Origin: Rhodopseudomonas pseudopalustris
GTDB lineage: Bacteria > Pseudomonadota > Alphaproteobacteria > Rhizobiales > Xanthobacteraceae
Reading direction: 5' to 3'
NCBI RefSeq assembly: GCF_900110435.1
Contig: NZ_FODT01000002.1
Location: 248,001 to 312,000 of the forward strand
DNA length: 64,000 bases
The notes beneath the pieces were generated by a model. That model did not search any database and was not told where the DNA came from. It saw only the letters and a program-made list of their open reading frames with translations. This document shows positions 1 through 64,000 of this stretch, one piece after another (within the stretch, counting starts at the first letter, position 1; each line of letters starts with the position of its first letter). Made by a program: the position numbers and the translations under genes.

Positions 1-40
1 GCTCCCCTCCCCCTTGCGGGGAGGGGTCGGGGGTGGGGGT
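1..40. repeat. left arm of a 40-bp perfect inverted repeat
   Basis: Bases 1-40 are the exact reverse complement of 413-452. Each arm is itself partly palindromic (CTCCCC...GGGGAG around a TTGCGG core). The two arms box the DUF559 gene between glyQ (expected upstream, outside the window) and glyS. Related CTCCC-GCAAG-GGGAG elements recur at 9.8, 52.8 and 55.4 kb, so this is one member of a dispersed REP-like family. Confidence 0.85.
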
Positions 41-46
41 CCACGG

Positions 47-508
47 ATGCAGACTTCGATGTTTGGATCGCCAGCGATGACCACTGATCGCCAGCGTTAC
101 TTCGCGCACACGATGCGCCAGAACCCGACGGACGCGGAGCGCTTGCTGTGGCAGCGCCTGCGGCACGACGTCGTGCTGTCCAACTCACACTTCCGCCGGC
201 AGGCCGCGATCGGGCCCTACATCGTCGATTTTGCCAGCCGCGGCGCCAGGCTGGTGATCGAACTTGATGGCGGTCAGCATGATGAGCAGCACGTCGCCGA
301 CGAAGCGCGCAGTCGCTTCATCGAAGCCGAGGGCTATCGCGTCCTTCGCTTCTGGAACAACGATGTGCTCGGCAACCTCGATGGTGTCCTCGCCGAGATT
401 CAGTCCGCGTTGACCCCCACCCCCGACCCCTCCCCGCAAGGGGGAGGGGAGCCAAAACCGCGCGCTCCCCGCAAGCCGCGCCGTTCTCGCACCAGGATTT
501 CAAACTAA
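47..508 (+). CDS. DUF559 (Vsr-like) endonuclease-family protein
   Basis: About 153 aa if the ATG at 47 is used; ATGs at 59 and 77 are alternatives and no clear ribosome site decides. The family signature is visible: an NPTDAERLLWQRLR helix, then FRRQ, IVDF and the acidic core ELDGGQH, all of which fit the PD-(D/E)XK/Vsr-like fold of DUF559. The C-terminus is basic and is encoded partly by the right arm of the 40-bp inverted repeat (413-452). The stop codon abuts the glyS start, so it sits inside the glycyl-tRNA synthetase operon. DUF559 genes are often solitary and mobile. Its biochemical role is unknown. Confidence 0.8.
   Translation: MQTSMFGSPAMTTDRQRYFAHTMRQNPTDAERLLWQRLRHDVVLSNSHFRRQAAIGPYIVDFASRGARLVIELDGGQHDEQHVADEARSRFIEAEGYRVLRFWNNDVLGNLDGVLAEIQSALTPTPDPSPQGGGEPKPRAPRKPRRSRTRISN
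413..452. repeat. right arm of the 40-bp inverted repeat
   Basis: Exact reverse complement of bases 1-40. It lies within the 3' end of the DUF559 reading frame and encodes its PTPDPSPQGGGE stretch, so the coding sequence and the repeat have been fused. Confidence 0.85.
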
Positions 509-2791
509 ATGCCTGACCTCCTTCTCGAACTGTTCTCCGAAGAAATCCCGGCGCGGATGCAGGCCAAGGCTGCTGACGATCTGCGCCGCATGGTGACCGA
601 AAAGCTGGTCGCCGAGGGCCTCGTCTATGAGGGCGCCAAGGCGTTCGCGACGCCGCGGCGGCTGGCGTTGACGGTGCATGGCATTCCGGCGCGGCAGCCG
701 GATCTGAAGGACGAGCGCAAGGGGCCGAAGGTCGGCGCGCCGGACGCCGCCGTGCAGGGCTTTCTGAAAGCCACCGGGCTCGCCTCGCTCGACGAGGCCA
801 AGATCCAGCGCGATCCGAAGAAGGGGGATTTCTACATCGCGCTGATCGAGAAGCCGGGCAAGCCTGCGATCGATGTGCTCGCCGACATCCTGCCGGTGAT
901 CGTGCGCACCTTCCCGTGGCCGAAATCGATGCGCTGGGGCGAGCGTTCCGCCAAGCCCGGCGCGCTGCAATGGGTGCGGCCGCTGCATTCGATCGTCGCG
1001 ACCTTCGGCATCGACACCGAGGAACCCGAGGTGGTGGCGTTCGACGTCAGCGGCATCAAGGCCGGGCAGGTGACGCGCGGCCATCGCTTCATGGCCCCGG
1101 ACGAGATCAGTGTGCGCCGCTTCGAGGACTACGAGGCGAAGCTCTATGCCGCCAAGGTCGTGCTCGATCCGCAGCGCCGCAAGGACATCATTCTGGCGGA
1201 TGCGAAAACCCTGGCGCAGGCGCAGAACTACGAACTGGTCGAGGATCAGGGACTGCTCGACGAAGTCTCCGGGCTGGTCGAATGGCCGGTTGCGCTGATG
1301 GGCTCGTTCGACGCGGACTTCCTGTCGATCCCCGGCGAAGTGATCCGCGCCACCATCCGCGCCAACCAGAAGTGCTTCGTGGTCGCCGATCCCGCGACGG
1401 CTAAGCTGGCCAACAAATTCATCCTCACATCGAATATCGAAGCCAGCGACGGCGGCGCCGCGATCACCGCCGGCAACGAGCGTGTGATCCGCGCGCGATT
1501 GAGCGACGCGAAGTTCTTCTACGACACCGATCTGAAGACCAAGCTGGAAGACCGGCTGCCGAAATTCGATCAGATCGTGTTCCACGAAAAGCTCGGCACG
1601 CAGGCAGTGCGCATTAAACGTATCAAGAGCTTCGCTGCAAAGATCGCGCCGCTGGTCGGCGCCGATGTTGAGAAGGCGAAACGCGCTGGTGAGTTGTGCA
1701 AGGCCGATTTGCTGACTGAAATGGTCGGCGAATTCCCCGAACTGCAAGGCCTGATGGGCAAGTACTATGCGCTGGCGCAGGGTGAAGACCTGAGCGTCGC
1801 CGCCGCCTGCGAAGAGCACTACAAGCCGCAGGGCCCGACCGACCGCGTCCCCACCGATTCTGTCTCGATAGCGGTGGCCTTGGCGGACAAGTTGGACACG
1901 CTGGTCGGGTTCTGGGCGATCGACGAGAAGCCGACGGGCAGCAAGGACCCGTTTGCGTTGCGACGCGCGGCGCTGGGGGTGATCAGGCTAGTGCTAGAGA
2001 ATAGCCTTCGCCTGAATCTAATGACGATCATTCGTCCTCAAGCAAGTTTGTTCGTTTTCCATGAGTGGATGAAATCGGAGAATGTTCAAAAAATCATGGC
2101 GCTGGCCAATGAGGAGGGGCTTGCGGAGGAGATTTTTCCCATCATCAGTGCCTCCTACGATAAGAAGTTGGGTGCATTTAGGGAGTGGAATCCGCAAACT
2201 GAATCGGAAGTAATTCGAGATCCTAAAAAGCATGCCGAGCTTCGCGAGCTTGTTAGCTCGCGATGCGGTGATCTCCTTGCCTTCTTCGCCGACCGCCTCA
2301 AAGTCCAGCTCCGCGATCAAGGCGCTCGTCACGATCTCGTCGACGCGGTGTTCGCGCTAGAGGGCCAGGACGACATCCTGATGATCGTCCGCCGGGTCGA
2401 AGCGTTGGCGGCGTTCCTCGCCACTGACGACGGCAAGAACCTGCTCGCCGGCGCCAAACGCGCCGCCAACATCCTGCGGATCGAGGAGAAGAAGGACGGC
2501 CGCGCCTTCGATGGCGTGCCGGATGCGTCGCTCTACGCGCAGGACGAGGAGAAGGCGCTGGCGGCCGCGATCGATCGGGCGCGGGCGGAGGCGACCGAGG
2601 CGGTGGCGCGCGAAGACTTCGCCGCCGCGATGACCGCGATGGCGGGCCTGCGGCCGGCGGTCGATGCGTTCTTCGACAAGGTCACGGTCAACGCGGACGA
2701 GAAAGCCGTCCGCGAAAACCGCCTGAAGCTGCTGGGCGAAATCCGCGCCGCGACGCGCGCGGTGGCGGATTTCTCGAAGATCCAGGATTGA
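509..2791 (+). CDS. glyS: glycyl-tRNA synthetase beta subunit
   Basis: Beta chain of the bacterial alpha2-beta2 glycyl-tRNA synthetase, which charges tRNA-Gly. The start [18 protein letters not shown] is the family N-terminus. KWPKSMRWG-type and [15 protein letters not shown] motifs follow, and the C-terminal anticodon-binding part is present. At 760 aa it is longer than the roughly 690-700 aa usual in proteobacteria. The excess maps to about residues 497-585 (nt 2000-2270), a stretch of clearly lower GC and different codon use that joins smoothly to [23 protein letters not shown]. The start directly follows the DUF559 stop, suggesting translational coupling. glyQ is expected just upstream, outside the window. 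Confidence 0.95.
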
Positions 2792-2798
2792 TCGTCGG

Positions 2799-2897
2799 TC
2801 ATTCCGGGGCGCTCGCGCAGCGAGCGAGCCCGGAATCCCGAGATGCCCTGAAGCTCCGGATTCCGGGTTCGCGCGCTTTGCGCGCGCCCCGGAATTA
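2799..2897. repeat. pair of ATTCCGGGGC palindromic repeats
   Basis: Two inverted elements: ATTCCGGGGCGCTCGCGCAG... with CGAGCCCGGAAT, then GGATTCCGGGTTCGCGCG... with CGCGCCCCGGAAT. The same family recurs at 51610-51706. It may act as a transcription terminator after glyS, but no T-run follows. Confidence 0.7.
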
Positions 2898-3032
2898 CGG
2901 CGCTGAGTGCCTGCAACGCGTCCCCGATATTTCCAGCAATTCGGAAATATTTACGTGTCGTTAACCATGTCCTGAAAAGTTGGCGGCCGGTAAGGGTTTC
3001 TTAACCGCCTTACTCGCAGCGGGACGTCGCCC

Positions 3033-4133
3033 ATGACAACGGTTACCACCGGCCTCAATTCCTGCGCGCAATATGGCGCGGCCTATGCCCGCACGGCGGT
3101 GTCGCAGAATTCGCTGGCCGGCGTGCTGGCTTCGACCGGCGACGACCCGTTCACCTCGAATAATTCCGCGACCAATCTGACGCTGTCGGCAGCGGCGCGG
3201 GCGCAGCTCGCCAACGCCACCGCCGCGAAGGACTTCACCGCCGTCATCAGCGACAGCCGCGCCGCGCTCGACAAGCTTTACAAGGCGGCGGGCGTCACCG
3301 GCCCGTATGATGCGAGCGGCAAGCCGACGATCGATCCATCCTCGCTCGATCGCCGCGCGCTGTTCGCGGTGGCGTCGAACGCCGGCGGCAAGTTCACCGA
3401 GGCCGAGCAGACGCTCGCCGCGGTGACGCGGATCGCCGGTTTCAACGCGGCGCTGTCGCCGGCGGCGCAGACCGCGAAGCTGACCGACAACTACAATACG
3501 ATCTACAAGGCGGCCGCGGACTATCTCGACGGCGCCTCGAGCGAGGAGAAGGCGACGTCGACCTGGCAGGCCGAGCGGGCGGCCATCGCCAAGGGCCTCA
3601 CCGCGACGCAGAGCGATCCGACCAAGGCGCCCTCGGGCATCTCCGGTGATCCAGTCGCGTCCTATCTGGCGCAATATCCGTCGGGCAGCCCGACCAACAC
3701 GCAGAGCTTCGCCAGCGTCGCCAACTCGGCGCGCGCCGCGCTCGACGATCAGGCCAAGCAGGCCGCCGCTGCCGGCAAAGAGCTGATCTACGACCCCGGC
3801 CGCAAGGTCGGGCAGATGGCCGATCTGTCGTCGCTCGACAACCGCTCGCTGTCGGCGATCTCGCTCAATCAGGATCAGCTGTTCTCCAAGGAAGAGACCT
3901 TCGCGGCCAAGCAAGAGCTCGACAGCCGCAATCGCGCCAGTATTCTCACGGCGCTGAAGCAAAGCCAGACCTCGGGCAATCCGGCCGATTTCAGCCTCGG
4001 GCTGCTCAATTCCTATTCGGCGATGAGCGCAGAGGAGCGCACCGCAGCGAACTGGACGCCGGCGTTCCGCGACAATGCGGTGCAGAGCTACAAGGCGACG
4101 ACGACGCTGCTGTCGATGCTGAAGGGCGGCTGA
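3033..4133 (+). CDS. hypothetical protein with an internal duplication
   Basis: 366 aa, no recognised domain. It is rich in Ala, Ser and Thr, and no signal peptide is evident. The protein contains two copies of a module of about 115 residues. Residues 70-185 align with 228-348 through ARAALD, then SSLD-R-L, then a KFTEAE/LFSKEE-type segment, ending in SSEEKATSTW versus SAEERTAANW. Its helix-rich, low-complexity composition resembles flagellar or secreted structural proteins, but that is only an impression. The ATG at 3033 has a weak upstream GGGAC ribosome site. It stands alone between glyS and the DUF3096 gene. Confidence 0.75.
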   Translation: MTTVTTGLNSCAQYGAAYARTAVSQNSLAGVLASTGDDPFTSNNSATNLTLSAAARAQLANATAAKDFTAVISDSRAALDKLYKAAGVTGPYDASGKPTIDPSSLDRRALFAVASNAGGKFTEAEQTLAAVTRIAGFNAALSPAAQTAKLTDNYNTIYKAAADYLDGASSEEKATSTWQAERAAIAKGLTATQSDPTKAPSGISGDPVASYLAQYPSGSPTNTQSFASVANSARAALDDQAKQAAAAGKELIYDPGRKVGQMADLSSLDNRSLSAISLNQDQLFSKEETFAAKQELDSRNRASILTALKQSQTSGNPADFSLGLLNSYSAMSAEERTAANWTPAFRDNAVQSYKATTTLLSMLKGG

Positions 4134-4643
4134 TCGGCGCTCAGATCGCCCCGCGCGCGGTCGCGGTCGACGAATACAGCCCGCCGAGCCCCGGCATCCA
4201 GCCCGCGCGCCTCATTGAGCAGCAGCACCACCAGCCCGGCGTTGCGCCCGCCCTTTTCATCGCGCTCGCGCAGGCTGCGTGCAACTCGCAGGCGCAAACA
4301 GAAGAACCCCGCCCGGGCGGGGGGCGGGGCGGGGTTCTCTGATCCAGTCGCAGCGTTCGCGCCCGGATCTCGTTCCGGCGACTTCTTCGTCCACCTGAAC
4401 GATCTCGAACTGCGGTGCTCCGGCGAGCGCCCTCGTTGGGCCAGTTGTCCGCAGCAGTCACCGAAGCAATGCCCGCCGCGGCGTGATGTTCCTGAGAAAG
4501 CTGCATGCGCGCGCGATTTTGTGCGGAGTGGAACTCAGGCGACCTGATCGGCGTCGTCAGGCGCCAGTATCCATGACCCCACCCGCCCGCTACAAATCCG
4601 TTTGCGATTCGATCTCGATATCCCTCAGCCGGAGCCAACTGCC
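4134..4643. other. intergenic region, no convincing gene
   Basis: 510 bases. The only clear structure is the hairpin at 4303-4338. Short frames on both strands (for example the minus frame at 4088-4297) lack ribosome sites and family features, so I treat them as chance. Confidence 0.5.
4303..4338 (+). terminator. strong GC hairpin
   Basis: Arms AGAACCCCGCCC and GGGCGGGGTTCT pair perfectly over 12 bp, with a C/G-rich loop and TTCTCT at the 3' side. It could terminate transcription from the 366-aa gene, although it lies 170 bases past its stop. Confidence 0.5.
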
Positions 4644-4799
4644 ATGACAATCACCGCTGCCCACATTCCCGCCATCGTCGCGCTGATCGCCGGTATCCTG
4701 ATTCTGATCATGCCGCGTCTGCTCAACATCGTGGTGGCGATCTACCTGATCTGCATCGGACTGATCGGTCTCGGCGTGCTTCGCTTCTTGCACCTTTAG
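4644..4799 (+). CDS. DUF3096 small membrane protein
   Basis: 51 aa from the ATG at 4644, which has GGAGCC just upstream; the longer in-frame start at 4602 has no such site. The sequence is IPAIVALIAGILILIMPRLL followed by a second hydrophobic segment ending near GLGVLRF. This gives two short transmembrane helices with a Pro-Arg turn, the hallmark of DUF3096. The function of the family is unknown. The gene lies about 90 bases upstream of ppdK in the same direction. Confidence 0.8.
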   Translation: MTITAAHIPAIVALIAGILILIMPRLLNIVVAIYLICIGLIGLGVLRFLHL

Positions 4800-4889
4800 T
4801 CGGCAGAGGGCCGGCCAGCTTGCTTGCAACGGCCAAAACGTGGTGTATAGCGCCGAAATCTTTCCCCCTCTTGCGGACCGTTGAGAGCC

Positions 4890-7973
<3,084 letters not shown>

Positions 7974-8372
7974 GCGTCTCGCGCGAGCGATCCTGATAAC
8001 TGATTGCAATGGCCGGGCAAGTCCCGGCCATTTGCTTGCGTGGTGATTGCTCGCACGTGCGGGCAGTCGACGCTTGTAGGCGACGCTTGTGGATCGAATG
8101 GCGTGTGTGTGTCGGCCGAGCGGGAACCGAGTCGCGCGCGTGATAATTGAGAGGTTCCGTCGACGTCGTGCCTTGACGCAATCTTAACCACTACAATGAA
8201 GTTGCGGTTTACCAAGGCTCGCGGAAGTTCTGCGAACTAATCGCTTGTTGTTGCGTGTGGCGCTGCTGCATCGGCGATTAACGCACAAGCAACTTTAATC
8301 GAATAACAACAGAGAAGATCAACTTGTTCGAAACGACAGGTTGGTTCCAGTAAGCGTTGCGTGAGCGTATCG
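7974..8372. other. intergenic region between ppdK and the cell wall hydrolase gene
   Basis: About 390 bases. It holds the ppdK terminator hairpin (8008-8033), then an AT-richer stretch (8180-8345) that probably carries the promoter of the SleB gene. No credible small ORF was seen. Confidence 0.5.
8008..8033 (+). terminator. ppdK terminator hairpin
   Basis: AATGGCCGGG and CCCGGCCATT pair around a 5-base loop, followed by TTGCTTG, 35 bases after the ppdK stop. Confidence 0.7.
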
Positions 8373-9797
8373 ATGTCAGTCATGCGTAACCGGCCGAAGG
8401 GCGCACGGATTGCGTCCTTCGGTCTCGGGCTCTGCGTGTTCGCGGTGTTCCCGACCGAAATCGGCTATCAGGATATCGCCTCGCTGCTGGTTCGCCAGCC
8501 GGGCGTCACCGAGCGTTGGCAGAAGCGGATGTTCGCCTCGTCGTTCGGCTCGATCCAGGTCGCGACCTTTTCGTTCGGCCGTCCGATCGGCACCTGGGCG
8601 CCGCAGGGCGCCGACTCTCGTCTCGCCAGCCTCGACGGCAAGCTCGGTCTGGTCGGCGCGCTGACCCGCAATCCGCTGGCGCAGCCGCCGTCGCGCTATC
8701 AGGCGTCCGATTTTCCCGCCGTCGATCGCACGCTGAAGGGCGATCGTCTCGCGATCTTCAAGCCGGGGACTGCGACGCCGGATGACGCCGCGCCATCGGC
8801 GAGCGACGATCCGAACGCGCCGAACGTCGCCGGCGCCAAAACCGCCGAACTGGTGCCCACCGACAATGCGCCGCTCGATCCGGAACTCGCAGAAGCGCTG
8901 AAGTCCGAGCCTTTGCCGCAATACGACGCTGCGCATGCGCTCGAGGCGGACGCGCTGCATGTCGCGCTGCATCCCAAGTCGACTGATCATGCCGAGACGG
9001 CCGCCGCGCCGCCTCGCGATCCGTTCACCTTCAAGACGTCGAGCCTTTTCTTCGGCACCGGCTCGCTCGGCGGCCCCGAGGAATCGCTCGAACAGTGGCA
9101 ACCTGGCGAAGAGCCGATGATCGTCACGCCGCACGGCGCCGATCCGGAGATGAAGTCGCCGCTGCTGTCGGCGACCGCGGTCGATCCGGAAGCGGCCGGC
9201 CTATCCGTCGCCGGCAAGGGCGAGGTCAACGCCGATCATCACGCCAAGACGCCCGCCGAGCGGCTCGGCCTGTTCGACGCGAAGCTGCGCGCCAAGCACG
9301 AGAAATGCCTTGCCGAGGCGGTGTATTTCGAATCGCGCGGCGAGAAGGTGCGCGGCCAGATCGCGGTCGCGCAGGTCGTGCTCAACCGCGCCTTCTCGGG
9401 CTTCTACCCGAACAATGTCTGCGGCGTGGTGTACCAGAACAAGCACAGGCGGCTCGCCTGCCAATTCACCTTCGCCTGCGACCGCGTCGCCGACGTCGTC
9501 CGCGAGCCGGAAATGTGGGATCGCGCCCGCAAGATCGCCAAGGCGAGCCTCGACGGCAAGCTGTGGCTGCCGGAAGTCGCCAAGTCGACGCACTATCATG
9601 CCTATTGGGTGCGGCCGTCCTGGGTGCACGAGATGAAGAAGATGTATCGCACCGGCGTGCACACCTTCTACCGACCGCGCAACTGGGGCGACGGCAGCGA
9701 AGCGCCGAGCTGGGGCGACGCGTCGGAAACCGCAGCCATCAGCGCCCAACTCGCCGAAGCGGCGAAGAGCTCGGCCGAGATCAACGCGAAGAATTGA
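8373..9797 (+). CDS. cell wall hydrolase, SleB family
   Basis: About 474 aa. The N-terminus has basic residues (MRNRPKGAR) then a hydrophobic segment (FGLGLCVFAVFPTEIG), a signal anchor or signal peptide. Residues about 50-300 are a variable, Ala/Pro/Asp-rich linker. The C-terminal part is the SleB/Hydrolase_2 domain: CLAEAVYFESRGEKVRGQIA with the catalytic Glu, then QVVLNR, NVCGVVYQN, CQFTFACD and the late HYHAYWVRPSW. SleB-type enzymes are lytic transglycosylases of peptidoglycan. A GTG at 8361 is an alternative start. It is monocistronic, followed by palindromic repeats. Confidence 0.85.
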   Translation: MSVMRNRPKGARIASFGLGLCVFAVFPTEIGYQDIASLLVRQPGVTERWQKRMFASSFGSIQVATFSFGRPIGTWAPQGADSRLASLDGKLGLVGALTRNPLAQPPSRYQASDFPAVDRTLKGDRLAIFKPGTATPDDAAPSASDDPNAPNVAGAKTAELVPTDNAPLDPELAEALKSEPLPQYDAAHALEADALHVALHPKSTDHAETAAAPPRDPFTFKTSSLFFGTGSLGGPEESLEQWQPGEEPMIVTPHGADPEMKSPLLSATAVDPEAAGLSVAGKGEVNADHHAKTPAERLGLFDAKLRAKHEKCLAEAVYFESRGEKVRGQIAVAQVVLNRAFSGFYPNNVCGVVYQNKHRRLACQFTFACDRVADVVREPEMWDRARKIAKASLDGKLWLPEVAKSTHYHAYWVRPSWVHEMKKMYRTGVHTFYRPRNWGDGSEAPSWGDASETAAISAQLAEAAKSSAEINAKN

Positions 9798-9839
9798 GTT
9801 GCTGGCTGACAAGCATTGAGCCTGCGCCACCGGCAGCGC

Positions 9840-9967
9840 GCTCCCTCTCCCGCTTGCGGGAGAGGGTTGGGGTGAGGGCGACGCAAGCACTGACTCGGCA
9901 AGCGCGTAGCGGAGTGCCCTCACCCGGATCGCTGCGCGATCCGACCTCTCCCGCAAGCGGGAGAGGT
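9840..9967. repeat. facing pair of CTCTCCCGC-TTGC-GCGGGAGAG palindromes
   Basis: CTCTCCCGCTTGCGGGAGAG near the left end and CTCTCCCGCAAGCGGGAGAG near the right end, joined by inner inverted segments (GTGAGGGCG ... CCCTCACCCGGATCGC). Same family as 52759-52873 and 55392-55554. Confidence 0.85.
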
Positions 9968-10015
9968 TGCGCGGTGCTACGCGGCGCCCCGGAATGAAGG
10001 AGAGGGCGTCGTGAA

Positions 10016-10891
10016 CTACGCGTCGATATCCAGCGCGATGTCGAAATTCGGCGCCGAATGCGTCAGCGCGCCGGCGGATGCGTAGTCGACGCCGGTCTCG
10101 GCGATGGCGCGGATCGAGTCGCGGGTGACGCCGCCGGAGGCTTCCAGCACGACGCGGCCTTGCGCCATGGACACGGCGCGCTTCAGCGTGGCGATGTCCA
10201 TGTTGTCGAGCAGCACGACGTCGGCCATGCCGGTGTCGAGTACGTCCTGAAGCTGGTCCAGCGTGTCGACCTCGATCTCGATCTTGACCAGATGGCCGAT
10301 CTTCGCCCGCGCGCGCTCCAGCACCGGGCGGATGCCGCCGGCGACCGCGATGTGGTTGTCCTTGATCAGGATGGCGTCGTCGAGCCCGAAGCGGTGGTTG
10401 AAGCCGCCGCCGCAGCGCACCGCGTATTTCTCCAGCGCACGAAGCCCGGGGGTGGTCTTGCGGGTGCAGCAGATCCGCAGCTTGCTGCCGGCGGTGTGGC
10501 GGACGTAGTCCGAGGTGAGCGTGGCGATGCCCGACAGCCGGCCGACGAAATTCAGCGCGGTCCGCTCGCCGGACAGCACCGCCCGCGCCGGGCCGGACAT
10601 CGTCAGCACATGGATGCCGGCGGCGACCGCGTCGCCGTCGCGGACATGGGCGGCGATGTGGATGTCGGGCGACAGCCGCCGAAACGCCTCGACCGCCAGC
10701 GGCAGCCCGGCGATCACGCCCGACTGCCGCGCCACCATGATGGCGTGCGCTTGGGTCGTCTCCGGAATCGTCGCGATCGACGTCACGTCGCCGGCGCGGC
10801 CGAGATCCTCGTCGAGCGCGCGGTGCACGGCCTGTTCGATCGCCAAATGGGACAGGAATGCATCGGGATGCAGCAAAGTCGTCGGATTCAT
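10016..10891 (-). CDS. nadC: nicotinate-nucleotide pyrophosphorylase (carboxylating)
   Basis: 291 aa. Converts quinolinate and PRPP to nicotinate mononucleotide in de novo NAD synthesis. The start [12 protein letters not shown] is preceded by AGGAA. The family residues are present: [64 protein letters not shown] and LEASGGV. It is last in the nadA-nadB-nadC operon, 32 bases after nadB. A longer in-frame extension upstream belongs to the shadow of nadB and is not used. Confidence 0.96.
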
Positions 10892-10923
10892 CGGGCTGTT
10901 CCTGAGCAGAGAATGGGAATGGA

Positions 10924-12543
10924 TCAGGCGAGGGCGGTGTGGGTGTGCAACGGCCTGATCGTCGCGCCGCCGCCGGCCAGCGCGCCTGCGCGTTCGCGGG
11001 CCTGCGCGAGCGTGGTCATGCTGCGCTCGGCGAGCGTTGGATTCTCCGCCGGATAGTCGGAGCGATAATGCGCGCCGCGGCTCTCGGTCCGCGCAAGCGC
11101 GGCGGTCGCGACCAGCAGCGCCGCCGTCGCCATGTTGGCGAGCGCGGTCGAGGTCGCATCGGCTTCCAGCGCCGCGAAGGCGCGCACCGCTTCGGTGAGG
11201 CCGTCGCGGTCGCGGATCACGCCGACCTTGGCCGACATCATCGCACGCAAGTCCCGCTCCTGCGCCGGGTCGAGCGCCGCATCGCGCATCCGCGCCGCCG
11301 GATCGAACCGGCCGGTCGCCGCACGCAGCTCCGCGCCGCCGATGTCTTCGGCGATCCGCGCTGCATAGACCACGGCTTCGAGCAGCGAGTTCGAGGCGAG
11401 CCGGTTGGCGCCATGGGCGCCGGTGCAGGACACTTCGCCGGCCGCCCACAGGCCGTTCAGCGAGGTTCTGCCGCGCGCATCCACCGCGACGCCGCCCATG
11501 TGATAATGCGCCGCCGGGGCGATCGGGATCGGCTGCGTCGCCGGATCGATGCCGGCGGAGATGCAGCTCTCATAGACGGTCGGGAATTCCTTGGCGAAAT
11601 GCGCGCCGAGCGCGGTCGTCGCGTCGAGGAATGCGCCGCGTCCGGAAGCGACCTCGGCGAACACGCCGCGGGCGACGATGTCGCGCGGCGCCAGTTCGGC
11701 GAGCGGATTCAGCGCCAGCATGAAGCGCTCGCCGCGGCCGTTGATCAACGTCGCGCCTTCGCCGCGCAGCGCCTCGGTGGCGAGCGGCGCCGGATCGCGG
11801 CCGACCATGATCGCGGTCGGGTGAAACTGCACGAACTCCGGATCGGCGATCACGGCGCCGGCGCGGGCGGCGATCGCCAGGCCCTGGCCGGAGGCTTCCG
11901 GCGGATTGGTCGTCACCGCATACAAATGCCCGATGCCGCCGGTGGCGAGCACCACGGCGCGCGCCGGGATCGTCACCGGCGCGGTGAGGACGTGACCGGC
12001 CTTGCGCAATTGCAGCCCGGCGACGGCGTCGCCGTCGGTCAGCAGAGCTTCGGCGAACCAGCCTTCGATCACGCGGATCGACGGCGTCGCGCGCACCGCC
12101 TCGGTCAGCGCGGTGATGATCGCCTTGCCGGCCATGTCGCCGCGCACATGCACGATGCGCCGCGCCGAATGCGCCGCCTCGCGCGCCACCGCCAGCCGGC
12201 CTTCGAGGTCGCGATCGAACGGCACGCCATATTCCAGCAGATCATGGATGCGCGCCGAGGCTTCCTGTGCGAGCCCGAGCGCGATCGCCTCGTCGACCAG
12301 CCCGGCGCCGACCGCGATGGTGTCGGCAGCATGGGATTCCGCGGTGTCGCCTTCGCCGACCGCGGCGGCGATGCCGCCCTGCGCCCACGCCGTCGAGGCG
12401 CCTTGGCCGAGCGGCGCCGCGCTGATCACCGTCACCGGCCGCGGCGCCAGCTTGAGCGCGCAGAACAGCCCTGCGAGGCCACCGCCGACGATGACGATGT
12501 CGCCATGGGCGCCGAGCGATCCGATTTCAGTTGTGGTGCTCAT
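10924..12543 (-). CDS. nadB: L-aspartate oxidase
   Basis: 539 aa from ATG at 12543 (MSTTTEIG); a TTG four codons earlier is possible. The flavoprotein oxidises L-aspartate to iminoaspartate, the substrate of NadA. The N-terminal dinucleotide fold reads [13 protein letters not shown], followed by [12 protein letters not shown], the succinate-dehydrogenase-like HPTA segment ([10 protein letters not shown]), AAHYHMGGV and [23 protein letters not shown]. Lengths and motifs are standard. It sits between nadA and nadC on the same strand. Confidence 0.96.
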
Positions 12544-12655
12544 GCGGCGGTCCAACTCTGAGGCGATGCCCGCGAACGCCGATGACCCGCGAACGCCTGT
12601 GACAGATGCGGGGGCGGCCGGGCGGGCCGCCGCCGATCGAGCCGCGACCTGCGGC

Positions 12656-13771
12656 TCAGTTCTTCAGATTGATCATCCGCTCCACCGAGCGTCGCGCCGG
12701 CGCGATGATGGCCGGATCGACCGTGACGTCCTCACGCAGATACACCAGGCTGTCGAGGATCTTCGCCAGCGTGATCCGCTTCATGTGCGGGCACAGGTTG
12801 CACGGCCGGACCATTTCGACGTCGGGCAGCTCGGCCTGGACGTTGTCGGCCATCGAGCATTCGGTGATCATCACCACCCGCTTCGGGTGCTTGTTGCGCA
12901 CCCAGTTGATCATGTGCGCGGTCGAGCCGGTGAAGTCGGCTTCGGCCAGCACGTCCGGCGGGCATTCCGGATGGGCGATGATCTGCACGCTCGGGTCGGC
13001 CTCGCGATAGCTGCGCAGCTCGTCGCCGGTGAAGCGCTCGTGCACTTCGCACGCGCCCTTCCAGGCGATGATCTTCACCGTGGTCTGCGACGCCACGTAC
13101 TTCGCCAGATACTGATCCGGCACGAAGATCACCCGGTCGACGCCGAGGCTCTCCACCACCTGCACCGCATTCGACGAGGTGCAGCAGATGTCGACCTCCG
13201 CCTTCACGTCGGCCGAAGTGTTGACGTAAGCCACCACCGGCACGCCGGGGAAGCGTTCGCGCAACAGACGGACGTCGGCGCCGGTGATGCTGGAGGCGAG
13301 TGAGCAGCCGGCGCGCGAATCCGGGATCAGCACGCGCTTCTCCGGATTGAGGATCTTCGAGGTCTCCGCCATGAAGTGCACGCCGCATTGCACGATCGTC
13401 GACGCTTTCACTTTCGTCGCCTCGATCGCGAGCTGCAGCGAGTCGCCGACGATGTCGGCGACGCAATGGAAGATCTCCGGCGTCTGGTAATTGTGCGCCA
13501 GGATCACCGCGTCGCGCTGAATCTTCAGCTCGTTGATCGCCTTGATGTAGGGCGCCATGAACGGCCATTCGACCGGCGGAATCACCTTCTGCACGCGCGC
13601 ATACAGCGGCGCGGTCGCGCGCTCGACCTCCGGGGTCCATTCCAGCGACGGCATCGGCAAAGCGCGCGCCTTTTCGGCGGCGCTCAGCGGCGCGCGGGCG
13701 AGGGGGGACGACCGTCCGTGTGCCGGCTGGCCGAAGTGCTCCGGGCCATAGAGTTCAGCAAGCGGCATCAT
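12656..13771 (-). CDS. nadA: quinolinate synthase A
   Basis: About 371 aa. The [4Fe-4S] enzyme condenses iminoaspartate with dihydroxyacetone phosphate to quinolinate. The cluster ligands are visible in [17 protein letters not shown]-type and CNLCPHMK contexts, with [20 protein letters not shown] upstream. An AGGAGG lies just before two consecutive ATGs (13771 and 13768). The second has the better spacing, and the open frame extends to 13858 without a good site. It is first gene of nadABC; operator-like palindromes lie upstream. Confidence 0.95.
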
Positions 13772-13792
13772 GGCCTCCTGTACGCACCAAAT

Positions 13793-13809
13793 ATACTCAT
13801 TGTGAGCAT
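13793..13809. promoter_or_regulatory. candidate NadQ operator 1 upstream of nadA
   Basis: ATACTCATTGTGAGCAT is a 17-bp imperfect palindrome (CTCA-ttg-TGAG core) ending 22 bases before the nadA start. NadQ (COG4111) is known from comparative genomics of alphaproteobacteria as the regulator of de novo NAD genes. A nadQ gene lies 9 kb away at 22752. Binding is inferred. Confidence 0.6.
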
Positions 13810-13925
13810 ATGTTGGGTTAGAGAAATCCGGCCACTCAGGGCCGGCGGTATTAACCAACTGCTACGTCTGGGCTTCCCGATCCAGCGCAGATGCTGCGCC
13901 GGTTTCGGGACATATGAGAATACTT

Positions 13926-13942
13926 ATCCTCATAACGAGCAA
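13926..13942. promoter_or_regulatory. candidate NadQ operator 2, degenerate copy
   Basis: ATCCTCATAACGAGCAA matches operator 1 at 12 of 17 positions (CTCAT...GAGCA), 133 bp further upstream in the AT-rich nadA leader. Two spaced sites could allow cooperative binding. The rest of the 13772-14108 interval shows no gene. Confidence 0.4.
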
Positions 13943-14108
13943 ATCTAATATAGCATGTGAGGTTGGGTTCCGCCAGAGGTCGATTTGGCTAAATCGTCAC
14001 GGCAGATCACTGGAATTGCATCGCTGCAGCGCAACGTGATCTTTACAGGCGGGCCGCTGTTTCTCTAACTCAACTCGGCATCGGCAAGCACAAAACAAGG
14101 GGAGCGGA

Positions 14109-15095
14109 ATGGCGACGTTCAGGGCGATCAGGATCGAGAAGGCCGAGAAGGGCACCACTGCGGCGCTGACCCAGTTCGACGATTCCGAGCTGATGGACGG
14201 CGACGTCACCGTCGCGGTCGAATGGTCGACGCTCAACTACAAAGACGGCCTGGCGCTCACCGGCAAGGCGCCGGTGGTGCGGCGGTTTCCGATGATCGCC
14301 GGCATCGACTTCGCCGGCACTGTTCTGGAGTCGTCGCATCCCGACTGGAAATCTGGGGACAAGGTCGTCTGCAACGGCTGGGGCATGGGCGAGACCCATC
14401 TCGGCGCCCTTGCCGAGAAGGCCCGCGTCAAGGGCGATTGGCTGGTCCGGCTGCCGGACGGCGTATCGGCGCGCGACGCGATGGCGATCGGCACCGCCGG
14501 CTACACCGCGATGCTCAGCGTGCTGGCGCTCGAAAAGCACGGCCTGACGCCGAAGGACGGCCCGGTCGTCGTGACCGGCGCCGCAGGCGGCGTCGGCTCG
14601 GTGGCGATCGCGCTTTTGTCCAAGCTCGGCTTTCACGTCATCGCCTCGACCGGCCGGGTCTCCGAGGAGCCCTATCTGCGCGACCTCGGCGCTGCCGAGA
14701 TCATCGACCGCAATGAGCTGTCGGGTCCGGCCAAGCCGCTGGCGAAGGAGCGCTGGGCTGGCGGCATCGACAGCGTCGGCTCGACCACGCTGGCCAATCT
14801 GCTGTCGATGACCAAATATCGCGGCGCGATCGCCGCCTGCGGCCTCGCCGCCGGGATGGATCTGCCGGGCTCGGTCGCGCCCTTCATTTTGCGCGGGGTG
14901 TGTCTTTACGGCATCGATTCGGTGATGTGCCCGCTGCCGAACCGCAAACAGGCCTGGTCGCGGCTCGCGAGCGATCTGGATCGCGCCAAACTGGCCGAAA
15001 TCACCCAGGAAATCGGCCTCGACGACGTCATCGACGCCGGCGCCCGGGTGCTGGCCGGTCAAGTCCGCGGTCGAATCGTGGTGAAAATTGCGTAG
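14109..15095 (+). CDS. acuI: MDR-family reductase, AcuI/YhdH type (acryloyl-CoA reductase-like)
   Basis: 328 aa, preceded by AAGGGGAGCGG. It is a zinc-less medium-chain dehydrogenase: [20 protein letters not shown] and [29 protein letters not shown], then the NADPH fold [19 protein letters not shown] and [19 protein letters not shown]. These match the AcuI/YhdH subgroup that reduces acryloyl-CoA to propionyl-CoA. The substrate in this organism is not proven. It is transcribed away from nadA. Confidence 0.85.
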
Positions 15096-15194
15096 CTGTT
15101 CAGACTTTACCAACCAAGCTGCGCCAATGTTGCCGCAGTTTGTATGGTAAGGAGCGGGTTAACGGATAAGACCCGCGCCAGTAGGAGTTCAGGC

Positions 15195-15788
15195 ATGTTT
15201 GCGCGTTTCGTCTACGGAGCCCTGATGGCCGGTGCGGCGGTCCTGCCGGCGGTGGCAGGGTCGATGAACGCAGACGAGGCGCGCAAATTCGTCGCCGGTA
15301 AGGTGTTCGCCTTCACCTGCTTCGACGGCACCAAGGGCGCAGGCCGGGTGTTCGACGATGGCGGCGCTGCGGGCGCTGTGCAGTTCTCGGGCTCCGGTCC
15401 GAACCGGTTCATGCGGCTTCCGGGCAATACGCTGCAGGTGCGCGGCCAGTCGATCTGCGCGTCGATCAAGGGCATCCCGTTCGATCCCTGCTTCAATCTC
15501 GACAAGACCAGCGAGCGCAGCTTCCGCGGCTCGGTGTCCGGCATGGGATTCGCTTATTGCGACTTCCGCCATCATGGCGCTGGCCAGATGATGATGGCGC
15601 GCGCGCTGTCGCGCTCGCAGCCCCGCTCGTTGCAGGCCCCGGGCACTCGCCAGGCCGATGCCTCGCGCCACACCGAGGTGACGTCCCGCGTGCCGACGCC
15701 GCGCGTCGAAGCGGCCCGGCTCGATCCGCCGAAGGTCGAGGCTTCAAAGGTCGAAGCCGCTTCCGAACTGCGCCGCTCGACCGACTGA
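15195..15788 (+). CDS. secreted hypothetical protein
   Basis: 197 aa. The ATG at 15195 has TAGGAG 8 bases upstream. The N-terminus MFARFVYGALMAGAAVLPAV followed by AGS is a clear Sec signal peptide with an Ala-x-Gly type cleavage region. The mature part has four Cys, possibly two disulphides (FTCFDG, QSICASIKG, DPCFNL, AYCDFR). Its C-terminal third is a low-complexity Ser/Arg/Val-Glu-Ala tail. No family recognised; probably periplasmic. Confidence 0.7.
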   Translation: MFARFVYGALMAGAAVLPAVAGSMNADEARKFVAGKVFAFTCFDGTKGAGRVFDDGGAAGAVQFSGSGPNRFMRLPGNTLQVRGQSICASIKGIPFDPCFNLDKTSERSFRGSVSGMGFAYCDFRHHGAGQMMMARALSRSQPRSLQAPGTRQADASRHTEVTSRVPTPRVEAARLDPPKVEASKVEAASELRRSTD

Positions 15789-15823
15789 GTTCACCTCAGC
15801 CTGTGACCGCCTGAACCCTCGCC

Positions 15824-18523
15824 TCACGGCGAGGGGGTCATCGTCGCGTCTTCGGCCGGCGTCGCCCGCGACCGAAACAGGATGCGCTGGTACAGCCAGC
15901 CGATCGCCACCAGCACCAGTCCCAGCCCCATGAATGACAACGCCCGGTACACGCCGGTCAGCGTCGACATGTCGATCACGAACGCCTTGACGATGGTCAG
16001 CCCGATCACCACGGCGGAGGCGAGTCGGGCGCGCTGCGAATTGAACAGGATGCCGGCGCCGAGCAGCAATACGCCGCAGCCGAGCCAGGCCAGCGAGTAG
16101 GTGTACTGCTCGGCGTCGCCGGTGACGCCGCGCCACAGCACCGGGCCATGATACAGCCTGCGGATCTCCAGCGTGACGTAGGCCAGCCCCATCACCAGCG
16201 CGAGACCTGCGAAGCTGTTGGCGTAGGCCGGCCGGCGCAGTCCCGCGACCGCGTAGGACAGCAGCAGCGCCAGCAGCGCCGGGGCCGCATAGCCGAGCAG
16301 CAAGGTGTTCAGCAGCAGGCCGCCGATGTCGGCCGACCACCACAGCATCGGGTTTTCGAACAGCAGCAGGCCGCCGACGCTGGCGAGTGCCGCGAACACG
16401 GCAAGCAGGATCGCCGCGACGTTGTGGACGATGCTGCGGCTGCGGACCCGCAGTCGCTCGAGGCCGATCGCCATCGCCAACGCGACGCAGACTTGCAGCG
16501 CGACCTCGGTCAGTCCGGCGCTGTCGCGATAGACGTCGCCGCCATTGACGGCGTGGCGGATCTGCAGAAACGCCAGCAGCACGGTGAACAGGATCGCTGC
16601 GGATTCCATCATCCGCAGCGGGACGTCGTCGCCGCGCCGGCGCATCCAGTGGCTGGCGGTCCAGAACGACAGCGCCGGCACGCCGTAGCCCCACAGCAGC
16701 CAGTTGAAGATCGGCGTGGCGCCGACCGCGTCGCCGACGATCCGCGGCTCCCAGCCGATCCGCAGCACGACGATGCCGGCGAGGATCGCGGCGAGCCAGC
16801 GCAGGAACGGGATCGGCCGTTGCAGCGAGATCCACGCGGTGCCCGCCGCCATCAGCGCCAGCGCGATCGTCAGCCAGCCCTTCTCGAGCGCGAAGGTCAG
16901 AGCCAGCGCCAGCGCGCCGAGCGTCCCGGTGGCGAACAGCGCGGTCGAGATCGCAAGCCCGGGTCTCGTCTCTCGCTTGCTCAGCGCTTCGGTCGCGGCG
17001 CCGAACGCGGCGGCGATTAGCACCGCGACAATCGCGAACGGGATCGAGCGGTCGAGATGCGCGATCCGCGCGTACAGCGCGATCAGCAGCGCCAGCGGCG
17101 TGAATACGCCTGCGGCGGCCCAGATCACCGGCACCACCGCGCTGACCGAACGGCCCTGCGCCAGCACGCCGGCGACGCCGAAGCCGATCGCGAAAACCGC
17201 CGCGGTGATCAGATGCGTGGTCACCGGGCCGGCGATCGGATCGGTGCCGATGCCGGGCAGCGGTCCGCCGGGCAGCGTCAGCAAGTCGGGCGCGCTGCGG
17301 ATCACCCAGAGCAGGAACACCAGCGCGACCAGCCCGGCCGCCGCGCCGACCGCCGCGGTCGCCGCCGCGGCGCGCCACGCCACGATCAGCGTCGCCGCGA
17401 CCAGCAGCGCGAACACGATCACGGCGCTGTCCGCATGAGCGCTGTCGACCACGATCAGCGCGGCCGCCAGCAGATAAGCGGCGAGCGAGCCGGACGACAC
17501 CGGCTCGATCCGGCCATCCTCCAGTGACGGGCCGAACAGGAAGCCGCACACCACCAGCAGCGCGGCGAGCGCGAAGCCGGCGATGACATGGAAGGCATGC
17601 GGCGCGAGTGCGGCCAGTCCGTCTTCTAGGCCCGGCAGCGTCCACAGGAACGCCAGCACGATCGTGCTCACCGCGAGCCAGCGCCACAGCCGGATCCGGG
17701 CGAGGCCGAACGCCGCAGCGGTCACCACCGCGAGATAGATGTACAGCGCCCAGTAATCGGGCTTCTCCGACGACACCAGCACCGGCGTGACGAAGGCGGC
17801 GACGACGCCGAGCCCGGCCAGCGCCGGGCCGTGCAGCAGCGCCGCCGCCATGGTGCCGAGTGCGACCAGCCCGAGCAGGATGAACGCGCTGGCGGGCGCG
17901 AGGAAGTCGTACAGCGCGTAAGCCGCGTAGACGGTGGCGAACGCCACCGCGGTGCCGGCCGCGGTGAGGATCGCCGGAATGTTGGCGATCGGCAGCGCGG
18001 CGATCTGCGAGATGCTCTCCTTGCGCCGGGTCCATTCGCCGGCGCCGAGCAGCGCCAGTGCGAACAGGCCGCCGAGCAGCACGCGCACGCCGGGACCGAG
18101 CAGGCCTTGTTCGATCGAGTAGCGCACCATGAAGAAGCCGCCGAGCGCCAGCGTCAGGCCGCCGACCCACACCACCCAGCGGGTGCCGATGCGCTCTTCA
18201 AAGCCGGGCTTGGCGTGCGGAGGGCGCGGCGGCGATGCTGGCGGCGGAGGGGCGATCGGTTCATCCGCCGAAGCGATGCTGTCGGCGCTTGCGGACTCCG
18301 CAACCATGGCCTCGGACAAAGCGGGCTCAACGTCCTGCGGAAGCGGCGCTTCCGCGACGACACTTTCACTTGCTGCGGCCGTCGCCGGGCGCGTGCGACG
18401 AGCCAGCGGCTGGCCTGTTTCCAGCGCCGCGAGCCGGGCCTGCAATTCCTGGGAGCGATTGTTCGCCTTGCGCGCCAGCACCAGCGCCACAATGGCAATC
18501 ACGAGCGTCAGTAGTTCGAACAT
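15824..18523 (-). CDS. DUF2339 multi-spanning membrane protein
   Basis: 899 aa. It begins MFELLTLVIAIVALVLARK, a membrane anchor, then a coiled Q/E/A segment (SQELQARLAALETG) and a Pro/Ala/Glu linker to about residue 105. GFEERIGTRWVVWVGGLTLALGGFFMVRYSIEQG follows as the DUF2339 entry motif, and then more than 20 hydrophobic helices run to the end. CTGGAG precedes the start. The family is widespread in proteobacteria, of unknown function, and found in the inner membrane. It is convergent with the secreted protein gene. Confidence 0.85.
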   Translation of the reverse strand: MFELLTLVIAIVALVLARKANNRSQELQARLAALETGQPLARRTRPATAAASESVVAEAPLPQDVEPALSEAMVAESASADSIASADEPIAPPPPASPPRPPHAKPGFEERIGTRWVVWVGGLTLALGGFFMVRYSIEQGLLGPGVRVLLGGLFALALLGAGEWTRRKESISQIAALPIANIPAILTAAGTAVAFATVYAAYALYDFLAPASAFILLGLVALGTMAAALLHGPALAGLGVVAAFVTPVLVSSEKPDYWALYIYLAVVTAAAFGLARIRLWRWLAVSTIVLAFLWTLPGLEDGLAALAPHAFHVIAGFALAALLVVCGFLFGPSLEDGRIEPVSSGSLAAYLLAAALIVVDSAHADSAVIVFALLVAATLIVAWRAAAATAAVGAAAGLVALVFLLWVIRSAPDLLTLPGGPLPGIGTDPIAGPVTTHLITAAVFAIGFGVAGVLAQGRSVSAVVPVIWAAAGVFTPLALLIALYARIAHLDRSIPFAIVAVLIAAAFGAATEALSKRETRPGLAISTALFATGTLGALALALTFALEKGWLTIALALMAAGTAWISLQRPIPFLRWLAAILAGIVVLRIGWEPRIVGDAVGATPIFNWLLWGYGVPALSFWTASHWMRRRGDDVPLRMMESAAILFTVLLAFLQIRHAVNGGDVYRDSAGLTEVALQVCVALAMAIGLERLRVRSRSIVHNVAAILLAVFAALASVGGLLLFENPMLWWSADIGGLLLNTLLLGYAAPALLALLLSYAVAGLRRPAYANSFAGLALVMGLAYVTLEIRRLYHGPVLWRGVTGDAEQYTYSLAWLGCGVLLLGAGILFNSQRARLASAVVIGLTIVKAFVIDMSTLTGVYRALSFMGLGLVLVAIGWLYQRILFRSRATPAEDATMTPSP

Positions 18524-18580
18524 GACATCTCCAGGCGACCGGCCCGGACGCGGGACGTTTCGCTTCCTATCACAACTTCA

Positions 18581-18613
18581 GCGCCGGCCGCTCCTGCAGC
18601 ACCTCGCGGCGGA
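18581..18613. repeat. left copy of a 33-bp direct repeat bracketing the helicase cassette
   Basis: Identical to 22781-22813 except at one base, exactly 4200 bp apart. Read on the minus strand in the nadQ frame, it encodes RREVLQERPA followed by LKL and a stop, mimicking the NadQ C-terminus (RREVLQERPAPG). Confidence 0.75.
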
Positions 18614-18688
18614 CGAAACGCAATTGGCGATCCGGTGCTTCAGTCACTGTAGTTACAAGAAACGAGGCCTAGGCACCCACTGATCAGC

Positions 18689-21574
18689 CTAGACAGGCGG
18701 CATCGAAGCCGCCGTCTCGATTCCAGCATCCTCCACTTCTTTCGGACCGTTTGATTGGTTCCTTTCTGCTGCCGCCAGTAGAACTAGGTCGTTGGGATGA
18801 AGGAACTTACTCAGGTCCTCTGCCATCAATACTTCCGCCCGATCCCTCGCGGCTCCCAATTCAGTCTGCTTTGTTGCAGGGCTCTTGTTGATGGGCAAAC
18901 CCTCAGCTGCGGTGCCATTTAAGAGCTGCTTTACCAAGTGGTTTGCGGCACTGTAGCGTCCGTCCGGACCCCGCTCTACGAGAATGAGGCGTTCAGATTG
19001 AGTTCTTCCTTGATCGTTCTGGAATCTTGCGAGGAACGCGGCGAAAAATTCAGGAAGCGATGGATCTTCAAAGGCGCCATAGCCTCCTTCAAATTCCGGA
19101 GAGGTGATGGAGTTGACGATGAAGTCAACGAATGATGACGAAAAGTCGAGAAGCACTACATCAGTGTGGGGGCGCCAATCGGCACGCTTCGTTGTTACCG
19201 GGATCACAGTCCTTGTGCCGAATTCCGGAAATTCTCCTTTAAGTTGGTCCGGCAGGCGGATCACAAACTTCTCTCGCCCGCTTTCCGAAGAGAATTCGAT
19301 CCCAAAAAAGGGAAGTGCCCGCTTTATTATCGAGCAGACTTCTTCGGTAGTGAATGAATTTGTAATAGCATTTTTGAGCTCCAAATCAGTCATGGTAAGT
19401 AGGACTTCATCCTGCATCTTCTTTGCTTTTCGCGCCTCCGCTAGGGCCGCGTCGACCCTCTCAGTTGGACGTTCGATTTTCCCGGATTTTGCCTCTTCGA
19501 GAAGTAAAGAAATGTCAACGCGGTCAAGAAGTTCTCCCATTACCTCCGCAGCATACGTGTCGTAATCGGAGAATTCCGTGCTGACTCGAGACATGGCTGA
19601 CACGATCGCTTCTAAGCGATCAAACAAAACCCCAAGTATTTCGTTGTCTATTGTGTCTCGAGCGCAAAAATTGAAAACGATCACCTTCTTCATTTGTCCA
19701 TAGCGGTAGAGGCGCCCGATACGTTGGCTGATGCGGCTGGGGTTCCAGGGTAAATCGTAATTGATCAGGATATGGCAGCTTCGATGCATATTTAGGCCTT
19801 CGCCGCCGGCCTCGGTGGAAATCAAAACTTGAGCGTCTTCTTCAAATCTCTGCACTGCATCACGTTTTTCGTCCGCGGAGTGGCCCCCGTGTATCAAGAG
19901 AGGTTCGACCTTTAGGACTGAGCGAAGCATGTAGAGGATGAATGCCTGAGTTGCACGATATTCGGTGAAGATCAGTACTTTTTCTCCCTCTGCATTGACT
20001 AGCCGATTGATCAGTTCGACCAATTCCTGGCACTTCCTATCGGTTCTCATGCAGTCGGTGGTCTTTCCCAATAGCCGTTGAATTAATTCAATTTCTCCAT
20101 CAAAGAACTGATGTGGGCTGGCTGTGGCTGGTCGATTGCTAAGGTCGTCGTCTACATCGTCATCTTCTGATGGGTTGAGCGTTTCCGATCCATTCGCTTC
20201 CTCAATTCGTTCAAGGCGTCGCTTCAGCGACATGTGTAGTGCCGCGACAGAAGAAGATGCGAGCTTCCGGTAGATTGTCATGACGAAGCCGATGGCGCGC
20301 CCCTCTGAGCCACCCATGGCCTCTCCGGCTTGGTAGCCCGTCCGCAGATAGGTCTTAAGTTCGCGCTCCATCTCCGCAAAGGCCGGATCGTGACTCACTT
20401 CAATCCGTTTCACGGAGACGCCCTTAAATAGAAAATTGCCCTCGATGTCGACTGTGTCAATCTTCCGATTTCTGAGGACGATCTCCCTCACTACGTCGCT
20501 GTTTTCTTCAAGCTGATCAATCGCTGGCTTAAGATCTGGGCGGACCAAAGAAAGAAGGTTGCGGAATTTTCCATTATCTCCCTGATGTGGGGTGCCGGAA
20601 AGGAGAACTAACGAGTCGGTTTTCTTTCGGAGGGCTTGGGCAAGTTTGAACCGCAGGGTGGATTGGCCTCTATCGTTACGAGCCAATCTATGTGCTTCGT
20701 CAAATATGACGATGTCCCAACTTCCGGCAGCCAGTAACATTCCAAAATTGCTATCTAAGTCGGCTCCGTCGTCATCGGAAGATCGAGGCTTTGCGAGATC
20801 CAGCGATACGATTACTCTCTCATAGAGCCCCCACTCTTTATGGTCAGAAACTCGAAAGTCGACTCCGTAAATAAGGAAGCGTCGATCGAATTTCAGGAGC
20901 ATTTCATCCTTCCATTGACGGGTCAGCCCAGACGGCACGACTAGTAAGATGCGGCGAAGGGTCTCCCTTCGCTCGAGTCCAGCCATAAGAAGTCCAACCT
21001 CAATTGTCTTTCCGAGACCCACGTCGTCTGCAATAAGCCAGTTAGTTTGACCTGAGTTTATAATGTGATGCACGAGTGCGATTTGGTGAGGAAGGGGATC
21101 TACGTCAAGGCGATCGAGCGCGCCGGTGGCTTCATTCCAGCTTTTCAGTGCTTGAGCGATAATATTGAGTGACGTTCGTTCCGCAGCGCGGTCCTCGATC
21201 GGTTCAGAACGCTTGAATCGCAGCGAAGGATCCTTCACGCGTTTAAGCCGTTCAAATGGCAGCCAAATCAGCTTTCCGGATTGATGGAATTGAACTAACG
21301 CCTGTTCGCGCGTTGCTAGTTCACGGATTTCGACGACCGTTCCTGTACCAAGTGTACGTCTCACGCTAGAAAGCGGTATGTCTTGGACCGTAAAGCCGGG
21401 TCTGAGGCCAGACCCCCACTCATGTTGCGCAATCCACGATCTTCCAAATGGCCCAAAGTCAGCCTCAATTGCTGTTCTACCGTTGCGATTCGCGACGTGT
21501 AAGACAACTCCAATTTTGTCTGGATCATCTCGTTTGCAGATCCACGAACCGACAATCGGAACAAGGTCAGACAT
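18689..21574 (-). CDS. SNF2-family helicase/ATPase (RapA/DrmD-like)
   Basis: 961 aa. The N-terminal region (about 5-115) looks like two small SH3/Tudor-like modules (IVGSWICKRDDPDKIGVV and GTVVEIRELATREQALVQF), as in RapA. The SNF2 motor follows: Q-like LPHQ at 161, Walker A DDVGLGKT at 183-190, FDEAH at 291-295, SGTPHQ at 326-331, motif V STEAGGEGLNMHRS at 586-599 and motif VI QRIGRLYRYGQ at 617-627. A D-rich loop (467-478) precedes the second RecA lobe. The last 270 residues match nothing I recognise. Motor motifs are intact. DISARM DrmD and DpdE have similar motors, but their partner genes are absent. A defence role is inferred. Confidence 0.85.
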   Translation of the reverse strand: MSDLVPIVGSWICKRDDPDKIGVVLHVANRNGRTAIEADFGPFGRSWIAQHEWGSGLRPGFTVQDIPLSSVRRTLGTGTVVEIRELATREQALVQFHQSGKLIWLPFERLKRVKDPSLRFKRSEPIEDRAAERTSLNIIAQALKSWNEATGALDRLDVDPLPHQIALVHHIINSGQTNWLIADDVGLGKTIEVGLLMAGLERRETLRRILLVVPSGLTRQWKDEMLLKFDRRFLIYGVDFRVSDHKEWGLYERVIVSLDLAKPRSSDDDGADLDSNFGMLLAAGSWDIVIFDEAHRLARNDRGQSTLRFKLAQALRKKTDSLVLLSGTPHQGDNGKFRNLLSLVRPDLKPAIDQLEENSDVVREIVLRNRKIDTVDIEGNFLFKGVSVKRIEVSHDPAFAEMERELKTYLRTGYQAGEAMGGSEGRAIGFVMTIYRKLASSSVAALHMSLKRRLERIEEANGSETLNPSEDDDVDDDLSNRPATASPHQFFDGEIELIQRLLGKTTDCMRTDRKCQELVELINRLVNAEGEKVLIFTEYRATQAFILYMLRSVLKVEPLLIHGGHSADEKRDAVQRFEEDAQVLISTEAGGEGLNMHRSCHILINYDLPWNPSRISQRIGRLYRYGQMKKVIVFNFCARDTIDNEILGVLFDRLEAIVSAMSRVSTEFSDYDTYAAEVMGELLDRVDISLLLEEAKSGKIERPTERVDAALAEARKAKKMQDEVLLTMTDLELKNAITNSFTTEEVCSIIKRALPFFGIEFSSESGREKFVIRLPDQLKGEFPEFGTRTVIPVTTKRADWRPHTDVVLLDFSSSFVDFIVNSITSPEFEGGYGAFEDPSLPEFFAAFLARFQNDQGRTQSERLILVERGPDGRYSAANHLVKQLLNGTAAEGLPINKSPATKQTELGAARDRAEVLMAEDLSKFLHPNDLVLLAAAERNQSNGPKEVEDAGIETAASMPPV

Positions 21575-22649
21575 CCATTTCCTCCGCAGTCTCTGTGTTT
21601 TTAGTGTTCGCTTTGTTGATTGCGGATGAGTAGTTGCCTAGAGGATTTGTGTAGGTGTTCATCAGTAGGGCAGTTCGTGAGCCGTTGTTCGAGATTTGAT
21701 ATCCGTCGATTGTTGCAATGTCTTTGAGGGACTCCCTTCCGTATTGGAAGCGGGGGTACATTCGTCCGGCGGGAGGATCTTCAAGGCGGTTTATCGGTCG
21801 GCGGCGCGTTGGTGGTTCATCAAGTGCGCCTTCTTCAAATGCCTGCAGGCGGGCGCAGACGTAATCAATAAATCGAAACCGAAGCGGGTCGCCGCTGGGT
21901 AAGTCCAGCCATTCATCGATCCATGATGCGTCAATTATCGTTTCCGGCGGAGTGCCACGCGTTTGAACGACTAACCGAAAAGCGAGGCGCCAATACATGA
22001 GTCCATCTCTGTTTTCGATGAGGCTTAGGTTGCCCCTTTTCTGCCTGATCGCGGAGTAATTAGGATTGTCGTTCCATGCTTTCTTGAAATCGTATGTTGC
22101 TAGTACTTGATCGGGAGATGCATCTTCCTCTCGGATAAGAGTCGCTATCGCCAAGTAGGTGGAGGGGTGGGGGTAGTCTGTAAACAAATCTACGAATCGT
22201 CCGATTAGGCGATCCTGTGCTTTTCCGATGAGGCCTGCGAGAGCTAAGATGGCTGCGGAGCACTTAAGTGCGACGCTTTCCCTTGAGCTAAGGGGCAAGT
22301 CCAGCACGAAGGGCGGTTCGTGGCCCGCGGGATCAAATGCTGGGATGACGACTTCGTCGTACCAAGATGCTGTTTGAACCGAAGAAAGGGAAGCTCGGCG
22401 AGCCTCGGGCAGAGGATCCCAATAATCGAACCAGACCTGTCTGTCTGCATTTCGTTCGAGGGGCGGGTAGTGGTTTGTATCGGCATCTTGAGGTGAATTG
22501 GCCTCAATTCCAATCTTTGAAGCGGCTAGGAGCTGAGACGCTTCGGTCGGGTCGGTTGAGTGTGGCTCCCAGAAATCGAAAAATTCAGGTGCACGTGCCG
22601 GAGGTGGAGCAAAATCCTCCAAATCCCAAGAATCTAGCAATCGCCCCAT
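21567..22649 (-). CDS. unknown protein, partner of the SNF2 helicase
   Basis: 360 aa from ATG at 22649; a TTG five codons earlier is weaker. No known domain or nuclease motif recognised. The acidic N-terminus carries three copies of a hydrophobic-hydrophobic-D-x-W-D/E motif: LLDSWDL (4-10), FFDFWEP (23-29) and WFDYWDP (73-79). A helical middle (ESVALKCSAAILALAGLIGKAQ) and a Trp-rich region (MYWRLAFRLVV, WIDEWLDL) follow. Its stop overlaps the helicase start by 8 bases, so translation is probably coupled and the products likely act together. Lower GC than its neighbours. Confidence 0.75.
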   Translation of the reverse strand: MGRLLDSWDLEDFAPPPARAPEFFDFWEPHSTDPTEASQLLAASKIGIEANSPQDADTNHYPPLERNADRQVWFDYWDPLPEARRASLSSVQTASWYDEVVIPAFDPAGHEPPFVLDLPLSSRESVALKCSAAILALAGLIGKAQDRLIGRFVDLFTDYPHPSTYLAIATLIREEDASPDQVLATYDFKKAWNDNPNYSAIRQKRGNLSLIENRDGLMYWRLAFRLVVQTRGTPPETIIDASWIDEWLDLPSGDPLRFRFIDYVCARLQAFEEGALDEPPTRRRPINRLEDPPAGRMYPRFQYGRESLKDIATIDGYQISNNGSRTALLMNTYTNPLGNYSSAINKANTKNTETAEEMDV

Positions 22650-22672
22650 GACCCCAGTTCGCAAACATCAGA

Positions 22673-22699
22673 TTTGTAATAGAGCGTATTTCATCGCAA
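22673..22699 (-). promoter_or_regulatory. possible sigma-70-like promoter of the helicase cassette
   Basis: On the minus strand TTGCGA, a 15-base spacer and TACAAA lie 25-50 bases upstream of the first cassette gene, in AT-rich sequence. The spacing is slightly short, so this is tentative. Confidence 0.3.
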
Positions 22700-22751
22700 A
22701 TTGTGTGGGGCGTCTAGTACCATTATGGGTTGCTCTGAACATCCGATCAGG

Positions 22752-23732
22752 TCAGCGCCGGCCGCGCACGCGCAGGCCGGGCGCCGGGCGCTCCTGCAGC
22801 ACCTCGCGGCGGAAGCGGAACAACGCCGCGGGCCGTCCGCCTGTTCGTGTCGACATCTCGCCGGTCGGTTCGACCAGCGCGCCGGCCTCGACCAGCCGGC
22901 GGAAATTCTGTTTGTGCAGATGACGCCCCGAGATCGCTTCCACGGTATGTTGCAACTCGGTGAGTGTGAATTCCGGCGGCAGAAGTTCAAACACCACCGG
23001 TCGGTACTTCAGCTTGGCGCGCAGCCGCGCGATCGCGGTGGCGAGAATCCGGCGATGGTCGAACCGCATCGCCAGGCCGAGCGGCGGCACCTTGGCGCGC
23101 GAAAGCGCTGCGGGTCGGCCATCGCGCCGCGCCTCTTCGATCAGGCCGGCTTCGTAGAGCAGTTCGTAGCGATCGAGCACGCGTTCCTCGTCCCATTGTG
23201 CGCCGTCGATGCCGAAATACAGCCGGACGCGATCCCTGCGGGCGAGCGCGCGCGCGGTGTCGGCCTGCTCGGCTTGCCCGGCCCATGCGGTGAGTTCGGG
23301 GATGATGTCGCGCTCGATGATCTCCGGCCGGTTCTCGCGCCAGTCTTCCCACGGAAAGAAGCGGTACCACGGCTCGAAGGTCGCGCCGGCGGCGTTGTCG
23401 ACCGCGCGGGTCAGCGCCAGATAGCCGATCGAGGCGACATGGACGTCGGTGTCACCGAGCCGCGCATGGCGGCCGCGGTCGCCGAAGGTGTAGAGCTGCT
23501 CGACATAGCCCAACCGCAGCCCGGTCTGTTCCTCCACCCAGGCGCGCAGCCCGATTTCAAGCGTGCGATGGGAGATCGCGTCGAACGGGCCGTAGGGCAG
23601 GCCGATCAGGTTGTTGCCGCCTGACGCCGTCAGAATCAGCGGCTCGTTGTTCTCGATTGCGACGATGGCTGCGGTCAGCCCGATCTCGATCGGAATCGGG
23701 AGACTGTCGCCGGTCGAGGGCTTGTCGCTCAT
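22752..23732 (-). CDS. nadQ: NadQ-type transcriptional regulator of NAD synthesis (COG4111)
   Basis: 326 aa from ATG at 23732. The N-terminal half is NUDIX-like (IEIGLTAAIVAIENNEPLIL, SGGNNLIGLPYGPFDAISH), but the NUDIX box is degenerate: LRAWVEEQTGLRL lacks the canonical REUxEE spacing. That fits a sensor rather than a hydrolase. The C-terminal half is a winged-helix region (FTLTELQHTVEAISGRHLHK, NFRRLVEAGALVEP). It is known in alphaproteobacteria as a repressor of nad genes. The nadABC operon with matching palindromes is 9 kb away. The last codons are shared with the 33-bp repeat. Confidence 0.8.
   Translation of the reverse strand: MSDKPSTGDSLPIPIEIGLTAAIVAIENNEPLILTASGGNNLIGLPYGPFDAISHRTLEIGLRAWVEEQTGLRLGYVEQLYTFGDRGRHARLGDTDVHVASIGYLALTRAVDNAAGATFEPWYRFFPWEDWRENRPEIIERDIIPELTAWAGQAEQADTARALARRDRVRLYFGIDGAQWDEERVLDRYELLYEAGLIEEARRDGRPAALSRAKVPPLGLAMRFDHRRILATAIARLRAKLKYRPVVFELLPPEFTLTELQHTVEAISGRHLHKQNFRRLVEAGALVEPTGEMSTRTGGRPAALFRFRREVLQERPAPGLRVRGRR
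22781..22813. repeat. right copy of the 33-bp direct repeat, inside the nadQ 3' end
   Basis: Pairs with 18581-18613 (32 of 33 identical). It encodes the FRREVLQERPAPG region of NadQ about 10 codons before its stop. Confidence 0.75.
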
Positions 23733-23745
23733 GCGGCTGCGATCG

Positions 23746-24252
23746 TCATTCGAGATCGATGCGGAACGGCTGGCCGTCGACGCTGATACTGCCGGGACCG
23801 ATCCTATCCAACGCCCGCAGCATTCGCCCATCGCGACCGAGCGCGCGATCGGCCAGCGTGACGATCAGCCGGTTCGGGGAGGCGCTCGGCGACGCGTCGC
23901 GGATCTGCTGTGCGATCACCGCCTCGTCGCGATGCGGGTTCAGCGCGCAGGCGGCCGCGAAGGCGCTCGCCGTGGAGCGGCTGATGCCGGCGTAGCAATG
24001 CACCACCAGCGGCGCGGCGCGGTCCCAGGCGCGGACGAACTCCAGCACCTGGACGATGTGCTCATCGTTGGGCGCGACGAAGCCGTCGATCTGTTCGGTG
24101 ATGTCGTCCATCGAGATGCGCAGATGGTTGGCCTCCAGCACCGACGGCGGCCGCTTGACCTGGCCGACATCGGCCATCACCGACAGCACGTGGCTGGCGC
24201 GGGTCGCGGCGACGGTCGGATGCAATGCTGCGAGCGAGCAGACGTGAATCAT
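23746..24252 (-). CDS. protein tyrosine / dual-specificity phosphatase
   Basis: 168 aa. The catalytic P-loop HCYAGISRS matches HCx5R(S/T), with the general-acid region around ISMDDITEQ upstream. It is the small cytoplasmic PTP type found in Rhizobiales. GGAAGG precedes the ATG. It ends 13 bases before nadQ starts, so the two are probably cotranscribed. The substrate is unknown. Confidence 0.85.
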   Translation of the reverse strand: MIHVCSLAALHPTVAATRASHVLSVMADVGQVKRPPSVLEANHLRISMDDITEQIDGFVAPNDEHIVQVLEFVRAWDRAAPLVVHCYAGISRSTASAFAAACALNPHRDEAVIAQQIRDASPSASPNRLIVTLADRALGRDGRMLRALDRIGPGSISVDGQPFRIDLE

Positions 24253-24360
24253 GAGGCCTTCCGGAGTTGGCGCGATCTTAATCCTGCGCCGCTTGCGGTG
24301 AAAGCGCGATGACGGCGCGCGCCCCGCGTCGAGCGAAGCCGGTTTGCGGGATGAAACGCG

Positions 24361-24984
24361 TCAGGAACCTGGCTCGCACAGCGCCTGGAACCGCGTCAGA
24401 AAGCGTTTCTCGGCCTTTCCGGCCGACCACGGCGTCAGATAGTCGTCCTGCATCGTCTGCGGCAGGCCGGGATCGCTGCCGAACAGCCGCTTGGCCTCGG
24501 CCTTGGTGAAGCCGGCGAGGCTGGTGGCTTCGAGATAGGCGGCGCCGCGGTCGGCGGCCTTGATCTGGCGTTCGATCGCCTCGTCGAGCGCGGCCGGCAG
24601 GCCGAATCGGATGTGGATCGCTGCCAGCAGCCGCCGCTCGACGGCCTTGTAGGATTCGCCGATCACCGCCTTGAACGGCGAGATCATGTCGCCGATCACG
24701 TATTCTGGGGCGTCGTGCAGCAGGGCCGCCAGCCGCAACCGCGCGTCGATCCTGGGATTGCGCTCGCGCATCACCGCCTCGACCAGCAGGGTGTGCTGCG
24801 CCACCGAGAAGATATGGGCGCCGCTGGTCTGTCCGTTCCAGCGCGCCACCCGCGCCAGGCCGTGGGCGATGTCCTCGACTTCGACATCGAGCGGCGAGGG
24901 GTCGAGCAGATCGAGCCGGCGGCCCGACAGCATCCGCTGCCAGACCCGGCCTGCGGCTTGCGATGTCTTGGGAAGGGTGGTCAT
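24361..24984 (-). CDS. HD-domain hydrolase, YfbR-like nucleotidase
   Basis: 207 aa. Metal-binding H and HD residues appear in order: FSVAQHTLLV, LRLAALLHDAPEYVIGD (the HD motif), then KAADRGAAYLEA. The opening RVWQRMLSGRRLDLLDPSPLDV is typical of YfbR-type 5'-deoxynucleotidase relatives in alphaproteobacteria. It probably acts on phosphorylated nucleosides; the specificity is not readable. It is separated by about 110 bases from the phosphatase gene. Confidence 0.8.
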   Translation of the reverse strand: MTTLPKTSQAAGRVWQRMLSGRRLDLLDPSPLDVEVEDIAHGLARVARWNGQTSGAHIFSVAQHTLLVEAVMRERNPRIDARLRLAALLHDAPEYVIGDMISPFKAVIGESYKAVERRLLAAIHIRFGLPAALDEAIERQIKAADRGAAYLEATSLAGFTKAEAKRLFGSDPGLPQTMQDDYLTPWSAGKAEKRFLTRFQALCEPGS

Positions 24985-25057
24985 GGCAGGTCGAGGCGAC
25001 GTCCGGGTTCCGGTGCGGCCATCGCGGAAGCCGCGGCGGCGTCACCGACATATAGAA

Positions 25058-25102
25058 CATGATCCCGAAAAATGGGCGCCGGTTCTTTCGAAAAAATCAT
25101 GC
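25058..25102. repeat. Rhizobiales CATGAT palindromic repeat
   Basis: CATGATCCCGAAAAATGGGC on the left and a matching AAAAAATCATG on the right, with CGCCGGTTC in the middle. This is the common dispersed palindrome of Rhizobiales. It lies in the 280-base gap between the HD gene and the 56-aa ORF. Confidence 0.75.
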
Positions 25103-25262
25103 TCGAACAAGAATCTAGAGCTGCATGACAATGCGAAGATCCGGCATTCAGCTCCAGCAGTCTGCCCGAACTAAGCCACCGTCTCGGCTCAGTTCTGCAC
25201 GATCTTGTGGATAGGCTGATCATCCTTGTGCTGGTGGGCGCGTTGCACCAAGGGGGAATGCC

Positions 25263-25433
25263 ATGGGGATGACCGATCGCCGCGAGGCGGACCGATCACA
25301 GGCCGAAGACGGAAGCCGTCAGGCCGCTCCGGAAGTGCCGTTGCAAGAACTGCAACAGGAAAACGATTCTCTGAAAGAGCTGGTGGTGAGCCTGTCGGAG
25401 CTGGTGATCAAGCGGGTCGCCGATCAGCGCTGA
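25263..25433 (+). CDS. 56-aa coiled-coil small protein
   Basis: Starts at ATG 25263 after AGGGGGAA; a second Met lies two codons on. The N-terminus is polar. The second half has heptad leucines, LQELQQENDSLKELVVSLSE then LVIKRV, a short coiled coil or zipper. Similar mini-proteins with an LKELVVSLSE core are common in Bradyrhizobium relatives, from memory. Its stop overlaps the convergent tag gene by 10 bases. The role is unknown. Confidence 0.6.
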   Translation: MGMTDRREADRSQAEDGSRQAAPEVPLQELQQENDSLKELVVSLSELVIKRVADQR

Positions 25434-26077
25434 CGCCTTGCAGTCTGACGCGCCGGCGCCGCAGAACGTCGCGCCGGCCGTTGCATCGCGCCGCAGCGCG
25501 CATGGCAGTGGCAGCTCACCAGATGGTCGTTGACCATGCCGACCGCCTGCATGAATGCGTAGACGATCGTCGGACCGACGAATTTGAAGCCGCGCGCGGA
25601 AAGCTCCTTTGAAATCTTCACCGACAGCGGCGTCGAGGCCGGCACGCCCGCGGTGGTCTTGAACGCGTTGACCTTCGGCGCGCCGCCGACAAAGTCCCAC
25701 AGCAATTTCGAAAAGCCCGGTCCCTCTTCCTGGATCTTCAGCCACGCCTTGGCGCTGCCGATCGCGCCGTCGATCTTGGCGCGGTTGCGGACGATGCCGA
25801 CGTCGTTCATCAGCTCCTGAATCTTGGCCGCGTCGTAGCGGGCGATCTTCGCGGGATCGAAATCGTCGAAGGCCCGACGGAAGTTGTCGCGCTTGCGCAG
25901 GATCGTGATCCACGACAGCCCGGCCTGGAAGCCGTCGAGGATCAGTTTCTCGAACAATGCGCGGTCGTCATATTCCGGCACGCCCCATTCATTGTCGTGA
26001 TACGCGACGTAAAGCGGATCGTCGCCGGGCCACGGGCAACGCGTCAATCCGTCGTCGTGCAGGCGCGCAGCGGTCAT
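25424..26077 (-). CDS. tag: DNA-3-methyladenine glycosylase I
   Basis: 217 aa. Removes 3-methyladenine from alkylated DNA (base excision repair). It has the family start RCPWPGDDPLYVAYHDNEWGVP with zinc-binding Cys, FEKLILDGFQAGLSWITILRKR, and the late HLVSCHCHARC motif supplying His and Cys ligands. The C-terminal RPARRSAAPARQTARRQR tail is an extension. Its ATG overlaps the ygfZ stop by 4 bases (ATGA), so ygfZ-tag is an operon. Confidence 0.93.
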   Translation of the reverse strand: MTAARLHDDGLTRCPWPGDDPLYVAYHDNEWGVPEYDDRALFEKLILDGFQAGLSWITILRKRDNFRRAFDDFDPAKIARYDAAKIQELMNDVGIVRNRAKIDGAIGSAKAWLKIQEEGPGFSKLLWDFVGGAPKVNAFKTTAGVPASTPLSVKISKELSARGFKFVGPTIVYAFMQAVGMVNDHLVSCHCHARCGAMQRPARRSAAPARQTARRQR

Positions 26078-26955
26078 GCAACGGTCCTGCGCGTGATCGG
26101 CTTCAGCTCGTCCGGATCGGCGAGGCGCAACGTGATGCCTCCGGCGCTAATCGGCAGCGACGCGTCGCGCGCATCGGCGACGCGGTCGATCCGCAGCAGA
26201 GCTAATCCGTGGCCATCGACCGAGGAGCCCATGGTGCCGACCGATTTCTCGCCGGCGATGATTTCGGCGCCTGCTTCCGGCCCCGCGCCGTCGAGCAGCA
26301 CGCGCACGATGCGGGTGCGCGCGGTGCCGCGATGATGCATCCGCGACACCACCTCCTGGCCGATGTAGCAGCCCTTGCCGAAGTCGACGCCGTGCAGCCG
26401 GTCCATATTGGACTCGTGCGGGAAGGCGTCGCCATAGGCGAAGTCGACGCCGCCCGCCGGCGCGCCGCAGGCGATGCGATGCGCCTCATAGGCCGCAACG
26501 TCCACCAGTTCCGCACCGATCGCGGCGGCGGTCTTCTGCGCCAGCAGCTCGGGCGTGAGGATACGCCAGCCGAGATCGTCGTGGCGCGGATCGGCGAAGG
26601 CGAGTTCCGGCGTCTCGGCCGGCGCGCCGCCCCACGCCGCGAGCACGCCGAGCCGGTCGGACAGGTTCTCGATCAGCACCTTGGCGCGCAGCTTGTAGAA
26701 TTTCAGCTTGTCGGCGAGTGGCTGCGCCAGGGCTTTCGGGCAGTCGATCAGGAAACCGCCGTCGTCCGCCGCCGCGCTTTCGGTGATGAGGAAATCGGCG
26801 ACGATCTTGCCCTGCGGCGTCAGCAACGCCCCGAACCGGCCGAGTCCCGGCTTCAGCAGTGTCAGATCGGTGGTGACCAGGCCGTTCAGCAGGTGGCGCG
26901 CGTCGGCGCCGCTGATCTTGATCACGCCGCGGTCGGGGAGAAAGGCTGCCTTCAT
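26074..26955 (-). CDS. ygfZ: YgfZ/GcvT-like folate-binding protein
   Basis: 293 aa. It supports Fe-S cluster enzymes in a folate-dependent way. The diagnostic motif KGCYIGQEVVSRMHHRGTAR is present with its conserved Cys. The N-terminus DRGVIKISGADARHLLNGLVTTDL is the typical aminomethyltransferase-like fold. Length and motif make this a standard member. It heads a two-gene unit with tag. Confidence 0.92.
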   Translation of the reverse strand: MKAAFLPDRGVIKISGADARHLLNGLVTTDLTLLKPGLGRFGALLTPQGKIVADFLITESAAADDGGFLIDCPKALAQPLADKLKFYKLRAKVLIENLSDRLGVLAAWGGAPAETPELAFADPRHDDLGWRILTPELLAQKTAAAIGAELVDVAAYEAHRIACGAPAGGVDFAYGDAFPHESNMDRLHGVDFGKGCYIGQEVVSRMHHRGTARTRIVRVLLDGAGPEAGAEIIAGEKSVGTMGSSVDGHGLALLRIDRVADARDASLPISAGGITLRLADPDELKPITRRTVA

Positions 26956-27072
26956 TGCATTCTCTCGTGGCGCCGGTCAGGAACTTCCTTGCGGAAACGC
27001 ACCGGCTGGATAAGACATCCCAAGGTAAGCGGCCCGGCTTCGGCCAACAAGAGTAGAGGGCACTGAGCACCC

Positions 27073-28407
27073 ATGACCGCGACATTCGACACCGTTCTGA
27101 AGGGCGCCACCATCGTCAACCACGATGGCGAGGGCGTCGGCGACATCGGCATCACCGGCGGCCGGATTGCGGCGCTGGGCTCGCTCGGCGCTGCGTCGGC
27201 GGGAGAGACGATCGACTGCCGTGGGCTGCACGTGCTGCCCGGCGTGATCGATACCCAGGTGCATTTCCGCGAGCCGGGTCTGACCCACAAGGAAGATCTC
27301 GAAACCGGCTCGCGCAGCGCGGTGCTGGGGGGCGTCACCGCGGTGTTCGAGATGCCGAATACCAATCCGCTCACGGTGACGGCGGAGACTTTCGCCGACA
27401 AGGTGAAGCGTGCCGAACACCGGATGCATTGCGACTTCGCCTTCTTCATCGGCGGCACCCGCGACAATGTCGATGAGCTGCCGCAGCTCGAGCGCGCCCG
27501 CGGCTGCGCCGGCGTGAAGGTGTTCATCGGCTCGTCGACCGGCAGCCTGCTGGTCGAGGACGATCCGAGCCTGCGGCGGATCCTCAGCGTGATCCAGCGT
27601 CGCGCCGCATTTCATGCCGAGGATGAGTATCGCCTCAACGACCGCAAGGGCGAACGGATCGAGGGCGATCCGCGCTCGCATCCGGTGTGGCGCGACGACA
27701 TCGCCGCCTTGACCGCGACGCAGCGGCTGGTGGCGATCGCGCGCGAGACAGGTAAGCGCATCCACGTGCTGCACATCTCGACCCGACAGGAGATGGAGTT
27801 TTTGCGCGACCACAAGGACGTCGCTTCGGTCGAAGTGACGCCGCACCACCTCACGCTGGTGGCGCCGGACTGCTACGAGCGGCTCGGCACCCGCGCGCAG
27901 ATGAACCCGCCGGTGCGCGACGCCTGGCATCGCGATGGCCTGTGGCACGGGCTGGCGCAGGGCGTCGTCGACGTGCTCGGCTCCGATCATGCGCCGCACA
28001 CGATCGAGGAGAAGGCCAAGACCTACCCGGCCTCGCCCTCCGGCATGACCGGCGTGCAGACGCTGGTGCCGACCATGCTGGATCACGTCAATGCCGGGAA
28101 ATTGTCGCTGGCCCGCTTCGTCGATCTCACCAGCGCCGGGCCGGCGCGGCTGTTCGACATCGCCTGCAAGGGCCGGATCGCCGCCGGCTACGACGCCGAT
28201 TTCACCGTGGTCGACCTCAAGCGCAGCGAGACCATCACCAACGAGCAGGTCGCCTCGCGGGCCGGCTGGACGCCCTATGACGGCGTCCGCGTCACCGGCT
28301 GGCCGGTCGGCACTTTCGTGCGCGGCGCCAAGGTGATGTGGCAGGGCGAATTGACGACGCCATCGACCGGCGAGCCGGTGCGCTTCCTCGAGACGCTGAA
28401 GTCCTGA
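27073..28407 (+). CDS. pyrC: dihydroorotase (class I)
   Basis: 444 aa. Cyclises carbamoyl-aspartate to dihydroorotate in pyrimidine synthesis. The metal site is seen in VIDTQVHFREPGLTHKED, the carboxylated-Lys region in GVKVFIGSSTG, and further ligands in HAEDEYRL, HVLHISTRQE, VTPHHLTL and DVLGSDHAPHT, with an intact Asp. In VIDTQVHFRE, one residue differs from the more usual DxHxH (here DTQVHF). Allantoinase and hydantoinase are near relatives, but dihydroorotase is the best fit. AGAGGG precedes the start. Confidence 0.85.
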   Translation: MTATFDTVLKGATIVNHDGEGVGDIGITGGRIAALGSLGAASAGETIDCRGLHVLPGVIDTQVHFREPGLTHKEDLETGSRSAVLGGVTAVFEMPNTNPLTVTAETFADKVKRAEHRMHCDFAFFIGGTRDNVDELPQLERARGCAGVKVFIGSSTGSLLVEDDPSLRRILSVIQRRAAFHAEDEYRLNDRKGERIEGDPRSHPVWRDDIAALTATQRLVAIARETGKRIHVLHISTRQEMEFLRDHKDVASVEVTPHHLTLVAPDCYERLGTRAQMNPPVRDAWHRDGLWHGLAQGVVDVLGSDHAPHTIEEKAKTYPASPSGMTGVQTLVPTMLDHVNAGKLSLARFVDLTSAGPARLFDIACKGRIAAGYDADFTVVDLKRSETITNEQVASRAGWTPYDGVRVTGWPVGTFVRGAKVMWQGELTTPSTGEPVRFLETLKS

Positions 28408-28680
28408 CGCAGCAGGATCGATCCCAACAGGAGATGGCGCTGCGCCGGCGGACGAGATGCCGCACCCCGGCGGCGCCTGCGGCACGGAACCGCAGTCAGG
28501 GATTCTGCGTATCCCCCAAGCGAGCATTTTCAGCGACGATCGTCGGGACGATTCGGCCGCGCACGCCGAAGCGGGCTTGAGAACGTTTGGTTAACAGCAA
28601 ATCAACGAAACAGGCGCTTACTTCGAATTCGCAACGATCGCCGGGTCGTCGAGTGACGGATACGCGGAGAGGGATTCCAG

Positions 28681-28836
28681 ATGGAAGCTCAGAAGATCGC
28701 GGTCGAAGCCATCGTCGCCTTGACCGGAGGTGACCGGACGGTGGTGACCGAATTCATCCGTCGGTCCTATCTGGCCGGGATCAAGGACCCGAAGCGGCTG
28801 ACCTTCAAGGGTCTGCAGGCGTTCGCGCCTCACTGA
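28681..28836 (+). CDS. 51-aa hypothetical protein
   Basis: ATG at 28681 with GAGAGGGA 6-13 bases upstream, an unusually good ribosome site. The frame MEAQKIAVEAIVALTGGDRT...FIRRSYLAGIKDPKRL is a plausible compact helical protein. No family recognised. It lies 270 bases beyond pyrC in the same direction and converges on the 87-aa gene. The 28408-28680 interval itself shows no other feature. Confidence 0.5.
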   Translation: MEAQKIAVEAIVALTGGDRTVVTEFIRRSYLAGIKDPKRLTFKGLQAFAPH

Positions 28837-28939
28837 TCCAGACGGCGGTCGATCGTCATGCGGGATGCTCGGACTTGATCCGGGCAATCATCACGCTTTC
28901 GCAAGGCAGACGGATCGCCGGGTCGACCGGCGACGGCCG

Positions 28940-29203
28940 CTACTGCTTGGCCATCGCGACCGAAAACTCGCCGTTCCGCACCCGCCCGGGCAAGCCTTCG
29001 ACGAACTTGGCCACGGCGTCCTCGCCATAGGTTCCGACGAGTTCCGCGAAGGCGGTGAACAGGCTGGCCTGCGCCAGGCAATCGCCGTCCACCCCGTCAT
29101 GCAGAGCTTCGGCCCAGGCTTCGCTGAGATAGCTGAGCGCCGTCTGCTTCTGCTCGCGGTCAGCCTGCATGTCGCGATCGGTCGGATAAGTCGTGAGGCT
29201 CAT
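28940..29203 (-). CDS. 87-aa hypothetical protein
   Basis: Starts at ATG 29203 (MSLTTYPTDRDMQADREQ); a TTG four codons earlier is less likely. It is helical and acidic, with HDGVDGDCLAQASLFTAFAELVGTYGEDAVAKFV. No domain recognised, no signal peptide. Coding-like composition and a sensible start support it. Confidence 0.6.
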   Translation of the reverse strand: MSLTTYPTDRDMQADREQKQTALSYLSEAWAEALHDGVDGDCLAQASLFTAFAELVGTYGEDAVAKFVEGLPGRVRNGEFSVAMAKQ

Positions 29204-29334
29204 GAAACTCAACAAGGTGGGGCGCGATCCACTGCGGATCGGCGATGTCGAAGTGTTACCACGAGCGGTGCGCGGGGCTAGGGCAGTTCTTTAGGAAAGG
29301 TTAATGGCCCGGGATAAACGCCCCAGACCGGCTT

Positions 29335-29724
29335 TCAATTCGCGTATCGGGCGGTGAGGTCGCGGGAGATCCGCGAGCCTTCCTCGAGATAACGGCGGAT
29401 CGCCACCCGAGCGGCCGGCGTGCAGGTCCGATAGGTCTGCTGGAACCCGTTGTAGCCGCGGTTGAAGCCGGCGATCAGCCTGGTCCGGCGTTCGCCGGAG
29501 GGGGTTTCGGCGTCGATCAGCGCCTGCATCTCGTTGCGCCATTTGGCGCCTTCGTTGCTGCCGCAGACGCCGCGCAGATAATGCAGCGTTCCGAGGATTT
29601 CGGCGAATCGCTGCAGGTCGGCGTCGAACGGCGCGGCGCCATCCTGCGCCCGCGCGGGAGCGAGCGCCGCAGCCAGGCCACAGGTCGCAACCACGAGAAA
29701 AATGGCGAGCAGGCGCTTCAGCAT
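29335..29724 (-). CDS. TIGR02301 family periplasmic protein
   Basis: 129 aa from ATG 29724. The signal peptide is MLKRLLAIFLVVATCGLAAA with cleavage near PARAQ. The mature part contains LGTLHYLRGVCGSNEGAKWR and YRTCTPAARVAIRRYLEEGSR, with two conserved Cys that probably form a disulphide, the TIGR02301 pattern of Rhizobiales. Function unknown. It lies downstream of the NUDIX gene, about 60 bases away, on the same strand. Confidence 0.75.
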   Translation of the reverse strand: MLKRLLAIFLVVATCGLAAALAPARAQDGAAPFDADLQRFAEILGTLHYLRGVCGSNEGAKWRNEMQALIDAETPSGERRTRLIAGFNRGYNGFQQTYRTCTPAARVAIRRYLEEGSRISRDLTARYAN

Positions 29725-29785
29725 CAGGGGATCCCGTCGCGGCCTGATAGGCTTTTTCGGCCGCACCGGCAAGCCGGCTGGCCGC

Positions 29786-30211
29786 TCAGGTTCCGATCAG
29801 ACGGCGCGCGGCGGCGACGATGGCGGGCAGGCCTTCGGTGACCTTGAAATCGCCGATCGCCTCCGGAGCAACCCAGACGGCGTCGTCGAGTTCGTCGTTC
29901 AGCACCGGCTCGCCGGCGATCCAGCGCGCCGCGAAAGACAGGATCACGTAGTGCCCTGCATTGGCCGGTCCGGGCACCACCTCGCGCCATCCGGCAAAGC
30001 CGGCGATCCCGATCGTCAGCGCGGTCTCCTCGCGGACCTCGCGCTCCAGAGCGGCCTCGAGCGTCTCGCCAAATTCGACCCGCCCGCCCGGCAGCGAGTA
30101 GAGCCCCCGCCCAGGCGACCGCGCCCGGCGAACCAGCAGCACATCGCCGTCGCGAAAGATCGAGGCGCTGACGGCGATCTGGGGATGGCGGGGCGGCTCA
30201 GGCGGCGTCAC
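29786..30211 (-). CDS. NUDIX hydrolase
   Basis: 141 aa, GTG start at 30211. The NUDIX box is complete: GGRVEFGETLEAALEREVREETALTIG matches Gx5Ex7REUxEExxU closely enough for catalysis. It likely cleaves a nucleoside diphosphate derivative; the ADP-ribose pyrophosphatase-like COG1051 group is the nearest guess. It begins 5 bases after the 169-aa gene ends, so they form one unit. Confidence 0.85.
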   Translation of the reverse strand: MTPPEPPRHPQIAVSASIFRDGDVLLVRRARSPGRGLYSLPGGRVEFGETLEAALEREVREETALTIGIAGFAGWREVVPGPANAGHYVILSFAARWIAGEPVLNDELDDAVWVAPEAIGDFKVTEGLPAIVAAARRLIGT

Positions 30212-30216
30212 GGCGA

Positions 30217-30726
30217 TCAGTGCGCCATGATGTAGTCGACGTCGGCTTCGCTGCCCTGGCCGTTGATGACCCCGCCGGCGCGGCCGATCAGCGGCTTGAT
30301 CCAGCCGACCGCTTCTTCGGCGAGCCTGGCGCGGGTGGCGTCCTGCTGGGCGCCGCGCATCGCGTCGCCGACCGCCGTGAGGATGCTGGTCATGGTGTTG
30401 ACGATGTCGTCGAAGTCGGAACGGATGCCGGGATCGGCATTGTCATAGGCCTCGATGGCGAGGTCGCGGCCCTTGAAGTTCGATGCCCTGAAATGCTCGG
30501 CATAGGACAGCGGTTGCCAGCCGAGAAAATCCTCCGAACACTCCGGCATGTCCGGGATCATTTCGAGCAACATGACGGCTTCGTTGAAGTGGTTCAGATA
30601 GTCGGTCGCCAGCCCGGTGTTCGGATTGATGTTGGCAGCCGCAAGCTGCGCCGCACGCGCGACGGCGTCTGCGCCGCCCGGAGTGCTGGGGCGCGGTGAG
30701 GGGGTTGGTTGCGTCGAGGCCATCAT
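30217..30726 (-). CDS. hypothetical protein
   Basis: 169 aa from the first of two adjacent ATGs (30726, 30723). The Pro/Thr/Ser-rich N-terminus (STQPTPSPRPSTPGGA) precedes a helical body: LNHFNEAVMLLEMIPDMPEC, FLGWQPLSYAEHFRASNFKGRD and a C-terminal IKPLIGRAGGVINGQG. No family recognised. It is divergent from the SRAP gene with about 60 bases between, and first in a likely unit with the NUDIX gene. Confidence 0.65.
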   Translation of the reverse strand: MMASTQPTPSPRPSTPGGADAVARAAQLAAANINPNTGLATDYLNHFNEAVMLLEMIPDMPECSEDFLGWQPLSYAEHFRASNFKGRDLAIEAYDNADPGIRSDFDDIVNTMTSILTAVGDAMRGAQQDATRARLAEEAVGWIKPLIGRAGGVINGQGSEADVDYIMAH

Positions 30727-30787
30727 TAGTATTTTTGAATTACCGGAGTTAATAGGCCCTGAAGAATCCGGCTCGGAAGATTGCGGA

Positions 30788-31567
30788 ATGTGCGGACGCT
30801 TTGTCATTACTTCGGCGCCAGCCGCGATCAGGGAAGCGTTCGGCTATGCCGATCAGCCGAATTTCCCAGCGCGCTACAACATCGCACCGACGCAACCCAT
30901 CCCGGTCGTCATCGTCGAAAACGGCGTCCGCCGGTTTCGCCTGATGCGCTGGGGGCTTTTGCCATCCTGGGTTAAGGATCCGCGAAAATTCACGCTGTTG
31001 ATCAATGCAAGGGCTGAGACTGTGCTGGACAAGCCAGCGTTCCGGAACGCGATCAAGCGGCGGCGCTGCCTGGTTCCGAGCGACGGCTACTTTGAATGGA
31101 AGCCGGCGGGCTCCCACAAGCAGCCGTATTTCATTCATCCGCGCGACGGCGGGCCGGTCGGGTTTGCCGCGCTGTGGGAGACCTGGGTCGGACCCAACGG
31201 CGAGGAACTCGATACCATCGCGATCGTCACGACCGCGGCGAGCGGCGGGCTCGCTGATCTGCACGACCGCGTGCCGGTGACGATCGCGCCGTCCGACTAC
31301 GCGCGCTGGCTCGACTGTGCCGACGTCGACGCCGAGAGCGCCTGGTCGCTGTTGCGCCCGCCGGCCGAAGGCGTGTTCGTCTGGCATCCGGTCTCGACCG
31401 CCGTCAACCGCGTCGCCAACGACAATGCGCAGCTGATCCTGCCGATCGCCGCAGAGGAGATGGAGTCGGAAGCCCGAGCCGGCGCGGCGAAACGCGCGAA
31501 GTCCAAACCCGTACCGAACAGCAAGCCGGCGTCATCCGATGACGACGGGCAGGGCTCGTTGTTTTAA
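30788..31567 (+). CDS. SRAP-domain protein (YedK/HMCES type), abasic-site DNA-protein crosslinker
   Basis: 259 aa beginning MCGRFVI, where Cys2 becomes the catalytic residue after Met removal and forms a thiazolidine link with abasic sites. Other SRAP landmarks: ARYNIAPTQPIPVV, MRWGLLPSW, LINARAET, RCLVPSDGYFEWK, and LHDRVPV with the active-site His. The C-terminal tail is Lys/Ser/Asp-rich and ends exactly in QGSLF, which fits the bacterial sliding-clamp binding pattern Q-x-S-L-F. The start is fixed by the catalytic Cys, not by the longer frame. Confidence 0.9.
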   Translation: MCGRFVITSAPAAIREAFGYADQPNFPARYNIAPTQPIPVVIVENGVRRFRLMRWGLLPSWVKDPRKFTLLINARAETVLDKPAFRNAIKRRRCLVPSDGYFEWKPAGSHKQPYFIHPRDGGPVGFAALWETWVGPNGEELDTIAIVTTAASGGLADLHDRVPVTIAPSDYARWLDCADVDAESAWSLLRPPAEGVFVWHPVSTAVNRVANDNAQLILPIAAEEMESEARAGAAKRAKSKPVPNSKPASSDDDGQGSLF

Positions 31568-31631
31568 GGGATCGTTGTTCTGAGGCTCGTTGTTTTGGCG
31601 GTGGTCGCCGACGTGTCGCGCGACGAGGCGG

Positions 31632-33059
31632 CTACAGCACCTTGCCCGGATTCATGATGCCCTGCGGATCGAGCATCGCCTTGATCGCGCGCATCAGCTC
31701 GATCGCGGTCTGGTCCTTCACGCCGGGGAGCTCGTCGCGCTTCATCACGCCGATGCCGTGCTCGGCCGAGATCGAGCCGCCCAGTCTCATGACGATCGCG
31801 AACACGACGGTGTTGACCTCGTGCCAGCGCCCGAGAAATGCCGCTTTGTCGGCGCCGACCGGCTGGGTGACGTTGTAGTGGATGTTGCCGTCGCCGAGAT
31901 GGCCGAACGGCACCGGCCGCGCGCCGGGGATCAGCCCCACCACCGCCGCATTGGCTTCGTCGATGAACTGCGGCACCGCCGCGACGGGCACCGAGACGTC
32001 GTGCTTGATCGAGCCGCCTTCCGGCTTCTGCGCCGGAGAAATCTCCTCGCGCAGCTTCCAGAACGCCTGCTGCTGCGTGAGCGACGTCGCGATCGCGGCG
32101 TCGACGACGACGCCCTCCTCGAAGCCGCGCTCCAGGATCGCCTCCAGCGCGCCACGCGCGTCGTCGCGCATCGACGATAATTCGATCAGCACGTACCACG
32201 GATGCCGGCTCTGCAGCGGGTCGCGGTTGTGGCCGTGGCGCACCGAGAAGTCGAGCGCGATCTCGGCGATCAGCTCGAAGCTGGTGAGATTGCCGGCGGC
32301 TTCCGCCTGCGCGATGCCGAGCAGCTTCAGGGCGTCGGCCGGCGATTGCAGCCCGACGAACGCGGTCTCGACCGCGCGCGGCTTCGGAAACAGCTTCAGC
32401 GTCGCCGCGGTGATGATGCCGAGCGTGCCTTCGGCGCCGATGAACAGATCGCGCAGATCGTAGCCGGTGTTGTCCTTCTTCAGCTTCGACAGCAGGTTCA
32501 GAATGCGGCCGTCGGCCAGCACCACTTCGAGCCCGAGCGCCATGTCGCGTGCCAGCCCATAGGCCAGCGCGGCGGTGCCGCCGGCATTGGTCGAGAGGTT
32601 GCCGCCGATGGTGCAGCTGCCCTGCGCGCCGAGCGACAGCGGAAACAGACGGTCGACGCTGGCGGCGCGCTCCTGGGCGTGCTGCAGGATGACGCCGGCC
32701 TCGACCGTCATGGTGTTCGACGAGGTGTCGACCTCGCGGATGTTGTCCATCCGCTTCAGCGAGATCACGATTTCGCCGTTGAGCGGCGTCTGGCCGCCGA
32801 CCAGGCCGGTGTTGCCGCCCTGCGGCACCAGCGCGACGCGCGTCTCGCTGGCGAGCTTGCAGATCGCCGCGATTTCCGCCGTCGAGCCCGGCCGCAGCAC
32901 CAGCGGCGAGTGGCCGCGGTACAGATTACGTTCCTCGGTGACGTAGGCTTCCAGCTCGGCCGGGTCGGTCACCGCGTATTTGTCGCCGATGAGAGCGGCA
33001 AAGCGCGCGATCAGCTCGGGCGGCAACGCAACGATCGGCGGCGGATTGGCGATGTTCAT
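31632..33059 (-). CDS. FAD-linked oxidoreductase (GlcD / D-2-hydroxyacid dehydrogenase family)
   Basis: 475 aa from ATG 33059. The N-terminal PCMH-type FAD domain shows PLVLRPGSTAEIAAICKLA, VPQGGNTGLVGGQTPL and GSCTIGGNLSTNAGGTAALAYG. The FAD-oxidase_C part has GHLGDGNIHYN and SAEHGIGVMKR with metal-binding His. The family covers D-lactate and D-2-hydroxyglutarate dehydrogenases; the substrate cannot be read. It is transcribed with Sua5 upstream on the same strand, 89 bases apart. Confidence 0.85.
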   Translation of the reverse strand: MNIANPPPIVALPPELIARFAALIGDKYAVTDPAELEAYVTEERNLYRGHSPLVLRPGSTAEIAAICKLASETRVALVPQGGNTGLVGGQTPLNGEIVISLKRMDNIREVDTSSNTMTVEAGVILQHAQERAASVDRLFPLSLGAQGSCTIGGNLSTNAGGTAALAYGLARDMALGLEVVLADGRILNLLSKLKKDNTGYDLRDLFIGAEGTLGIITAATLKLFPKPRAVETAFVGLQSPADALKLLGIAQAEAAGNLTSFELIAEIALDFSVRHGHNRDPLQSRHPWYVLIELSSMRDDARGALEAILERGFEEGVVVDAAIATSLTQQQAFWKLREEISPAQKPEGGSIKHDVSVPVAAVPQFIDEANAAVVGLIPGARPVPFGHLGDGNIHYNVTQPVGADKAAFLGRWHEVNTVVFAIVMRLGGSISAEHGIGVMKRDELPGVKDQTAIELMRAIKAMLDPQGIMNPGKVL

Positions 33060-33147
33060 GCGAGCTGTCCGTCGAGCCTGATTCTGTCCTCGCCCTCCCA
33101 TCACTCCGGGAGGTGCGCAGTCACCCTTCACCACTCTGCGCGCGCGA

Positions 33148-34137
33148 TCAATCCCGCGGCGCGGCGGCCCGGCGCAGACGGTCGTTGATCGCTTCGCCGA
33201 GACCCTGATGCGGGATCGGCATCACTGCGATCGCGTGCGCGCCGCTGGCGTCCAGCTCGCGCAGAAAGCCGAACAGATGCGCTGCCGCCTCGGCGAGATC
33301 GCCGGCCGGCGACAGGTTGCGGATCGCGGAGGCGGCCTCGGCGCCCGGCAGCGCGACGGGGCCGAAGCCCAGCAACGCCTCGCCGGGGCGGACGTCGCGG
33401 GCGTCGAGCCGGACCTGCGCGCCCGGGGCGTAATGTGACGCCAGCATCCCCGGCGCCAGCGGGGCGTGATCGCCGGCCGGCGCGGCGGCCGGCTCGGCCA
33501 GCGCAAAGCCGAGCAGGCGCTCGATCGCCTCGCGCGGCGCACCGCCGGGCCGCAGCAGCACCGGCGCGCCAAGGCAGCCCAGAATCGTCGATTCGACCCC
33601 GACCTCGACCGGCCCGCCATCGACGATCAGGTCGATTCGGCCGTCGAGATCGGCCCGGACATGGGCCGCGGTGGTCGGCGAGACATGGCCGGAGCGATTC
33701 GCCGAGGGCGCCACCACCGCGCCGCCGAATGCGCGCAGGATCGCCTGCGCCACCGGATGCGCCGGAATCCGCACCGCAACGGTGTCGAGCCCGGCCGTGG
33801 CGAGGTCTGAGACTGTGCAGCCCGGCGCCTTCGGCAGCACCAGCGTCAGCGGCCCGGGCCAGAAGGCCTCGGCGAGGCGCAGCGCTGTGGCGTCGAATCG
33901 GGCGAGCCCGCGTGCGGAATCGAGGCTCGCGACGTGGGCGATCAGCGGATTGAACGACGGTCGGCCCTTGGCGGCGTAGAGCCGGGCCACGGCGGCCGGA
34001 TTGGCGGCGTCGGCGCCGAGCCCGTAGACGGTTTCGGTCGGAAATCCGATCAATCCGCCGCCGCGCAGGCACTCCGCAGCCTCCGCGGCCGCGTCTGGCC
34101 CGGCCGGGAGGGTCTTTGTTTTCAAATCGAGGGTCAT
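33148..34137 (-). CDS. L-threonylcarbamoyladenylate synthase, Sua5 type
   Basis: 329 aa from ATG 34137. Makes threonylcarbamoyl-AMP for the t6A37 tRNA modification. The YrdC domain shows GGLIGFPTETVYGLGADA, KGRPSFNPLIAHV, FWPGPLTLVLP, VAVRIPAHPVA and APSANRSGHVSPTTA. The extra C-terminal Sua5 domain (residues about 230-329, including SHYAPGAQV) distinguishes it from short TsaC. It is divergent from the tRNA-Pro gene that follows. Confidence 0.92.
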   Translation of the reverse strand: MTLDLKTKTLPAGPDAAAEAAECLRGGGLIGFPTETVYGLGADAANPAAVARLYAAKGRPSFNPLIAHVASLDSARGLARFDATALRLAEAFWPGPLTLVLPKAPGCTVSDLATAGLDTVAVRIPAHPVAQAILRAFGGAVVAPSANRSGHVSPTTAAHVRADLDGRIDLIVDGGPVEVGVESTILGCLGAPVLLRPGGAPREAIERLLGFALAEPAAAPAGDHAPLAPGMLASHYAPGAQVRLDARDVRPGEALLGFGPVALPGAEAASAIRNLSPAGDLAEAAAHLFGFLRELDASGAHAIAVMPIPHQGLGEAINDRLRRAAAPRD

Positions 34138-34205
34138 CCTTCGTTCATATCGCAATTCGGACGCTTGCGGAGGGCGAAGGTCGACGCTATAAGCCGGCCT
34201 CTTGT

Positions 34206-34282
34206 CGGAGTGTGGCTCAGCCCGGTAGAGCACTGCGTTCGGGACGCAGGGGTCGCAGGTTCAAATCCTGCCACTCCGACCA
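34206..34282 (+). tRNA. tRNA-Pro(CGG)
   Basis: 77 nt with encoded CCA. The acceptor stem CGGAGTG pairs with CACTCCG. The anticodon arm CTGCG-TTCGGGA-CGCAG has CGG at 34240-34242, and the T arm contains GGTTCAAATCC. It is the likely target of the decayed element downstream. Confidence 0.97.
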
Positions 34283-34360
34283 AGATTTCCAGCGCTTGAG
34301 AGAGCCCGACGCGGGCGTCTCGCGCACTTCATCCCCGCTCAAAATCCCAAAATGCTGTAA

Positions 34361-34379
34361 CGCGCAAGATCATATGGCA
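34361..34379 (+). repeat. copy 1 of CGCGCAAGATCATATGGCA motif
   Basis: Perfect inverted match to 35565-35583. One-mismatch direct match at 34478-34497. Confidence 0.75.
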
Positions 34380-34477
34380 GGGGATGGTTAGGCGGGATTT
34401 GGCGGGACGTTCCGGGATATTGTGAGACGCCGCAACGCTTTAGACGGCCCGTGAGTAGTCCCGTGGGACCCGGTCGC

Positions 34478-34497
34478 CGCGCAAGATCAAATGGCAG
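34478..34497 (+). repeat. copy 2 of the CGCGCAAGATCAaATGGCA motif
   Basis: Same orientation as copy 1, one base different, 117 bases further on. Confidence 0.7.
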
Positions 34498-34764
34498 TTC
34501 TAGCGCCGCCGCGCCGGGCGGCGCTTCCGGAAAACCCCGATAAATCAGTGATCGGGCACGCCGAACTCTGACCTAACGTCAGAGTTCGCATCAAATCGGC
34601 GAAAACACTGAAAACCATTGATATTCCGTGCGATCTCGCGTCTCTCGCTCTCTGGATCGCCGCCGGAACTCTGACGCGGGCCATCTTCAAACCCCACCTA
34701 CGACTTCGATGCGGCGGCCGGCTGAAACGCCGCCGCCTCCGAAATCCGCTTTACGTCTGGCGCT

Positions 34765-35278
34765 TCACCGGCTGCCGCCGCTGCTGGAGCCGATCGCGCG
34801 CTCGCAGGCCGTCAGACTGCGGCGATAGGATTGTTCGAGCGTCTCGGCTGCCACCAGCGACTTGGCGGGGCTTTCGTTTCTCGCAGCGCGCTTGATCGCC
34901 GACACAATAGCGGAGAGATCGCCGGCCGCCCATCCAGCAGGCCGCGCGAACGTCGCCCGGCTTGGTTGCTTGCAACAGCCGCGACTCGATTTGAAAGAGC
35001 CGCCTCGATTGAACGGTCAGTTCCCCGTCGTCGCCGGTCTTAAACGCCGCCATGACTAGGCGCTCGGCGTTGCGGATGTCGTTGAGTGTCGCCCTGAAGT
35101 CAGGCGGTGCCGCAGGTTCGGTCTTAGCATCTGGCGTCGCCGGCCTCTGTGCCTGAAGGACCGCGTCGACCTGCATCATGGCCTTCTCGGCGCTGACCGG
35201 CGGATCGCCTGCAGCGGCACCAATGGTCAGCAGCAGCCAAGCCGCGGGAGCTGTCGAGAAGCTCTTCAAACAAGCCAT
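34765..35278 (-). pseudogene. frameshifted secreted hypothetical protein
   Basis: The frame opens at 35278 with a signal-like MACLKSFSTAPAAWLLLTIG and reads sensibly to KPGDVRAACWM. It then turns into Arg-rich nonsense that ends at 34751. Removing one C from the CCC run at 34929-34931 restores a coherent C-terminus (AAGDLSAIVSAIKRAARNES ... SYRRSLTACERAIGSS) ending at a TGA at 34765-34767. So either the gene is broken by a single-base insertion or there is a sequencing error. No family recognised. Confidence 0.6.
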
Positions 35279-35564
35279 TTCCGTTACCTATCCTTGCCAA
35301 AATCAGGCGCCCAATCCCAAGTGGCAATTGCGCTACGCTACCATCTTGTCGAGAAATGTCTCAATTAGAACAAGTCCGCGCACCAGCATCAGGCCGAGGC
35401 TTTGCCGGCGCCGGGCTCGGCCTGCGCGCTTCGAATTTCCGCCCGCAGTTTGGGCGACGATCAACTTGGTCATGGCACGGAGTTCGACTGGATCATCGGT
35501 GGCTGCGACGATTTCCCCGTATTGAAGAGGCGGTGAAGGCGGCTTCAAGCCGTTCCAAAACCGT

Positions 35565-35605
35565 TGCCATATGATCTTGCGCGCCGTGCCATTTGTTTTG
35601 CGCGC
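35565..35605 (-). repeat. copies 3 and 4 of the CGCGCAAGATC motif, inverted and tandem
   Basis: TGCCATATGATCTTGCGCGC at 35565-35584 and TGCCATTTGTTTTGCGCGC at 35587-35605. The first is the exact inverse of copy 1 over 19 bases; the second is a looser copy. Confidence 0.7.
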
Positions 35606-35686
35606 TATACCTCCAGGCTCTCGAAGGCGTCACCGCATCCGGCGCTGCGGGCGGTACTTCAGTACAGTATTGTCCTCTGCCTCATT

Positions 35687-35697
35687 AAGTATTACTT
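35687..35697. promoter_or_regulatory. operator-like palindrome before parDE
   Basis: AAGTATTACTT is a perfect 11-bp dyad 20 bases upstream of the antitoxin start, where ParD autoregulatory sites usually lie. A purine-rich GAAGAGGGAGGG ribosome site follows. Confidence 0.45.
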
Positions 35698-35717
35698 TAT
35701 GAGAAGAGGGAGGGCAC

Positions 35718-35984
35718 ATGGCCACCAGCTACACCGTCGGAAAGCACTACGAGGCTTTCATCAAGAGCCTCGTGGAAAGCGGTCGATACAGCACGGCCAG
35801 CGAGGTCATGCGCGACGGATTACGCCTCATCGAGGAACGCGAAGAACGCCGCAAGGCCAAGCTTGAAGCGCTACGCGGCGAAATCCAGAACGGCCTCGAC
35901 AGTGGTCCGGCCGAAGCCTGGGACATCGACGAAATGGTGGCTGAGGCGAAGCAACGTAAGGCCGCCAACAGTCATGGCAAATAG
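35718..35984 (+). CDS. parD: ParD-family antitoxin
   Basis: 88 aa. Ribbon-helix-helix DNA-binding N-terminus (MATSYTVGKHYEAFIKSLVE, then GRYSTASEVMRDGLRLIEER) typical of ParD/CopG-like antitoxins, and a helical C-terminal tail that would wrap the toxin. It is expected to neutralise ParE and repress its own promoter. AGAGGGAGGG precedes the ATG. Its stop overlaps the ParE start by 11 bases. Confidence 0.92.
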   Translation: MATSYTVGKHYEAFIKSLVESGRYSTASEVMRDGLRLIEEREERRKAKLEALRGEIQNGLDSGPAEAWDIDEMVAEAKQRKAANSHGK

Positions 35985-36270
35985 CCAGACACGCCGTCCG
36001 CAGGCACGCGAAGACCTCATCGAAATCTGGTTATTCATCGCCGACGACAACGAGTCCGCCGCAAGCTCCGTCGTTCACCGGATAGACCGGACCATCCAGA
36101 TGCTCGCGGAAAACCCCAAGGCGGGCCGCGAACGTCCTGAACTGGGCAACAACATTCGCAGCTTCCCCGTTGGAAACTACTCCGTGTTCTATCTCCCGGA
36201 CGGCAACGGGGTCGAGGTTGTACGTATCCTGCACGCCAGCCGCGATATCACGGCGGAAGATATCGACTAA
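35974..36270 (+). CDS. parE: ParE-family toxin
   Basis: 98 aa, starting at ATG 35974 inside the end of parD. The RelE/ParE fold is recognisable: RRPQAREDLIEIWLFIADDN, IQMLAENPKAGRERPEL, IRSFPVGNYSVFYLPDG and VEVVRILHASRDI. ParE toxins act on DNA gyrase. It is the intact part of an otherwise decayed element next to tRNA-Pro. Confidence 0.92.
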   Translation: MANSQTRRPQAREDLIEIWLFIADDNESAASSVVHRIDRTIQMLAENPKAGRERPELGNNIRSFPVGNYSVFYLPDGNGVEVVRILHASRDITAEDID

Positions 36271-36648
36271 CGCCGAAGCCGAAGGAGTAACGGTTGGGCG
36301 CGACGACCGACGCCCCCCGAACGCCTCCGCAGCCTCTTCCTGGAAGTCCGGACGGTCTCTTCCCGGCGCGCGCCGTACAGGCCCATCAGACAGAATCGCG
36401 CAGCGGGATAGCGGCGGCGGATGATTCAGCGGTCGCGGCGCAAAAGCGCCGTCGTGTTTACGCCTCCACGACGCACGCTCGCCATCCCAGACGACGCCGA
36501 TCGCAGCGCCGAGCAATCTCGCGGCCTCGTTCCGCGTCAGCCAGCGATAGCGGCCCTCCGCCTTCGTCGGCAGGGTAATCTTCGGGACGCAACTGACCGT
36601 CTTGTCGTCAAAGAAGTGATTGAGATCGAGCAGCCGGATGAGCAGCAA
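36267..36648 (-). pseudogene. tyrosine-recombinase (integrase) remnant
   Basis: The minus frame from 36648 reads KITLPTKAEGRYRWLTRNEA, RLLGAAIGVVWDGER and WRRKHDG, the linker and start of the catalytic domain of phage-type integrases. Near 36420 the homology jumps to another frame, RFCLMGLYGARREETV, matching the box I region (LYTGTR) of the same family. It then ends at a stop by 36267. N-terminal and C-terminal halves, including the catalytic Tyr, are missing. A non-functional relic of the element beside tRNA-Pro. Confidence 0.6.
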
Positions 36649-36903
36649 GTCATGCTGTGCCCAAGCCTGTGCACAAGCCCCGAGCGTCGTTCTTGCTCTA
36701 CGGCTGCTTTGAAACCTCGTAGGCCGAACGCCTGCAGATGCGTGCCGCCAGCAGCGATCGTGCGCCGTCGCGGGGCGGATGCGGGTTGTTCCCGGCTTCC
36801 GGGGCGGTCCGGGGCTGGTCGGCGGGCACCGGGGGCGCTTCGGTCCGGAGCGAATCCGGACCGAGGCTGCTTTGGTTGCTTGGCCGAGGCGGTACGACCC
36901 GGT
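36649..36903. other. non-coding gap with a palindrome
   Basis: GC-rich. CGGTCCGG and CCGGACCG pair at 36841-36863 around AGCGAAT, 40 bases past the end of the acyl-CoA dehydrogenase gene on its strand, so it may terminate that transcript, although no T-run follows. Confidence 0.45.
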
Positions 36904-38175
36904 CTACAGCGTGAGTTCGTGACGGCCGACGACCATCCAGTGGACTTCGTCGGGGCCGTCGGCGAATCGCAGATGGCGCACGTCGGTGTACATTTCGGCC
37001 AGCGGCGTCCATTGCGAGATGCCGGTCGCGCCGTGCATCTGAATCGCCTGATCGATGATCTTGCAGGCGCGCTCGGGCACCATGGCCTTGACCATGCTGA
37101 CCCAGATGCGCGCTTCCTTGTTGCCGAGCACGTCCATCGCCTTGGCGGCCTTCAGCACCATTAGCCGCATCGCCTCGATTTCGCAGCGGGCCTGCGCGAT
37201 GATCTGCAGATTGCCGCCCAGATGCGCGATCTTCTGGCCGAACGCTTCCCGCGTGAGACCCCGCGACACCATCATGTCGAGCGCCTTCTCGGCCTTGCCG
37301 ATGGTGCGCATGCAATGATGGATGCGGCCGGGGCCGAGGCGGAGCTGCGAGATCTCGAAGCCGCGGCCCTCGCCGAGCAGGATGTTCTCCTTCGGCACGC
37401 GGACATTGTTGAAGCGCATATGCATGTGGCCGCGCGGGGCGTGATCATGGCCGAACACGTGCATCGGCCCGATCACCTCGACGCCGGGGGTGTCGACCGG
37501 AACCAGGATCTGCGACTGCTGCTTGCTCGGCGCTGCGCCCGGATTGGTCTTGACCATCACGATCATGATCTTGCAGCGCGGATCGCCGAGGCCGGAGATG
37601 TAGTACTTCTCGCCGTTGATCACCCACTCGTCGCCGTCGAGCTTTGCGCTGGTCGAGATGTTCTTGGCGTCCGATGAGGCGACGTTGGGCTCGGTCATCA
37701 CATAAGCGGAGCGGATCTCGCCGGCGAGCAGCGGCTTCAGCCACTTTTCTTTTTGCGCGGGCGTGCCGACGCGCTCCAGCACTTCCATATTGCCGGTGTC
37801 CGGCGCGGAGCAGTTCATGGTCTCGGACGCCAGCGGATTCTTGCCGAGTTCAGCCGCGATATAGGCGTAGTCGAGATTCTTCAGCCCCTCGCCGGTCTCC
37901 GCATCGGGCAGGAAGAAGTTCCACAGACCTTCTTCCTTGGCCTTGGTCTTGGCCTTGCCGAGAATATCGAGCTGTTCTGGCGAGAACGACCAGCGATCGG
38001 TGTTCTTCTGCTCGGCCATCTCGAACTCGTGCGACATCGGCTCGACGGTGGTCGCGATGAATTTCTTGACGTGGTCGTAGAGCGGCCGAACCCGCTCCGA
38101 CATCCGCAGGTCGTTCAATTCGTCTTCGGGGGCAAGCGTATAGGGGGTCTGGCGGGCTGCATATGCAGTCTTCAT
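36904..38175 (-). CDS. acyl-CoA dehydrogenase (ACAD10/11-like)
   Basis: 423 aa from ATG 38175 after GGGAGG. FAD-dependent alpha,beta-dehydrogenation of an acyl-CoA. Motifs: APDTGNMEVLERVGTPAQKE, AYVMTEPNVASSDAKN, EWVINGEKYYISG, LGPGRIHHCMRTIGKAEKAL, REAFGQKIAHLGG and IQMHGATGISQWTPL. The catalytic base lies in a non-standard C-terminal context (FADGPDEVHWMVVGRHEL), as in ACAD10/11-type enzymes. Substrate unknown. Divergent from the racemase gene. Confidence 0.88.
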   Translation of the reverse strand: MKTAYAARQTPYTLAPEDELNDLRMSERVRPLYDHVKKFIATTVEPMSHEFEMAEQKNTDRWSFSPEQLDILGKAKTKAKEEGLWNFFLPDAETGEGLKNLDYAYIAAELGKNPLASETMNCSAPDTGNMEVLERVGTPAQKEKWLKPLLAGEIRSAYVMTEPNVASSDAKNISTSAKLDGDEWVINGEKYYISGLGDPRCKIMIVMVKTNPGAAPSKQQSQILVPVDTPGVEVIGPMHVFGHDHAPRGHMHMRFNNVRVPKENILLGEGRGFEISQLRLGPGRIHHCMRTIGKAEKALDMMVSRGLTREAFGQKIAHLGGNLQIIAQARCEIEAMRLMVLKAAKAMDVLGNKEARIWVSMVKAMVPERACKIIDQAIQMHGATGISQWTPLAEMYTDVRHLRFADGPDEVHWMVVGRHELTL

Positions 38176-38606
38176 TTTTGTCGTCCTCCCGATGTGTTCA
38201 TCGCGTTCGCCCATCTCGCATGGATGGTTGCGCACCTTTATAGGCACGAACGCTCGCCATTGTCGAAGGCGCGTCCGGGACCGGCGGCTTCCCAGCCCCC
38301 TTGGTCGTCAAGGATGGACAAACCGGCAACCGCCACCGAAGCTGGGCCAATCCAAAAGGAGCGGCATTCTTGAAACCCATCTGTGATGCGTGGCCACTGA
38401 TTGGAATCAGATGCCTTCAAAAGTCTCCATGAGAAAATCAATTCCAAAACGAATCCGTCCGGGCAGCGAGAACGAAACCGGTCGATCGTCATCCGGTGTT
38501 AGAGTTTTCGTACGATCGGTGATCGCGTGGCGCGCCGGACTCACGCTCCGCCACGATCATCGCGATGCAGGTTGCGCGAGCGGCCGCTGGAATGCGAGGA
38601 CGGATG
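38176..38606. other. intergenic region between divergent genes
   Basis: About 430 bases between the acyl-CoA dehydrogenase and racemase starts. It presumably carries both promoters. No RNA, repeat or small gene could be supported. Confidence 0.4.
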
Positions 38607-39326
38607 ATGAAGACGATCGGCTTGATTGGCGGCATGAGCTGGGAAAGTACGGCGGTGTACTATCGCCGGCTCAACGAACAGGTCCGCAATGTCCGCGGCG
38701 GGCTGCATTCCGCCGAGATTCTGATGCGCTCGATCGATTTCGACAGCATCGTCGCAATGCAGAAAGCAGACGATTGGGACGGCGCCGCGAAGGTGCTGCA
38801 GAAGATCGCGCGTGAATTGCAGGCCGCCGGCGCGGATTGCGTGCTGATCTGCACCAACACGATGCACAAGCTCGCCGACGCGGTGCAGAGCGCGATCGAC
38901 GTTCCGCTGCTGAACATCATCGACATTTGCGCGCTGGAGTTGAAGGCGGCCGGCGCGCGCAAGCCGCTGCTGCTCGCAACCCGCTACACGATGGAGCATG
39001 ATTTCTATCGCGAGCGGATGAGCCGCCACGGCGTCGAGACCATCGTGCCCGATGCGGACGACCGCACCGCGGTGCACGACATCATCTTCTCCGAGTTGTG
39101 CTGCGGAATTATCCGCGACGGTTCGCGCGAGCGCTACATGGATGTCATCGCGCGCGGCCGCGCCGCGGGCGCCGACAGCGTGATTCTCGGCTGCACCGAA
39201 ATCGGCCTCTTGATCCAGCCGGAGAACATTGATTTACCGGCATTCGATTCGACGCTGCTCCATGCCGATGCGGCAGTCGATTTCGCACTCGGCGACGGGC
39301 CTTCCAGCCACGCCGACGCAGCCTGA
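38607..39326 (+). CDS. aspartate/glutamate racemase family protein
   Basis: 239 aa. Starts at the second of two ATGs (38604, 38607) because GAGGA is best spaced to it. Asp/Glu racemase fold: KTIGLIGGMSWESTAVYYRR, first catalytic Cys in GADCVLICTNTMHKL, second in VILGCTEIGLLIQ. Both Cys are present, so it should be cofactor-independent and active. It is first gene of a same-strand run (racemase, MDR, thioesterase, SDR). Confidence 0.9.
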   Translation: MKTIGLIGGMSWESTAVYYRRLNEQVRNVRGGLHSAEILMRSIDFDSIVAMQKADDWDGAAKVLQKIARELQAAGADCVLICTNTMHKLADAVQSAIDVPLLNIIDICALELKAAGARKPLLLATRYTMEHDFYRERMSRHGVETIVPDADDRTAVHDIIFSELCCGIIRDGSRERYMDVIARGRAAGADSVILGCTEIGLLIQPENIDLPAFDSTLLHADAAVDFALGDGPSSHADAA

Positions 39327-39342
39327 GGGGAGACGTTCAAGA

Positions 39343-40362
39343 ATGCGCGCAATGGTCTTGCGGGAACATGGAGGGCTGGAGAAGCTCTCGTTCGATTCGA
39401 ATTTTCCCGATCCGGATATCGGACCCGGCGACGTTCTGCTGCGCGTGCGTGCAACGTCGCTGAACTATCACGATATCTTCACCCGTCGCGGCATGCCGGG
39501 CATCAAGATCCCGCTGCCGGTGATCATGGGGCTCGACGTCGCGGGCGAGATCGTGAAGGTCGGTGAGGGCGTCGAAGGCTGGAAGGCCGGCGACCGCGTG
39601 CTGGTCGATCCGCTCAACCGCGTCGAAGGCGGGCTGATGGGCGAGACCATGAACGGCGGTCTCGCCGAGCTGTGCAAGGCGCGCGCGCATCAGCTCGTGC
39701 GCATTCCCGACAATGTCAGCTTCGAGCAGGCCGCGGCGCTGCCGGTCGCCTACGGCACCGCGCATCGCATGATGACCACAAACGGTCACGTCAAGGCCGG
39801 CGAGAAGGTGCTGATCCTGGGCGCCAGCGGCGGCGTCGGCGTGTGCTGCGTGCAGCTCGCCAAGATCGCCGGCGCCTATGTGATCGCCTGCGCCGGCTCC
39901 GAAGAAAAAGGCCAGCGCCTGAAGGAGGTCGGCGCCGACGAAGTCATCCTCTACACCAAGGAAGACTTCATGCAGGTGGTGCGTCAGCGCCACGGCCGGC
40001 CGCAGCGGGTCGGCGGCGGCTCGTCCGAAAACGGCGGCGTCGATGTCGTGGTCAACTTCACCGGCGGCGACACCTGGGTCAAATCGCTTCGCACGCTGAA
40101 GCTCGGCGGCCGTATCCTGACCTGCGGCGCGACCGCGGGCTACGATCCGGCCGAAGATCTGCGCGTGATCTGGACGTTCGAGCTGCAGGTCCGCGGCTCC
40201 AACGGCTGGGAGCGCGACGACATCGAGAAGCTGTTCGCGTTGCTGGCCTCCGGCAAGCTCCGCGCCCAGGTCGACAAGGCCTTCCCGCTCGAGCAGGCGG
40301 CGGACGCGCTGCGGATGCTGGAAGACCGCACCGTGTTCGGCAAGGTCGTGGTGACGCCATGA
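39343..40362 (+). CDS. zinc-type MDR oxidoreductase
   Basis: 339 aa. Medium-chain dehydrogenase/reductase: GPGDVLLRVRATSLNYHDIF, MGLDVAGEIVKVGEGVEGWK, a GAGGVG-like coenzyme site (LGASGGVGVCCVQLAKIAGA), then VVVNFTGGDTW. It lacks the structural four-Cys zinc loop of true alcohol dehydrogenases, so quinone or enoyl reductase chemistry is as likely. GAGGGGAGA is upstream of the ATG. Its stop overlaps the next start by 4 bases. Confidence 0.85.
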   Translation: MRAMVLREHGGLEKLSFDSNFPDPDIGPGDVLLRVRATSLNYHDIFTRRGMPGIKIPLPVIMGLDVAGEIVKVGEGVEGWKAGDRVLVDPLNRVEGGLMGETMNGGLAELCKARAHQLVRIPDNVSFEQAAALPVAYGTAHRMMTTNGHVKAGEKVLILGASGGVGVCCVQLAKIAGAYVIACAGSEEKGQRLKEVGADEVILYTKEDFMQVVRQRHGRPQRVGGGSSENGGVDVVVNFTGGDTWVKSLRTLKLGGRILTCGATAGYDPAEDLRVIWTFELQVRGSNGWERDDIEKLFALLASGKLRAQVDKAFPLEQAADALRMLEDRTVFGKVVVTP

Positions 40363-40769
40363 CCGAACCGCTCGATCAGGTTCAGATCGAGGCGATGCTG
40401 CAGGCGTCGCCGTTCATCTCCTTTCTCGGCCTGACGGTGCAGGCGCTCGACGCCGCCAAGCAGGAGATCGTGATGCGATCGCCGATGCGGCCGGAGTTCG
40501 AGCGCGAGCCCGGCACCAAGCAGTGGCACGGCGGGCCGATCGCGTCGATCATCGACACCGTCGGAGACTACGCGCTGGTGATGTTCGTCGGCCGCGGGTT
40601 GCCGACCATCAATTTCCGTGTCGATTACTTCAGGCCGGCGATCGACACCGCTTTGATCACCACCGGCCGCGTGCGACGGCTCGGGCGCACTGTCGGCGTC
40701 GCCGATGTCGACGTCCATGACGAAAAGGGCGCCCTGATCGCGATCGGGCGCGCCACCTATGCAATCTGA
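40359..40769 (+). CDS. PaaI-family thioesterase
   Basis: 136 aa. Hot-dog fold: PFISFLGLTVQALDAAKQEI, QWHGGPIASIIDTVGDYALV with the HGG motif, then INFRVDYFRPA and GRVRRLGRTVGVADVDVHDE. It should hydrolyse acyl-CoA or aryl-CoA thioesters. The ATGA overlap with the MDR gene points to coupled translation and a shared pathway, probably CoA-ester turnover. Confidence 0.88.
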   Translation: MTEPLDQVQIEAMLQASPFISFLGLTVQALDAAKQEIVMRSPMRPEFEREPGTKQWHGGPIASIIDTVGDYALVMFVGRGLPTINFRVDYFRPAIDTALITTGRVRRLGRTVGVADVDVHDEKGALIAIGRATYAI

Positions 40770-40796
40770 TCTGATGATATCGACACTGGAGCCACG

Positions 40797-41558
40797 ATGA
40801 AGCCACTCACCGACAGGATCGCTCTCGTCACAGGCGCAAGCCGTGGCATCGGTCGAGCGATTGCCGTCAGGCTGGCGCAGGACGGCGCGATCGTTGGCAT
40901 CCATTATCGCGCCGAGCGCGACAAGGCGGAGCAGACGCTCGAACTGATCCGGAGCCAAGGCGGCAAGGGCTTTGTCGTCGCGGCCGATCTCGCCGATGCC
41001 GCAGGCGCCGCACACCTCGCCGATGAGTTGATCGCCGAACTGCGCACCCTGCGGATTCCGGCGACGCTCGACATCCTCGTCAACAACGCCGGCATCGACG
41101 ACCGCAAGACCATCGATCAGGTGACCGAAGCCGACTTTGATCGCATGGTGCAGGTCAATCTGAAGTCGCCGTTCTTCCTGATCCAGAAGCTGCTGCCGGT
41201 GCTGGCGAACGGCGGCCGCATCATCAATATCTCCTCGATGGCGACGCGGCTGTCGTTTCCGACCATGCCGGTCTACGCGCCGACCAAGGCGGCGCTGTCG
41301 ACGCTGAGCCGCATCCTCGCCGTGCATCTCGGCCCGCGCTGCATCACCGTGAACACCGTGGCGCCGGGGGCGACCGCGACCGATCTCAATCCTGCCGCGT
41401 CGGATCCGCAGCACAGCGAAGCGATCCGCGACAGCGTCGCGCTCGGCCGCATCGCCGGGCCGGAGGACATCGCGCCGATCGTCGCCTTCCTCGCCTCGCG
41501 CAACGGCGGCTGGATCACCGGCGAGACGATCGAAGCCAGCGGCGGTCAGCGGCTATGA
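40797..41558 (+). CDS. short-chain dehydrogenase/reductase (SDR)
   Basis: 253 aa. Classical SDR: cofactor loop TGASRGIGRAIAVRL, NNAGI, catalytic Ser in IINISSMATR, Y-x-x-x-K in YAPTKAALSTL, and the PG motif in NTVAPGATATDL. FabG-like 3-oxoacyl reductases are the nearest group. The extended NADP-type Arg near IHYRAERDK suggests NADPH. It follows the thioesterase by 27 bases in the same run. Confidence 0.92.
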   Translation: MKPLTDRIALVTGASRGIGRAIAVRLAQDGAIVGIHYRAERDKAEQTLELIRSQGGKGFVVAADLADAAGAAHLADELIAELRTLRIPATLDILVNNAGIDDRKTIDQVTEADFDRMVQVNLKSPFFLIQKLLPVLANGGRIINISSMATRLSFPTMPVYAPTKAALSTLSRILAVHLGPRCITVNTVAPGATATDLNPAASDPQHSEAIRDSVALGRIAGPEDIAPIVAFLASRNGGWITGETIEASGGQRL

Positions 41559-41738
41559 TCTCGATGTCCGGCAGCGAATGGTTTTGTTCGATGCCGGACA
41601 TCAACGGAAGATTTTGCTTCCGCGCTGCTCATCAGGCGCGGGATTTTTCAAAGTGCTGCGAGAGGTCGGCCTCCCTTTCTTGTCACGCGAGGCATCCTGT
41701 AGAGAGGGCGCGGGTTCCGCGCCAAAGGTAGGTCGTTG

Positions 41739-42203
41739 ATGGATCGCATCGATCTCAAGATTCTCGGTTGCTTGCAGGAAGACGCCATGATGCCGGTCGC
41801 GGCCGTGGCCGAGAAGGCGGGGTTGTCGACCTCGCCGTGCTGGCGGCGGATCCAGGCGCTGATCGAGAAGAAAATCATCCGGCGCCGGGTCGCGCTGCTC
41901 GACGCCAATTTGGTCAACGTGCCGGTGACGGTGTTCGTGACGCTGAAGACCAACAAGCATCACAGCAAATGGATGACGTCGTTCGCGCGCGAGATCGCCA
42001 AGATCCCCGAGGTCACCGAATTCTATCGCATGAGCGGCGAAGTCGACTATCTGCTGCGGATCGTGGTGCCGGACGTCGCCGCCTACGACAACGTCTACAA
42101 GCGGTTGATCAGCGCGGCCGAACTGTTCGACGTCAGCTCCAGTTTCGCGATGGAGACGATCAAATATTCGACCGCGCTGCCGCTCAATTATGCGGACGTC
42201 TGA
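41739..42203 (+). CDS. Lrp/AsnC family transcriptional regulator
   Basis: 154 aa. The N-terminal winged helix begins MDRIDLKILGCLQEDAMMPV with recognition segment STSPCWRRIQALIEKKIIRR. The C-terminal RAM domain follows (VPVTVFVTLKTNKH, EVTEFYRMSGEVDYLLRIV). Such regulators respond to amino acids. It lies just ahead of an amino-acid-type binding-protein gene, which is its likely target. AGGTAGG lies upstream. Confidence 0.92.
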   Translation: MDRIDLKILGCLQEDAMMPVAAVAEKAGLSTSPCWRRIQALIEKKIIRRRVALLDANLVNVPVTVFVTLKTNKHHSKWMTSFAREIAKIPEVTEFYRMSGEVDYLLRIVVPDVAAYDNVYKRLISAAELFDVSSSFAMETIKYSTALPLNYADV

Positions 42204-42270
42204 TGCGCATCGTGGCGACATGCGCGACGAGAAACTGAAAAAATCACAACGAACGGCGGAGGGAGAGACG

Positions 42271-43554
42271 ATGATGGGAACTTATCGCATGGCGGTGATC
42301 GGGCGGCTGACGACGGTGGCGCTCTGGGCAGGTCTCGGTGTTGCAAGTCTGGGTGTTACAAGTCTCGGCGTTGCAGGTCTGGGCATCGGCGGGGCTGCGG
42401 CGCAGCAGTCCGCCGACACCTCGCCGGTGCGGATCGGCGTGCTCACCGACATGTCGGGGCTGTTCGCCGACATCTCCGGCCACGGTGCGGTGATCGCCGT
42501 CAAAATGGCGGTCGATGATTTCGGCGGCAAGGTGCTCGGGCGTCCGATCGAGGTTCTCTCCGCCGACCACCAGAACAAGGCCGACGTCGGCCTGTCGCTG
42601 GCGCGCGCGTGGATCGACGAGAAGAACGTGGTGATGCTGGCCGACCTGATGAATTCCTCGGTCGCGCTCGGCGTGATGGAGCTCACCAGGAACAAGGACC
42701 GGATCGCCATCGTCAACGGCGCCAGCACCTCGGTGATCACCAACGAGAAGTGCACGCCGAACAGCATCCACTACACCTGGGACACCTATGCGCTCGCCCG
42801 CGGCACGGCCAATGCGGTGGTCAACCGCGGCAAGAAGAAGTGGGCGCTGCTTGAAGCCGATTTCGCATATGGCCACCAGCTCGCCAATGACAGCCGCCGC
42901 TTCGTCGAAGCCGCCGGCGGCGCGGTCGTCTCGGAGATCAAGCACCCGATCAACACCAGCGACTTCTCCTCCTTCCTGCTCCAGGCGCAGAGCTCCGGCG
43001 CGGACGTGATCGCGCTGGCCAATGGCGGGGCCGATACCATCAATTCGATCAAGTCGGCGGCCGAGTTCGGCATCGGCCGCGGCGGCAAGCAACAGGTGGT
43101 CGGGCTCGCGATCAACCTCAACGACACCAAGGCGCTCGGCCTCGACGCCGCGCAGGGATTGCTGCTGACCGAAGCGTTCTACTGGGATCGCAACGACGAG
43201 ACCCGCGCCTGGTCGAAGCGCTTCCAGGAGAAGTTCGGCAAGATGCCGACCTCGACCCAGGCCGGCGACTACTCGTCGACGATGCACTACCTCAAGGCGG
43301 TCGCCGCCGCCGGCACGCTCGATGCGCAGACGGTGATGGCCAAGATGCGCGACACCCCGGTCGACGACTTCTTCGCCAAAGGCGGCAAGATCCGGATCGA
43401 CGGCCGCATGGTGCACGACATGTATCTGGCGGAAGTGAAGAAGCCTTCGGAGTCGAAGGGCCCGTGGGATTTCTACAACATCCTCGCGACGATCCCGGGC
43501 GATCAGGCATTCCGGCCGCTGTCGGAGAGCGCCTGCCCGCTGGTGAAGAAGTAA
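42271..43554 (+). CDS. ABC transporter substrate-binding protein, branched-chain amino acid type
   Basis: 427 aa from ATG 42271 after GGAGGGAGA. The signal peptide is built of GLGVA/SLGVT/SLGVA/GLGIG pentapeptides and cleaves near GGAAAQQ. The mature part is a type I periplasmic binding protein (Peripla_BP_6): VRIGVLTDMSGLFADISGHG, GKVLGRPIEVLSADHQNKAD, IVNGASTSVITNEKCTPN. No permease or ATPase gene is adjacent, so it serves a transporter coded elsewhere or acts as a sensor. Ligand unknown; the neighbouring ligase and Lrp regulator suggest an organic acid. Confidence 0.9.
   Translation: MMGTYRMAVIGRLTTVALWAGLGVASLGVTSLGVAGLGIGGAAAQQSADTSPVRIGVLTDMSGLFADISGHGAVIAVKMAVDDFGGKVLGRPIEVLSADHQNKADVGLSLARAWIDEKNVVMLADLMNSSVALGVMELTRNKDRIAIVNGASTSVITNEKCTPNSIHYTWDTYALARGTANAVVNRGKKKWALLEADFAYGHQLANDSRRFVEAAGGAVVSEIKHPINTSDFSSFLLQAQSSGADVIALANGGADTINSIKSAAEFGIGRGGKQQVVGLAINLNDTKALGLDAAQGLLLTEAFYWDRNDETRAWSKRFQEKFGKMPTSTQAGDYSSTMHYLKAVAAAGTLDAQTVMAKMRDTPVDDFFAKGGKIRIDGRMVHDMYLAEVKKPSESKGPWDFYNILATIPGDQAFRPLSESACPLVKK
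42331..42390 (+). repeat. four 15-bp tandem repeats in a signal-peptide coding region
   Basis: Units near AGTCTGGGTGTTACA encode GLGVA, SLGVT, SLGVA, GLGIG. Copy-number change would lengthen or shorten the hydrophobic core without frameshift. Confidence 0.8.
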
Positions 43555-43619
43555 GCGGCGTTCGCCGAGCGACGATTGCGGTCCAGCAAGTTCGGATATG
43601 CAGGAGCTTCTGGACTCTC

Positions 43620-43656
43620 ACCCCGTCATGCCCGGCACAAGGCCGGGCATGACGAA
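43620..43656. repeat. CCGTCATGCCCGGC palindrome
   Basis: CGTCATGCCCGGC ... GCCGGGCATGACG around ACAAG, a REP-like element common in this bacterial family, lying between the binding-protein and ligase genes. Confidence 0.75.
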
Positions 43657-43734
43657 CTTGAGTTTGTCGACCCGGATCGAGGTCCGTATGCGTCTCGATC
43701 CCATCATGATGACGACACGTTTGGAGCCTGTTTG

Positions 43735-45255
43735 ATGTCCTGGCCGTCCCGCAATCTCGGCTGCTGCTTCGATCCGTCGAAAGATCCCGACAAAGTCGCG
43801 ATCATCGATTTGCGCGATCCCGAACGGCCGGTGGAAGTCGCCTATGCGGCGCTCGACGCGGCGTGCGACGCGGTGGCGCGCGGGCTGCTCGGCAAGGGGC
43901 TGAAGCGCGGCGATCGCGTCGGCATCATGTCGCTGAATTCCGCGCCGATGATCGCGGCGTATCTCGGCATCATGCGCGCCGGCCTGGTCGCGGTGCCGAT
44001 TTCGTTCAAGCTGGCGCGGGAGACCGTCGACTACATCGTCAAGGATGCCGATCTGCGCGCCGTGTTCCACGATCACGAGCGGCGCTCGCTGGTGCCGGAC
44101 GATCTGCTCGCCATCGATTTCGACACGCCCGACGGCTACGCCGCGCTGTGCGACCACGGACCCTTCACCGCGTTCGAGCCGCAGGGGCGCGAGGTCGCCA
44201 CCATCCTGTACACCTCGGGCTCGACCGGAATGCCGAAGGGCGTGCTGCTATCGCACGAATCCCAGATGTGGGCGCTGGAGACCGCGGCGCGGGCCAGCGA
44301 TCGTTCGCAGCATCGCTACATCGTCGCCGCGCCGATGTTCCACATGAACGCGACGATCAGCGCCAAGACCGCGCTCCATGCCGGCGCATCGATGGTGCTG
44401 ATGCCGTCGTTCGATGCGCGGCTCTATGCGCGGGCGATCGCCAGATATCGCGTCACCTGGCTGACCTCGGTGCCGACCATGATGGCGATGATGGCGCGCG
44501 AGCATGATCTGATCGGCCAGCTCGATTTCTCCTCGGTGACCCATGTGATGATGGGCTCCGCGCCGCTCACCAAGCCGCTGGTCGAGAAGGTTCAGGGCCT
44601 GTTTCCCGGCGCCGCGATCAGCAACGCCTACGGCACCACGGAAGCCGGTCCCGGCGTGTTCGGTCCGCATCCGGACGGTCTGCCGCGGCCGGACACGGCG
44701 GTCGGCTATCCGACCGCGGGCGCGCAGGCCGAATTGCGCGAGGGCCCGTCGCCGGACGAGGGCGTGCTCTACATGAAGAACCCGATGCTGATGGAGGGCT
44801 ACAACAACCGGCCCGAGAAGACCGCCGAGGTGATGAGGGACGGCTGGTATCGCTCCGGCGACATCATGCGTCGCGATGCGAACGGCTTCTTCCATTTCCT
44901 CGGCCGCGCCGACGACATGTTCGTGGTCGGCGGTGAAAATGTCTGGCCGGGCGAGGTCGAGAAGCTGGTCGAGCGCGTGCCCGGCGTGCATCAGGCCGCG
45001 ATCGTGCCGGTGCCGGACGAGATCAAGGGCACGCTGCCATTCGCCTTCGTGGTGCTTCAGGATGGCGCCAAACTCGACGAGGCGGCCGTGAAGAAGTTCA
45101 CGATCGACAACGGCCCGGCCTTCGCCCACCCGCGTTTCGTCGAGTTCCGGCCCGCCATCCCGCTGTCCGCCACCAACAAGCCGGATCGCCGGCTATTGAC
45201 CCAGGAAGCCGAGCAGATCGCCGCCCGGCGTCGGGCGGCTGGCGAGCGGGCTTGA
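43735..45255 (+). CDS. AMP-dependent acyl-CoA synthetase/ligase
   Basis: 506 aa from ATG 43735 after TTGGAGCC. ANL superfamily: ATP loop TILYTSGSTGMPKGVLLSH, NAYGTTEAGPG, YRSGDIMRRDANGFFHFLGR, and ENVWPGEVEKLVE ahead of the catalytic Lys in SATNKPDRRLL (Lys position). Forms an acyl-CoA or aryl-CoA. It is about 180 bases after the binding-protein gene, plausibly coupling uptake to CoA activation. Substrate not readable. Confidence 0.9.
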   Translation: MSWPSRNLGCCFDPSKDPDKVAIIDLRDPERPVEVAYAALDAACDAVARGLLGKGLKRGDRVGIMSLNSAPMIAAYLGIMRAGLVAVPISFKLARETVDYIVKDADLRAVFHDHERRSLVPDDLLAIDFDTPDGYAALCDHGPFTAFEPQGREVATILYTSGSTGMPKGVLLSHESQMWALETAARASDRSQHRYIVAAPMFHMNATISAKTALHAGASMVLMPSFDARLYARAIARYRVTWLTSVPTMMAMMAREHDLIGQLDFSSVTHVMMGSAPLTKPLVEKVQGLFPGAAISNAYGTTEAGPGVFGPHPDGLPRPDTAVGYPTAGAQAELREGPSPDEGVLYMKNPMLMEGYNNRPEKTAEVMRDGWYRSGDIMRRDANGFFHFLGRADDMFVVGGENVWPGEVEKLVERVPGVHQAAIVPVPDEIKGTLPFAFVVLQDGAKLDEAAVKKFTIDNGPAFAHPRFVEFRPAIPLSATNKPDRRLLTQEAEQIAARRRAAGERA

Positions 45256-45489
45256 TCCCGGGAACCAACAGGCACCGGCCGGTCGACCCGTACGGTAATT
45301 TGGTGTGGAAACCCTTCCTGCGACCTCGTTTCAATCGCGTGGGACGCCGTGCTCCATTGACAAATGCTGCACTGCGCTCAACTGATGGGCAATCCAGTTC
45401 GGATTGAAACGCGAAAGCAAATCGGGGCCGATCGGCTCTCACGGCCGCCGCTGACCATCGCGACTGGAGCGACGCGCAACCGCAGGAGC

Positions 45490-45801
45490 ATGGATGTGAA
45501 GGCTTTGGCTCGGACGTTCTATCATGTGCCGGTGATCGGCTGGCTGACAAAGGATGCCGTTCATGGCTCGCCGGAGGCGAAGTACTTCTTTGCCTTTAAC
45601 ATGGCCGTGCTGTTCGTCGGACTCATCTATTTCATCGGCTATCCGCTGGTGATCACGCTGGCGCTGATCGGCGCCGGGGCCGGCCTGTCGGGCCTGGTGC
45701 TGCTGACCGCGCCCGATGCGTTCGACAGTCGCTCCTCGCGCACAACCGTTGCGATGCCGGCGCCGCCGCCCCGCCAGCAGGTCATCCGGCGCGCCGCCTG
45801 A
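45490..45801 (+). CDS. small membrane protein, hypothetical
   Basis: 103 aa from ATG 45490 with GCAGGAG 3 bases upstream. It has a soluble start (MDVKALARTFYHVPVIGW), then two hydrophobic segments (FNMAVLFVGLIYFIGYPLVI and TLALIGAGAGLSGLVLL) and a Pro-rich basic tail (APPPRQQVIRRAA). Two transmembrane helices. No family recognised. Confidence 0.7.
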   Translation: MDVKALARTFYHVPVIGWLTKDAVHGSPEAKYFFAFNMAVLFVGLIYFIGYPLVITLALIGAGAGLSGLVLLTAPDAFDSRSSRTTVAMPAPPPRQQVIRRAA

Positions 45802-45851
45802 ACGGAGATTGCAAACCCGGTCGCGCCGCGCGACCGGGTTCAGATGCTAAT

Positions 45852-45952
45852 AGCGTTTTCGAGCGAAGTGGGGACCGGTTCGCGTCAAGAAAACGCGTCA
45901 GAACAAAAAGTTAGAGTTCCGGTTCTGATTCTATCAGAACCGGAAAAGCTCT
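45852..45952. repeat. left arm of a 101-bp inverted repeat around cobC
   Basis: About 91 of 101 bases match the reverse complement of 47192-47292. It carries AGCGTTTTCGAGCGAAGTGG, the CGCGTCAAGAAAACGCGTCA palindrome and GGTTCTGATT-ATCAGAACC. The cobC stop codon starts at its last two bases. A dispersed family of Bradyrhizobiaceae. Confidence 0.85.
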
Positions 45953-46991
45953 ATCCCGAAAGAGTATCGCAGTTCCGCTGCAGCCGTTGCCAGGCGGGCT
46001 CGTCCGCGGGCAGGCCGAAGCGATAAAGCCGTGGGCTGTGATCGAAGCCGCGGATCAAGATGCCGGCGCGCGCGAACCGGTCGACCAGATCGCCGTCGTC
46101 CGCGCTTTCGTAGAACCCGAACAGATCGGTTCCGCCGCGCGGTTCGAGCTGCGCTGCGGCGAGTGTTGCGTCGAGCCGGCCGCGGTCGGCGGCAAGCCGG
46201 CTGCGCGTCGCCGCGATCCATGCCTTGTCGCGCAGCGCAGCGGTTGCGATCGTGCAGGCCGGTCCGGACGCGGCCCAGTCGCCGAGCAGATCACGCCATC
46301 GCGGCGCATCGCCGGCATTGACCACCACGAAGCCGAGCCGCAGTCCTGCCAGCCCGAAGAATTTTCCGAGCGACCGCAGCACCACCACCCCGCGCGGCAA
46401 CGCCGCGCCGCCAAGCACCGACAATTCCGGCCTGAGGTCGCCGAACGCTTCGTCGATCACCAGGCGTTTGCCCGATGCGGTCCAGCACTCGGCAAAGTCC
46501 GCAAGTGGCTCCGGCGCGATCAGGTGTCCATCCGGATTGTTCGGGTTGACGAGCACCACGACATCGAAGTGCGCCTGCGGATCGGGCAGGGCGCCGAGCT
46601 CATGCACCTGCGCGCCTGCCGCGCGCCAGGCGGCGGCGTGCGAGCCATAGGTCGGTCCCAGGATGCCGACTTGCGCGATCGATGGCTGTGGCGGCGTCAG
46701 CACGAGCGGCGCCAGCCGGATTGCGATCTCGCTGCCCGGCGCGGGAAGCACCACTGCGCCGCCGGGCAGCCCATAGGCTTCGGCCGCGGCCGCGCATAAT
46801 TCGTCGAGTTCCGTCGTCAGCGGCAGCCGTGCAAAGGCCGCTGCTGCGAGCGTCGGGATCGGATAGGCGGTCGGATTGATGCCGGTCGAAAGATCGATCC
46901 AGGGCTGCGGCGCGTCAGGATAGGCGCTTGCTGCGAGATCGACGCGGCCGCCGTGAATGCGGAGCGCCGTCGCAGCGGCCGCTGCCGTCAA
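45951..46991 (-). CDS. cobC: threonine-phosphate decarboxylase / cobalamin synthesis aminotransferase-like protein
   Basis: About 346 aa. PLP fold-type I: IHGGRVDLAASAYPDAPQPW and IDLSTGINPTAYPIP at the start, VVLVNPNNPDGHLI, RLVIDEAFGDL and the Schiff-base Lys in LRSLGKFFGLAGLRLGFVV. It makes aminopropanol phosphate for the cobalamin lower loop. The start is probably TTG at 46991, overlapping the stop of a 46-aa gene (TTGA). Upstream frame to 47171 is a shadow. Both flanks carry the 101-bp inverted repeat. Confidence 0.85.
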   Translation of the reverse strand: MTAAAAATALRIHGGRVDLAASAYPDAPQPWIDLSTGINPTAYPIPTLAAAAFARLPLTTELDELCAAAAEAYGLPGGAVVLPAPGSEIAIRLAPLVLTPPQPSIAQVGILGPTYGSHAAAWRAAGAQVHELGALPDPQAHFDVVVLVNPNNPDGHLIAPEPLADFAECWTASGKRLVIDEAFGDLRPELSVLGGAALPRGVVVLRSLGKFFGLAGLRLGFVVVNAGDAPRWRDLLGDWAASGPACTIATAALRDKAWIAATRSRLAADRGRLDATLAAAQLEPRGGTDLFGFYESADDGDLVDRFARAGILIRGFDHSPRLYRFGLPADEPAWQRLQRNCDTLSG

Positions 46992-47128
46992 GGCGTCACC
47001 AGCCAATATCCGCCGACCACCAGGATCAGGGCCAGCGTCACGATCACCCCCAGCACCCCGGCGATGATCGCCGGCAGGCTGTGATCGTCGAGCCAGCGTT
47101 GCAGCTTGCGTTCCAGTCCCAAACCCAT
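46988..47128 (-). CDS. 46-aa single-span membrane protein upstream of cobC
   Basis: MGLGLERKLQRWLDDHSLPA then AIIAGVLGVIVTLALILVVG and a short YWLVTP end: an amphipathic basic start and one transmembrane helix. Its TGA overlaps the presumed TTG of cobC by 3 bases. No family recognised and no strong ribosome site, so the call rests on the sensible membrane topology and the tight overlap. Confidence 0.45.
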   Translation of the reverse strand: MGLGLERKLQRWLDDHSLPAIIAGVLGVIVTLALILVVGGYWLVTP

Positions 47129-47191
47129 CGATCGCCCATCCGCTTTGCGCACCCGTCCGCTGATGTATCACCTCGCGGGCTCCCGCGCGCT

Positions 47192-47292
47192 AGAGCTTTT
47201 TCGGTTCTGATTGAATCAGAACCGAAGCTCTAACTCGATGTTCTGACGCGTTTTCTTGACGCGAACCGGCATCCACTTCGCTCGAAAACGCT
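47192..47292. repeat. right arm of the 101-bp inverted repeat around cobC
   Basis: Reverse-complement partner of 45852-45952. It lies between the cobC unit and the 78-aa membrane protein gene. Confidence 0.85.
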
Positions 47293-47390
47293 ATCGCCCG
47301 ACATAAGCGAAAGGTTCCGCCCGAGCCGGCGGTGAGTTGCAAGGAACCAGCGTGCGCTCAGGGATTTGACTTGCAAACAGGAGGTTTGCA

Positions 47391-47627
47391 ATGTCGATCC
47401 GCTTTCAGATTGCGTCGCTGGTGTTCATGATGACCAATGCGGTCGTCTTCGGCGTCGGCCTCGTCTCGGTGCTGACGTTCCCGTCGCTCGCGCGCCACGC
47501 ATTCGACTTGATTCCGATCGTTGTGCTCGGCAGCTTCATCATTTCGGCCCCGCTGTCGTGGATGATTGCGCCGCGTCTGCAGGCGCGGTACTGGCGCCGG
47601 CAGCAGCAGCTCGCCGCCAGAAGCTGA
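47391..47627 (+). CDS. 78-aa membrane protein, hypothetical
   Basis: MSIRFQIASLVFMMTNAVVF and SFIISAPLSWMIAP give two transmembrane helices, ending in the basic LQARYWRRQQQLAARS. An ideal CAGGAGG sits 7 bases before the ATG. Similar two-helix proteins with a RYWRR end are common in rhizobia, from memory. Function unknown. Confidence 0.75.
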   Translation: MSIRFQIASLVFMMTNAVVFGVGLVSVLTFPSLARHAFDLIPIVVLGSFIISAPLSWMIAPRLQARYWRRQQQLAARS

Positions 47628-47648
47628 GCCGCGGCGGTTGGCCGCCGT

Positions 47649-47674
47649 CCCCGATTGATGGGGATCAATCGGGG
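47649..47674. promoter_or_regulatory. perfect FixK/FNR-type box within a longer palindrome
   Basis: TTGATGGGGATCAA at 47655-47668 is an exact TTGAT-N4-ATCAA site. The dyad extends to 11-bp arms, CCCCGATTGAT and ATCAATCGGGG. It lies about 55-80 bases upstream of the Crp/Fnr gene, fitting control by FixK/FNR under low oxygen, or autoregulation. A terminator for the upstream gene is an alternative, but there is no T-run. Confidence 0.7.
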
Positions 47675-47727
47675 GCCGGTAGCGGTGCCGCATATAGCAG
47701 CAGGATGTGGTGAACCCGGCGGTCGCG

Positions 47728-48402
47728 ATGAGCCTGCCCAATCTCGACTGGTTGCAGCGCTTTCCGGCTTTGGCCGGGATGCCCGAGAGCGAACGCGCGC
47801 CGCTGACCGGCGGCGCGATGGCGATGAGCCTTCCCGCCGGCGCTACGGTGTTCGCACCGGATCAGCCCTGCGGCGCATTCATCCTGGTGACCGGCGGCAG
47901 CGTGAGGGTGTTTCAGCTCGACGCCGAGGGCAACGAGATCGTGCTGTATCGGCTCGGTCCCGGCAGCATCTGCATCCTGACCACGCTGGCGCTGCTCGCC
48001 GCCGACAGCTACACCGCCTTCGCCGTCACCGAGACGCCGGTCGAAGCGGTCGGCCTTCCGGCTTTGACCTTCAATGACCTGATGGCGCGGTCGGCGCAAT
48101 TCCGCAGCTTCGTGTTCCATGCCCAGGCGGCGCGGATGGCCGACCTGATGGCGGTGATCCAGAACGTGGCTTTCGCCTCGATCGATGCCCGTCTCGCCGC
48201 GCGGCTGCTGGTGCTCGCCGACGGCAATCGCGGGCTGTCGATCACCCATCAGCAACTCGCCGCCGAGATCGGCACAGCGCGCGAAGTGGTCAGCCGGCAT
48301 CTCAAGGCGTTCGAGCGGCGTGGCTGGGTCAGCCTCGGCCGCGGCCGGGTCGAGCTGCGCAACGCAGCCCCGCTGCGCGCGGCGGCGCAGGCTGGCCGCT
48401 GA
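47728..48402 (+). CDS. Crp/Fnr family transcriptional regulator
   Basis: 224 aa from ATG 47728; a tandem GTG at 47707 with AGCAGGA upstream is an alternative. The cyclic-nucleotide-type beta-roll reads TVFAPDQPCGAFILVTGGSV, FQLDAEGNEIVLYRLGPGS. The helix-turn-helix is ITHQQLAAEIGTAREVVSRH followed by LKAFERRGW. It lacks the N-terminal Cys cluster of true FNR, so oxygen is not sensed by a [4Fe-4S] centre. It is followed by a DUF2892 gene, a frequent partner. Confidence 0.9.
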   Translation: MSLPNLDWLQRFPALAGMPESERAPLTGGAMAMSLPAGATVFAPDQPCGAFILVTGGSVRVFQLDAEGNEIVLYRLGPGSICILTTLALLAADSYTAFAVTETPVEAVGLPALTFNDLMARSAQFRSFVFHAQAARMADLMAVIQNVAFASIDARLAARLLVLADGNRGLSITHQQLAAEIGTAREVVSRHLKAFERRGWVSLGRGRVELRNAAPLRAAAQAGR

Positions 48403-48501
48403 GCCGGATCGCCTCTTGCTGCGGCGGTGACTTCGTCACAGACCGATCGCCCCCGGGGTCGTAGACATCATGCGTCACTCAACCAAGCGAGGGGAAACAA
48501 G

Positions 48502-48693
48502 ATGACCGTCAATGTTGGAATGATCGACCGCCTGCTGCGCGCCATCGTCGGCGCCGGACTGATCTATTGGGCGCTGACCGGCGGCCCGATCTGGGCGTGG
48601 GTCGGCGTCGTGCCGCTGTTGACCGCGGCGATCGGTTTCTGCCCTGCCTACACGCTGCTCGGCATCAAGACCTGCCCCGTCAAGCAGCCCTGA
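48502..48693 (+). CDS. DUF2892 (YgaP-like membrane) protein
   Basis: 63 aa from ATG 48502 after GAGGGGA. TVNVGMIDRLLRAIVGAGLI, then a second hydrophobic segment ending GFCPAYTLLGIKTCPVK. The two Cys and CPAYTLLGI are the DUF2892 signature, seen also in the membrane part of YgaP rhodaneses. Probably linked to sulphur or thiol handling; regulated by the preceding Crp/Fnr protein is inferred. Confidence 0.85.
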   Translation: MTVNVGMIDRLLRAIVGAGLIYWALTGGPIWAWVGVVPLLTAAIGFCPAYTLLGIKTCPVKQP

Positions 48694-48711
48694 TTTACAG
48701 GGGTTTGTTAG

Positions 48712-48748
48712 AACTCTCGGAATCGGGTACGGCCCGATCCCGAGAGTT
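48712..48748 (+). terminator. long hairpin terminator
   Basis: AACTCTCGG / CCGAGAGTT with a nested ATCGGG/CCCGAT stem, then GTTCTCTTTC. It separates the DUF2892 gene from the AhpD-like gene and sits 20 bases ahead of the latter. Confidence 0.75.
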
Positions 48749-48768
48749 GTTCTCTTTCAGGTGAGAAA

Positions 48769-49149
48769 ATGCACAAGAACTGGATCGATCTGACTGGCGA
48801 GCTTTCGGTGGCGCTGCGCGAAGTGCGCGGCGGCGCGCCGGACGTGATGAAGGGCTTCTCCGCGATCGCGCAGGCCGCGCTGAAAGCCAACGCGCTCGAC
48901 ACCAAGACCAAGGAATTGATCGCGCTTGCGATCTCGGTCGCCACCCGCTGCGACGGCTGCATCGGCTTTCACGCCGAGGCCGCGGTCAAGCACGGCGCGA
49001 CCCGCGACGAGATCATGGAAACGATGGGGATGGCGATCTACATGGGCGCCGGTCCCAGCGTGATGTACGCGGCGCAGGCGGTCGAGGCCTACGATCAGTT
49101 CGCGCAGAAAAAGGCCGCAGCGGAAGCCGCCAATTCCGCTGTGCGGTAG
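48769..49149 (+). CDS. AhpD-like carboxymuconolactone decarboxylase family protein
   Basis: 126 aa. The CMD fold with catalytic motif ATRCDGCIGFHAEAAVKHG (CxxC plus His) fits an AhpD-type alkylhydroperoxidase. Other landmarks: DTKTKELIALAISV and MAIYMGAGPSVMYAAQAVEA. Likely a thiol peroxidase-related redox protein; the true reductant is unknown. Preceded by a hairpin. Confidence 0.88.
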   Translation: MHKNWIDLTGELSVALREVRGGAPDVMKGFSAIAQAALKANALDTKTKELIALAISVATRCDGCIGFHAEAAVKHGATRDEIMETMGMAIYMGAGPSVMYAAQAVEAYDQFAQKKAAAEAANSAVR

Positions 49150-49231
49150 CCGCAGCCAACCCGCAGCCGCGCGGGTTGCGTCGCCGCGCGCGCTGCGTCA
49201 TATGGTCTACTCGTCTACCCAGAGAGTGACC

Positions 49232-50311
49232 ATGGCGCACCCGATACAGGACGTTCTCCAAGCATTTGCCGCCGGCGAAATCGTCGTCGTCACCGATGAC
49301 GATGATCGCGAGGGTGAGGGCGATCTCGTCGTCGCGGCCTCGCTGTGCAACTCCGAGAAGATGGCGTTCATCATCCGCCACACCTCGGGCATCGTCTGCG
49401 CTCCGATCACCATGGACGACGCCCGCCGGCTGCGGCTCGATCCGATGGTCGCGCACAACGACAGCAATCACACCACCGCCTTCACCGTTTCGATCGACTA
49501 CAAGCCCGATAACGGCACCGGTATTTCGGCGGAAGAGCGCGCCTCGTGCTGCCGCGCGCTGGCCAATCCGAACGCCGGCGCCGCCGACTTCGCGCGCCCC
49601 GGCCACATCTTCCCGCTGATCGCCCGCGACGGCGGCGTGCTGCTGCGATCCGGCCACACCGAGGCCGCGGTCGATCTGTGCCGGCTCGCCGGCCTGCCGC
49701 CGGTTGGCGTCATCAGCGAATTGATGAACGACGACGGCACCGTCACCAAGGGCGCGCAGGTCGTCGAATTCGCCAAGAAGCACAACCTCAAGCTGGTCAC
49801 GATCGCCGACCTGATCGCGCATCGTCAGGCGCGCGAGAAATTGATCGAACGCGTGGCGATGTTCACGATGGAAAGCCCGATCGGTCCGATGCAGGGCTAC
49901 GCCTATCGCTCGCCCTTCGACGAGATCGCCCACGTCGCCTGCGTCTATAACGGCGTCGGCGACGGGCGGAACGTGCTGGTGCGGTTCCACAAGCCGAACA
50001 TCGTGAAAGAGATCTTCACCGGTCCGCGCCGGATCGAGGCGGTGCTCGAGCATTTCCGCAACAACGGCTCCGGCGTGCTGATCTATCTGCGCGACGGCGC
50101 CGCCGGCGTTCCCGTCGCGCCGATCGACGAGGCGAGTTCGGCCGAGGCCGATCGCCACCGACAGTGGCGCGAGATCGGCGTCGGCGCCCAGATCCTGCGC
50201 GACCTCGGCGTCAGCTCGATCCGGCATCTCACCTCGTCGCACCTCGACTACAAGGGTCTGTCGGGTTTCGGGATCGAGATCGTCTCGAGCGAGCACCTTG
50301 AAGGCGCCTGA
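49232..50311 (+). CDS. ribB: 3,4-dihydroxy-2-butanone 4-phosphate synthase with degenerate GTP cyclohydrolase II-like C-terminus
   Basis: 359 aa from ATG 49232 (CAGAGAG upstream; ATG 49202 is possible). Makes the four-carbon riboflavin precursor from ribulose 5-phosphate. The acidic loop DDDDREGEGDL, RHTSGIVCAP, AHNDSNHTTAFTVSID, FARPGHIFPL and RSGHTEAAVDLCRLAG are complete. Residues about 205-359 resemble GTP cyclohydrolase II but lack the zinc Cys cluster (no CxDVFGSxRCDC-like segment). The domain is probably non-catalytic, as known for RibB of several alphaproteobacteria. Confidence 0.9.
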   Translation: MAHPIQDVLQAFAAGEIVVVTDDDDREGEGDLVVAASLCNSEKMAFIIRHTSGIVCAPITMDDARRLRLDPMVAHNDSNHTTAFTVSIDYKPDNGTGISAEERASCCRALANPNAGAADFARPGHIFPLIARDGGVLLRSGHTEAAVDLCRLAGLPPVGVISELMNDDGTVTKGAQVVEFAKKHNLKLVTIADLIAHRQAREKLIERVAMFTMESPIGPMQGYAYRSPFDEIAHVACVYNGVGDGRNVLVRFHKPNIVKEIFTGPRRIEAVLEHFRNNGSGVLIYLRDGAAGVPVAPIDEASSAEADRHRQWREIGVGAQILRDLGVSSIRHLTSSHLDYKGLSGFGIEIVSSEHLEGA

Positions 50312-50368
50312 CCAACGTTTTACCTTCCTGCCGTCGCAACACGCGGCAGCGTCGTGAAAGGATGATCG

Positions 50369-51583
50369 ATGAGCGTGCGTGCGCAAACCAAGGACAAGCC
50401 GGCTCCCGCGAGCTTCAAGTGGGACGACCCGCTGCTTCTGGAAGACCAGCTCACCGAAGACGAGCGGATGATCCGCGACACCGCCCGCGCCTATGCGCAG
50501 GACAAGCTGTTGCCGCGCGTCTCGCAGGCCTATCTCGAAGAGAAGACCGACCGCGAGATCTTCAACGAGATGGGTTCGCTCGGCCTGATCGGCGTCACGC
50601 TGCCCGAGGACTATGGCTGCGCCAATGCCAGCTATGTTGCCTACGGCCTGGTGGCGCGCGAGATCGAGCGGGTCGATAGCGGCTATCGCTCGATGAACTC
50701 GGTGCAGTCGTCACTGGTGATGTATCCGATCTACGCTTACGGCGACGAGACCCAGCGCAAGAAGTATCTGCCCAAGCTCGCCTCCGGCGAATGGGTCGGG
50801 TGCTTCGGTCTGACCGAGCCCGACGCCGGCTCCGATCCCGGCGGCATGAAGACCAAGGCCGAGAAGGTCGCCGATGGCTATCGTCTCAGCGGCAGCAAGA
50901 TGTGGATCTCCAACGCGCCGATCGCCGACGTGTTCGTGGTGTGGGCGAAGTCGGCCGCGCACGACAACCAGATCCGCGGCTTCATCCTCGAGAAGGGCAT
51001 GAAGGGCCTGTCGGCGCCGAAGATCGGCGGCAAGCTCTCGTTGCGCGCCTCGATCACCGGCGAGATCGTGATGGATGGCGTCGTGGTGCCGGAAGAGGCG
51101 CTGCTGCCCAACGTCTCCGGCCTCAAGGGTCCGTTCGGCTGCCTCAACCGCGCCCGCTACGGCATTTCCTGGGGCGTGATGGGCGCCGCGGAAGACTGTA
51201 TGCAGCGCGCCCGGCAGTATACGCTGGACCGCAAGCAGTTCAACCGCCCGCTCGCGGCGACCCAGCTGGTGCAGAAGAAGCTCGCCGACATGCAGACCGA
51301 GATCGCGCTCGGCGTGCAGGCGAGCTTGCGCGTCGGCCGGCTGATGGACGAGGGCAAGGTCGCGCCGGAGATGATCTCGATCGTCAAACGCAACAATTGC
51401 GGCAAGGCGCTCGACATCGCCCGCGTCGCTCGCGATATGCACGGCGGCAACGGCATCCAGATCGAGTACCACGTGATGCGCCATGCCCAGAACCTCGAGA
51501 CCGTGAATACCTACGAGGGCACCCACGACGTCCACGCCTTGATCCTCGGCCGCGCCATCACCGGGATTCAGGCGTTTTCGTAA
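50369..51583 (+). CDS. gcdH: glutaryl-CoA dehydrogenase
   Basis: 404 aa. Oxidises and decarboxylates glutaryl-CoA to crotonyl-CoA in lysine and aromatic acid breakdown. [77 protein letters not shown] and the catalytic Glu in [19 protein letters not shown] match the GcdH subgroup. Full length. It stands alone, about 60 bases after ribB. Confidence 0.93.
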
Positions 51584-51609
51584 GGCGAGTGAGCACCACC
51601 TTGCGACGT

Positions 51610-51706
51610 CATTCCGGGATGCGCCCTCTTGGGCGCAGACCCGGAATCCATACTCCCGGCGGTGGTTATGGATTCCGGGTTCGCGCTGCGCGCGCCCCGG
51701 AATGAC
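51610..51706. repeat. pair of ATTCCGGG palindromic repeats
   Basis: CATTCCGGGATGCGCCCTCT with GGGCGCAGACCCGGAAT, then GGATTCCGGGTTCGCGCTGC with GCGCGCCCCGGAATG. Same family as 2799-2897. Confidence 0.75.
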
Positions 51707-51770
51707 GAACTCATAGATTGGTCTCGCTGCGCTCGGTACCACGATAACAACAAACAAACCGGGAAACGCC

Positions 51771-52703
51771 ATGAGCGACGCCAGTGCCAACCCCGACGAC
51801 GTTCCGTTCAACCGCGACTTTCCGCTGAAGCCGGGCGTCGTCGAGGAGGTCCGCCCCGGCCTGCGCCGCGTGCTGTGCGACAACCCTTCGCCCTTCACCT
51901 TCACCGGCACGGTCAGCTACATCGTGGGTACCGGCAAGGTGGCGATCATCGATCCTGGCCCCGACAGCGAGGCGCATGCGAATGCGCTGATCGATGCGGT
52001 GAAGGGCGAGACCGTCACCCACATCCTCGTCACCCACACCCACAAGGATCATTCGCCCGGCACGCCGCGGCTCAAGGCCGCGACCGGCGCGACGGTTTAT
52101 GCCGAAGGCCCGCACCGCGCCTCGCGGCCGTATTTCGAGAGCGAGAAGGTCTCGACCGAATCCGGCGCCGACCGCAACTTCAAACCCGACGTCGCGATCC
52201 GCGACGGCGATGTGATCGAAGGCGACGGCTGGACGGTGGAAGCGGTGGCGACGCCGGGGCGCACCGCCAACCACATGGCGTTCGCCTGGCGCGAGCGCGA
52301 CGCGCTGTTCGTCGGCGACCACATCATGGGCTGGTCGACCTCGATCGTGGCGCCGCCGGACGGCTCGATGGTCGATTACATGAATTCGATCGACCTTCTG
52401 ATCGCGCGCTCCGAGCAGCTCTATCTGTCCGGCCACGGCGCCGAGATCCTCGAAGGCCCGCGCTACTCGCACTTCCTGAAGCGCCATCGCCTCGCCCGCG
52501 AAGCCTCGATCCTGTACCGATTGGCGAAAGGCGAGACCGACATCCCGACGATTGTGCGCGCGATCTATATCGGCATCGACCCGCGGCTGATGACCGCCGC
52601 CGGCTATTCCGTGCTGGCGCATCTCGAAGATCTGGTGTTGCGCGGCATCGTCGCGACGGAGGGCGACCCGGTGATCGGCGGGCGCTACCGGCTGGCGAAG
52701 TAA
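51771..52703 (+). CDS. metallo-beta-lactamase fold hydrolase
   Basis: 310 aa. Metal motif THTHKDHSPGT (HxHxDH), further ligands in TPGRTANHMAFAW and VGDHIMGWST, and SGHGAEIL. The C-terminus is a small helical/winged extension (ETDIPTIVRAIYIGIDPRLM), as in LACTB2/glyoxalase II-like proteins. Enzyme class certain, substrate unknown. Confidence 0.88.
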   Translation: MSDASANPDDVPFNRDFPLKPGVVEEVRPGLRRVLCDNPSPFTFTGTVSYIVGTGKVAIIDPGPDSEAHANALIDAVKGETVTHILVTHTHKDHSPGTPRLKAATGATVYAEGPHRASRPYFESEKVSTESGADRNFKPDVAIRDGDVIEGDGWTVEAVATPGRTANHMAFAWRERDALFVGDHIMGWSTSIVAPPDGSMVDYMNSIDLLIARSEQLYLSGHGAEILEGPRYSHFLKRHRLAREASILYRLAKGETDIPTIVRAIYIGIDPRLMTAAGYSVLAHLEDLVLRGIVATEGDPVIGGRYRLAK

Positions 52704-52758
52704 CAGGCACGGCCTGTATTGCGCTGTCGGTCATAGACCGCAGTCGAGCCGGCACAGC

Positions 52759-52873
52759 CCGACCTCTCCCGCTTGCGGGAGAGGTCGGATCGCGTCGCGA
52801 TCCGGGTGAGGCACTCCGCTCCGCACTTGCTCAGTCAGTGCCCGTATCGTCCGACCCTGTTCCGCAAGCGGGA
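52759..52873. repeat. facing pair of CTCTCCCGC palindromes
   Basis: CCTCTCCCGCTTGCGGGAGA GG joined through TCGGATCGCGTCGCGATCCG GGTGAGG to the right element GCAAGCGGGAGAGG. Same family as 9840-9967. It lies in the 257-base gap between convergent genes. Confidence 0.8.
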
Positions 52874-52959
52874 GAGGGAGCGCGCCGTCTGCGCGGCAAG
52901 GCCGGTGACGACAATGATCCCGCGGACGTGCCACTTCTTCTGTCTCGCGCGACGCTGCC

Positions 52960-53811
52960 CTACTTCTTCGGCGCCGCCTTGCCCTTCGCCGGCTGCTTTG
53001 CGGCCGGGTCGGGCTTTGGCGTCGGCGCGTTCTCGGCGGCGGTGGTGATGTCTTCGCTGAGCTTGGCGATGCGCGCGGCGTTGCTGCCGAGGTCGCTTTC
53101 GAAGTAGCGCGAGGCGGAGCGGATATCGATCCTGGCGCCGTCGCCGTCCGGCAGGATGCGGATTGCGACGTCTTCGGGCAGGCCCATCACCATGGTGCGC
53201 GCGACCGCCTCGATGTGTCCCTCGCGCCGCGGCAGCTGCGGCGGCCGCGCATCGACCACCCGCCATTTGCGGCGGTTGACCAGATTCAGCGCCAGCTCAT
53301 AGGCGCGCTGCACAGGCAGATCGACCTGCACGGTCTCGATCGCCGGGTAGGCCGTGTGCTGCAGCTCGGCGGAGTACAGGCCGGCATAGACCGCGGTGTT
53401 GGCGCCGTCGCCGACGCGCAGCCGCGCCAGCGTCTCGAATTTCGGCGGGTCGATCGCGTCGGTGGTGATGTCGTGGATCGCGGGCAGCGTCCGATACTGC
53501 CAGCCGAGATAAGACGGGTAGGCGAGGATCAGCACATCGATCAACAGCGCCAGCAGGATGCGCGCCATGCCGCGCGATCCGTTCTGCCAGATCGAGGCGA
53601 AGCCGGCCAGCGCCAGCACGATCGAGAGCCCGGCCAGCGCCAGCGCGCCGAAGAACGTGGCCATCGCCGGGCGCACTTCGAGGAAGTCGAACCGAACCAC
53701 AAGGGTCGAGACCACGGCCGCGATGGCCGCGAACACCGCCAGCATACGCGCCCAGCTGGCGAGGCGCGATACGGGCTCCATCTGATAGGGAGCGGAAAAT
53801 CTGCGCGCCAT
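52960..53811 (-). CDS. DUF1499 domain membrane protein
   Basis: 283 aa from MARRFSAPYQMEPVSRLA at 53811; longer starts at 53853 or 53868 possible. Three transmembrane helices (WARMLAVFAAIAAVVSTLVV, FFGALALAGLSIVLALAGFA, ILLALLIDVLILAYPSYLGW) precede the DUF1499 domain (IHDITTDAIDPPKFETLARL, RKWRVVDARPPQ, DVAIRILPDGDGARIDIRSA SRYFESDLG split). The Ala/Lys/Pro tail is low complexity. Function unknown. Confidence 0.8.
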   Translation of the reverse strand: MARRFSAPYQMEPVSRLASWARMLAVFAAIAAVVSTLVVRFDFLEVRPAMATFFGALALAGLSIVLALAGFASIWQNGSRGMARILLALLIDVLILAYPSYLGWQYRTLPAIHDITTDAIDPPKFETLARLRVGDGANTAVYAGLYSAELQHTAYPAIETVQVDLPVQRAYELALNLVNRRKWRVVDARPPQLPRREGHIEAVARTMVMGLPEDVAIRILPDGDGARIDIRSASRYFESDLGSNAARIAKLSEDITTAAENAPTPKPDPAAKQPAKGKAAPKK

Positions 53812-54031
53812 CGCTGTTCGTTCTGCCGGGTAGGAGACTGCGCCTGCCGCCATCGGGCCGCGCCGCAAGCCGATCCGTTGAGACCATGGCGGCTGTGGAA
53901 ATTCAAGGCCGGATTACTGCAGCGAAACGCCGAGGGCTGCACGGCGCTTGCCGGACCGGTTCCGGCATTCACATTCGACGATGTGGCGGCAAGGCGAGCG
54001 AGCGCCAGACCGCCGCGGAGCATGTGATTGT

Positions 54032-55216
54032 CTAGCTGCCGGGCAGTCGACCGTAGACCCCGGTGACCGGGACGGGACGCGCAGGCGGGAAACCAGGTTC
54101 ATACCGCCAGCGATGACCAATCGCTCGGATCGGTTTCTCGAGCAGATGGTAGCTGAGATACGACGCCAGAACGGAAGCCACCAATGCGCCGAGGGCGATG
54201 GCGGCGTCGGGCCAGTTGGTGACCCGTTCCGGCCGTGCGGCGAGAATGAATGCCAGGCTGAGGAAAAGAGAGTGAAACAGATACAGCGCGTAGGAAATTC
54301 GGCCGGCCTCTTGCAGGGGCCTTATTCTTAGAAGGCGAACACCGGTGTCGATGCGCAGCAGAATCCACATCAGCAGGACGCCGTAGAGCACCGCCAGATA
54401 GAAGTGCCCCCAAACATGCATGTGCCACCAGATGTCCTGGAGAATGGCATAGACCATGATCGGGGCAATACAGGCGAGGCCGACAACGGCGGCGCTGACT
54501 TGCGCGGCCCGTTCCCGGATTGCCTTCATGATCTGCGGGTCGCGCCAGATGGTGGCGACAAATGCTCCTGCGCAGAGGCAGTCCAAACGGAACGGGGTAA
54601 AGACGTAGATCGGCAAGCCATACTTCGGAAATGCGAGATATGTCGCCGCTCGAAGAAGCGCTGAGGTCAGGCCGACGATGATGATCAGCTTCCGGAGATG
54701 TTTGACCGGGGTGAGCCACAGAACAAGCGGCGCAACGAGGTAGAACTGTTCCTCGATGGCGACCGACCACGTCACGGAAAAACCGCGGGATACGTAGCTG
54801 TCGGCGGCGGCCATCAGGATGTTGTAGGAGAACAGCGACTGCGCCGCGAACTGAACGGGGAAGTTCGGGTTGGCGTTGAAAGCGGCGTTCGGCCCTGTCA
54901 GGTGGAAGCAGAGCCAGTAGATCGCCATCAGCGCGAAATACGGCGGGAAGATCCGGGCTGCTCGCCGGATATAGAAGGTCTTGAAGTAGGAGGGAGACTG
55001 CCGGTTGTCGATCAGGATTCCGACGATCAGAAAGCCGGACAGCACGAAGAAGAGATCGACGCCGGTGCGGCCGAAGATGGTGGCCGCGTAGGTCGTGGAG
55101 GCGATCCAACCAAGTGCTGGATCGAGCAGCGATCCGGTGAAGTGCCAAACCAGAACCATGATAGCCGCGATTCCTCGCAGGCCGTCCAGTTCCGGGATGC
55201 GCTTGTCAGATTGCAT
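54032..55216 (-). CDS. acyltransferase 3 (OafA/YrhL) family membrane protein
   Basis: 394 aa. Opening PELDGLRGIAAIMVLVWHFT carries the motif with the conserved His. FFVLSGFLIVGILIDNR and FYIRRAARIFPPYFALM (basic RxxR motif) follow, then about ten transmembrane helices. Such proteins O-acetylate surface glycans. GC is visibly lower than the neighbours, suggesting recent acquisition or relaxed codon use. No glycan genes adjacent. Confidence 0.88.
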   Translation of the reverse strand: MQSDKRIPELDGLRGIAAIMVLVWHFTGSLLDPALGWIASTTYAATIFGRTGVDLFFVLSGFLIVGILIDNRQSPSYFKTFYIRRAARIFPPYFALMAIYWLCFHLTGPNAAFNANPNFPVQFAAQSLFSYNILMAAADSYVSRGFSVTWSVAIEEQFYLVAPLVLWLTPVKHLRKLIIIVGLTSALLRAATYLAFPKYGLPIYVFTPFRLDCLCAGAFVATIWRDPQIMKAIRERAAQVSAAVVGLACIAPIMVYAILQDIWWHMHVWGHFYLAVLYGVLLMWILLRIDTGVRLLRIRPLQEAGRISYALYLFHSLFLSLAFILAARPERVTNWPDAAIALGALVASVLASYLSYHLLEKPIRAIGHRWRYEPGFPPARPVPVTGVYGRLPGS

Positions 55217-55595
55217 GCGCGGAAACTAGCTGAACCGCAACGCCAGGGCAAACTCCGTGACCTGGTGCTCTTCGTTCATTCATCAAACGGTCGAATGCGC
55301 CTTCCGTAGGGCCTGAGAGAGCCTGTGTTTCCACGGAATGGGGCGCGGAGGCGCGCGTGTCGCCGCGTAGCATGATGCTCTGCCGGTCAGTGAGCACGGG
55401 CTGCTCCCTCTCCCGCTTGCGGGGGAGGGCCGGGGTGGGGGCGACACGGGCTCAGTCGATGTGGCCTTCTCAACCCGGCGCCGCGTGGGTTGCGCCGCTG
55501 CTTCCCCCACCCGCCGCGCCACGCGCGTCGACCTCCCCCGCAAGCGGGAGAGGTTGCTCCGGTCCGGCCTCGACGGCTTTCGGGAAAAGCCGTCC
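55217..55595. other. intergenic region with repeats
   Basis: 379 bases without a credible gene. It holds the repeat pair at 55392-55554, and the promoter of the acyltransferase on the minus strand would lie at its left edge. Confidence 0.5.
55392..55554. repeat. facing pair of CTCCCTCTCCCGC palindromes
   Basis: TCCCTCTCCCGCTTGCGGGG GAGG at the left and CCTCCCCCGCAAGCGGGAGA GG at the right, with GGGGTGGGGGCGACACG and GCTTCCCCCACCC inner arms. Same family as the repeats at 9.8 and 52.8 kb. Confidence 0.8.
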
Positions 55596-57224
55596 TCAGG
55601 CCGCCGCGTTCGGCAGGCTGTAGGTCTTGAACTGATCGCGTAGCGCGGTCTTCAGGATCTTGCCGGTGGCGGTGTGGGGGATCGCTTCGACGAACACGAT
55701 GTCGTCGGGCATCCACCATTTGGCGATCTTGCCGTCCATGTACTGCAGAATCTCGTCACGCGTGCAGGTCACGTCCGGCTTGAGCTGGCAGATCAGCAGC
55801 GGCCGCTCGTCCCATTTCGGGTGATACACGCCGATCACGGCGGCCTCCGCCACCTTGGGGTGGCCGACTGCGAGATTTTCCAGATCGATCGAGGAAATCC
55901 ATTCGCCGCCGGACTTGATCACGTCCTTGGAGCGGTCGGTGATCCGCATATAGGCGTCTGCGTCGACGGTGGCGACGTCGCCGGTGTCGAAGAAGCCCGC
56001 ATCGTCGAGGATCTCGGTATCGACCCGGAAATACGCCTTCGACACCGCGGGTCCGGAGACCTTGAGCCGGCCGAAGGTCTTGCCGTCCCATGGCACGTCT
56101 TTGCCGGCGTCGTCGGTGATCTTCATCTGCACGCCGAACGGCGGATAGCCCTGGGTGGCCAGCACATCGAGCCGCGCATCGCCTGTCAGCGTGTCGAATG
56201 GCGGCTTCAGCGCCGCCAGCGTGCCGATCGGGCTCATCTCGGTCATGCCCCAGGCATGGCGCGCCTCGCAGCCCATGTCGACGAACGCCTTGATCATCGA
56301 GCGCGGCATCGCCGAGCCGCCGCACACCACCATCTTCAGGTCCGGCAGCGTCAGCTTCTCTTTGGCCATGTATTGCAGCAGCATCAGCCACACCGTGGGC
56401 ACGCCGGCGGTGTGCGTCACCTTCTCGGTCGACAGCAGCTCATAGACCGAAGCGCCGTCGAGCTTGGCGCCGGGCATCACCAGCTTGGTGCCCATCGACG
56501 GCGCCGAGAACGCGATGCCCCAGCTGTTGGCGTGGAACAGCGGCACCACCGGCAGCATCACGTCCTTGGCGCGGGTGCCGAGCGAGTCGCCGTTGTTGGC
56601 CATCAGCGCGTGCAGCACGTTGGAGCGATGCGAATACAGCACGCCCTTCGGATCGCCGGTGGTGCCCGAGGTGTAGCACATCGCCGCCGCGGTGTTCTCG
56701 TCGAAGCTCTTCCACTGGAAGTCGCCGTCGGCCTCCTTCAGCCATTCCTCATAGGCGATCGCGTTCTTCAGCGTGGTCTGCGGCATGTGCTCGGCATCGG
56801 TGAGCACGATGAAGCGCTCCACGGTCGGCAGCTTGTCGGCGATCTTTTCGAGGATCGGGACGAAGGTGAGATCGGTGATCATCACCCGGTCCTGGGCGTG
56901 GTTGACGATCCAGACGATCTGGTCCGGAAAAAGCCGCGGATTGACCGTATGGCAAATCGCGCCGATTCCCATAATACCATACCAGCATTCCAGATGCCGG
57001 GCGGTGTTCCAGGCGATGGTGGCGACGCGGTCTCCGAGTTTGATGCCGGCGCGATCCAGCATCTGGCTCACCTTCAGCGACCGTTGATGAATCTGCGCGT
57101 AGGTCGTGCGCACGATCGGTCCCTCGACCGAACGGGTAACCACTTCCTGGTTGCCGTGAACCTGCGCCGCATGCTCGATGATCCGGTGACACAACAAAGG
57201 CCAGTCTTGCATCAGTCCAAGCAT
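55596..57224 (-). CDS. medium/long-chain fatty acid-CoA ligase (AlkK-like)
   Basis: 542 aa, ATG after AGGAGG. ANL enzyme: [20 protein letters not shown] as the ATP loop, [49 protein letters not shown] and catalytic Lys in [15 protein letters not shown]. The opening [20 protein letters not shown] is typical of AlkK-type medium-chain synthetases. Start and stop are well defined. Divergent from the extensin gene. Confidence 0.9.
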
Positions 57225-57341
57225 AAGAACGTTCCTCCTGATTGTTATCCCTCATGGATTGGCAGCGACATTAGCGCGGACAAGGCCAGCGGAAAACGGT
57301 CTTGTCATGCGCTGTTCCGCGGCAAAGCGTCGACGCTCGCG

Positions 57342-58301
57342 GTGCTGATCGCGGTGGCGGTGGCGCTATGCGCGCCGCCCGCGCTGGCGCGGGACAAGAT
57401 ACCGTTGCCGAAGCCTCGGCCGGCCGAGGCGCCTGCGCCCGACGACGAGCGCGCGGCCGACAAGCCGGAGTCCGACGCGCCGCCGCAGGCAGAGGCGGCC
57501 AAGCCGCCGCCCAGCCCCGAGTCGAAGCCGCCCTCGGCGTGCCGGCTGGCGCTGACCGATGCGATTGCGGTGGCGCCCAGCATCCCCGACATCACCGGTC
57601 CCGGCAGTTGCGGCGGCCCCGATCTGGTCCGGCTCGAAGCGATCGTTCTGCCCGACGGCAGCCGCGTCGCGGTGACGCCGGCGGCGACGTTGCGCTGCCA
57701 GATGGCCAGCGCGCTCGCGGCCTGGGTCCGCACCGACATCGCGCCGCTCGCGGCCTCGTTCGACCAGCGGCTTGCCGCGCTCGACAATTTCGACTCGTAT
57801 GACTGCCGCGGCCGCAACCGGGTGTTCGGCGCGAAGCTGTCCGAGCATGGCCGCGCCAATGCGCTCGATCTGCGCGGCCTCAAGCTCGCCAATGGCCGGA
57901 TGCTGTCGCTGACCGATCGCGCGACGCCGCGCGCGGTGCGCGAGAGCGTGCTGCAATCGGTGTGCGCCCGATTCTCCACCGTGCTCGGGCCGGGCTCGGA
58001 CGGCTATCACGAGGACCACATCCATCTCGATCTGGCCGAGCGGCGCGGTGGCTACAAGATCTGCCAATGGGAGGTGTGGGAGCCGCTGCCTGCGATCGCG
58101 CCGCTGTTGCCGGCGGCGCGGCCGGCCGAGGCGCCGCCGCGCGAGGTCGCCGATCAGCCGGCGGACCGGGAGCAAGAGCGCGCCGCGCCGCAGCAAGGCG
58201 ATCCGGAGCAGGCCGAGCAGCGCGAAGCCGAGCAGGCGCCTGCGCCGCCGCCGGCGAAGCAGGCGACAAAGAAAAGGCGCCGGACTGACCAGCGCCTTTG
58301 A
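57342..58301 (+). CDS. extensin-like family secreted protein
   Basis: About 319 aa from GTG 57342; start uncertain. The signal core LIAVAVALCAPPALA lacks a basic front with this start, while an in-frame CTG at about 57312 would add LFRGKAST. The mature part has a Pro/Ala/Glu linker, then the Extensin-like_C domain: CRLAL, GSCGGPDLVRLEAIVL, LRCQMASALAAW, YDCRGRN, EHGRANALDLRGL and HEDHIHLDLAERRGGY, with Cys pairs. His and Asp in HExHxHxD-like order suggest a peptidase/peptidoglycan role. The C-terminal tail is E/A/P-rich. Confidence 0.75.
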   Translation: MLIAVAVALCAPPALARDKIPLPKPRPAEAPAPDDERAADKPESDAPPQAEAAKPPPSPESKPPSACRLALTDAIAVAPSIPDITGPGSCGGPDLVRLEAIVLPDGSRVAVTPAATLRCQMASALAAWVRTDIAPLAASFDQRLAALDNFDSYDCRGRNRVFGAKLSEHGRANALDLRGLKLANGRMLSLTDRATPRAVRESVLQSVCARFSTVLGPGSDGYHEDHIHLDLAERRGGYKICQWEVWEPLPAIAPLLPAARPAEAPPREVADQPADREQERAAPQQGDPEQAEQREAEQAPAPPPAKQATKKRRRTDQRL

Positions 58302-58318
58302 GCATTTTCGAGATATTG

Positions 58319-58339
58319 CGGATCGGCTAAGCCGATCCG
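58319..58339. terminator. bidirectional hairpin between convergent genes
   Basis: CGGATCGGCT and AGCCGATCCG pair almost without loop in the 86-base gap between the extensin-like and L,D-transpeptidase genes. A second AAAGGCGC/GCGCCTTT pair spans the end of the extensin gene (58274-58298). Confidence 0.6.
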
Positions 58340-58387
58340 GTCTGGGCGATCGAGCGGATCGGCGAGGCCGGTCCGCGATCGGCTGAC

Positions 58388-59062
58388 CTACAGCGTGCTG
58401 CCGCCGCCCTGCAGCGCCATCTTGGAATTATACGGCGAGTCGCCGTGCTTCGGCTCCAGCACCACGACGATCGCGCCCATCTTGACGCGGTTGTAGAGGT
58501 CGATGACGTCCTCGTTGGTCATGCGGATGCAGCCCGACGAGATCGAGGCGCCGATATATTCCGGCTGGTTGGTGCCGTGGATGCGGAACAGCGTGTCCTT
58601 GCCGCCCGAATACAGATAGATGGCGCGCGAGCCCATCGGATTGTCCGGGCCGGGAGCGACGAATCGTGGCACGCCGAGACGGGAAATCTCGCTGGGGGTC
58701 GGATGCCAGGCCGGCCATTCGGCCATCGCGCCGACCTTGGCGATGCCCGACCAGGCCATCGCCTCTTCGCCCACGGTGATGCCGTAGCGGATCGCTTTGC
58801 CGCCGTCCTGGACGTAATACAGATAGTGATTATCGGAATCGACCACGATCGAGCCGGGCGTTTCCTTGCGGTGATAGTCGACGATAGCGCGGCGGAACGC
58901 TTCCGGCGTCGGCGTCTTGACGTAGGACACCTTGGCGAGCAGCTCCTTGTCGCGCGGCTTGAACACCGTCGACGACGTCTCCTGATAGGTGGTCTGCGTG
59001 CAGGCGGACAACAAAAGGCCCGCGCAAACCAAAAGTCCCAGCTTCTTTCCGAGAGACGCCAT
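58388..59062 (-). CDS. L,D-transpeptidase lipoprotein (YkuD domain)
   Basis: 224 aa from MASLGKKLGLLVCAGLLLSA with lipobox LSAC, so a lipid-anchored envelope protein. The YkuD catalytic motif is intact: RIHGTNQPEYIGASISSGCI RM with His, Ser-x-Gly-Cys. NPMGSRAIYLYSGG precedes it. It crosslinks peptidoglycan 3-3 or anchors proteins. The frame extends to 59086, but the Met at 59062 starts the lipoprotein signal. Confidence 0.9.
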   Translation of the reverse strand: MASLGKKLGLLVCAGLLLSACTQTTYQETSSTVFKPRDKELLAKVSYVKTPTPEAFRRAIVDYHRKETPGSIVVDSDNHYLYYVQDGGKAIRYGITVGEEAMAWSGIAKVGAMAEWPAWHPTPSEISRLGVPRFVAPGPDNPMGSRAIYLYSGGKDTLFRIHGTNQPEYIGASISSGCIRMTNEDVIDLYNRVKMGAIVVVLEPKHGDSPYNSKMALQGGGSTL

Positions 59063-59395
59063 TATCGTTCCAATCGCAATCGGCACGCTAAAACGCGCCG
59101 GAAAAAGACATCGCCCATGACGATTCCTAAGGCTTTAGTATCGCTGAAAGCCGCCGTTTGGCCAGCATTTCTGCGAGTGTGCCGCATCGCGAGCCCATAG
59201 TTGTTGTATTTCTGCCGCAGAACTGCGGTAGGTGATTAACTTCCAGGCAAGACCTGTGGCGGCTCCGCCGCAGCCCATCTCTGCCCTGCCGATGAAAACC
59301 GTCTCGCCCGGCGCCGGCGGACCTTGCCAACCCCCGCAGAGTTGCGGCACTCCAGAGTCGCCTCCGCCATCACTCCCGCCAGCTCCGGAGTCTTC
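59063..59395. other. intergenic region between divergent genes
   Basis: About 330 bases between the L,D-transpeptidase and CorA starts. Short frames (for example one from 59117) lack support. An AT-richer patch at 59195-59240 may hold a promoter. Confidence 0.45.
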
Positions 59396-60376
59396 ATGCT
59401 CGCGCTTTTCGCCCCCGCCGACGCCGCGCTGAAGCGCGTAGCCCCGCTCGATTTCGACGCGCTGCCGGACGATGCGGTGTGGATCGATCTGGACAAGCCG
59501 ACCCCGATCGAGGATCGCGCGGTGGAGAAGCTGGCCGGGATCGCGGTGCCGACCCGCGAGGACATGCAGGAGATCGAAATCTCCAGCCGTCTCTATATCG
59601 AGAACGGCGCCCGCTACATGACCGCCACCTTGATGTGCGGCGCGGACACCACCTCGCCGCGGCTGACCCCGGTGACCTTTATCCTGTCCGGCCGGCGGCT
59701 GGTGACGGTTCGCTACGACGAGCTGCGGCCGTTCGCGTTGGTCGAGAACAGGCTCGCGCGCACGCCGTCGTTCGGCGCGTCCGGCGAGTCGGTGCTGCTC
59801 GAATTGCTCGACGCCGTGATCGACCGCTGCGCCGACATTCTGGAGCGAGCCGGCGCCGACGTCGACGACGTCAGCCGCGCGATCTTCGAACCGGAGGGCC
59901 CGGCGCGCGCCGGCCACCCCAAGCGCTATTCCGACATTCTGATCGCGATCGGTCGCAAGGGCGACTTGGTCTCCAAGGTCCGCGAAAGTCTGGTCTCGAT
60001 CGGCCGGCTGGTCGCCTTCCTCACCGTCGAGGGCGAGGGCCTGAAATGGCCGAAGGACAGCCGTACCCAGCTCAAGACCATGCAGCGCGACGTGATCTCG
60101 CTGACCGACCATGCGAGCTATCTGTCGAACAAGACCACCTTCGTGCTCGACGCGATGCTCGGCGTCGTCAATCTCGAGCAGAACAACATCATCAAGCTGT
60201 TCTCGGTGATGGCCGTCGTGCTGATGCCGCCGACCCTGATCGCGTCGGTTTACGGCATGAACTTCAAGTTCATGCCCGAACTCGAATGGGCCCACGGCTA
60301 CACCATGGCCCTCGGCATGATGCTCGCCGCCGCCGTGGTGCCGTATATGTTCTTCAAGTGGAAGAAGTGGTTGTAG
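59396..60376 (+). CDS. corA: CorA-family magnesium/cobalt transporter
   Basis: 326 aa from ATG 59396 after CCGGAG. A long cytoplasmic helical domain (REDMQEIEISSRLYIENGAR, DRCADILERAGADVDDVSR) and two C-terminal transmembrane helices separated by the GMN signature (SVYGMNFKFMPELEWAHGY). KKWL end is normal. It forms a pentameric divalent cation channel. A longer frame from 59324 lacks a good start. Confidence 0.93.
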   Translation: MLALFAPADAALKRVAPLDFDALPDDAVWIDLDKPTPIEDRAVEKLAGIAVPTREDMQEIEISSRLYIENGARYMTATLMCGADTTSPRLTPVTFILSGRRLVTVRYDELRPFALVENRLARTPSFGASGESVLLELLDAVIDRCADILERAGADVDDVSRAIFEPEGPARAGHPKRYSDILIAIGRKGDLVSKVRESLVSIGRLVAFLTVEGEGLKWPKDSRTQLKTMQRDVISLTDHASYLSNKTTFVLDAMLGVVNLEQNNIIKLFSVMAVVLMPPTLIASVYGMNFKFMPELEWAHGYTMALGMMLAAAVVPYMFFKWKKWL

Positions 60377-60393
60377 GGGCGGGGCGACAATAG

Positions 60394-60538
60394 GGTGGGC
60401 AGAGCGAAGCGAGCCCACCGCCTTGCTGGAAACGCCATGCTGGAAACGGCACGCGATCGAGCCCCGTCGAGATCGTATAGCGGATGAGCGCAGCGTCATC
60501 CGCCATTGCATCGGCGCAATACGCTTCGCTATTGCGCC
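60394..60538. repeat. cluster of three different palindromes
   Basis: GGTGGGCAGAGCGAAGCGAG CCCACC at 60394-60419, GCGGATGAGCGC-AGCGTCATCCGC at 60480-60503 and GGCGCAATACGCTTCGCTAT TGCGCC at 60513-60538. All are dispersed elements of this family and could serve as bidirectional terminators between corA and brnA. Confidence 0.75.
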
Positions 60539-60856
60539 CTACGAATCCGACTTCTTCCCCGCCACTTTCTTCCTTGTCATATGCTGCTTCAACACCTCGC
60601 CCATCCGCGCCTGATAGCCGGGGCCGGTGCTCTTGAACCAGCGCAGCACTTCGGGATCGAGCCGCAGCGAAACGGCCTGTTTCGGGGCGACTGATTTGGG
60701 CCGGCCGCGTTGGATCAGCTTGCCGCCGCGATAAAGATCCGCTGCAGCGAACCATTCGTCGGTGAGCTCAGGAATTTCCTCGTACTCTTCCGCCGTGATG
60801 ACGTGCCGATCAACCTTGTCCAAGTCTGTTCGCGAAACGCGCTTGCTCCCGGGCAT
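60539..60856 (-). CDS. brnA: BrnA-family antitoxin
   Basis: 105 aa. DNA-binding antitoxin of the BrnT/BrnA pair. The C-terminal ribbon-helix-helix is readable: QAVSLRLDPEVLRWFKSTGP then YQARMGEVLKQHM, with a basic end. The N-terminus (EIPELTDEWFAAADLYRGG) would cover the toxin. It overlaps the brnT 3' end by 47 bases. Confidence 0.9.
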   Translation of the reverse strand: MPGSKRVSRTDLDKVDRHVITAEEYEEIPELTDEWFAAADLYRGGKLIQRGRPKSVAPKQAVSLRLDPEVLRWFKSTGPGYQARMGEVLKQHMTRKKVAGKKSDS

Positions 60857-61088
60857 TGGCCTTCCTCAATGAAATGACGTGCCGCGCGTCGCCGCGCTGG
60901 GTCCAGACCATCACCACCATACGGCCGCGAAGTCGGCCGACGGTGATCATCCGGACTTCCCCGTAGTCCTTGCGAAGATCGGGGTAATCCAGCGTGTCGC
61001 CCGCGAAGATCGTCGCCGCGTCGGCAAAGTCGATGCCTCGCGAACGAATTGTCTCGTCGCGTTTGGCTGGATCAAAGGTGATCCTCAT
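60810..61088 (-). CDS. brnT: BrnT-family toxin
   Basis: 92 aa. RelE-like ribonuclease toxin: ITFDPAKRDETIRSRGIDFA, FAGDTLDYPDLRKDYGEVRM, GRLRGRMVVMVWTQRGD and HVISLRKANAREQARF match BrnT. The toxin gene comes first, as usual for brnTA. A palindrome just upstream is the likely BrnA operator. Confidence 0.92.
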   Translation of the reverse strand: MRITFDPAKRDETIRSRGIDFADAATIFAGDTLDYPDLRKDYGEVRMITVGRLRGRMVVMVWTQRGDARHVISLRKANAREQARFANRLGQG

Positions 61089-61106
61089 GCGCGAGTGGCC
61101 TAATTA

Positions 61107-61118
61107 TTGTATATACAA
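61107..61118. promoter_or_regulatory. BrnA operator-like palindrome
   Basis: TTGTATATACAA, a perfect 12-bp dyad 19 bases upstream of brnT on the minus strand, overlapping AT-rich promoter-like sequence. Brn systems are autoregulated by BrnA; the site is inferred. Confidence 0.6.
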
Positions 61119-61905
61119 AAATCATGTTTGCAAGTCTTCAGGCTAGCTGATGACCGTTGCGCCGCAATCGTGAATCCTGCATATTGACAATATTCCTATT
61201 ATGACTATAATCCGCGCCGTCCTGTCCGTGAGGGGCGCTTCGCGAGGCGTTGCTAAAGCGGGACAGATCACGAAGGCCGGGTGACTGGCCTCCGTGATAA
61301 CCCGGCGTGGCCAGCTTGCTGGCGATGTCGGCTGGACGCGGCGTCCTGCGCGCTGTGCCTCGCAAGCACGCGTCCGGGAGGCAGAAGGTCACCGTCCGCC
61401 GCTAATATGAGCGGCTGCCGCTTTCGTGGCTGGACGGGCGCAGCAGAGGCGGGGGAAATCCCCGAAATCTCCCTGCCCCCGGAAGAACGGTCCCGACGCC
61501 CAAAACCGCCGCGGTGGCGCGCTGACGAGGCGTTGCGCGATTGCTTCATCGAAGTAATCGCGAGAACCACCAAACCCCGCGCCTCGCGGCGCGCCCCCAC
61601 CCCTCGCTATGAAGCGACGGGTGCACAACTCGGGCTCAACGGAGCCGCGAGAGGGAATTGCCGTGGCTGTTTGACAATTCAATCCGAACATCGCGACGAG
61701 GCACGGCCGTGCACGACACCGTGGCTGTCATCGCCCGGCTCCGACCGGGCGACCCAGTATCCCAGAGCGTCTGTTGGGTGCGCAGTGCGTCTGCCGCGAA
61801 CGCTCTGGAATACTGGATCCCCGCTTTCGCGGGGATGACGGCTTACTTTGGGGCACGCGCGTTGCGTTATGGCGCCGCACCAGAACCTAACGTGCGGCGA
61901 CAGCC
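61119..61905. other. long gene-free segment with a probable dispersed element
   Basis: 787 bases. 61160-61225 is AT-rich and promoter-like. 61225-61690 is GC-rich with many short hairpins (GCCGGGT...ACCCGGC, GCGCCTCGCGGCGCGC) but no reading frame with a ribosome site or domain. From memory a similar block is repeated in other Bradyrhizobiaceae genomes, so it may be a non-coding repeat or a structured RNA. It ends in the inverted repeat at 61754-61835. Confidence 0.4.
61754..61835. repeat. inverted repeat CCAGTATyCCAGAGCGT with adjacent hairpin
   Basis: CCAGTATCCCAGAGCGT (61754-61770) and ACGCTCTGGAATACTGG (61800-61816) are inverted with one mismatch. TCCCCGC-TTTC-GCGGGGA (61818-61835) follows. 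A common genomic palindrome of the group. Confidence 0.7.
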
Positions 61906-62352
61906 TCACCGCCTTGCCCTGAAAAACGCCCGCAGCATCGTCGCGGCTTCGCGCTCGCCGACGCCGGAATAGACCTCGGGGGCGTGGTGGCAGGTCGGTT
62001 GGCCGAAGAACCGCACGCCGCTCTCCACCGCGCCGCCCTTCGGATCGAATGCGCCGAAATACAGCCGCCGGATCCGCGCGAACGAGATCGCGCCGGCGCA
62101 CATCGTACACGGCTCGAGCGTGACGTAGAGATCGCAGTCCGGCAGCCGCTCGCTGCCGAGTTTTTGCGCGGCTTCGCGGATCGCCAGCAATTCGGCGTGG
62201 GCGGTCGGATCGCGGTCGGTCAAGGTGCGGTTACCGGCGGTCGCGATCACCTCATTGGCGCGGACGATGACGCAGCCGATCGGCACTTCGCCCGATTGAC
62301 CGGCGATGTTCGCGGCGGCCAGCGCCAGATCCATGAAAGAGGGCGTCGTCAT
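61906..62352 (-). CDS. tadA: tRNA adenosine(34) deaminase
   Basis: 148 aa. Converts A34 of tRNA-Arg(ACG) to inosine. Zinc and catalytic residues in PTAHAELLAIREAA (HAE) and TLEPCTMCAGAIS (PCxxC). FGAFDPKGGAVESG and HHAPEVYSGV are typical of TadA rather than guanine or cytosine deaminases. Convergent with nothing; divergent from the next gene. Confidence 0.92.
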   Translation of the reverse strand: MTTPSFMDLALAAANIAGQSGEVPIGCVIVRANEVIATAGNRTLTDRDPTAHAELLAIREAAQKLGSERLPDCDLYVTLEPCTMCAGAISFARIRRLYFGAFDPKGGAVESGVRFFGQPTCHHAPEVYSGVGEREAATMLRAFFRARR

Positions 62353-62527
62353 ATGGCTCGTATGTTGCGAAAAACTCTGCTAGGAGACCCCATTCAGCAA
62401 AAGTGGATGCCGGTTTTGCGTGGACTATGCGCCTTCAACGAGAGCGCACGTCAGCGTCGTGCGAGCCCGTTCCCGACAGCTTGAGCCCCATTCCCGATCC
62501 CTGACGGATCCTGCAGAAAGACCAGTC

Positions 62528-64000
62528 ATGCCCCGCGACACCGATAAAAACAACGCCTCCGCGCGGGGCCGCCGCGATCGACCCGGCGGAGGCAAGGCGT
62601 CTTCGGGCGGTAAAGGCGGTTTCGGGGGCAAAGGCGGCTTTGGCGGCAAAAGCGCGGGCGGCGGCAAAGGTCGTTCCGGAGCGGCCCGCGGCCCCGAGAA
62701 GAAATTCGCCAAGCGCGGCGAGGGGACCTTCGAGGCCCGCGCCGACAAGCCGTTCGCCAAGAAAACCTTCGGCGGCGACGCCAAGCGCGCGTTCGGCGGC
62801 GAGGGCAAGCGGCCTTATGTGAAGCGCGACGGCGCAGCCCCGCGCCGCGATTTCGCCGATCGGCCGCGCCGCGACGATGGCGACGCGCCGCGTCCGCGCT
62901 TCAACCGCGACGAGCGCCCCGCGCGCAGCGGCGGCGATCGCCCGGAGCGCGGCCCGCGCAAGGAGTTCGGCGAAAAGCGCGCATTCGCGCCCCGCGAGGG
63001 CGGCGAGAAGCGCCCCTATACGCCGCGCCCGCCGCGCGACGACCGCGGCGGCGATCGGCCGTTCAAACGCGACGATCGCGCCCCGCGCCGCGACCGCGGC
63101 GACGACGCCCGCCCGGCAGGACGGTTCGGCGACAAGAAGTTCGGTGACAAGAAGTTCGGCGAGAAGCGGCCTTTCACGCCCCGCGAGGGTGGCGAGAAGC
63201 GGCCCTACACACCGCGCGAGGGTGGCGACAAGCGTCCGTATACGCCCCGCGAGGGCGGTGAGAAACGCCCCTATACGCCGCGTGAAGGCGGCGAGAAGCG
63301 GCCTTACGCAGCTCGCGACGGTGGCGAGAAGCGCTCTTACGCGCCCCGCGAGGGTGGTGAGAAACGTCCCTATACGCCGCGTGAAGGCGGCGAAAAGCAG
63401 CCTTACGCAGCCCGTGACGGTGGCGAGAAGCGTCCGTATACGCCCCGTGACGGTGGCGAAAAGCGCTCTTACGCGCCCCGTGAGGGCGGCGAAAAGCGGC
63501 CCTATACCCCGCGCGGCGAAGGCTTCCGCAAGGATGGCGAGCGGTCGCGGCCCACAGGGGATCGCCCGTTTGGCGCCCGCCCGGCGCGTGACGGCAAGTT
63601 CGGCGGCGACAAGAAATTCGGCCGCGGCGCGCCGGATCGCGGCCCGCGCAAGGATTTCGGCAGCCGTCCCGATCGCGGCGGCGACCGCGGCGACGCCAAA
63701 CCGTGGCAGAAGCGCGACGGCGACTCCGCCGAGCGCGGGCGCAGCTTCGACAAGCCGCGGTTCGACAAGCCACGCGAGGAACGCGGCGGCGATCGCCCGC
63801 GATTCTCGCGCGACGATCGTCCCAAATTCGAGCGCCGCGAGCGTACCGGCGACTGGCACGAGCATCCGCGCAGCGAAGGCCCTTCGTCGGATCGTCCACG
63901 CAGCCGGGACAATGGCGAGCGCGGCTTCGACCGGCCGCGCCGTGAAAACGAGGACGAGAGCAAGATCTTCGCCAAGCGCCCCGCCTTCGGCGGCCGCGGC
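62528..64000 (+). CDS. 5' part of a probable RluB/RsuA-type pseudouridine synthase with a huge repetitive basic N-terminus (runs off the window)
   Basis: 491 codons without stop, ATG 62528. Everything visible is a Lys/Arg/Gly/Asp-rich disordered extension: GGKGGFGGKGGFGGK, many RRDxxxRP, then eleven 11-aa repeats and more RGG-like segments, ending SKIFAKRPAFGGRG. No catalytic domain is in the window. The assignment rests on position: tadA next to an rluB-type gene whose alphaproteobacterial form has such an extension is a known arrangement. Any other basic RNA-binding protein is possible. Confidence 0.6.
   Translation, partial: MPRDTDKNNASARGRRDRPGGGKASSGGKGGFGGKGGFGGKSAGGGKGRSGAARGPEKKFAKRGEGTFEARADKPFAKKTFGGDAKRAFGGEGKRPYVKRDGAAPRRDFADRPRRDDGDAPRPRFNRDERPARSGGDRPERGPRKEFGEKRAFAPREGGEKRPYTPRPPRDDRGGDRPFKRDDRAPRRDRGDDARPAGRFGDKKFGDKKFGEKRPFTPREGGEKRPYTPREGGDKRPYTPREGGEKRPYTPREGGEKRPYAARDGGEKRSYAPREGGEKRPYTPREGGEKQPYAARDGGEKRPYTPRDGGEKRSYAPREGGEKRPYTPRGEGFRKDGERSRPTGDRPFGARPARDGKFGGDKKFGRGAPDRGPRKDFGSRPDRGGDRGDAKPWQKRDGDSAERGRSFDKPRFDKPREERGGDRPRFSRDDRPKFERRERTGDWHEHPRSEGPSSDRPRSRDNGERGFDRPRRENEDESKIFAKRPAFGGRG
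63161..63523 (+). repeat. 33-bp tandem repeat, 11 units
   Basis: Each unit encodes an EKRPYTPREGG-like 11-mer (variants EKRSYAPREGG, EKRPYAARDGG, EKQPYAARDGG). The array is in frame and likely varies in copy number between strains. Confidence 0.92.

Follow-up and report, generated by a model that had tools for sequence, protein, structure and literature searches.

Can two genes on their own make up an immune system that moves between bacterial chromosomes? The question is raised by a pair of overlapping genes in the window, by which we mean the whole stretch of 64,000 nucleotides that was analysed. The initial annotation took the pair for a stand-alone immune or DNA-processing module that had been carried into the chromosome as a unit. 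In our reading, the two genes probably form a defence module of two components, a translocase (A) with an adaptor (B), that moves horizontally and enters at a host gene's stop codon. This makes the pair a small candidate for a defence system that can be put to the test, and four libraries do not recognise its partner protein.

The two-gene locus

Gene A (18689..21574, minus strand) encodes 961 aa. Gene B (21567..22649, minus strand) encodes 360 aa when counted from the ATG at 22649, or 365 aa from an alternative upstream TTG start. The two genes overlap by 8 nt (ATGTCTGA, 21567..21574, minus strand), so that the stop of B and the start of A share the same bases, which suggests translational coupling. 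GC content is 0.49-0.56 in the four 1-kb intervals from 19001 to 23000 and 0.60-0.74 in all remaining intervals of the 64 kb. Thus, the single-strand arrangement, the overlap and the low GC relative to the flanks all stand as first described. The flanks are host genes: an NrtR-like regulator with an NrtR_WHD domain (22752..23831, minus strand), and on the other side a membrane protein that Pfam assigns to DUF2339 (15824..18523, minus strand).

A is predicted to be an ATP-dependent DNA translocase of the SNF2 family, related to BrxHII, DrmD and RapA. The SNF2 motor reported at the outset is present, as Pfam domains SNF2-rel_dom (2.7e-14) and Helicase_C (1.1e-20), and the motifs DDVGLGKT, DExH, TPHQG and QRxGRLYRYGQ are invariant across 11 A homologues. 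The top PADLOC model is BrxHI/BrxHII (338.7 bits), with HmaA and DrmD also among the best models, all of them defence helicases. The RapA-like N-terminus that had been ascribed to A was not borne out: a profile of 11 N-termini found no RapA match in the PDB, and two matches to small proteins at E 0.7. The C-terminus of A matches no solved structure by sequence at E up to 1, and an AF2 model of A made from two sequences has a mean pLDDT of 35. No nuclease domain was recognised in A or B.

For the partner, the description of a 360-aa protein with no nameable domain proved accurate; the window B has no match in Pfam, NCBIfam, PADLOC or PHROGs at E 1. The AF2 prediction consists of an acidic, low-confidence N-terminus (residues ~1-115), a helical core (~121-275) and a poorly predicted C-terminus. 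B homologues from 11 loci all have the helical core, and their N-termini are variable and mostly acidic. A fold search of the PDB returned 86 matches up to E 10 (best E 1.2), none of them informative, and a sequence search of solved structures with the core found none at E up to 5. We consider B to be probably a fast-evolving, non-enzymatic adaptor.

Pairing of A and B across genomes

Are A and B really a pair? In the clade of A to which the window belongs, the gene directly upstream of A encodes a B core in 11/11 loci examined, as expected of a conserved pair that lacks the usual partners of SNF2 defence helicases. The B homologues of these loci are linked through member-to-member BLASTP (E 1e-132 to 5e-3), and the pair occurs as far apart as a Rhodopseudomonas relative and Deinococcus plasmids. 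In a phylum sample, A has matches in 3 of 398 genomes, and the B core in the same 3; as those three loci had themselves contributed to the B profile, the telling result is that the 398 genomes yielded no B core unlinked to A. The distances of A and B are strongly correlated (r = 0.971, n = 11; r = 0.932, n = 8), which is a result that also follows from shared descent. As an outgroup control, 829 ORFs from 14 outgroup SNF2 loci, three of them of only 3-5 kb, gave no B-core match.

The distribution of B is patchy: 2/16 genomes of the genus and 3/391 of the family, counting its own genome. A search of four genomes in the family of G572, one of the paired loci, found no additional pair. Among plasmids, 889 records match A, and of 8 examined, the B core is present in 3 (A identity 35-40%) and was not found in 5 (26-33%, with one upstream gene cut by the fetched stretch). 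Six viral-contig loci with an A-profile match (29-35% identity) have ORFs with no B core, and none of 100 matching phage records covers 80% of A. Searched alone, B has no match in plasmids or phages; in scans of genome contigs, B alone as the query found nothing, and the B alignment found one locus. Two outcomes would speak against a dedicated pair, namely homologues that are unlinked elsewhere, or a partner that matches a component of a known system. Both were looked for, and neither was found. In a literature search by protein identifiers and by topic, the available excerpts, including those of PMC12839542 and PMC12458937, do not name such a pair.

Insertion behind host-gene stop codons

At three loci, the cassette lies directly behind the stop codon of a host gene, which is left intact. 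In the window, the limits given for the cassette at the outset, 18581 and 22813, coincide with the outer ends of a duplication: the 3′ end of the NrtR-like gene is present twice, a feature that the initial annotation does not mention. The upstream copy (22752..22813, minus strand) is the last 62 nt of the intact gene, to its stop codon. The downstream copy (18578..18613, minus strand) is a 36-nt remnant that has lost ~26 nt internally and runs on into the native spacer ahead of DUF2339. The resulting direct repeat of 33 nt (18581-18613 and 22781-22813) is 97% identical, and its local alignment scores 62, compared with at most 29 for 500 base shuffles. The NrtR-like gene is present in 15/16 genomes of the genus. 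Of 13 other genomes of the genus that were examined, 11 have the site empty, with the DUF2339 gene immediately behind the NrtR-like gene.

The same NrtR-like stop codon carries a divergent A-B pair in G005, with a repeat of 184 nt. In G572, which belongs to another family, the pair lies behind a different gene and the repeat, of 158 nt, also ends at the stop codon; the target stretch is in single copy in G1124, whose downstream region does not match, so that this empty site is partly shown. The arrangement is that of a long target duplication, with target repeats on both sides and a single copy at the empty sites (in part for G572). Copies of a host-gene 3′ end, 36-184 nt long, flank the pair in 3 of the 11 loci; the flanking repeat of G939 is weak (74%), and 7 loci have no flanking repeat of at least 30 nt. 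The NrtR-like site is not a general hot spot: out of 351 genomes searched, 36 have the exact motif, and only the window genome (G000) and G005 have it twice. The proposal that the genes were carried in as a unit is well supported by the target-derived repeats, the empty sites, and the divergent pair of G005 that occupies the same site.

Did the window and G005 inherit one cassette together with its flanks? Identity at fourfold sites is 106/346 (0.31) in A and 27/93 in B, compared to 130/184 and 347/485 (~0.71) in the flanks, with random expectations of 0.25 and 0.43. Synonymous sites are near saturation in the cassette and not in the flanks. Vertical inheritance is therefore not favoured, and the contrast points to two divergent cassettes having been acquired separately at one site, although codon-usage effects or allelic replacement by homologous recombination may also contribute to it.

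How does the unit enter? It likely moves in the way of restriction-modification (RM) units with long target duplications. Against such RM-like insertion, or the homology-based recombination of a circle, we have weighed an e14-type site-specific element, which attaches at a gene's 3′ end and replaces the last codons, its integrase lost or provided in trans. We regard the e14-type element as a real contender that falls somewhat short of an even chance. The stop-codon repeats of G005 and G572 resemble the 163 bp of icd that e14 splits off, as given in the excerpt of PMC6379469, and the upstream copy in G005 ends in TGA, where its downstream copy and close relatives have TAA. On the other hand, no further non-overlapping ORF of at least 90 aa is found between the repeats in 3/3 loci, and in G005 the two copies match the type of the recipient clade (96-99% to G004, G006, G007 and G012 vs. 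90-91% to the window). By whatever agent, the scars indicate precise insertion behind host genes by a unit of two genes in which no recombinase gene is seen.

Defence neighbours and the role of the pair

Restriction or defence genes adjoin the pair at 5 of the 11 loci. In G060 and G939, the neighbour is a type I RM system. G477 and G557 each have the pair flanked by a type III-like methyltransferase (Mod) gene and a gene for a UvrD helicase, and a ResIII gene lies upstream (Pfam ResIII, N6_N4_Mtase and UvrD; the G477 methyltransferase scores 1386 bits with MTase_III). On a Nitrosococcus plasmid, the record annotation gives Dsr1 and a restriction endonuclease. For the window, 10 neighbouring proteins within 10.9-28.4 kb have no PADLOC match at 1e-5, and the window locus thus offers no support from its neighbours for a defence role. 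It is from the helicase kinship of A, together with the neighbours of those five loci, that we infer an immune role.

The initial term "stand-alone" fits the window, G005, G572 and G1085. It does not fit G477 and G557, whose context indicates that the pair may also serve as a module of larger systems. Could the pair then be an accessory module of RM systems throughout, the lone copies depending on other systems of their host or being on the way out? The G477/G557 arrangement and the type I RM neighbours of G060 and G939 speak for it, and we give it roughly one chance in three. Against it, the four lone copies keep open reading frames, and A appears to be under selection, since the window and G005 proteins retain 76.5% identity though their fourfold sites are near random.

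That the two are a RapA-like accessory pair for transcription or DNA repair, ordinary horizontally acquired genes with no part in immunity, is improbable: among solved structures the A profile does match chains of RapA, a housekeeping helicase, best (E 3e-48), and no defence neighbours were found at the window locus, but A scores 156.6 bits with the RapA model, far below the cut-off of 576, and scores best with BrxHI/BrxHII, and its presence is patchy with defence neighbours at 5 of the 11 loci.

Under the preferred reading of a mobile two-component defence module, A would act as a dsDNA translocase of the BrxHII/DrmD/RapA group, on which the helical core of B would dock, with the variable, mostly acidic N-terminal arm of B sensing or regulating. 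Upon infection, B would load A onto foreign DNA, and ATP-driven translocation by A could stall replication or strip off proteins. The pair might act alone or with the nucleases of nearby restriction systems, which we propose as helpers because neither protein has a recognised nuclease. The unit would enter at a host stop codon without harm to the gene, and 36-184 nt of the gene's 3′ end would be left as a copy on the far side. A bolder version, which we hold to be unlikely, is that of a minimal, self-contained immune cassette with no integrase. Its captured host 3′ end would guide it to the stop codon, through a recombinase in trans or homologous recombination of a circle, without damage to the host gene and at a site that divergent versions could refill, and the specificity of this two-protein translocase would reside in the arm of B.

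Comparison with known systems

A-B, likely a defence translocase of two components with BrxHII and DrmD as relatives, falls in no named system tested. DISARM, Dpd, BREX/BR, ARMADA and RapA were each rejected as the identity of the pair, on curated cut-offs or absent partners. Close to A is the BrxHII helicase of BREX/BR, an SNF2 motor of ~940 aa, similar in length to A and the namesake of its best PADLOC model. The BrxC/DUF499 ATPase, methyltransferase and PglZ partners were not found beside the window pair, with no ATPase or methyltransferase of type 3 BREX or BR (Hma) among the 10 neighbours, and the available descriptions do not list B as a component. DrmD of class 1 DISARM is, like A, an SNF2 defence helicase; A reaches 293.9 of 610 bits (NF038317) and 158.7 of 950 (NF038318), and drmA, drmB, drmC and drmMI are absent among the 10 neighbours scanned. 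With DpdE, A scores 189 bits (cut-off 500), and no dpd partner is found among those neighbours. In the excerpt of PMC12458937 on ARMADA, ArmA is a BrxHII/RapA-like helicase, as is A, and the UvrD gene that follows A in G477 and G557 is similar to ArmD, a RelE-UvrD helicase. The YprA-like helicase and PglX-like methyltransferase of ARMADA were not found beside the window pair, whose 10 neighbours have no defence match in a 2023 PADLOC-DB that may lack ARMADA models, and that excerpt does not mention B.

Type III Druantia (DruH-DruE, excerpt of PMC13316683) and Hachiman (HamAB) likewise pair a helicase with a second protein. HamA is a nuclease in the summary available, whereas no nuclease was recognised in B, and DruE and HamB are absent among 25 of the 52 PADLOC families listed for A.

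With respect to mobility, RM systems insert with long, variable target duplications (excerpts of PMC3031569 and PMC3874152, citing Nobusato 2000 and Furuta 2010). The likeness is in the compact, defence-type unit, with no transposase of its own and direct target duplications of ~100 bp. The difference is that A-B is not an RM system, and that it inserts at stop codons in three loci, with one site used twice. Its scars bear on the way in which defence genes, including those for restriction, move and leave long target duplications. Paired in distant bacteria, and inserted three times at a stop codon between copies of a gene end, A-B looks like a travelling antiviral kit.

The cassette and its surroundings

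Gene A (18689..21574, minus strand) encodes a 961-aa SNF2 translocase with both motor domains, and gene B (21567..22649, minus), directly upstream, encodes a protein of 360 aa. As the initial annotation had proposed, the motor is complete, and the two genes lie on one strand with the end of B overlapping the start of A by 8 nt. Their lower GC relative to the flanks is also seen: GC drops to 0.49-0.56 over the island, and GC3 is 0.52 for A and B versus 0.83-0.90 for the genes at either side.

The pair has an NrtR-like regulator (22752..23831) upstream and a DUF2339 membrane protein (15824..18523) downstream. Further genes nearby look like housekeeping genes (quinolinate synthase, methyladenine glycosylase, SRAP and others), and PADLOC gives no match among 10 proteins neighbouring the pair. 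Upstream of the regulator, the minus-strand stretch 24278-26077 is made of tightly packed small genes (a YfbR-like nucleotidase, a methyladenine glycosylase) that are ordinary. The same genome (28 contigs, 5.27 Mb) carries two more SNF2-like helicase genes, at G000:C6:719-2407 and G000:C21:57320-58675, with 33-39% identity to parts of A.

Insertion scars at the 3′ ends of host genes

A 33-nt direct repeat (97%) marks the limits of the reported finding, and an alignment with relatives shows that it derives from the NrtR-like gene's 3′ end. On the upstream side, the copy is the end of the intact gene, up to the stop codon. On the downstream side, a 36-nt copy, with about 26 nt lost internally, continues into the native spacer before DUF2339. 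The regulator is present in 15 of the 16 genus genomes searched. When the site is compared in the 13 genus genomes besides the window's own and G005 (a same-genus genome with a divergent A-B pair), DUF2339 directly follows the regulator in 11; in the other two, G001 and G003, the region retrieved shows no DUF2339, and the genes that come next in G003 are others that look ordinary. G005 has its pair at the same place as the window, flanked by a repeat of 184 nt in which two positions differ and which terminates at the stop codon; both copies are of the type of G005's own clade (96-99%).

A different target is used in G572, from another family of the same class, where the pair is flanked on both sides by the 3′ end of a gene assigned by eye as carboxymuconolactone-decarboxylase-like. 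An ungapped search gives a repeat of 176 nt at 94%, within which a clean block of 158 nt differs at three positions and terminates at the stop codon; in G1124, a relative of G572, the target stretch is single-copy within the fetched region. Between the repeats of the window, G005 and G572 there is no non-overlapping ORF of at least 90 aa besides A and B. G939 has a 90-nt repeat at 74%, and the remaining 7 of the 11 distinct loci have no flanking repeat of at least 30 nt. The G939 repeat (locus L067, 8152-8241 and 12777-12866) lies between the start of a WYL regulator and B, and again behind A; it may have arisen as a target duplication long ago, or the two copies may be operators of that WYL regulator.

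Between the window and G005, residue identity is 76.5% for A and 56% for B. Fourfold-degenerate sites are identical at 106/346 positions in A and 27/93 in B, where about 0.25 is random, versus 130/184 and 347/485 in the flanking genes, where random is 0.43. Since these sites are near random in the pair and not in the flanks, the two cassettes probably predate the divergence of their hosts and entered them, or were exchanged, in separate events. By our reading of the alignment, the stretch from the regulator stop to B is similar in both genomes, which suggests that the cassette ends share a common origin.

Conservation of the pair

The pair is patchily distributed. Counting the window's own genome each time, B is in 2/16 genus and 3/391 family genomes, one carrier being R. 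rhenobacensis (G060), of another genus of the family, and the A profile is in 4/385 class and 3/398 phylum genomes; the sampling, 1980 genomes with repeats included, limits what these counts say about abundance. Three plasmid records contribute further pairs.

The pair does co-occur in other genomes: the gene directly upstream of A has the B core in 11/11 distinct loci, with lengths from 354 to 1315 aa. All members are joined through BLASTP links. Across the four groups, hhalign E-values range from 3e-17, for the Rhodopseudomonas-type with the G477/G557/G572 group, to 0.03, for the Rhodopseudomonas-type with Deinococcus; the latter value is not significant by itself, but the Nitrosococcus/G1085/G939 group bridges the two. 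As for unlinked homologues, in the phylum sample the B-core profile, itself built with the three loci there and applied to no more than 8 candidates from a first look in each genome, matches only the same three genomes as A, and it has no match in 829 ORFs from 14 outgroup SNF2 loci. Distances of A and B correlate (r=0.971, permutation p 0.0001), a relation that shared descent would also produce.

The nature of B

The initial annotation could name no domain in B, and B is indeed recognised by none of four protein libraries. Searching Pfam with the 11 cores singly yields two stray matches, in one member each (E 0.01 and 0.055). Only three columns of the core (W, W, F) are invariant across the 11 sequences, which argues against an enzyme. 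An AF2 prediction made with two sequences gives a helical core, with pLDDT around 80 for residues 121-190 and low confidence for most of the remainder. The N-terminal part has a net charge of -9 to -49 in 9/11 proteins and is positive in the two from Deinococcus.

Genomic context of the other loci

On the question whether the pair lies near defence genes elsewhere, restriction or defence genes adjoin it at 5/11 loci; in G572 and G1085 the surrounding genes look ordinary. Type I RM genes adjoin it in G060 and G939. In G477 and G557, an N6_N4 MTase gene flanks it on one side and a UvrD-family helicase gene on the other; the MTase of G477 is type III-like by PADLOC, and a ResIII protein is encoded upstream at both loci. 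On a Nitrosococcus plasmid, the record annotates Dsr1 and a restriction endonuclease less than 10 kb from the pair. The two Deinococcus plasmid loci, whose genes were left out of the defence count, have transposases and hypothetical genes, with TnpB in one and a NERD-domain protein in the other.

Beside the R. rhenobacensis pair (L005 207-8004) are two PD-(D/E)XK proteins, one of them also with UvrD, that look AddAB-like by eye, and a 467-aa protein without a Pfam match. At L062 5996-19010 and L061 2-13435, ResIII, type III-like N6_N4 MTase, B, A and UvrD helicase genes have an operon-like arrangement, and the N-terminal part of the helicase looks RelE/ParE-like by eye.

Relation to known systems

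A+B is a real, conserved, mobile two-gene unit, and we infer that its function is most likely immune. The top models for A are BrxHI/BrxHII (BrxHI|BrxHII), followed by HmaA and DrmD; as DrmD, DpdE or RapA, A scores below the curated cut-offs. BREX has BrxHII, described with a TUDOR-SNF2-inactive REase-alpha+beta architecture, and BR systems have helicases related to it (PMC12839542); ARMADA combines a BrxHII-like ArmA with a RelE-UvrD ArmD (PMC12458937); the sections of these two papers on BREX/BR and ARMADA do not contain the A-B pair.

In its mode of insertion, the cassette resembles e14, whose integration in icd duplicates 163 bp of the gene's 3′ end (PMC6379469), in that it also duplicates the 3′ end of a gene, but no integrase gene is seen between the repeats of A-B cassettes. 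RM units insert with long target duplications, as sections of PMC3031569 and PMC3874152 describe, and the mobility of the A-B cassette is like theirs in that respect. The composite L062/L061 locus, in turn, can be likened to the ArmD of ARMADA together with a type III RM system.
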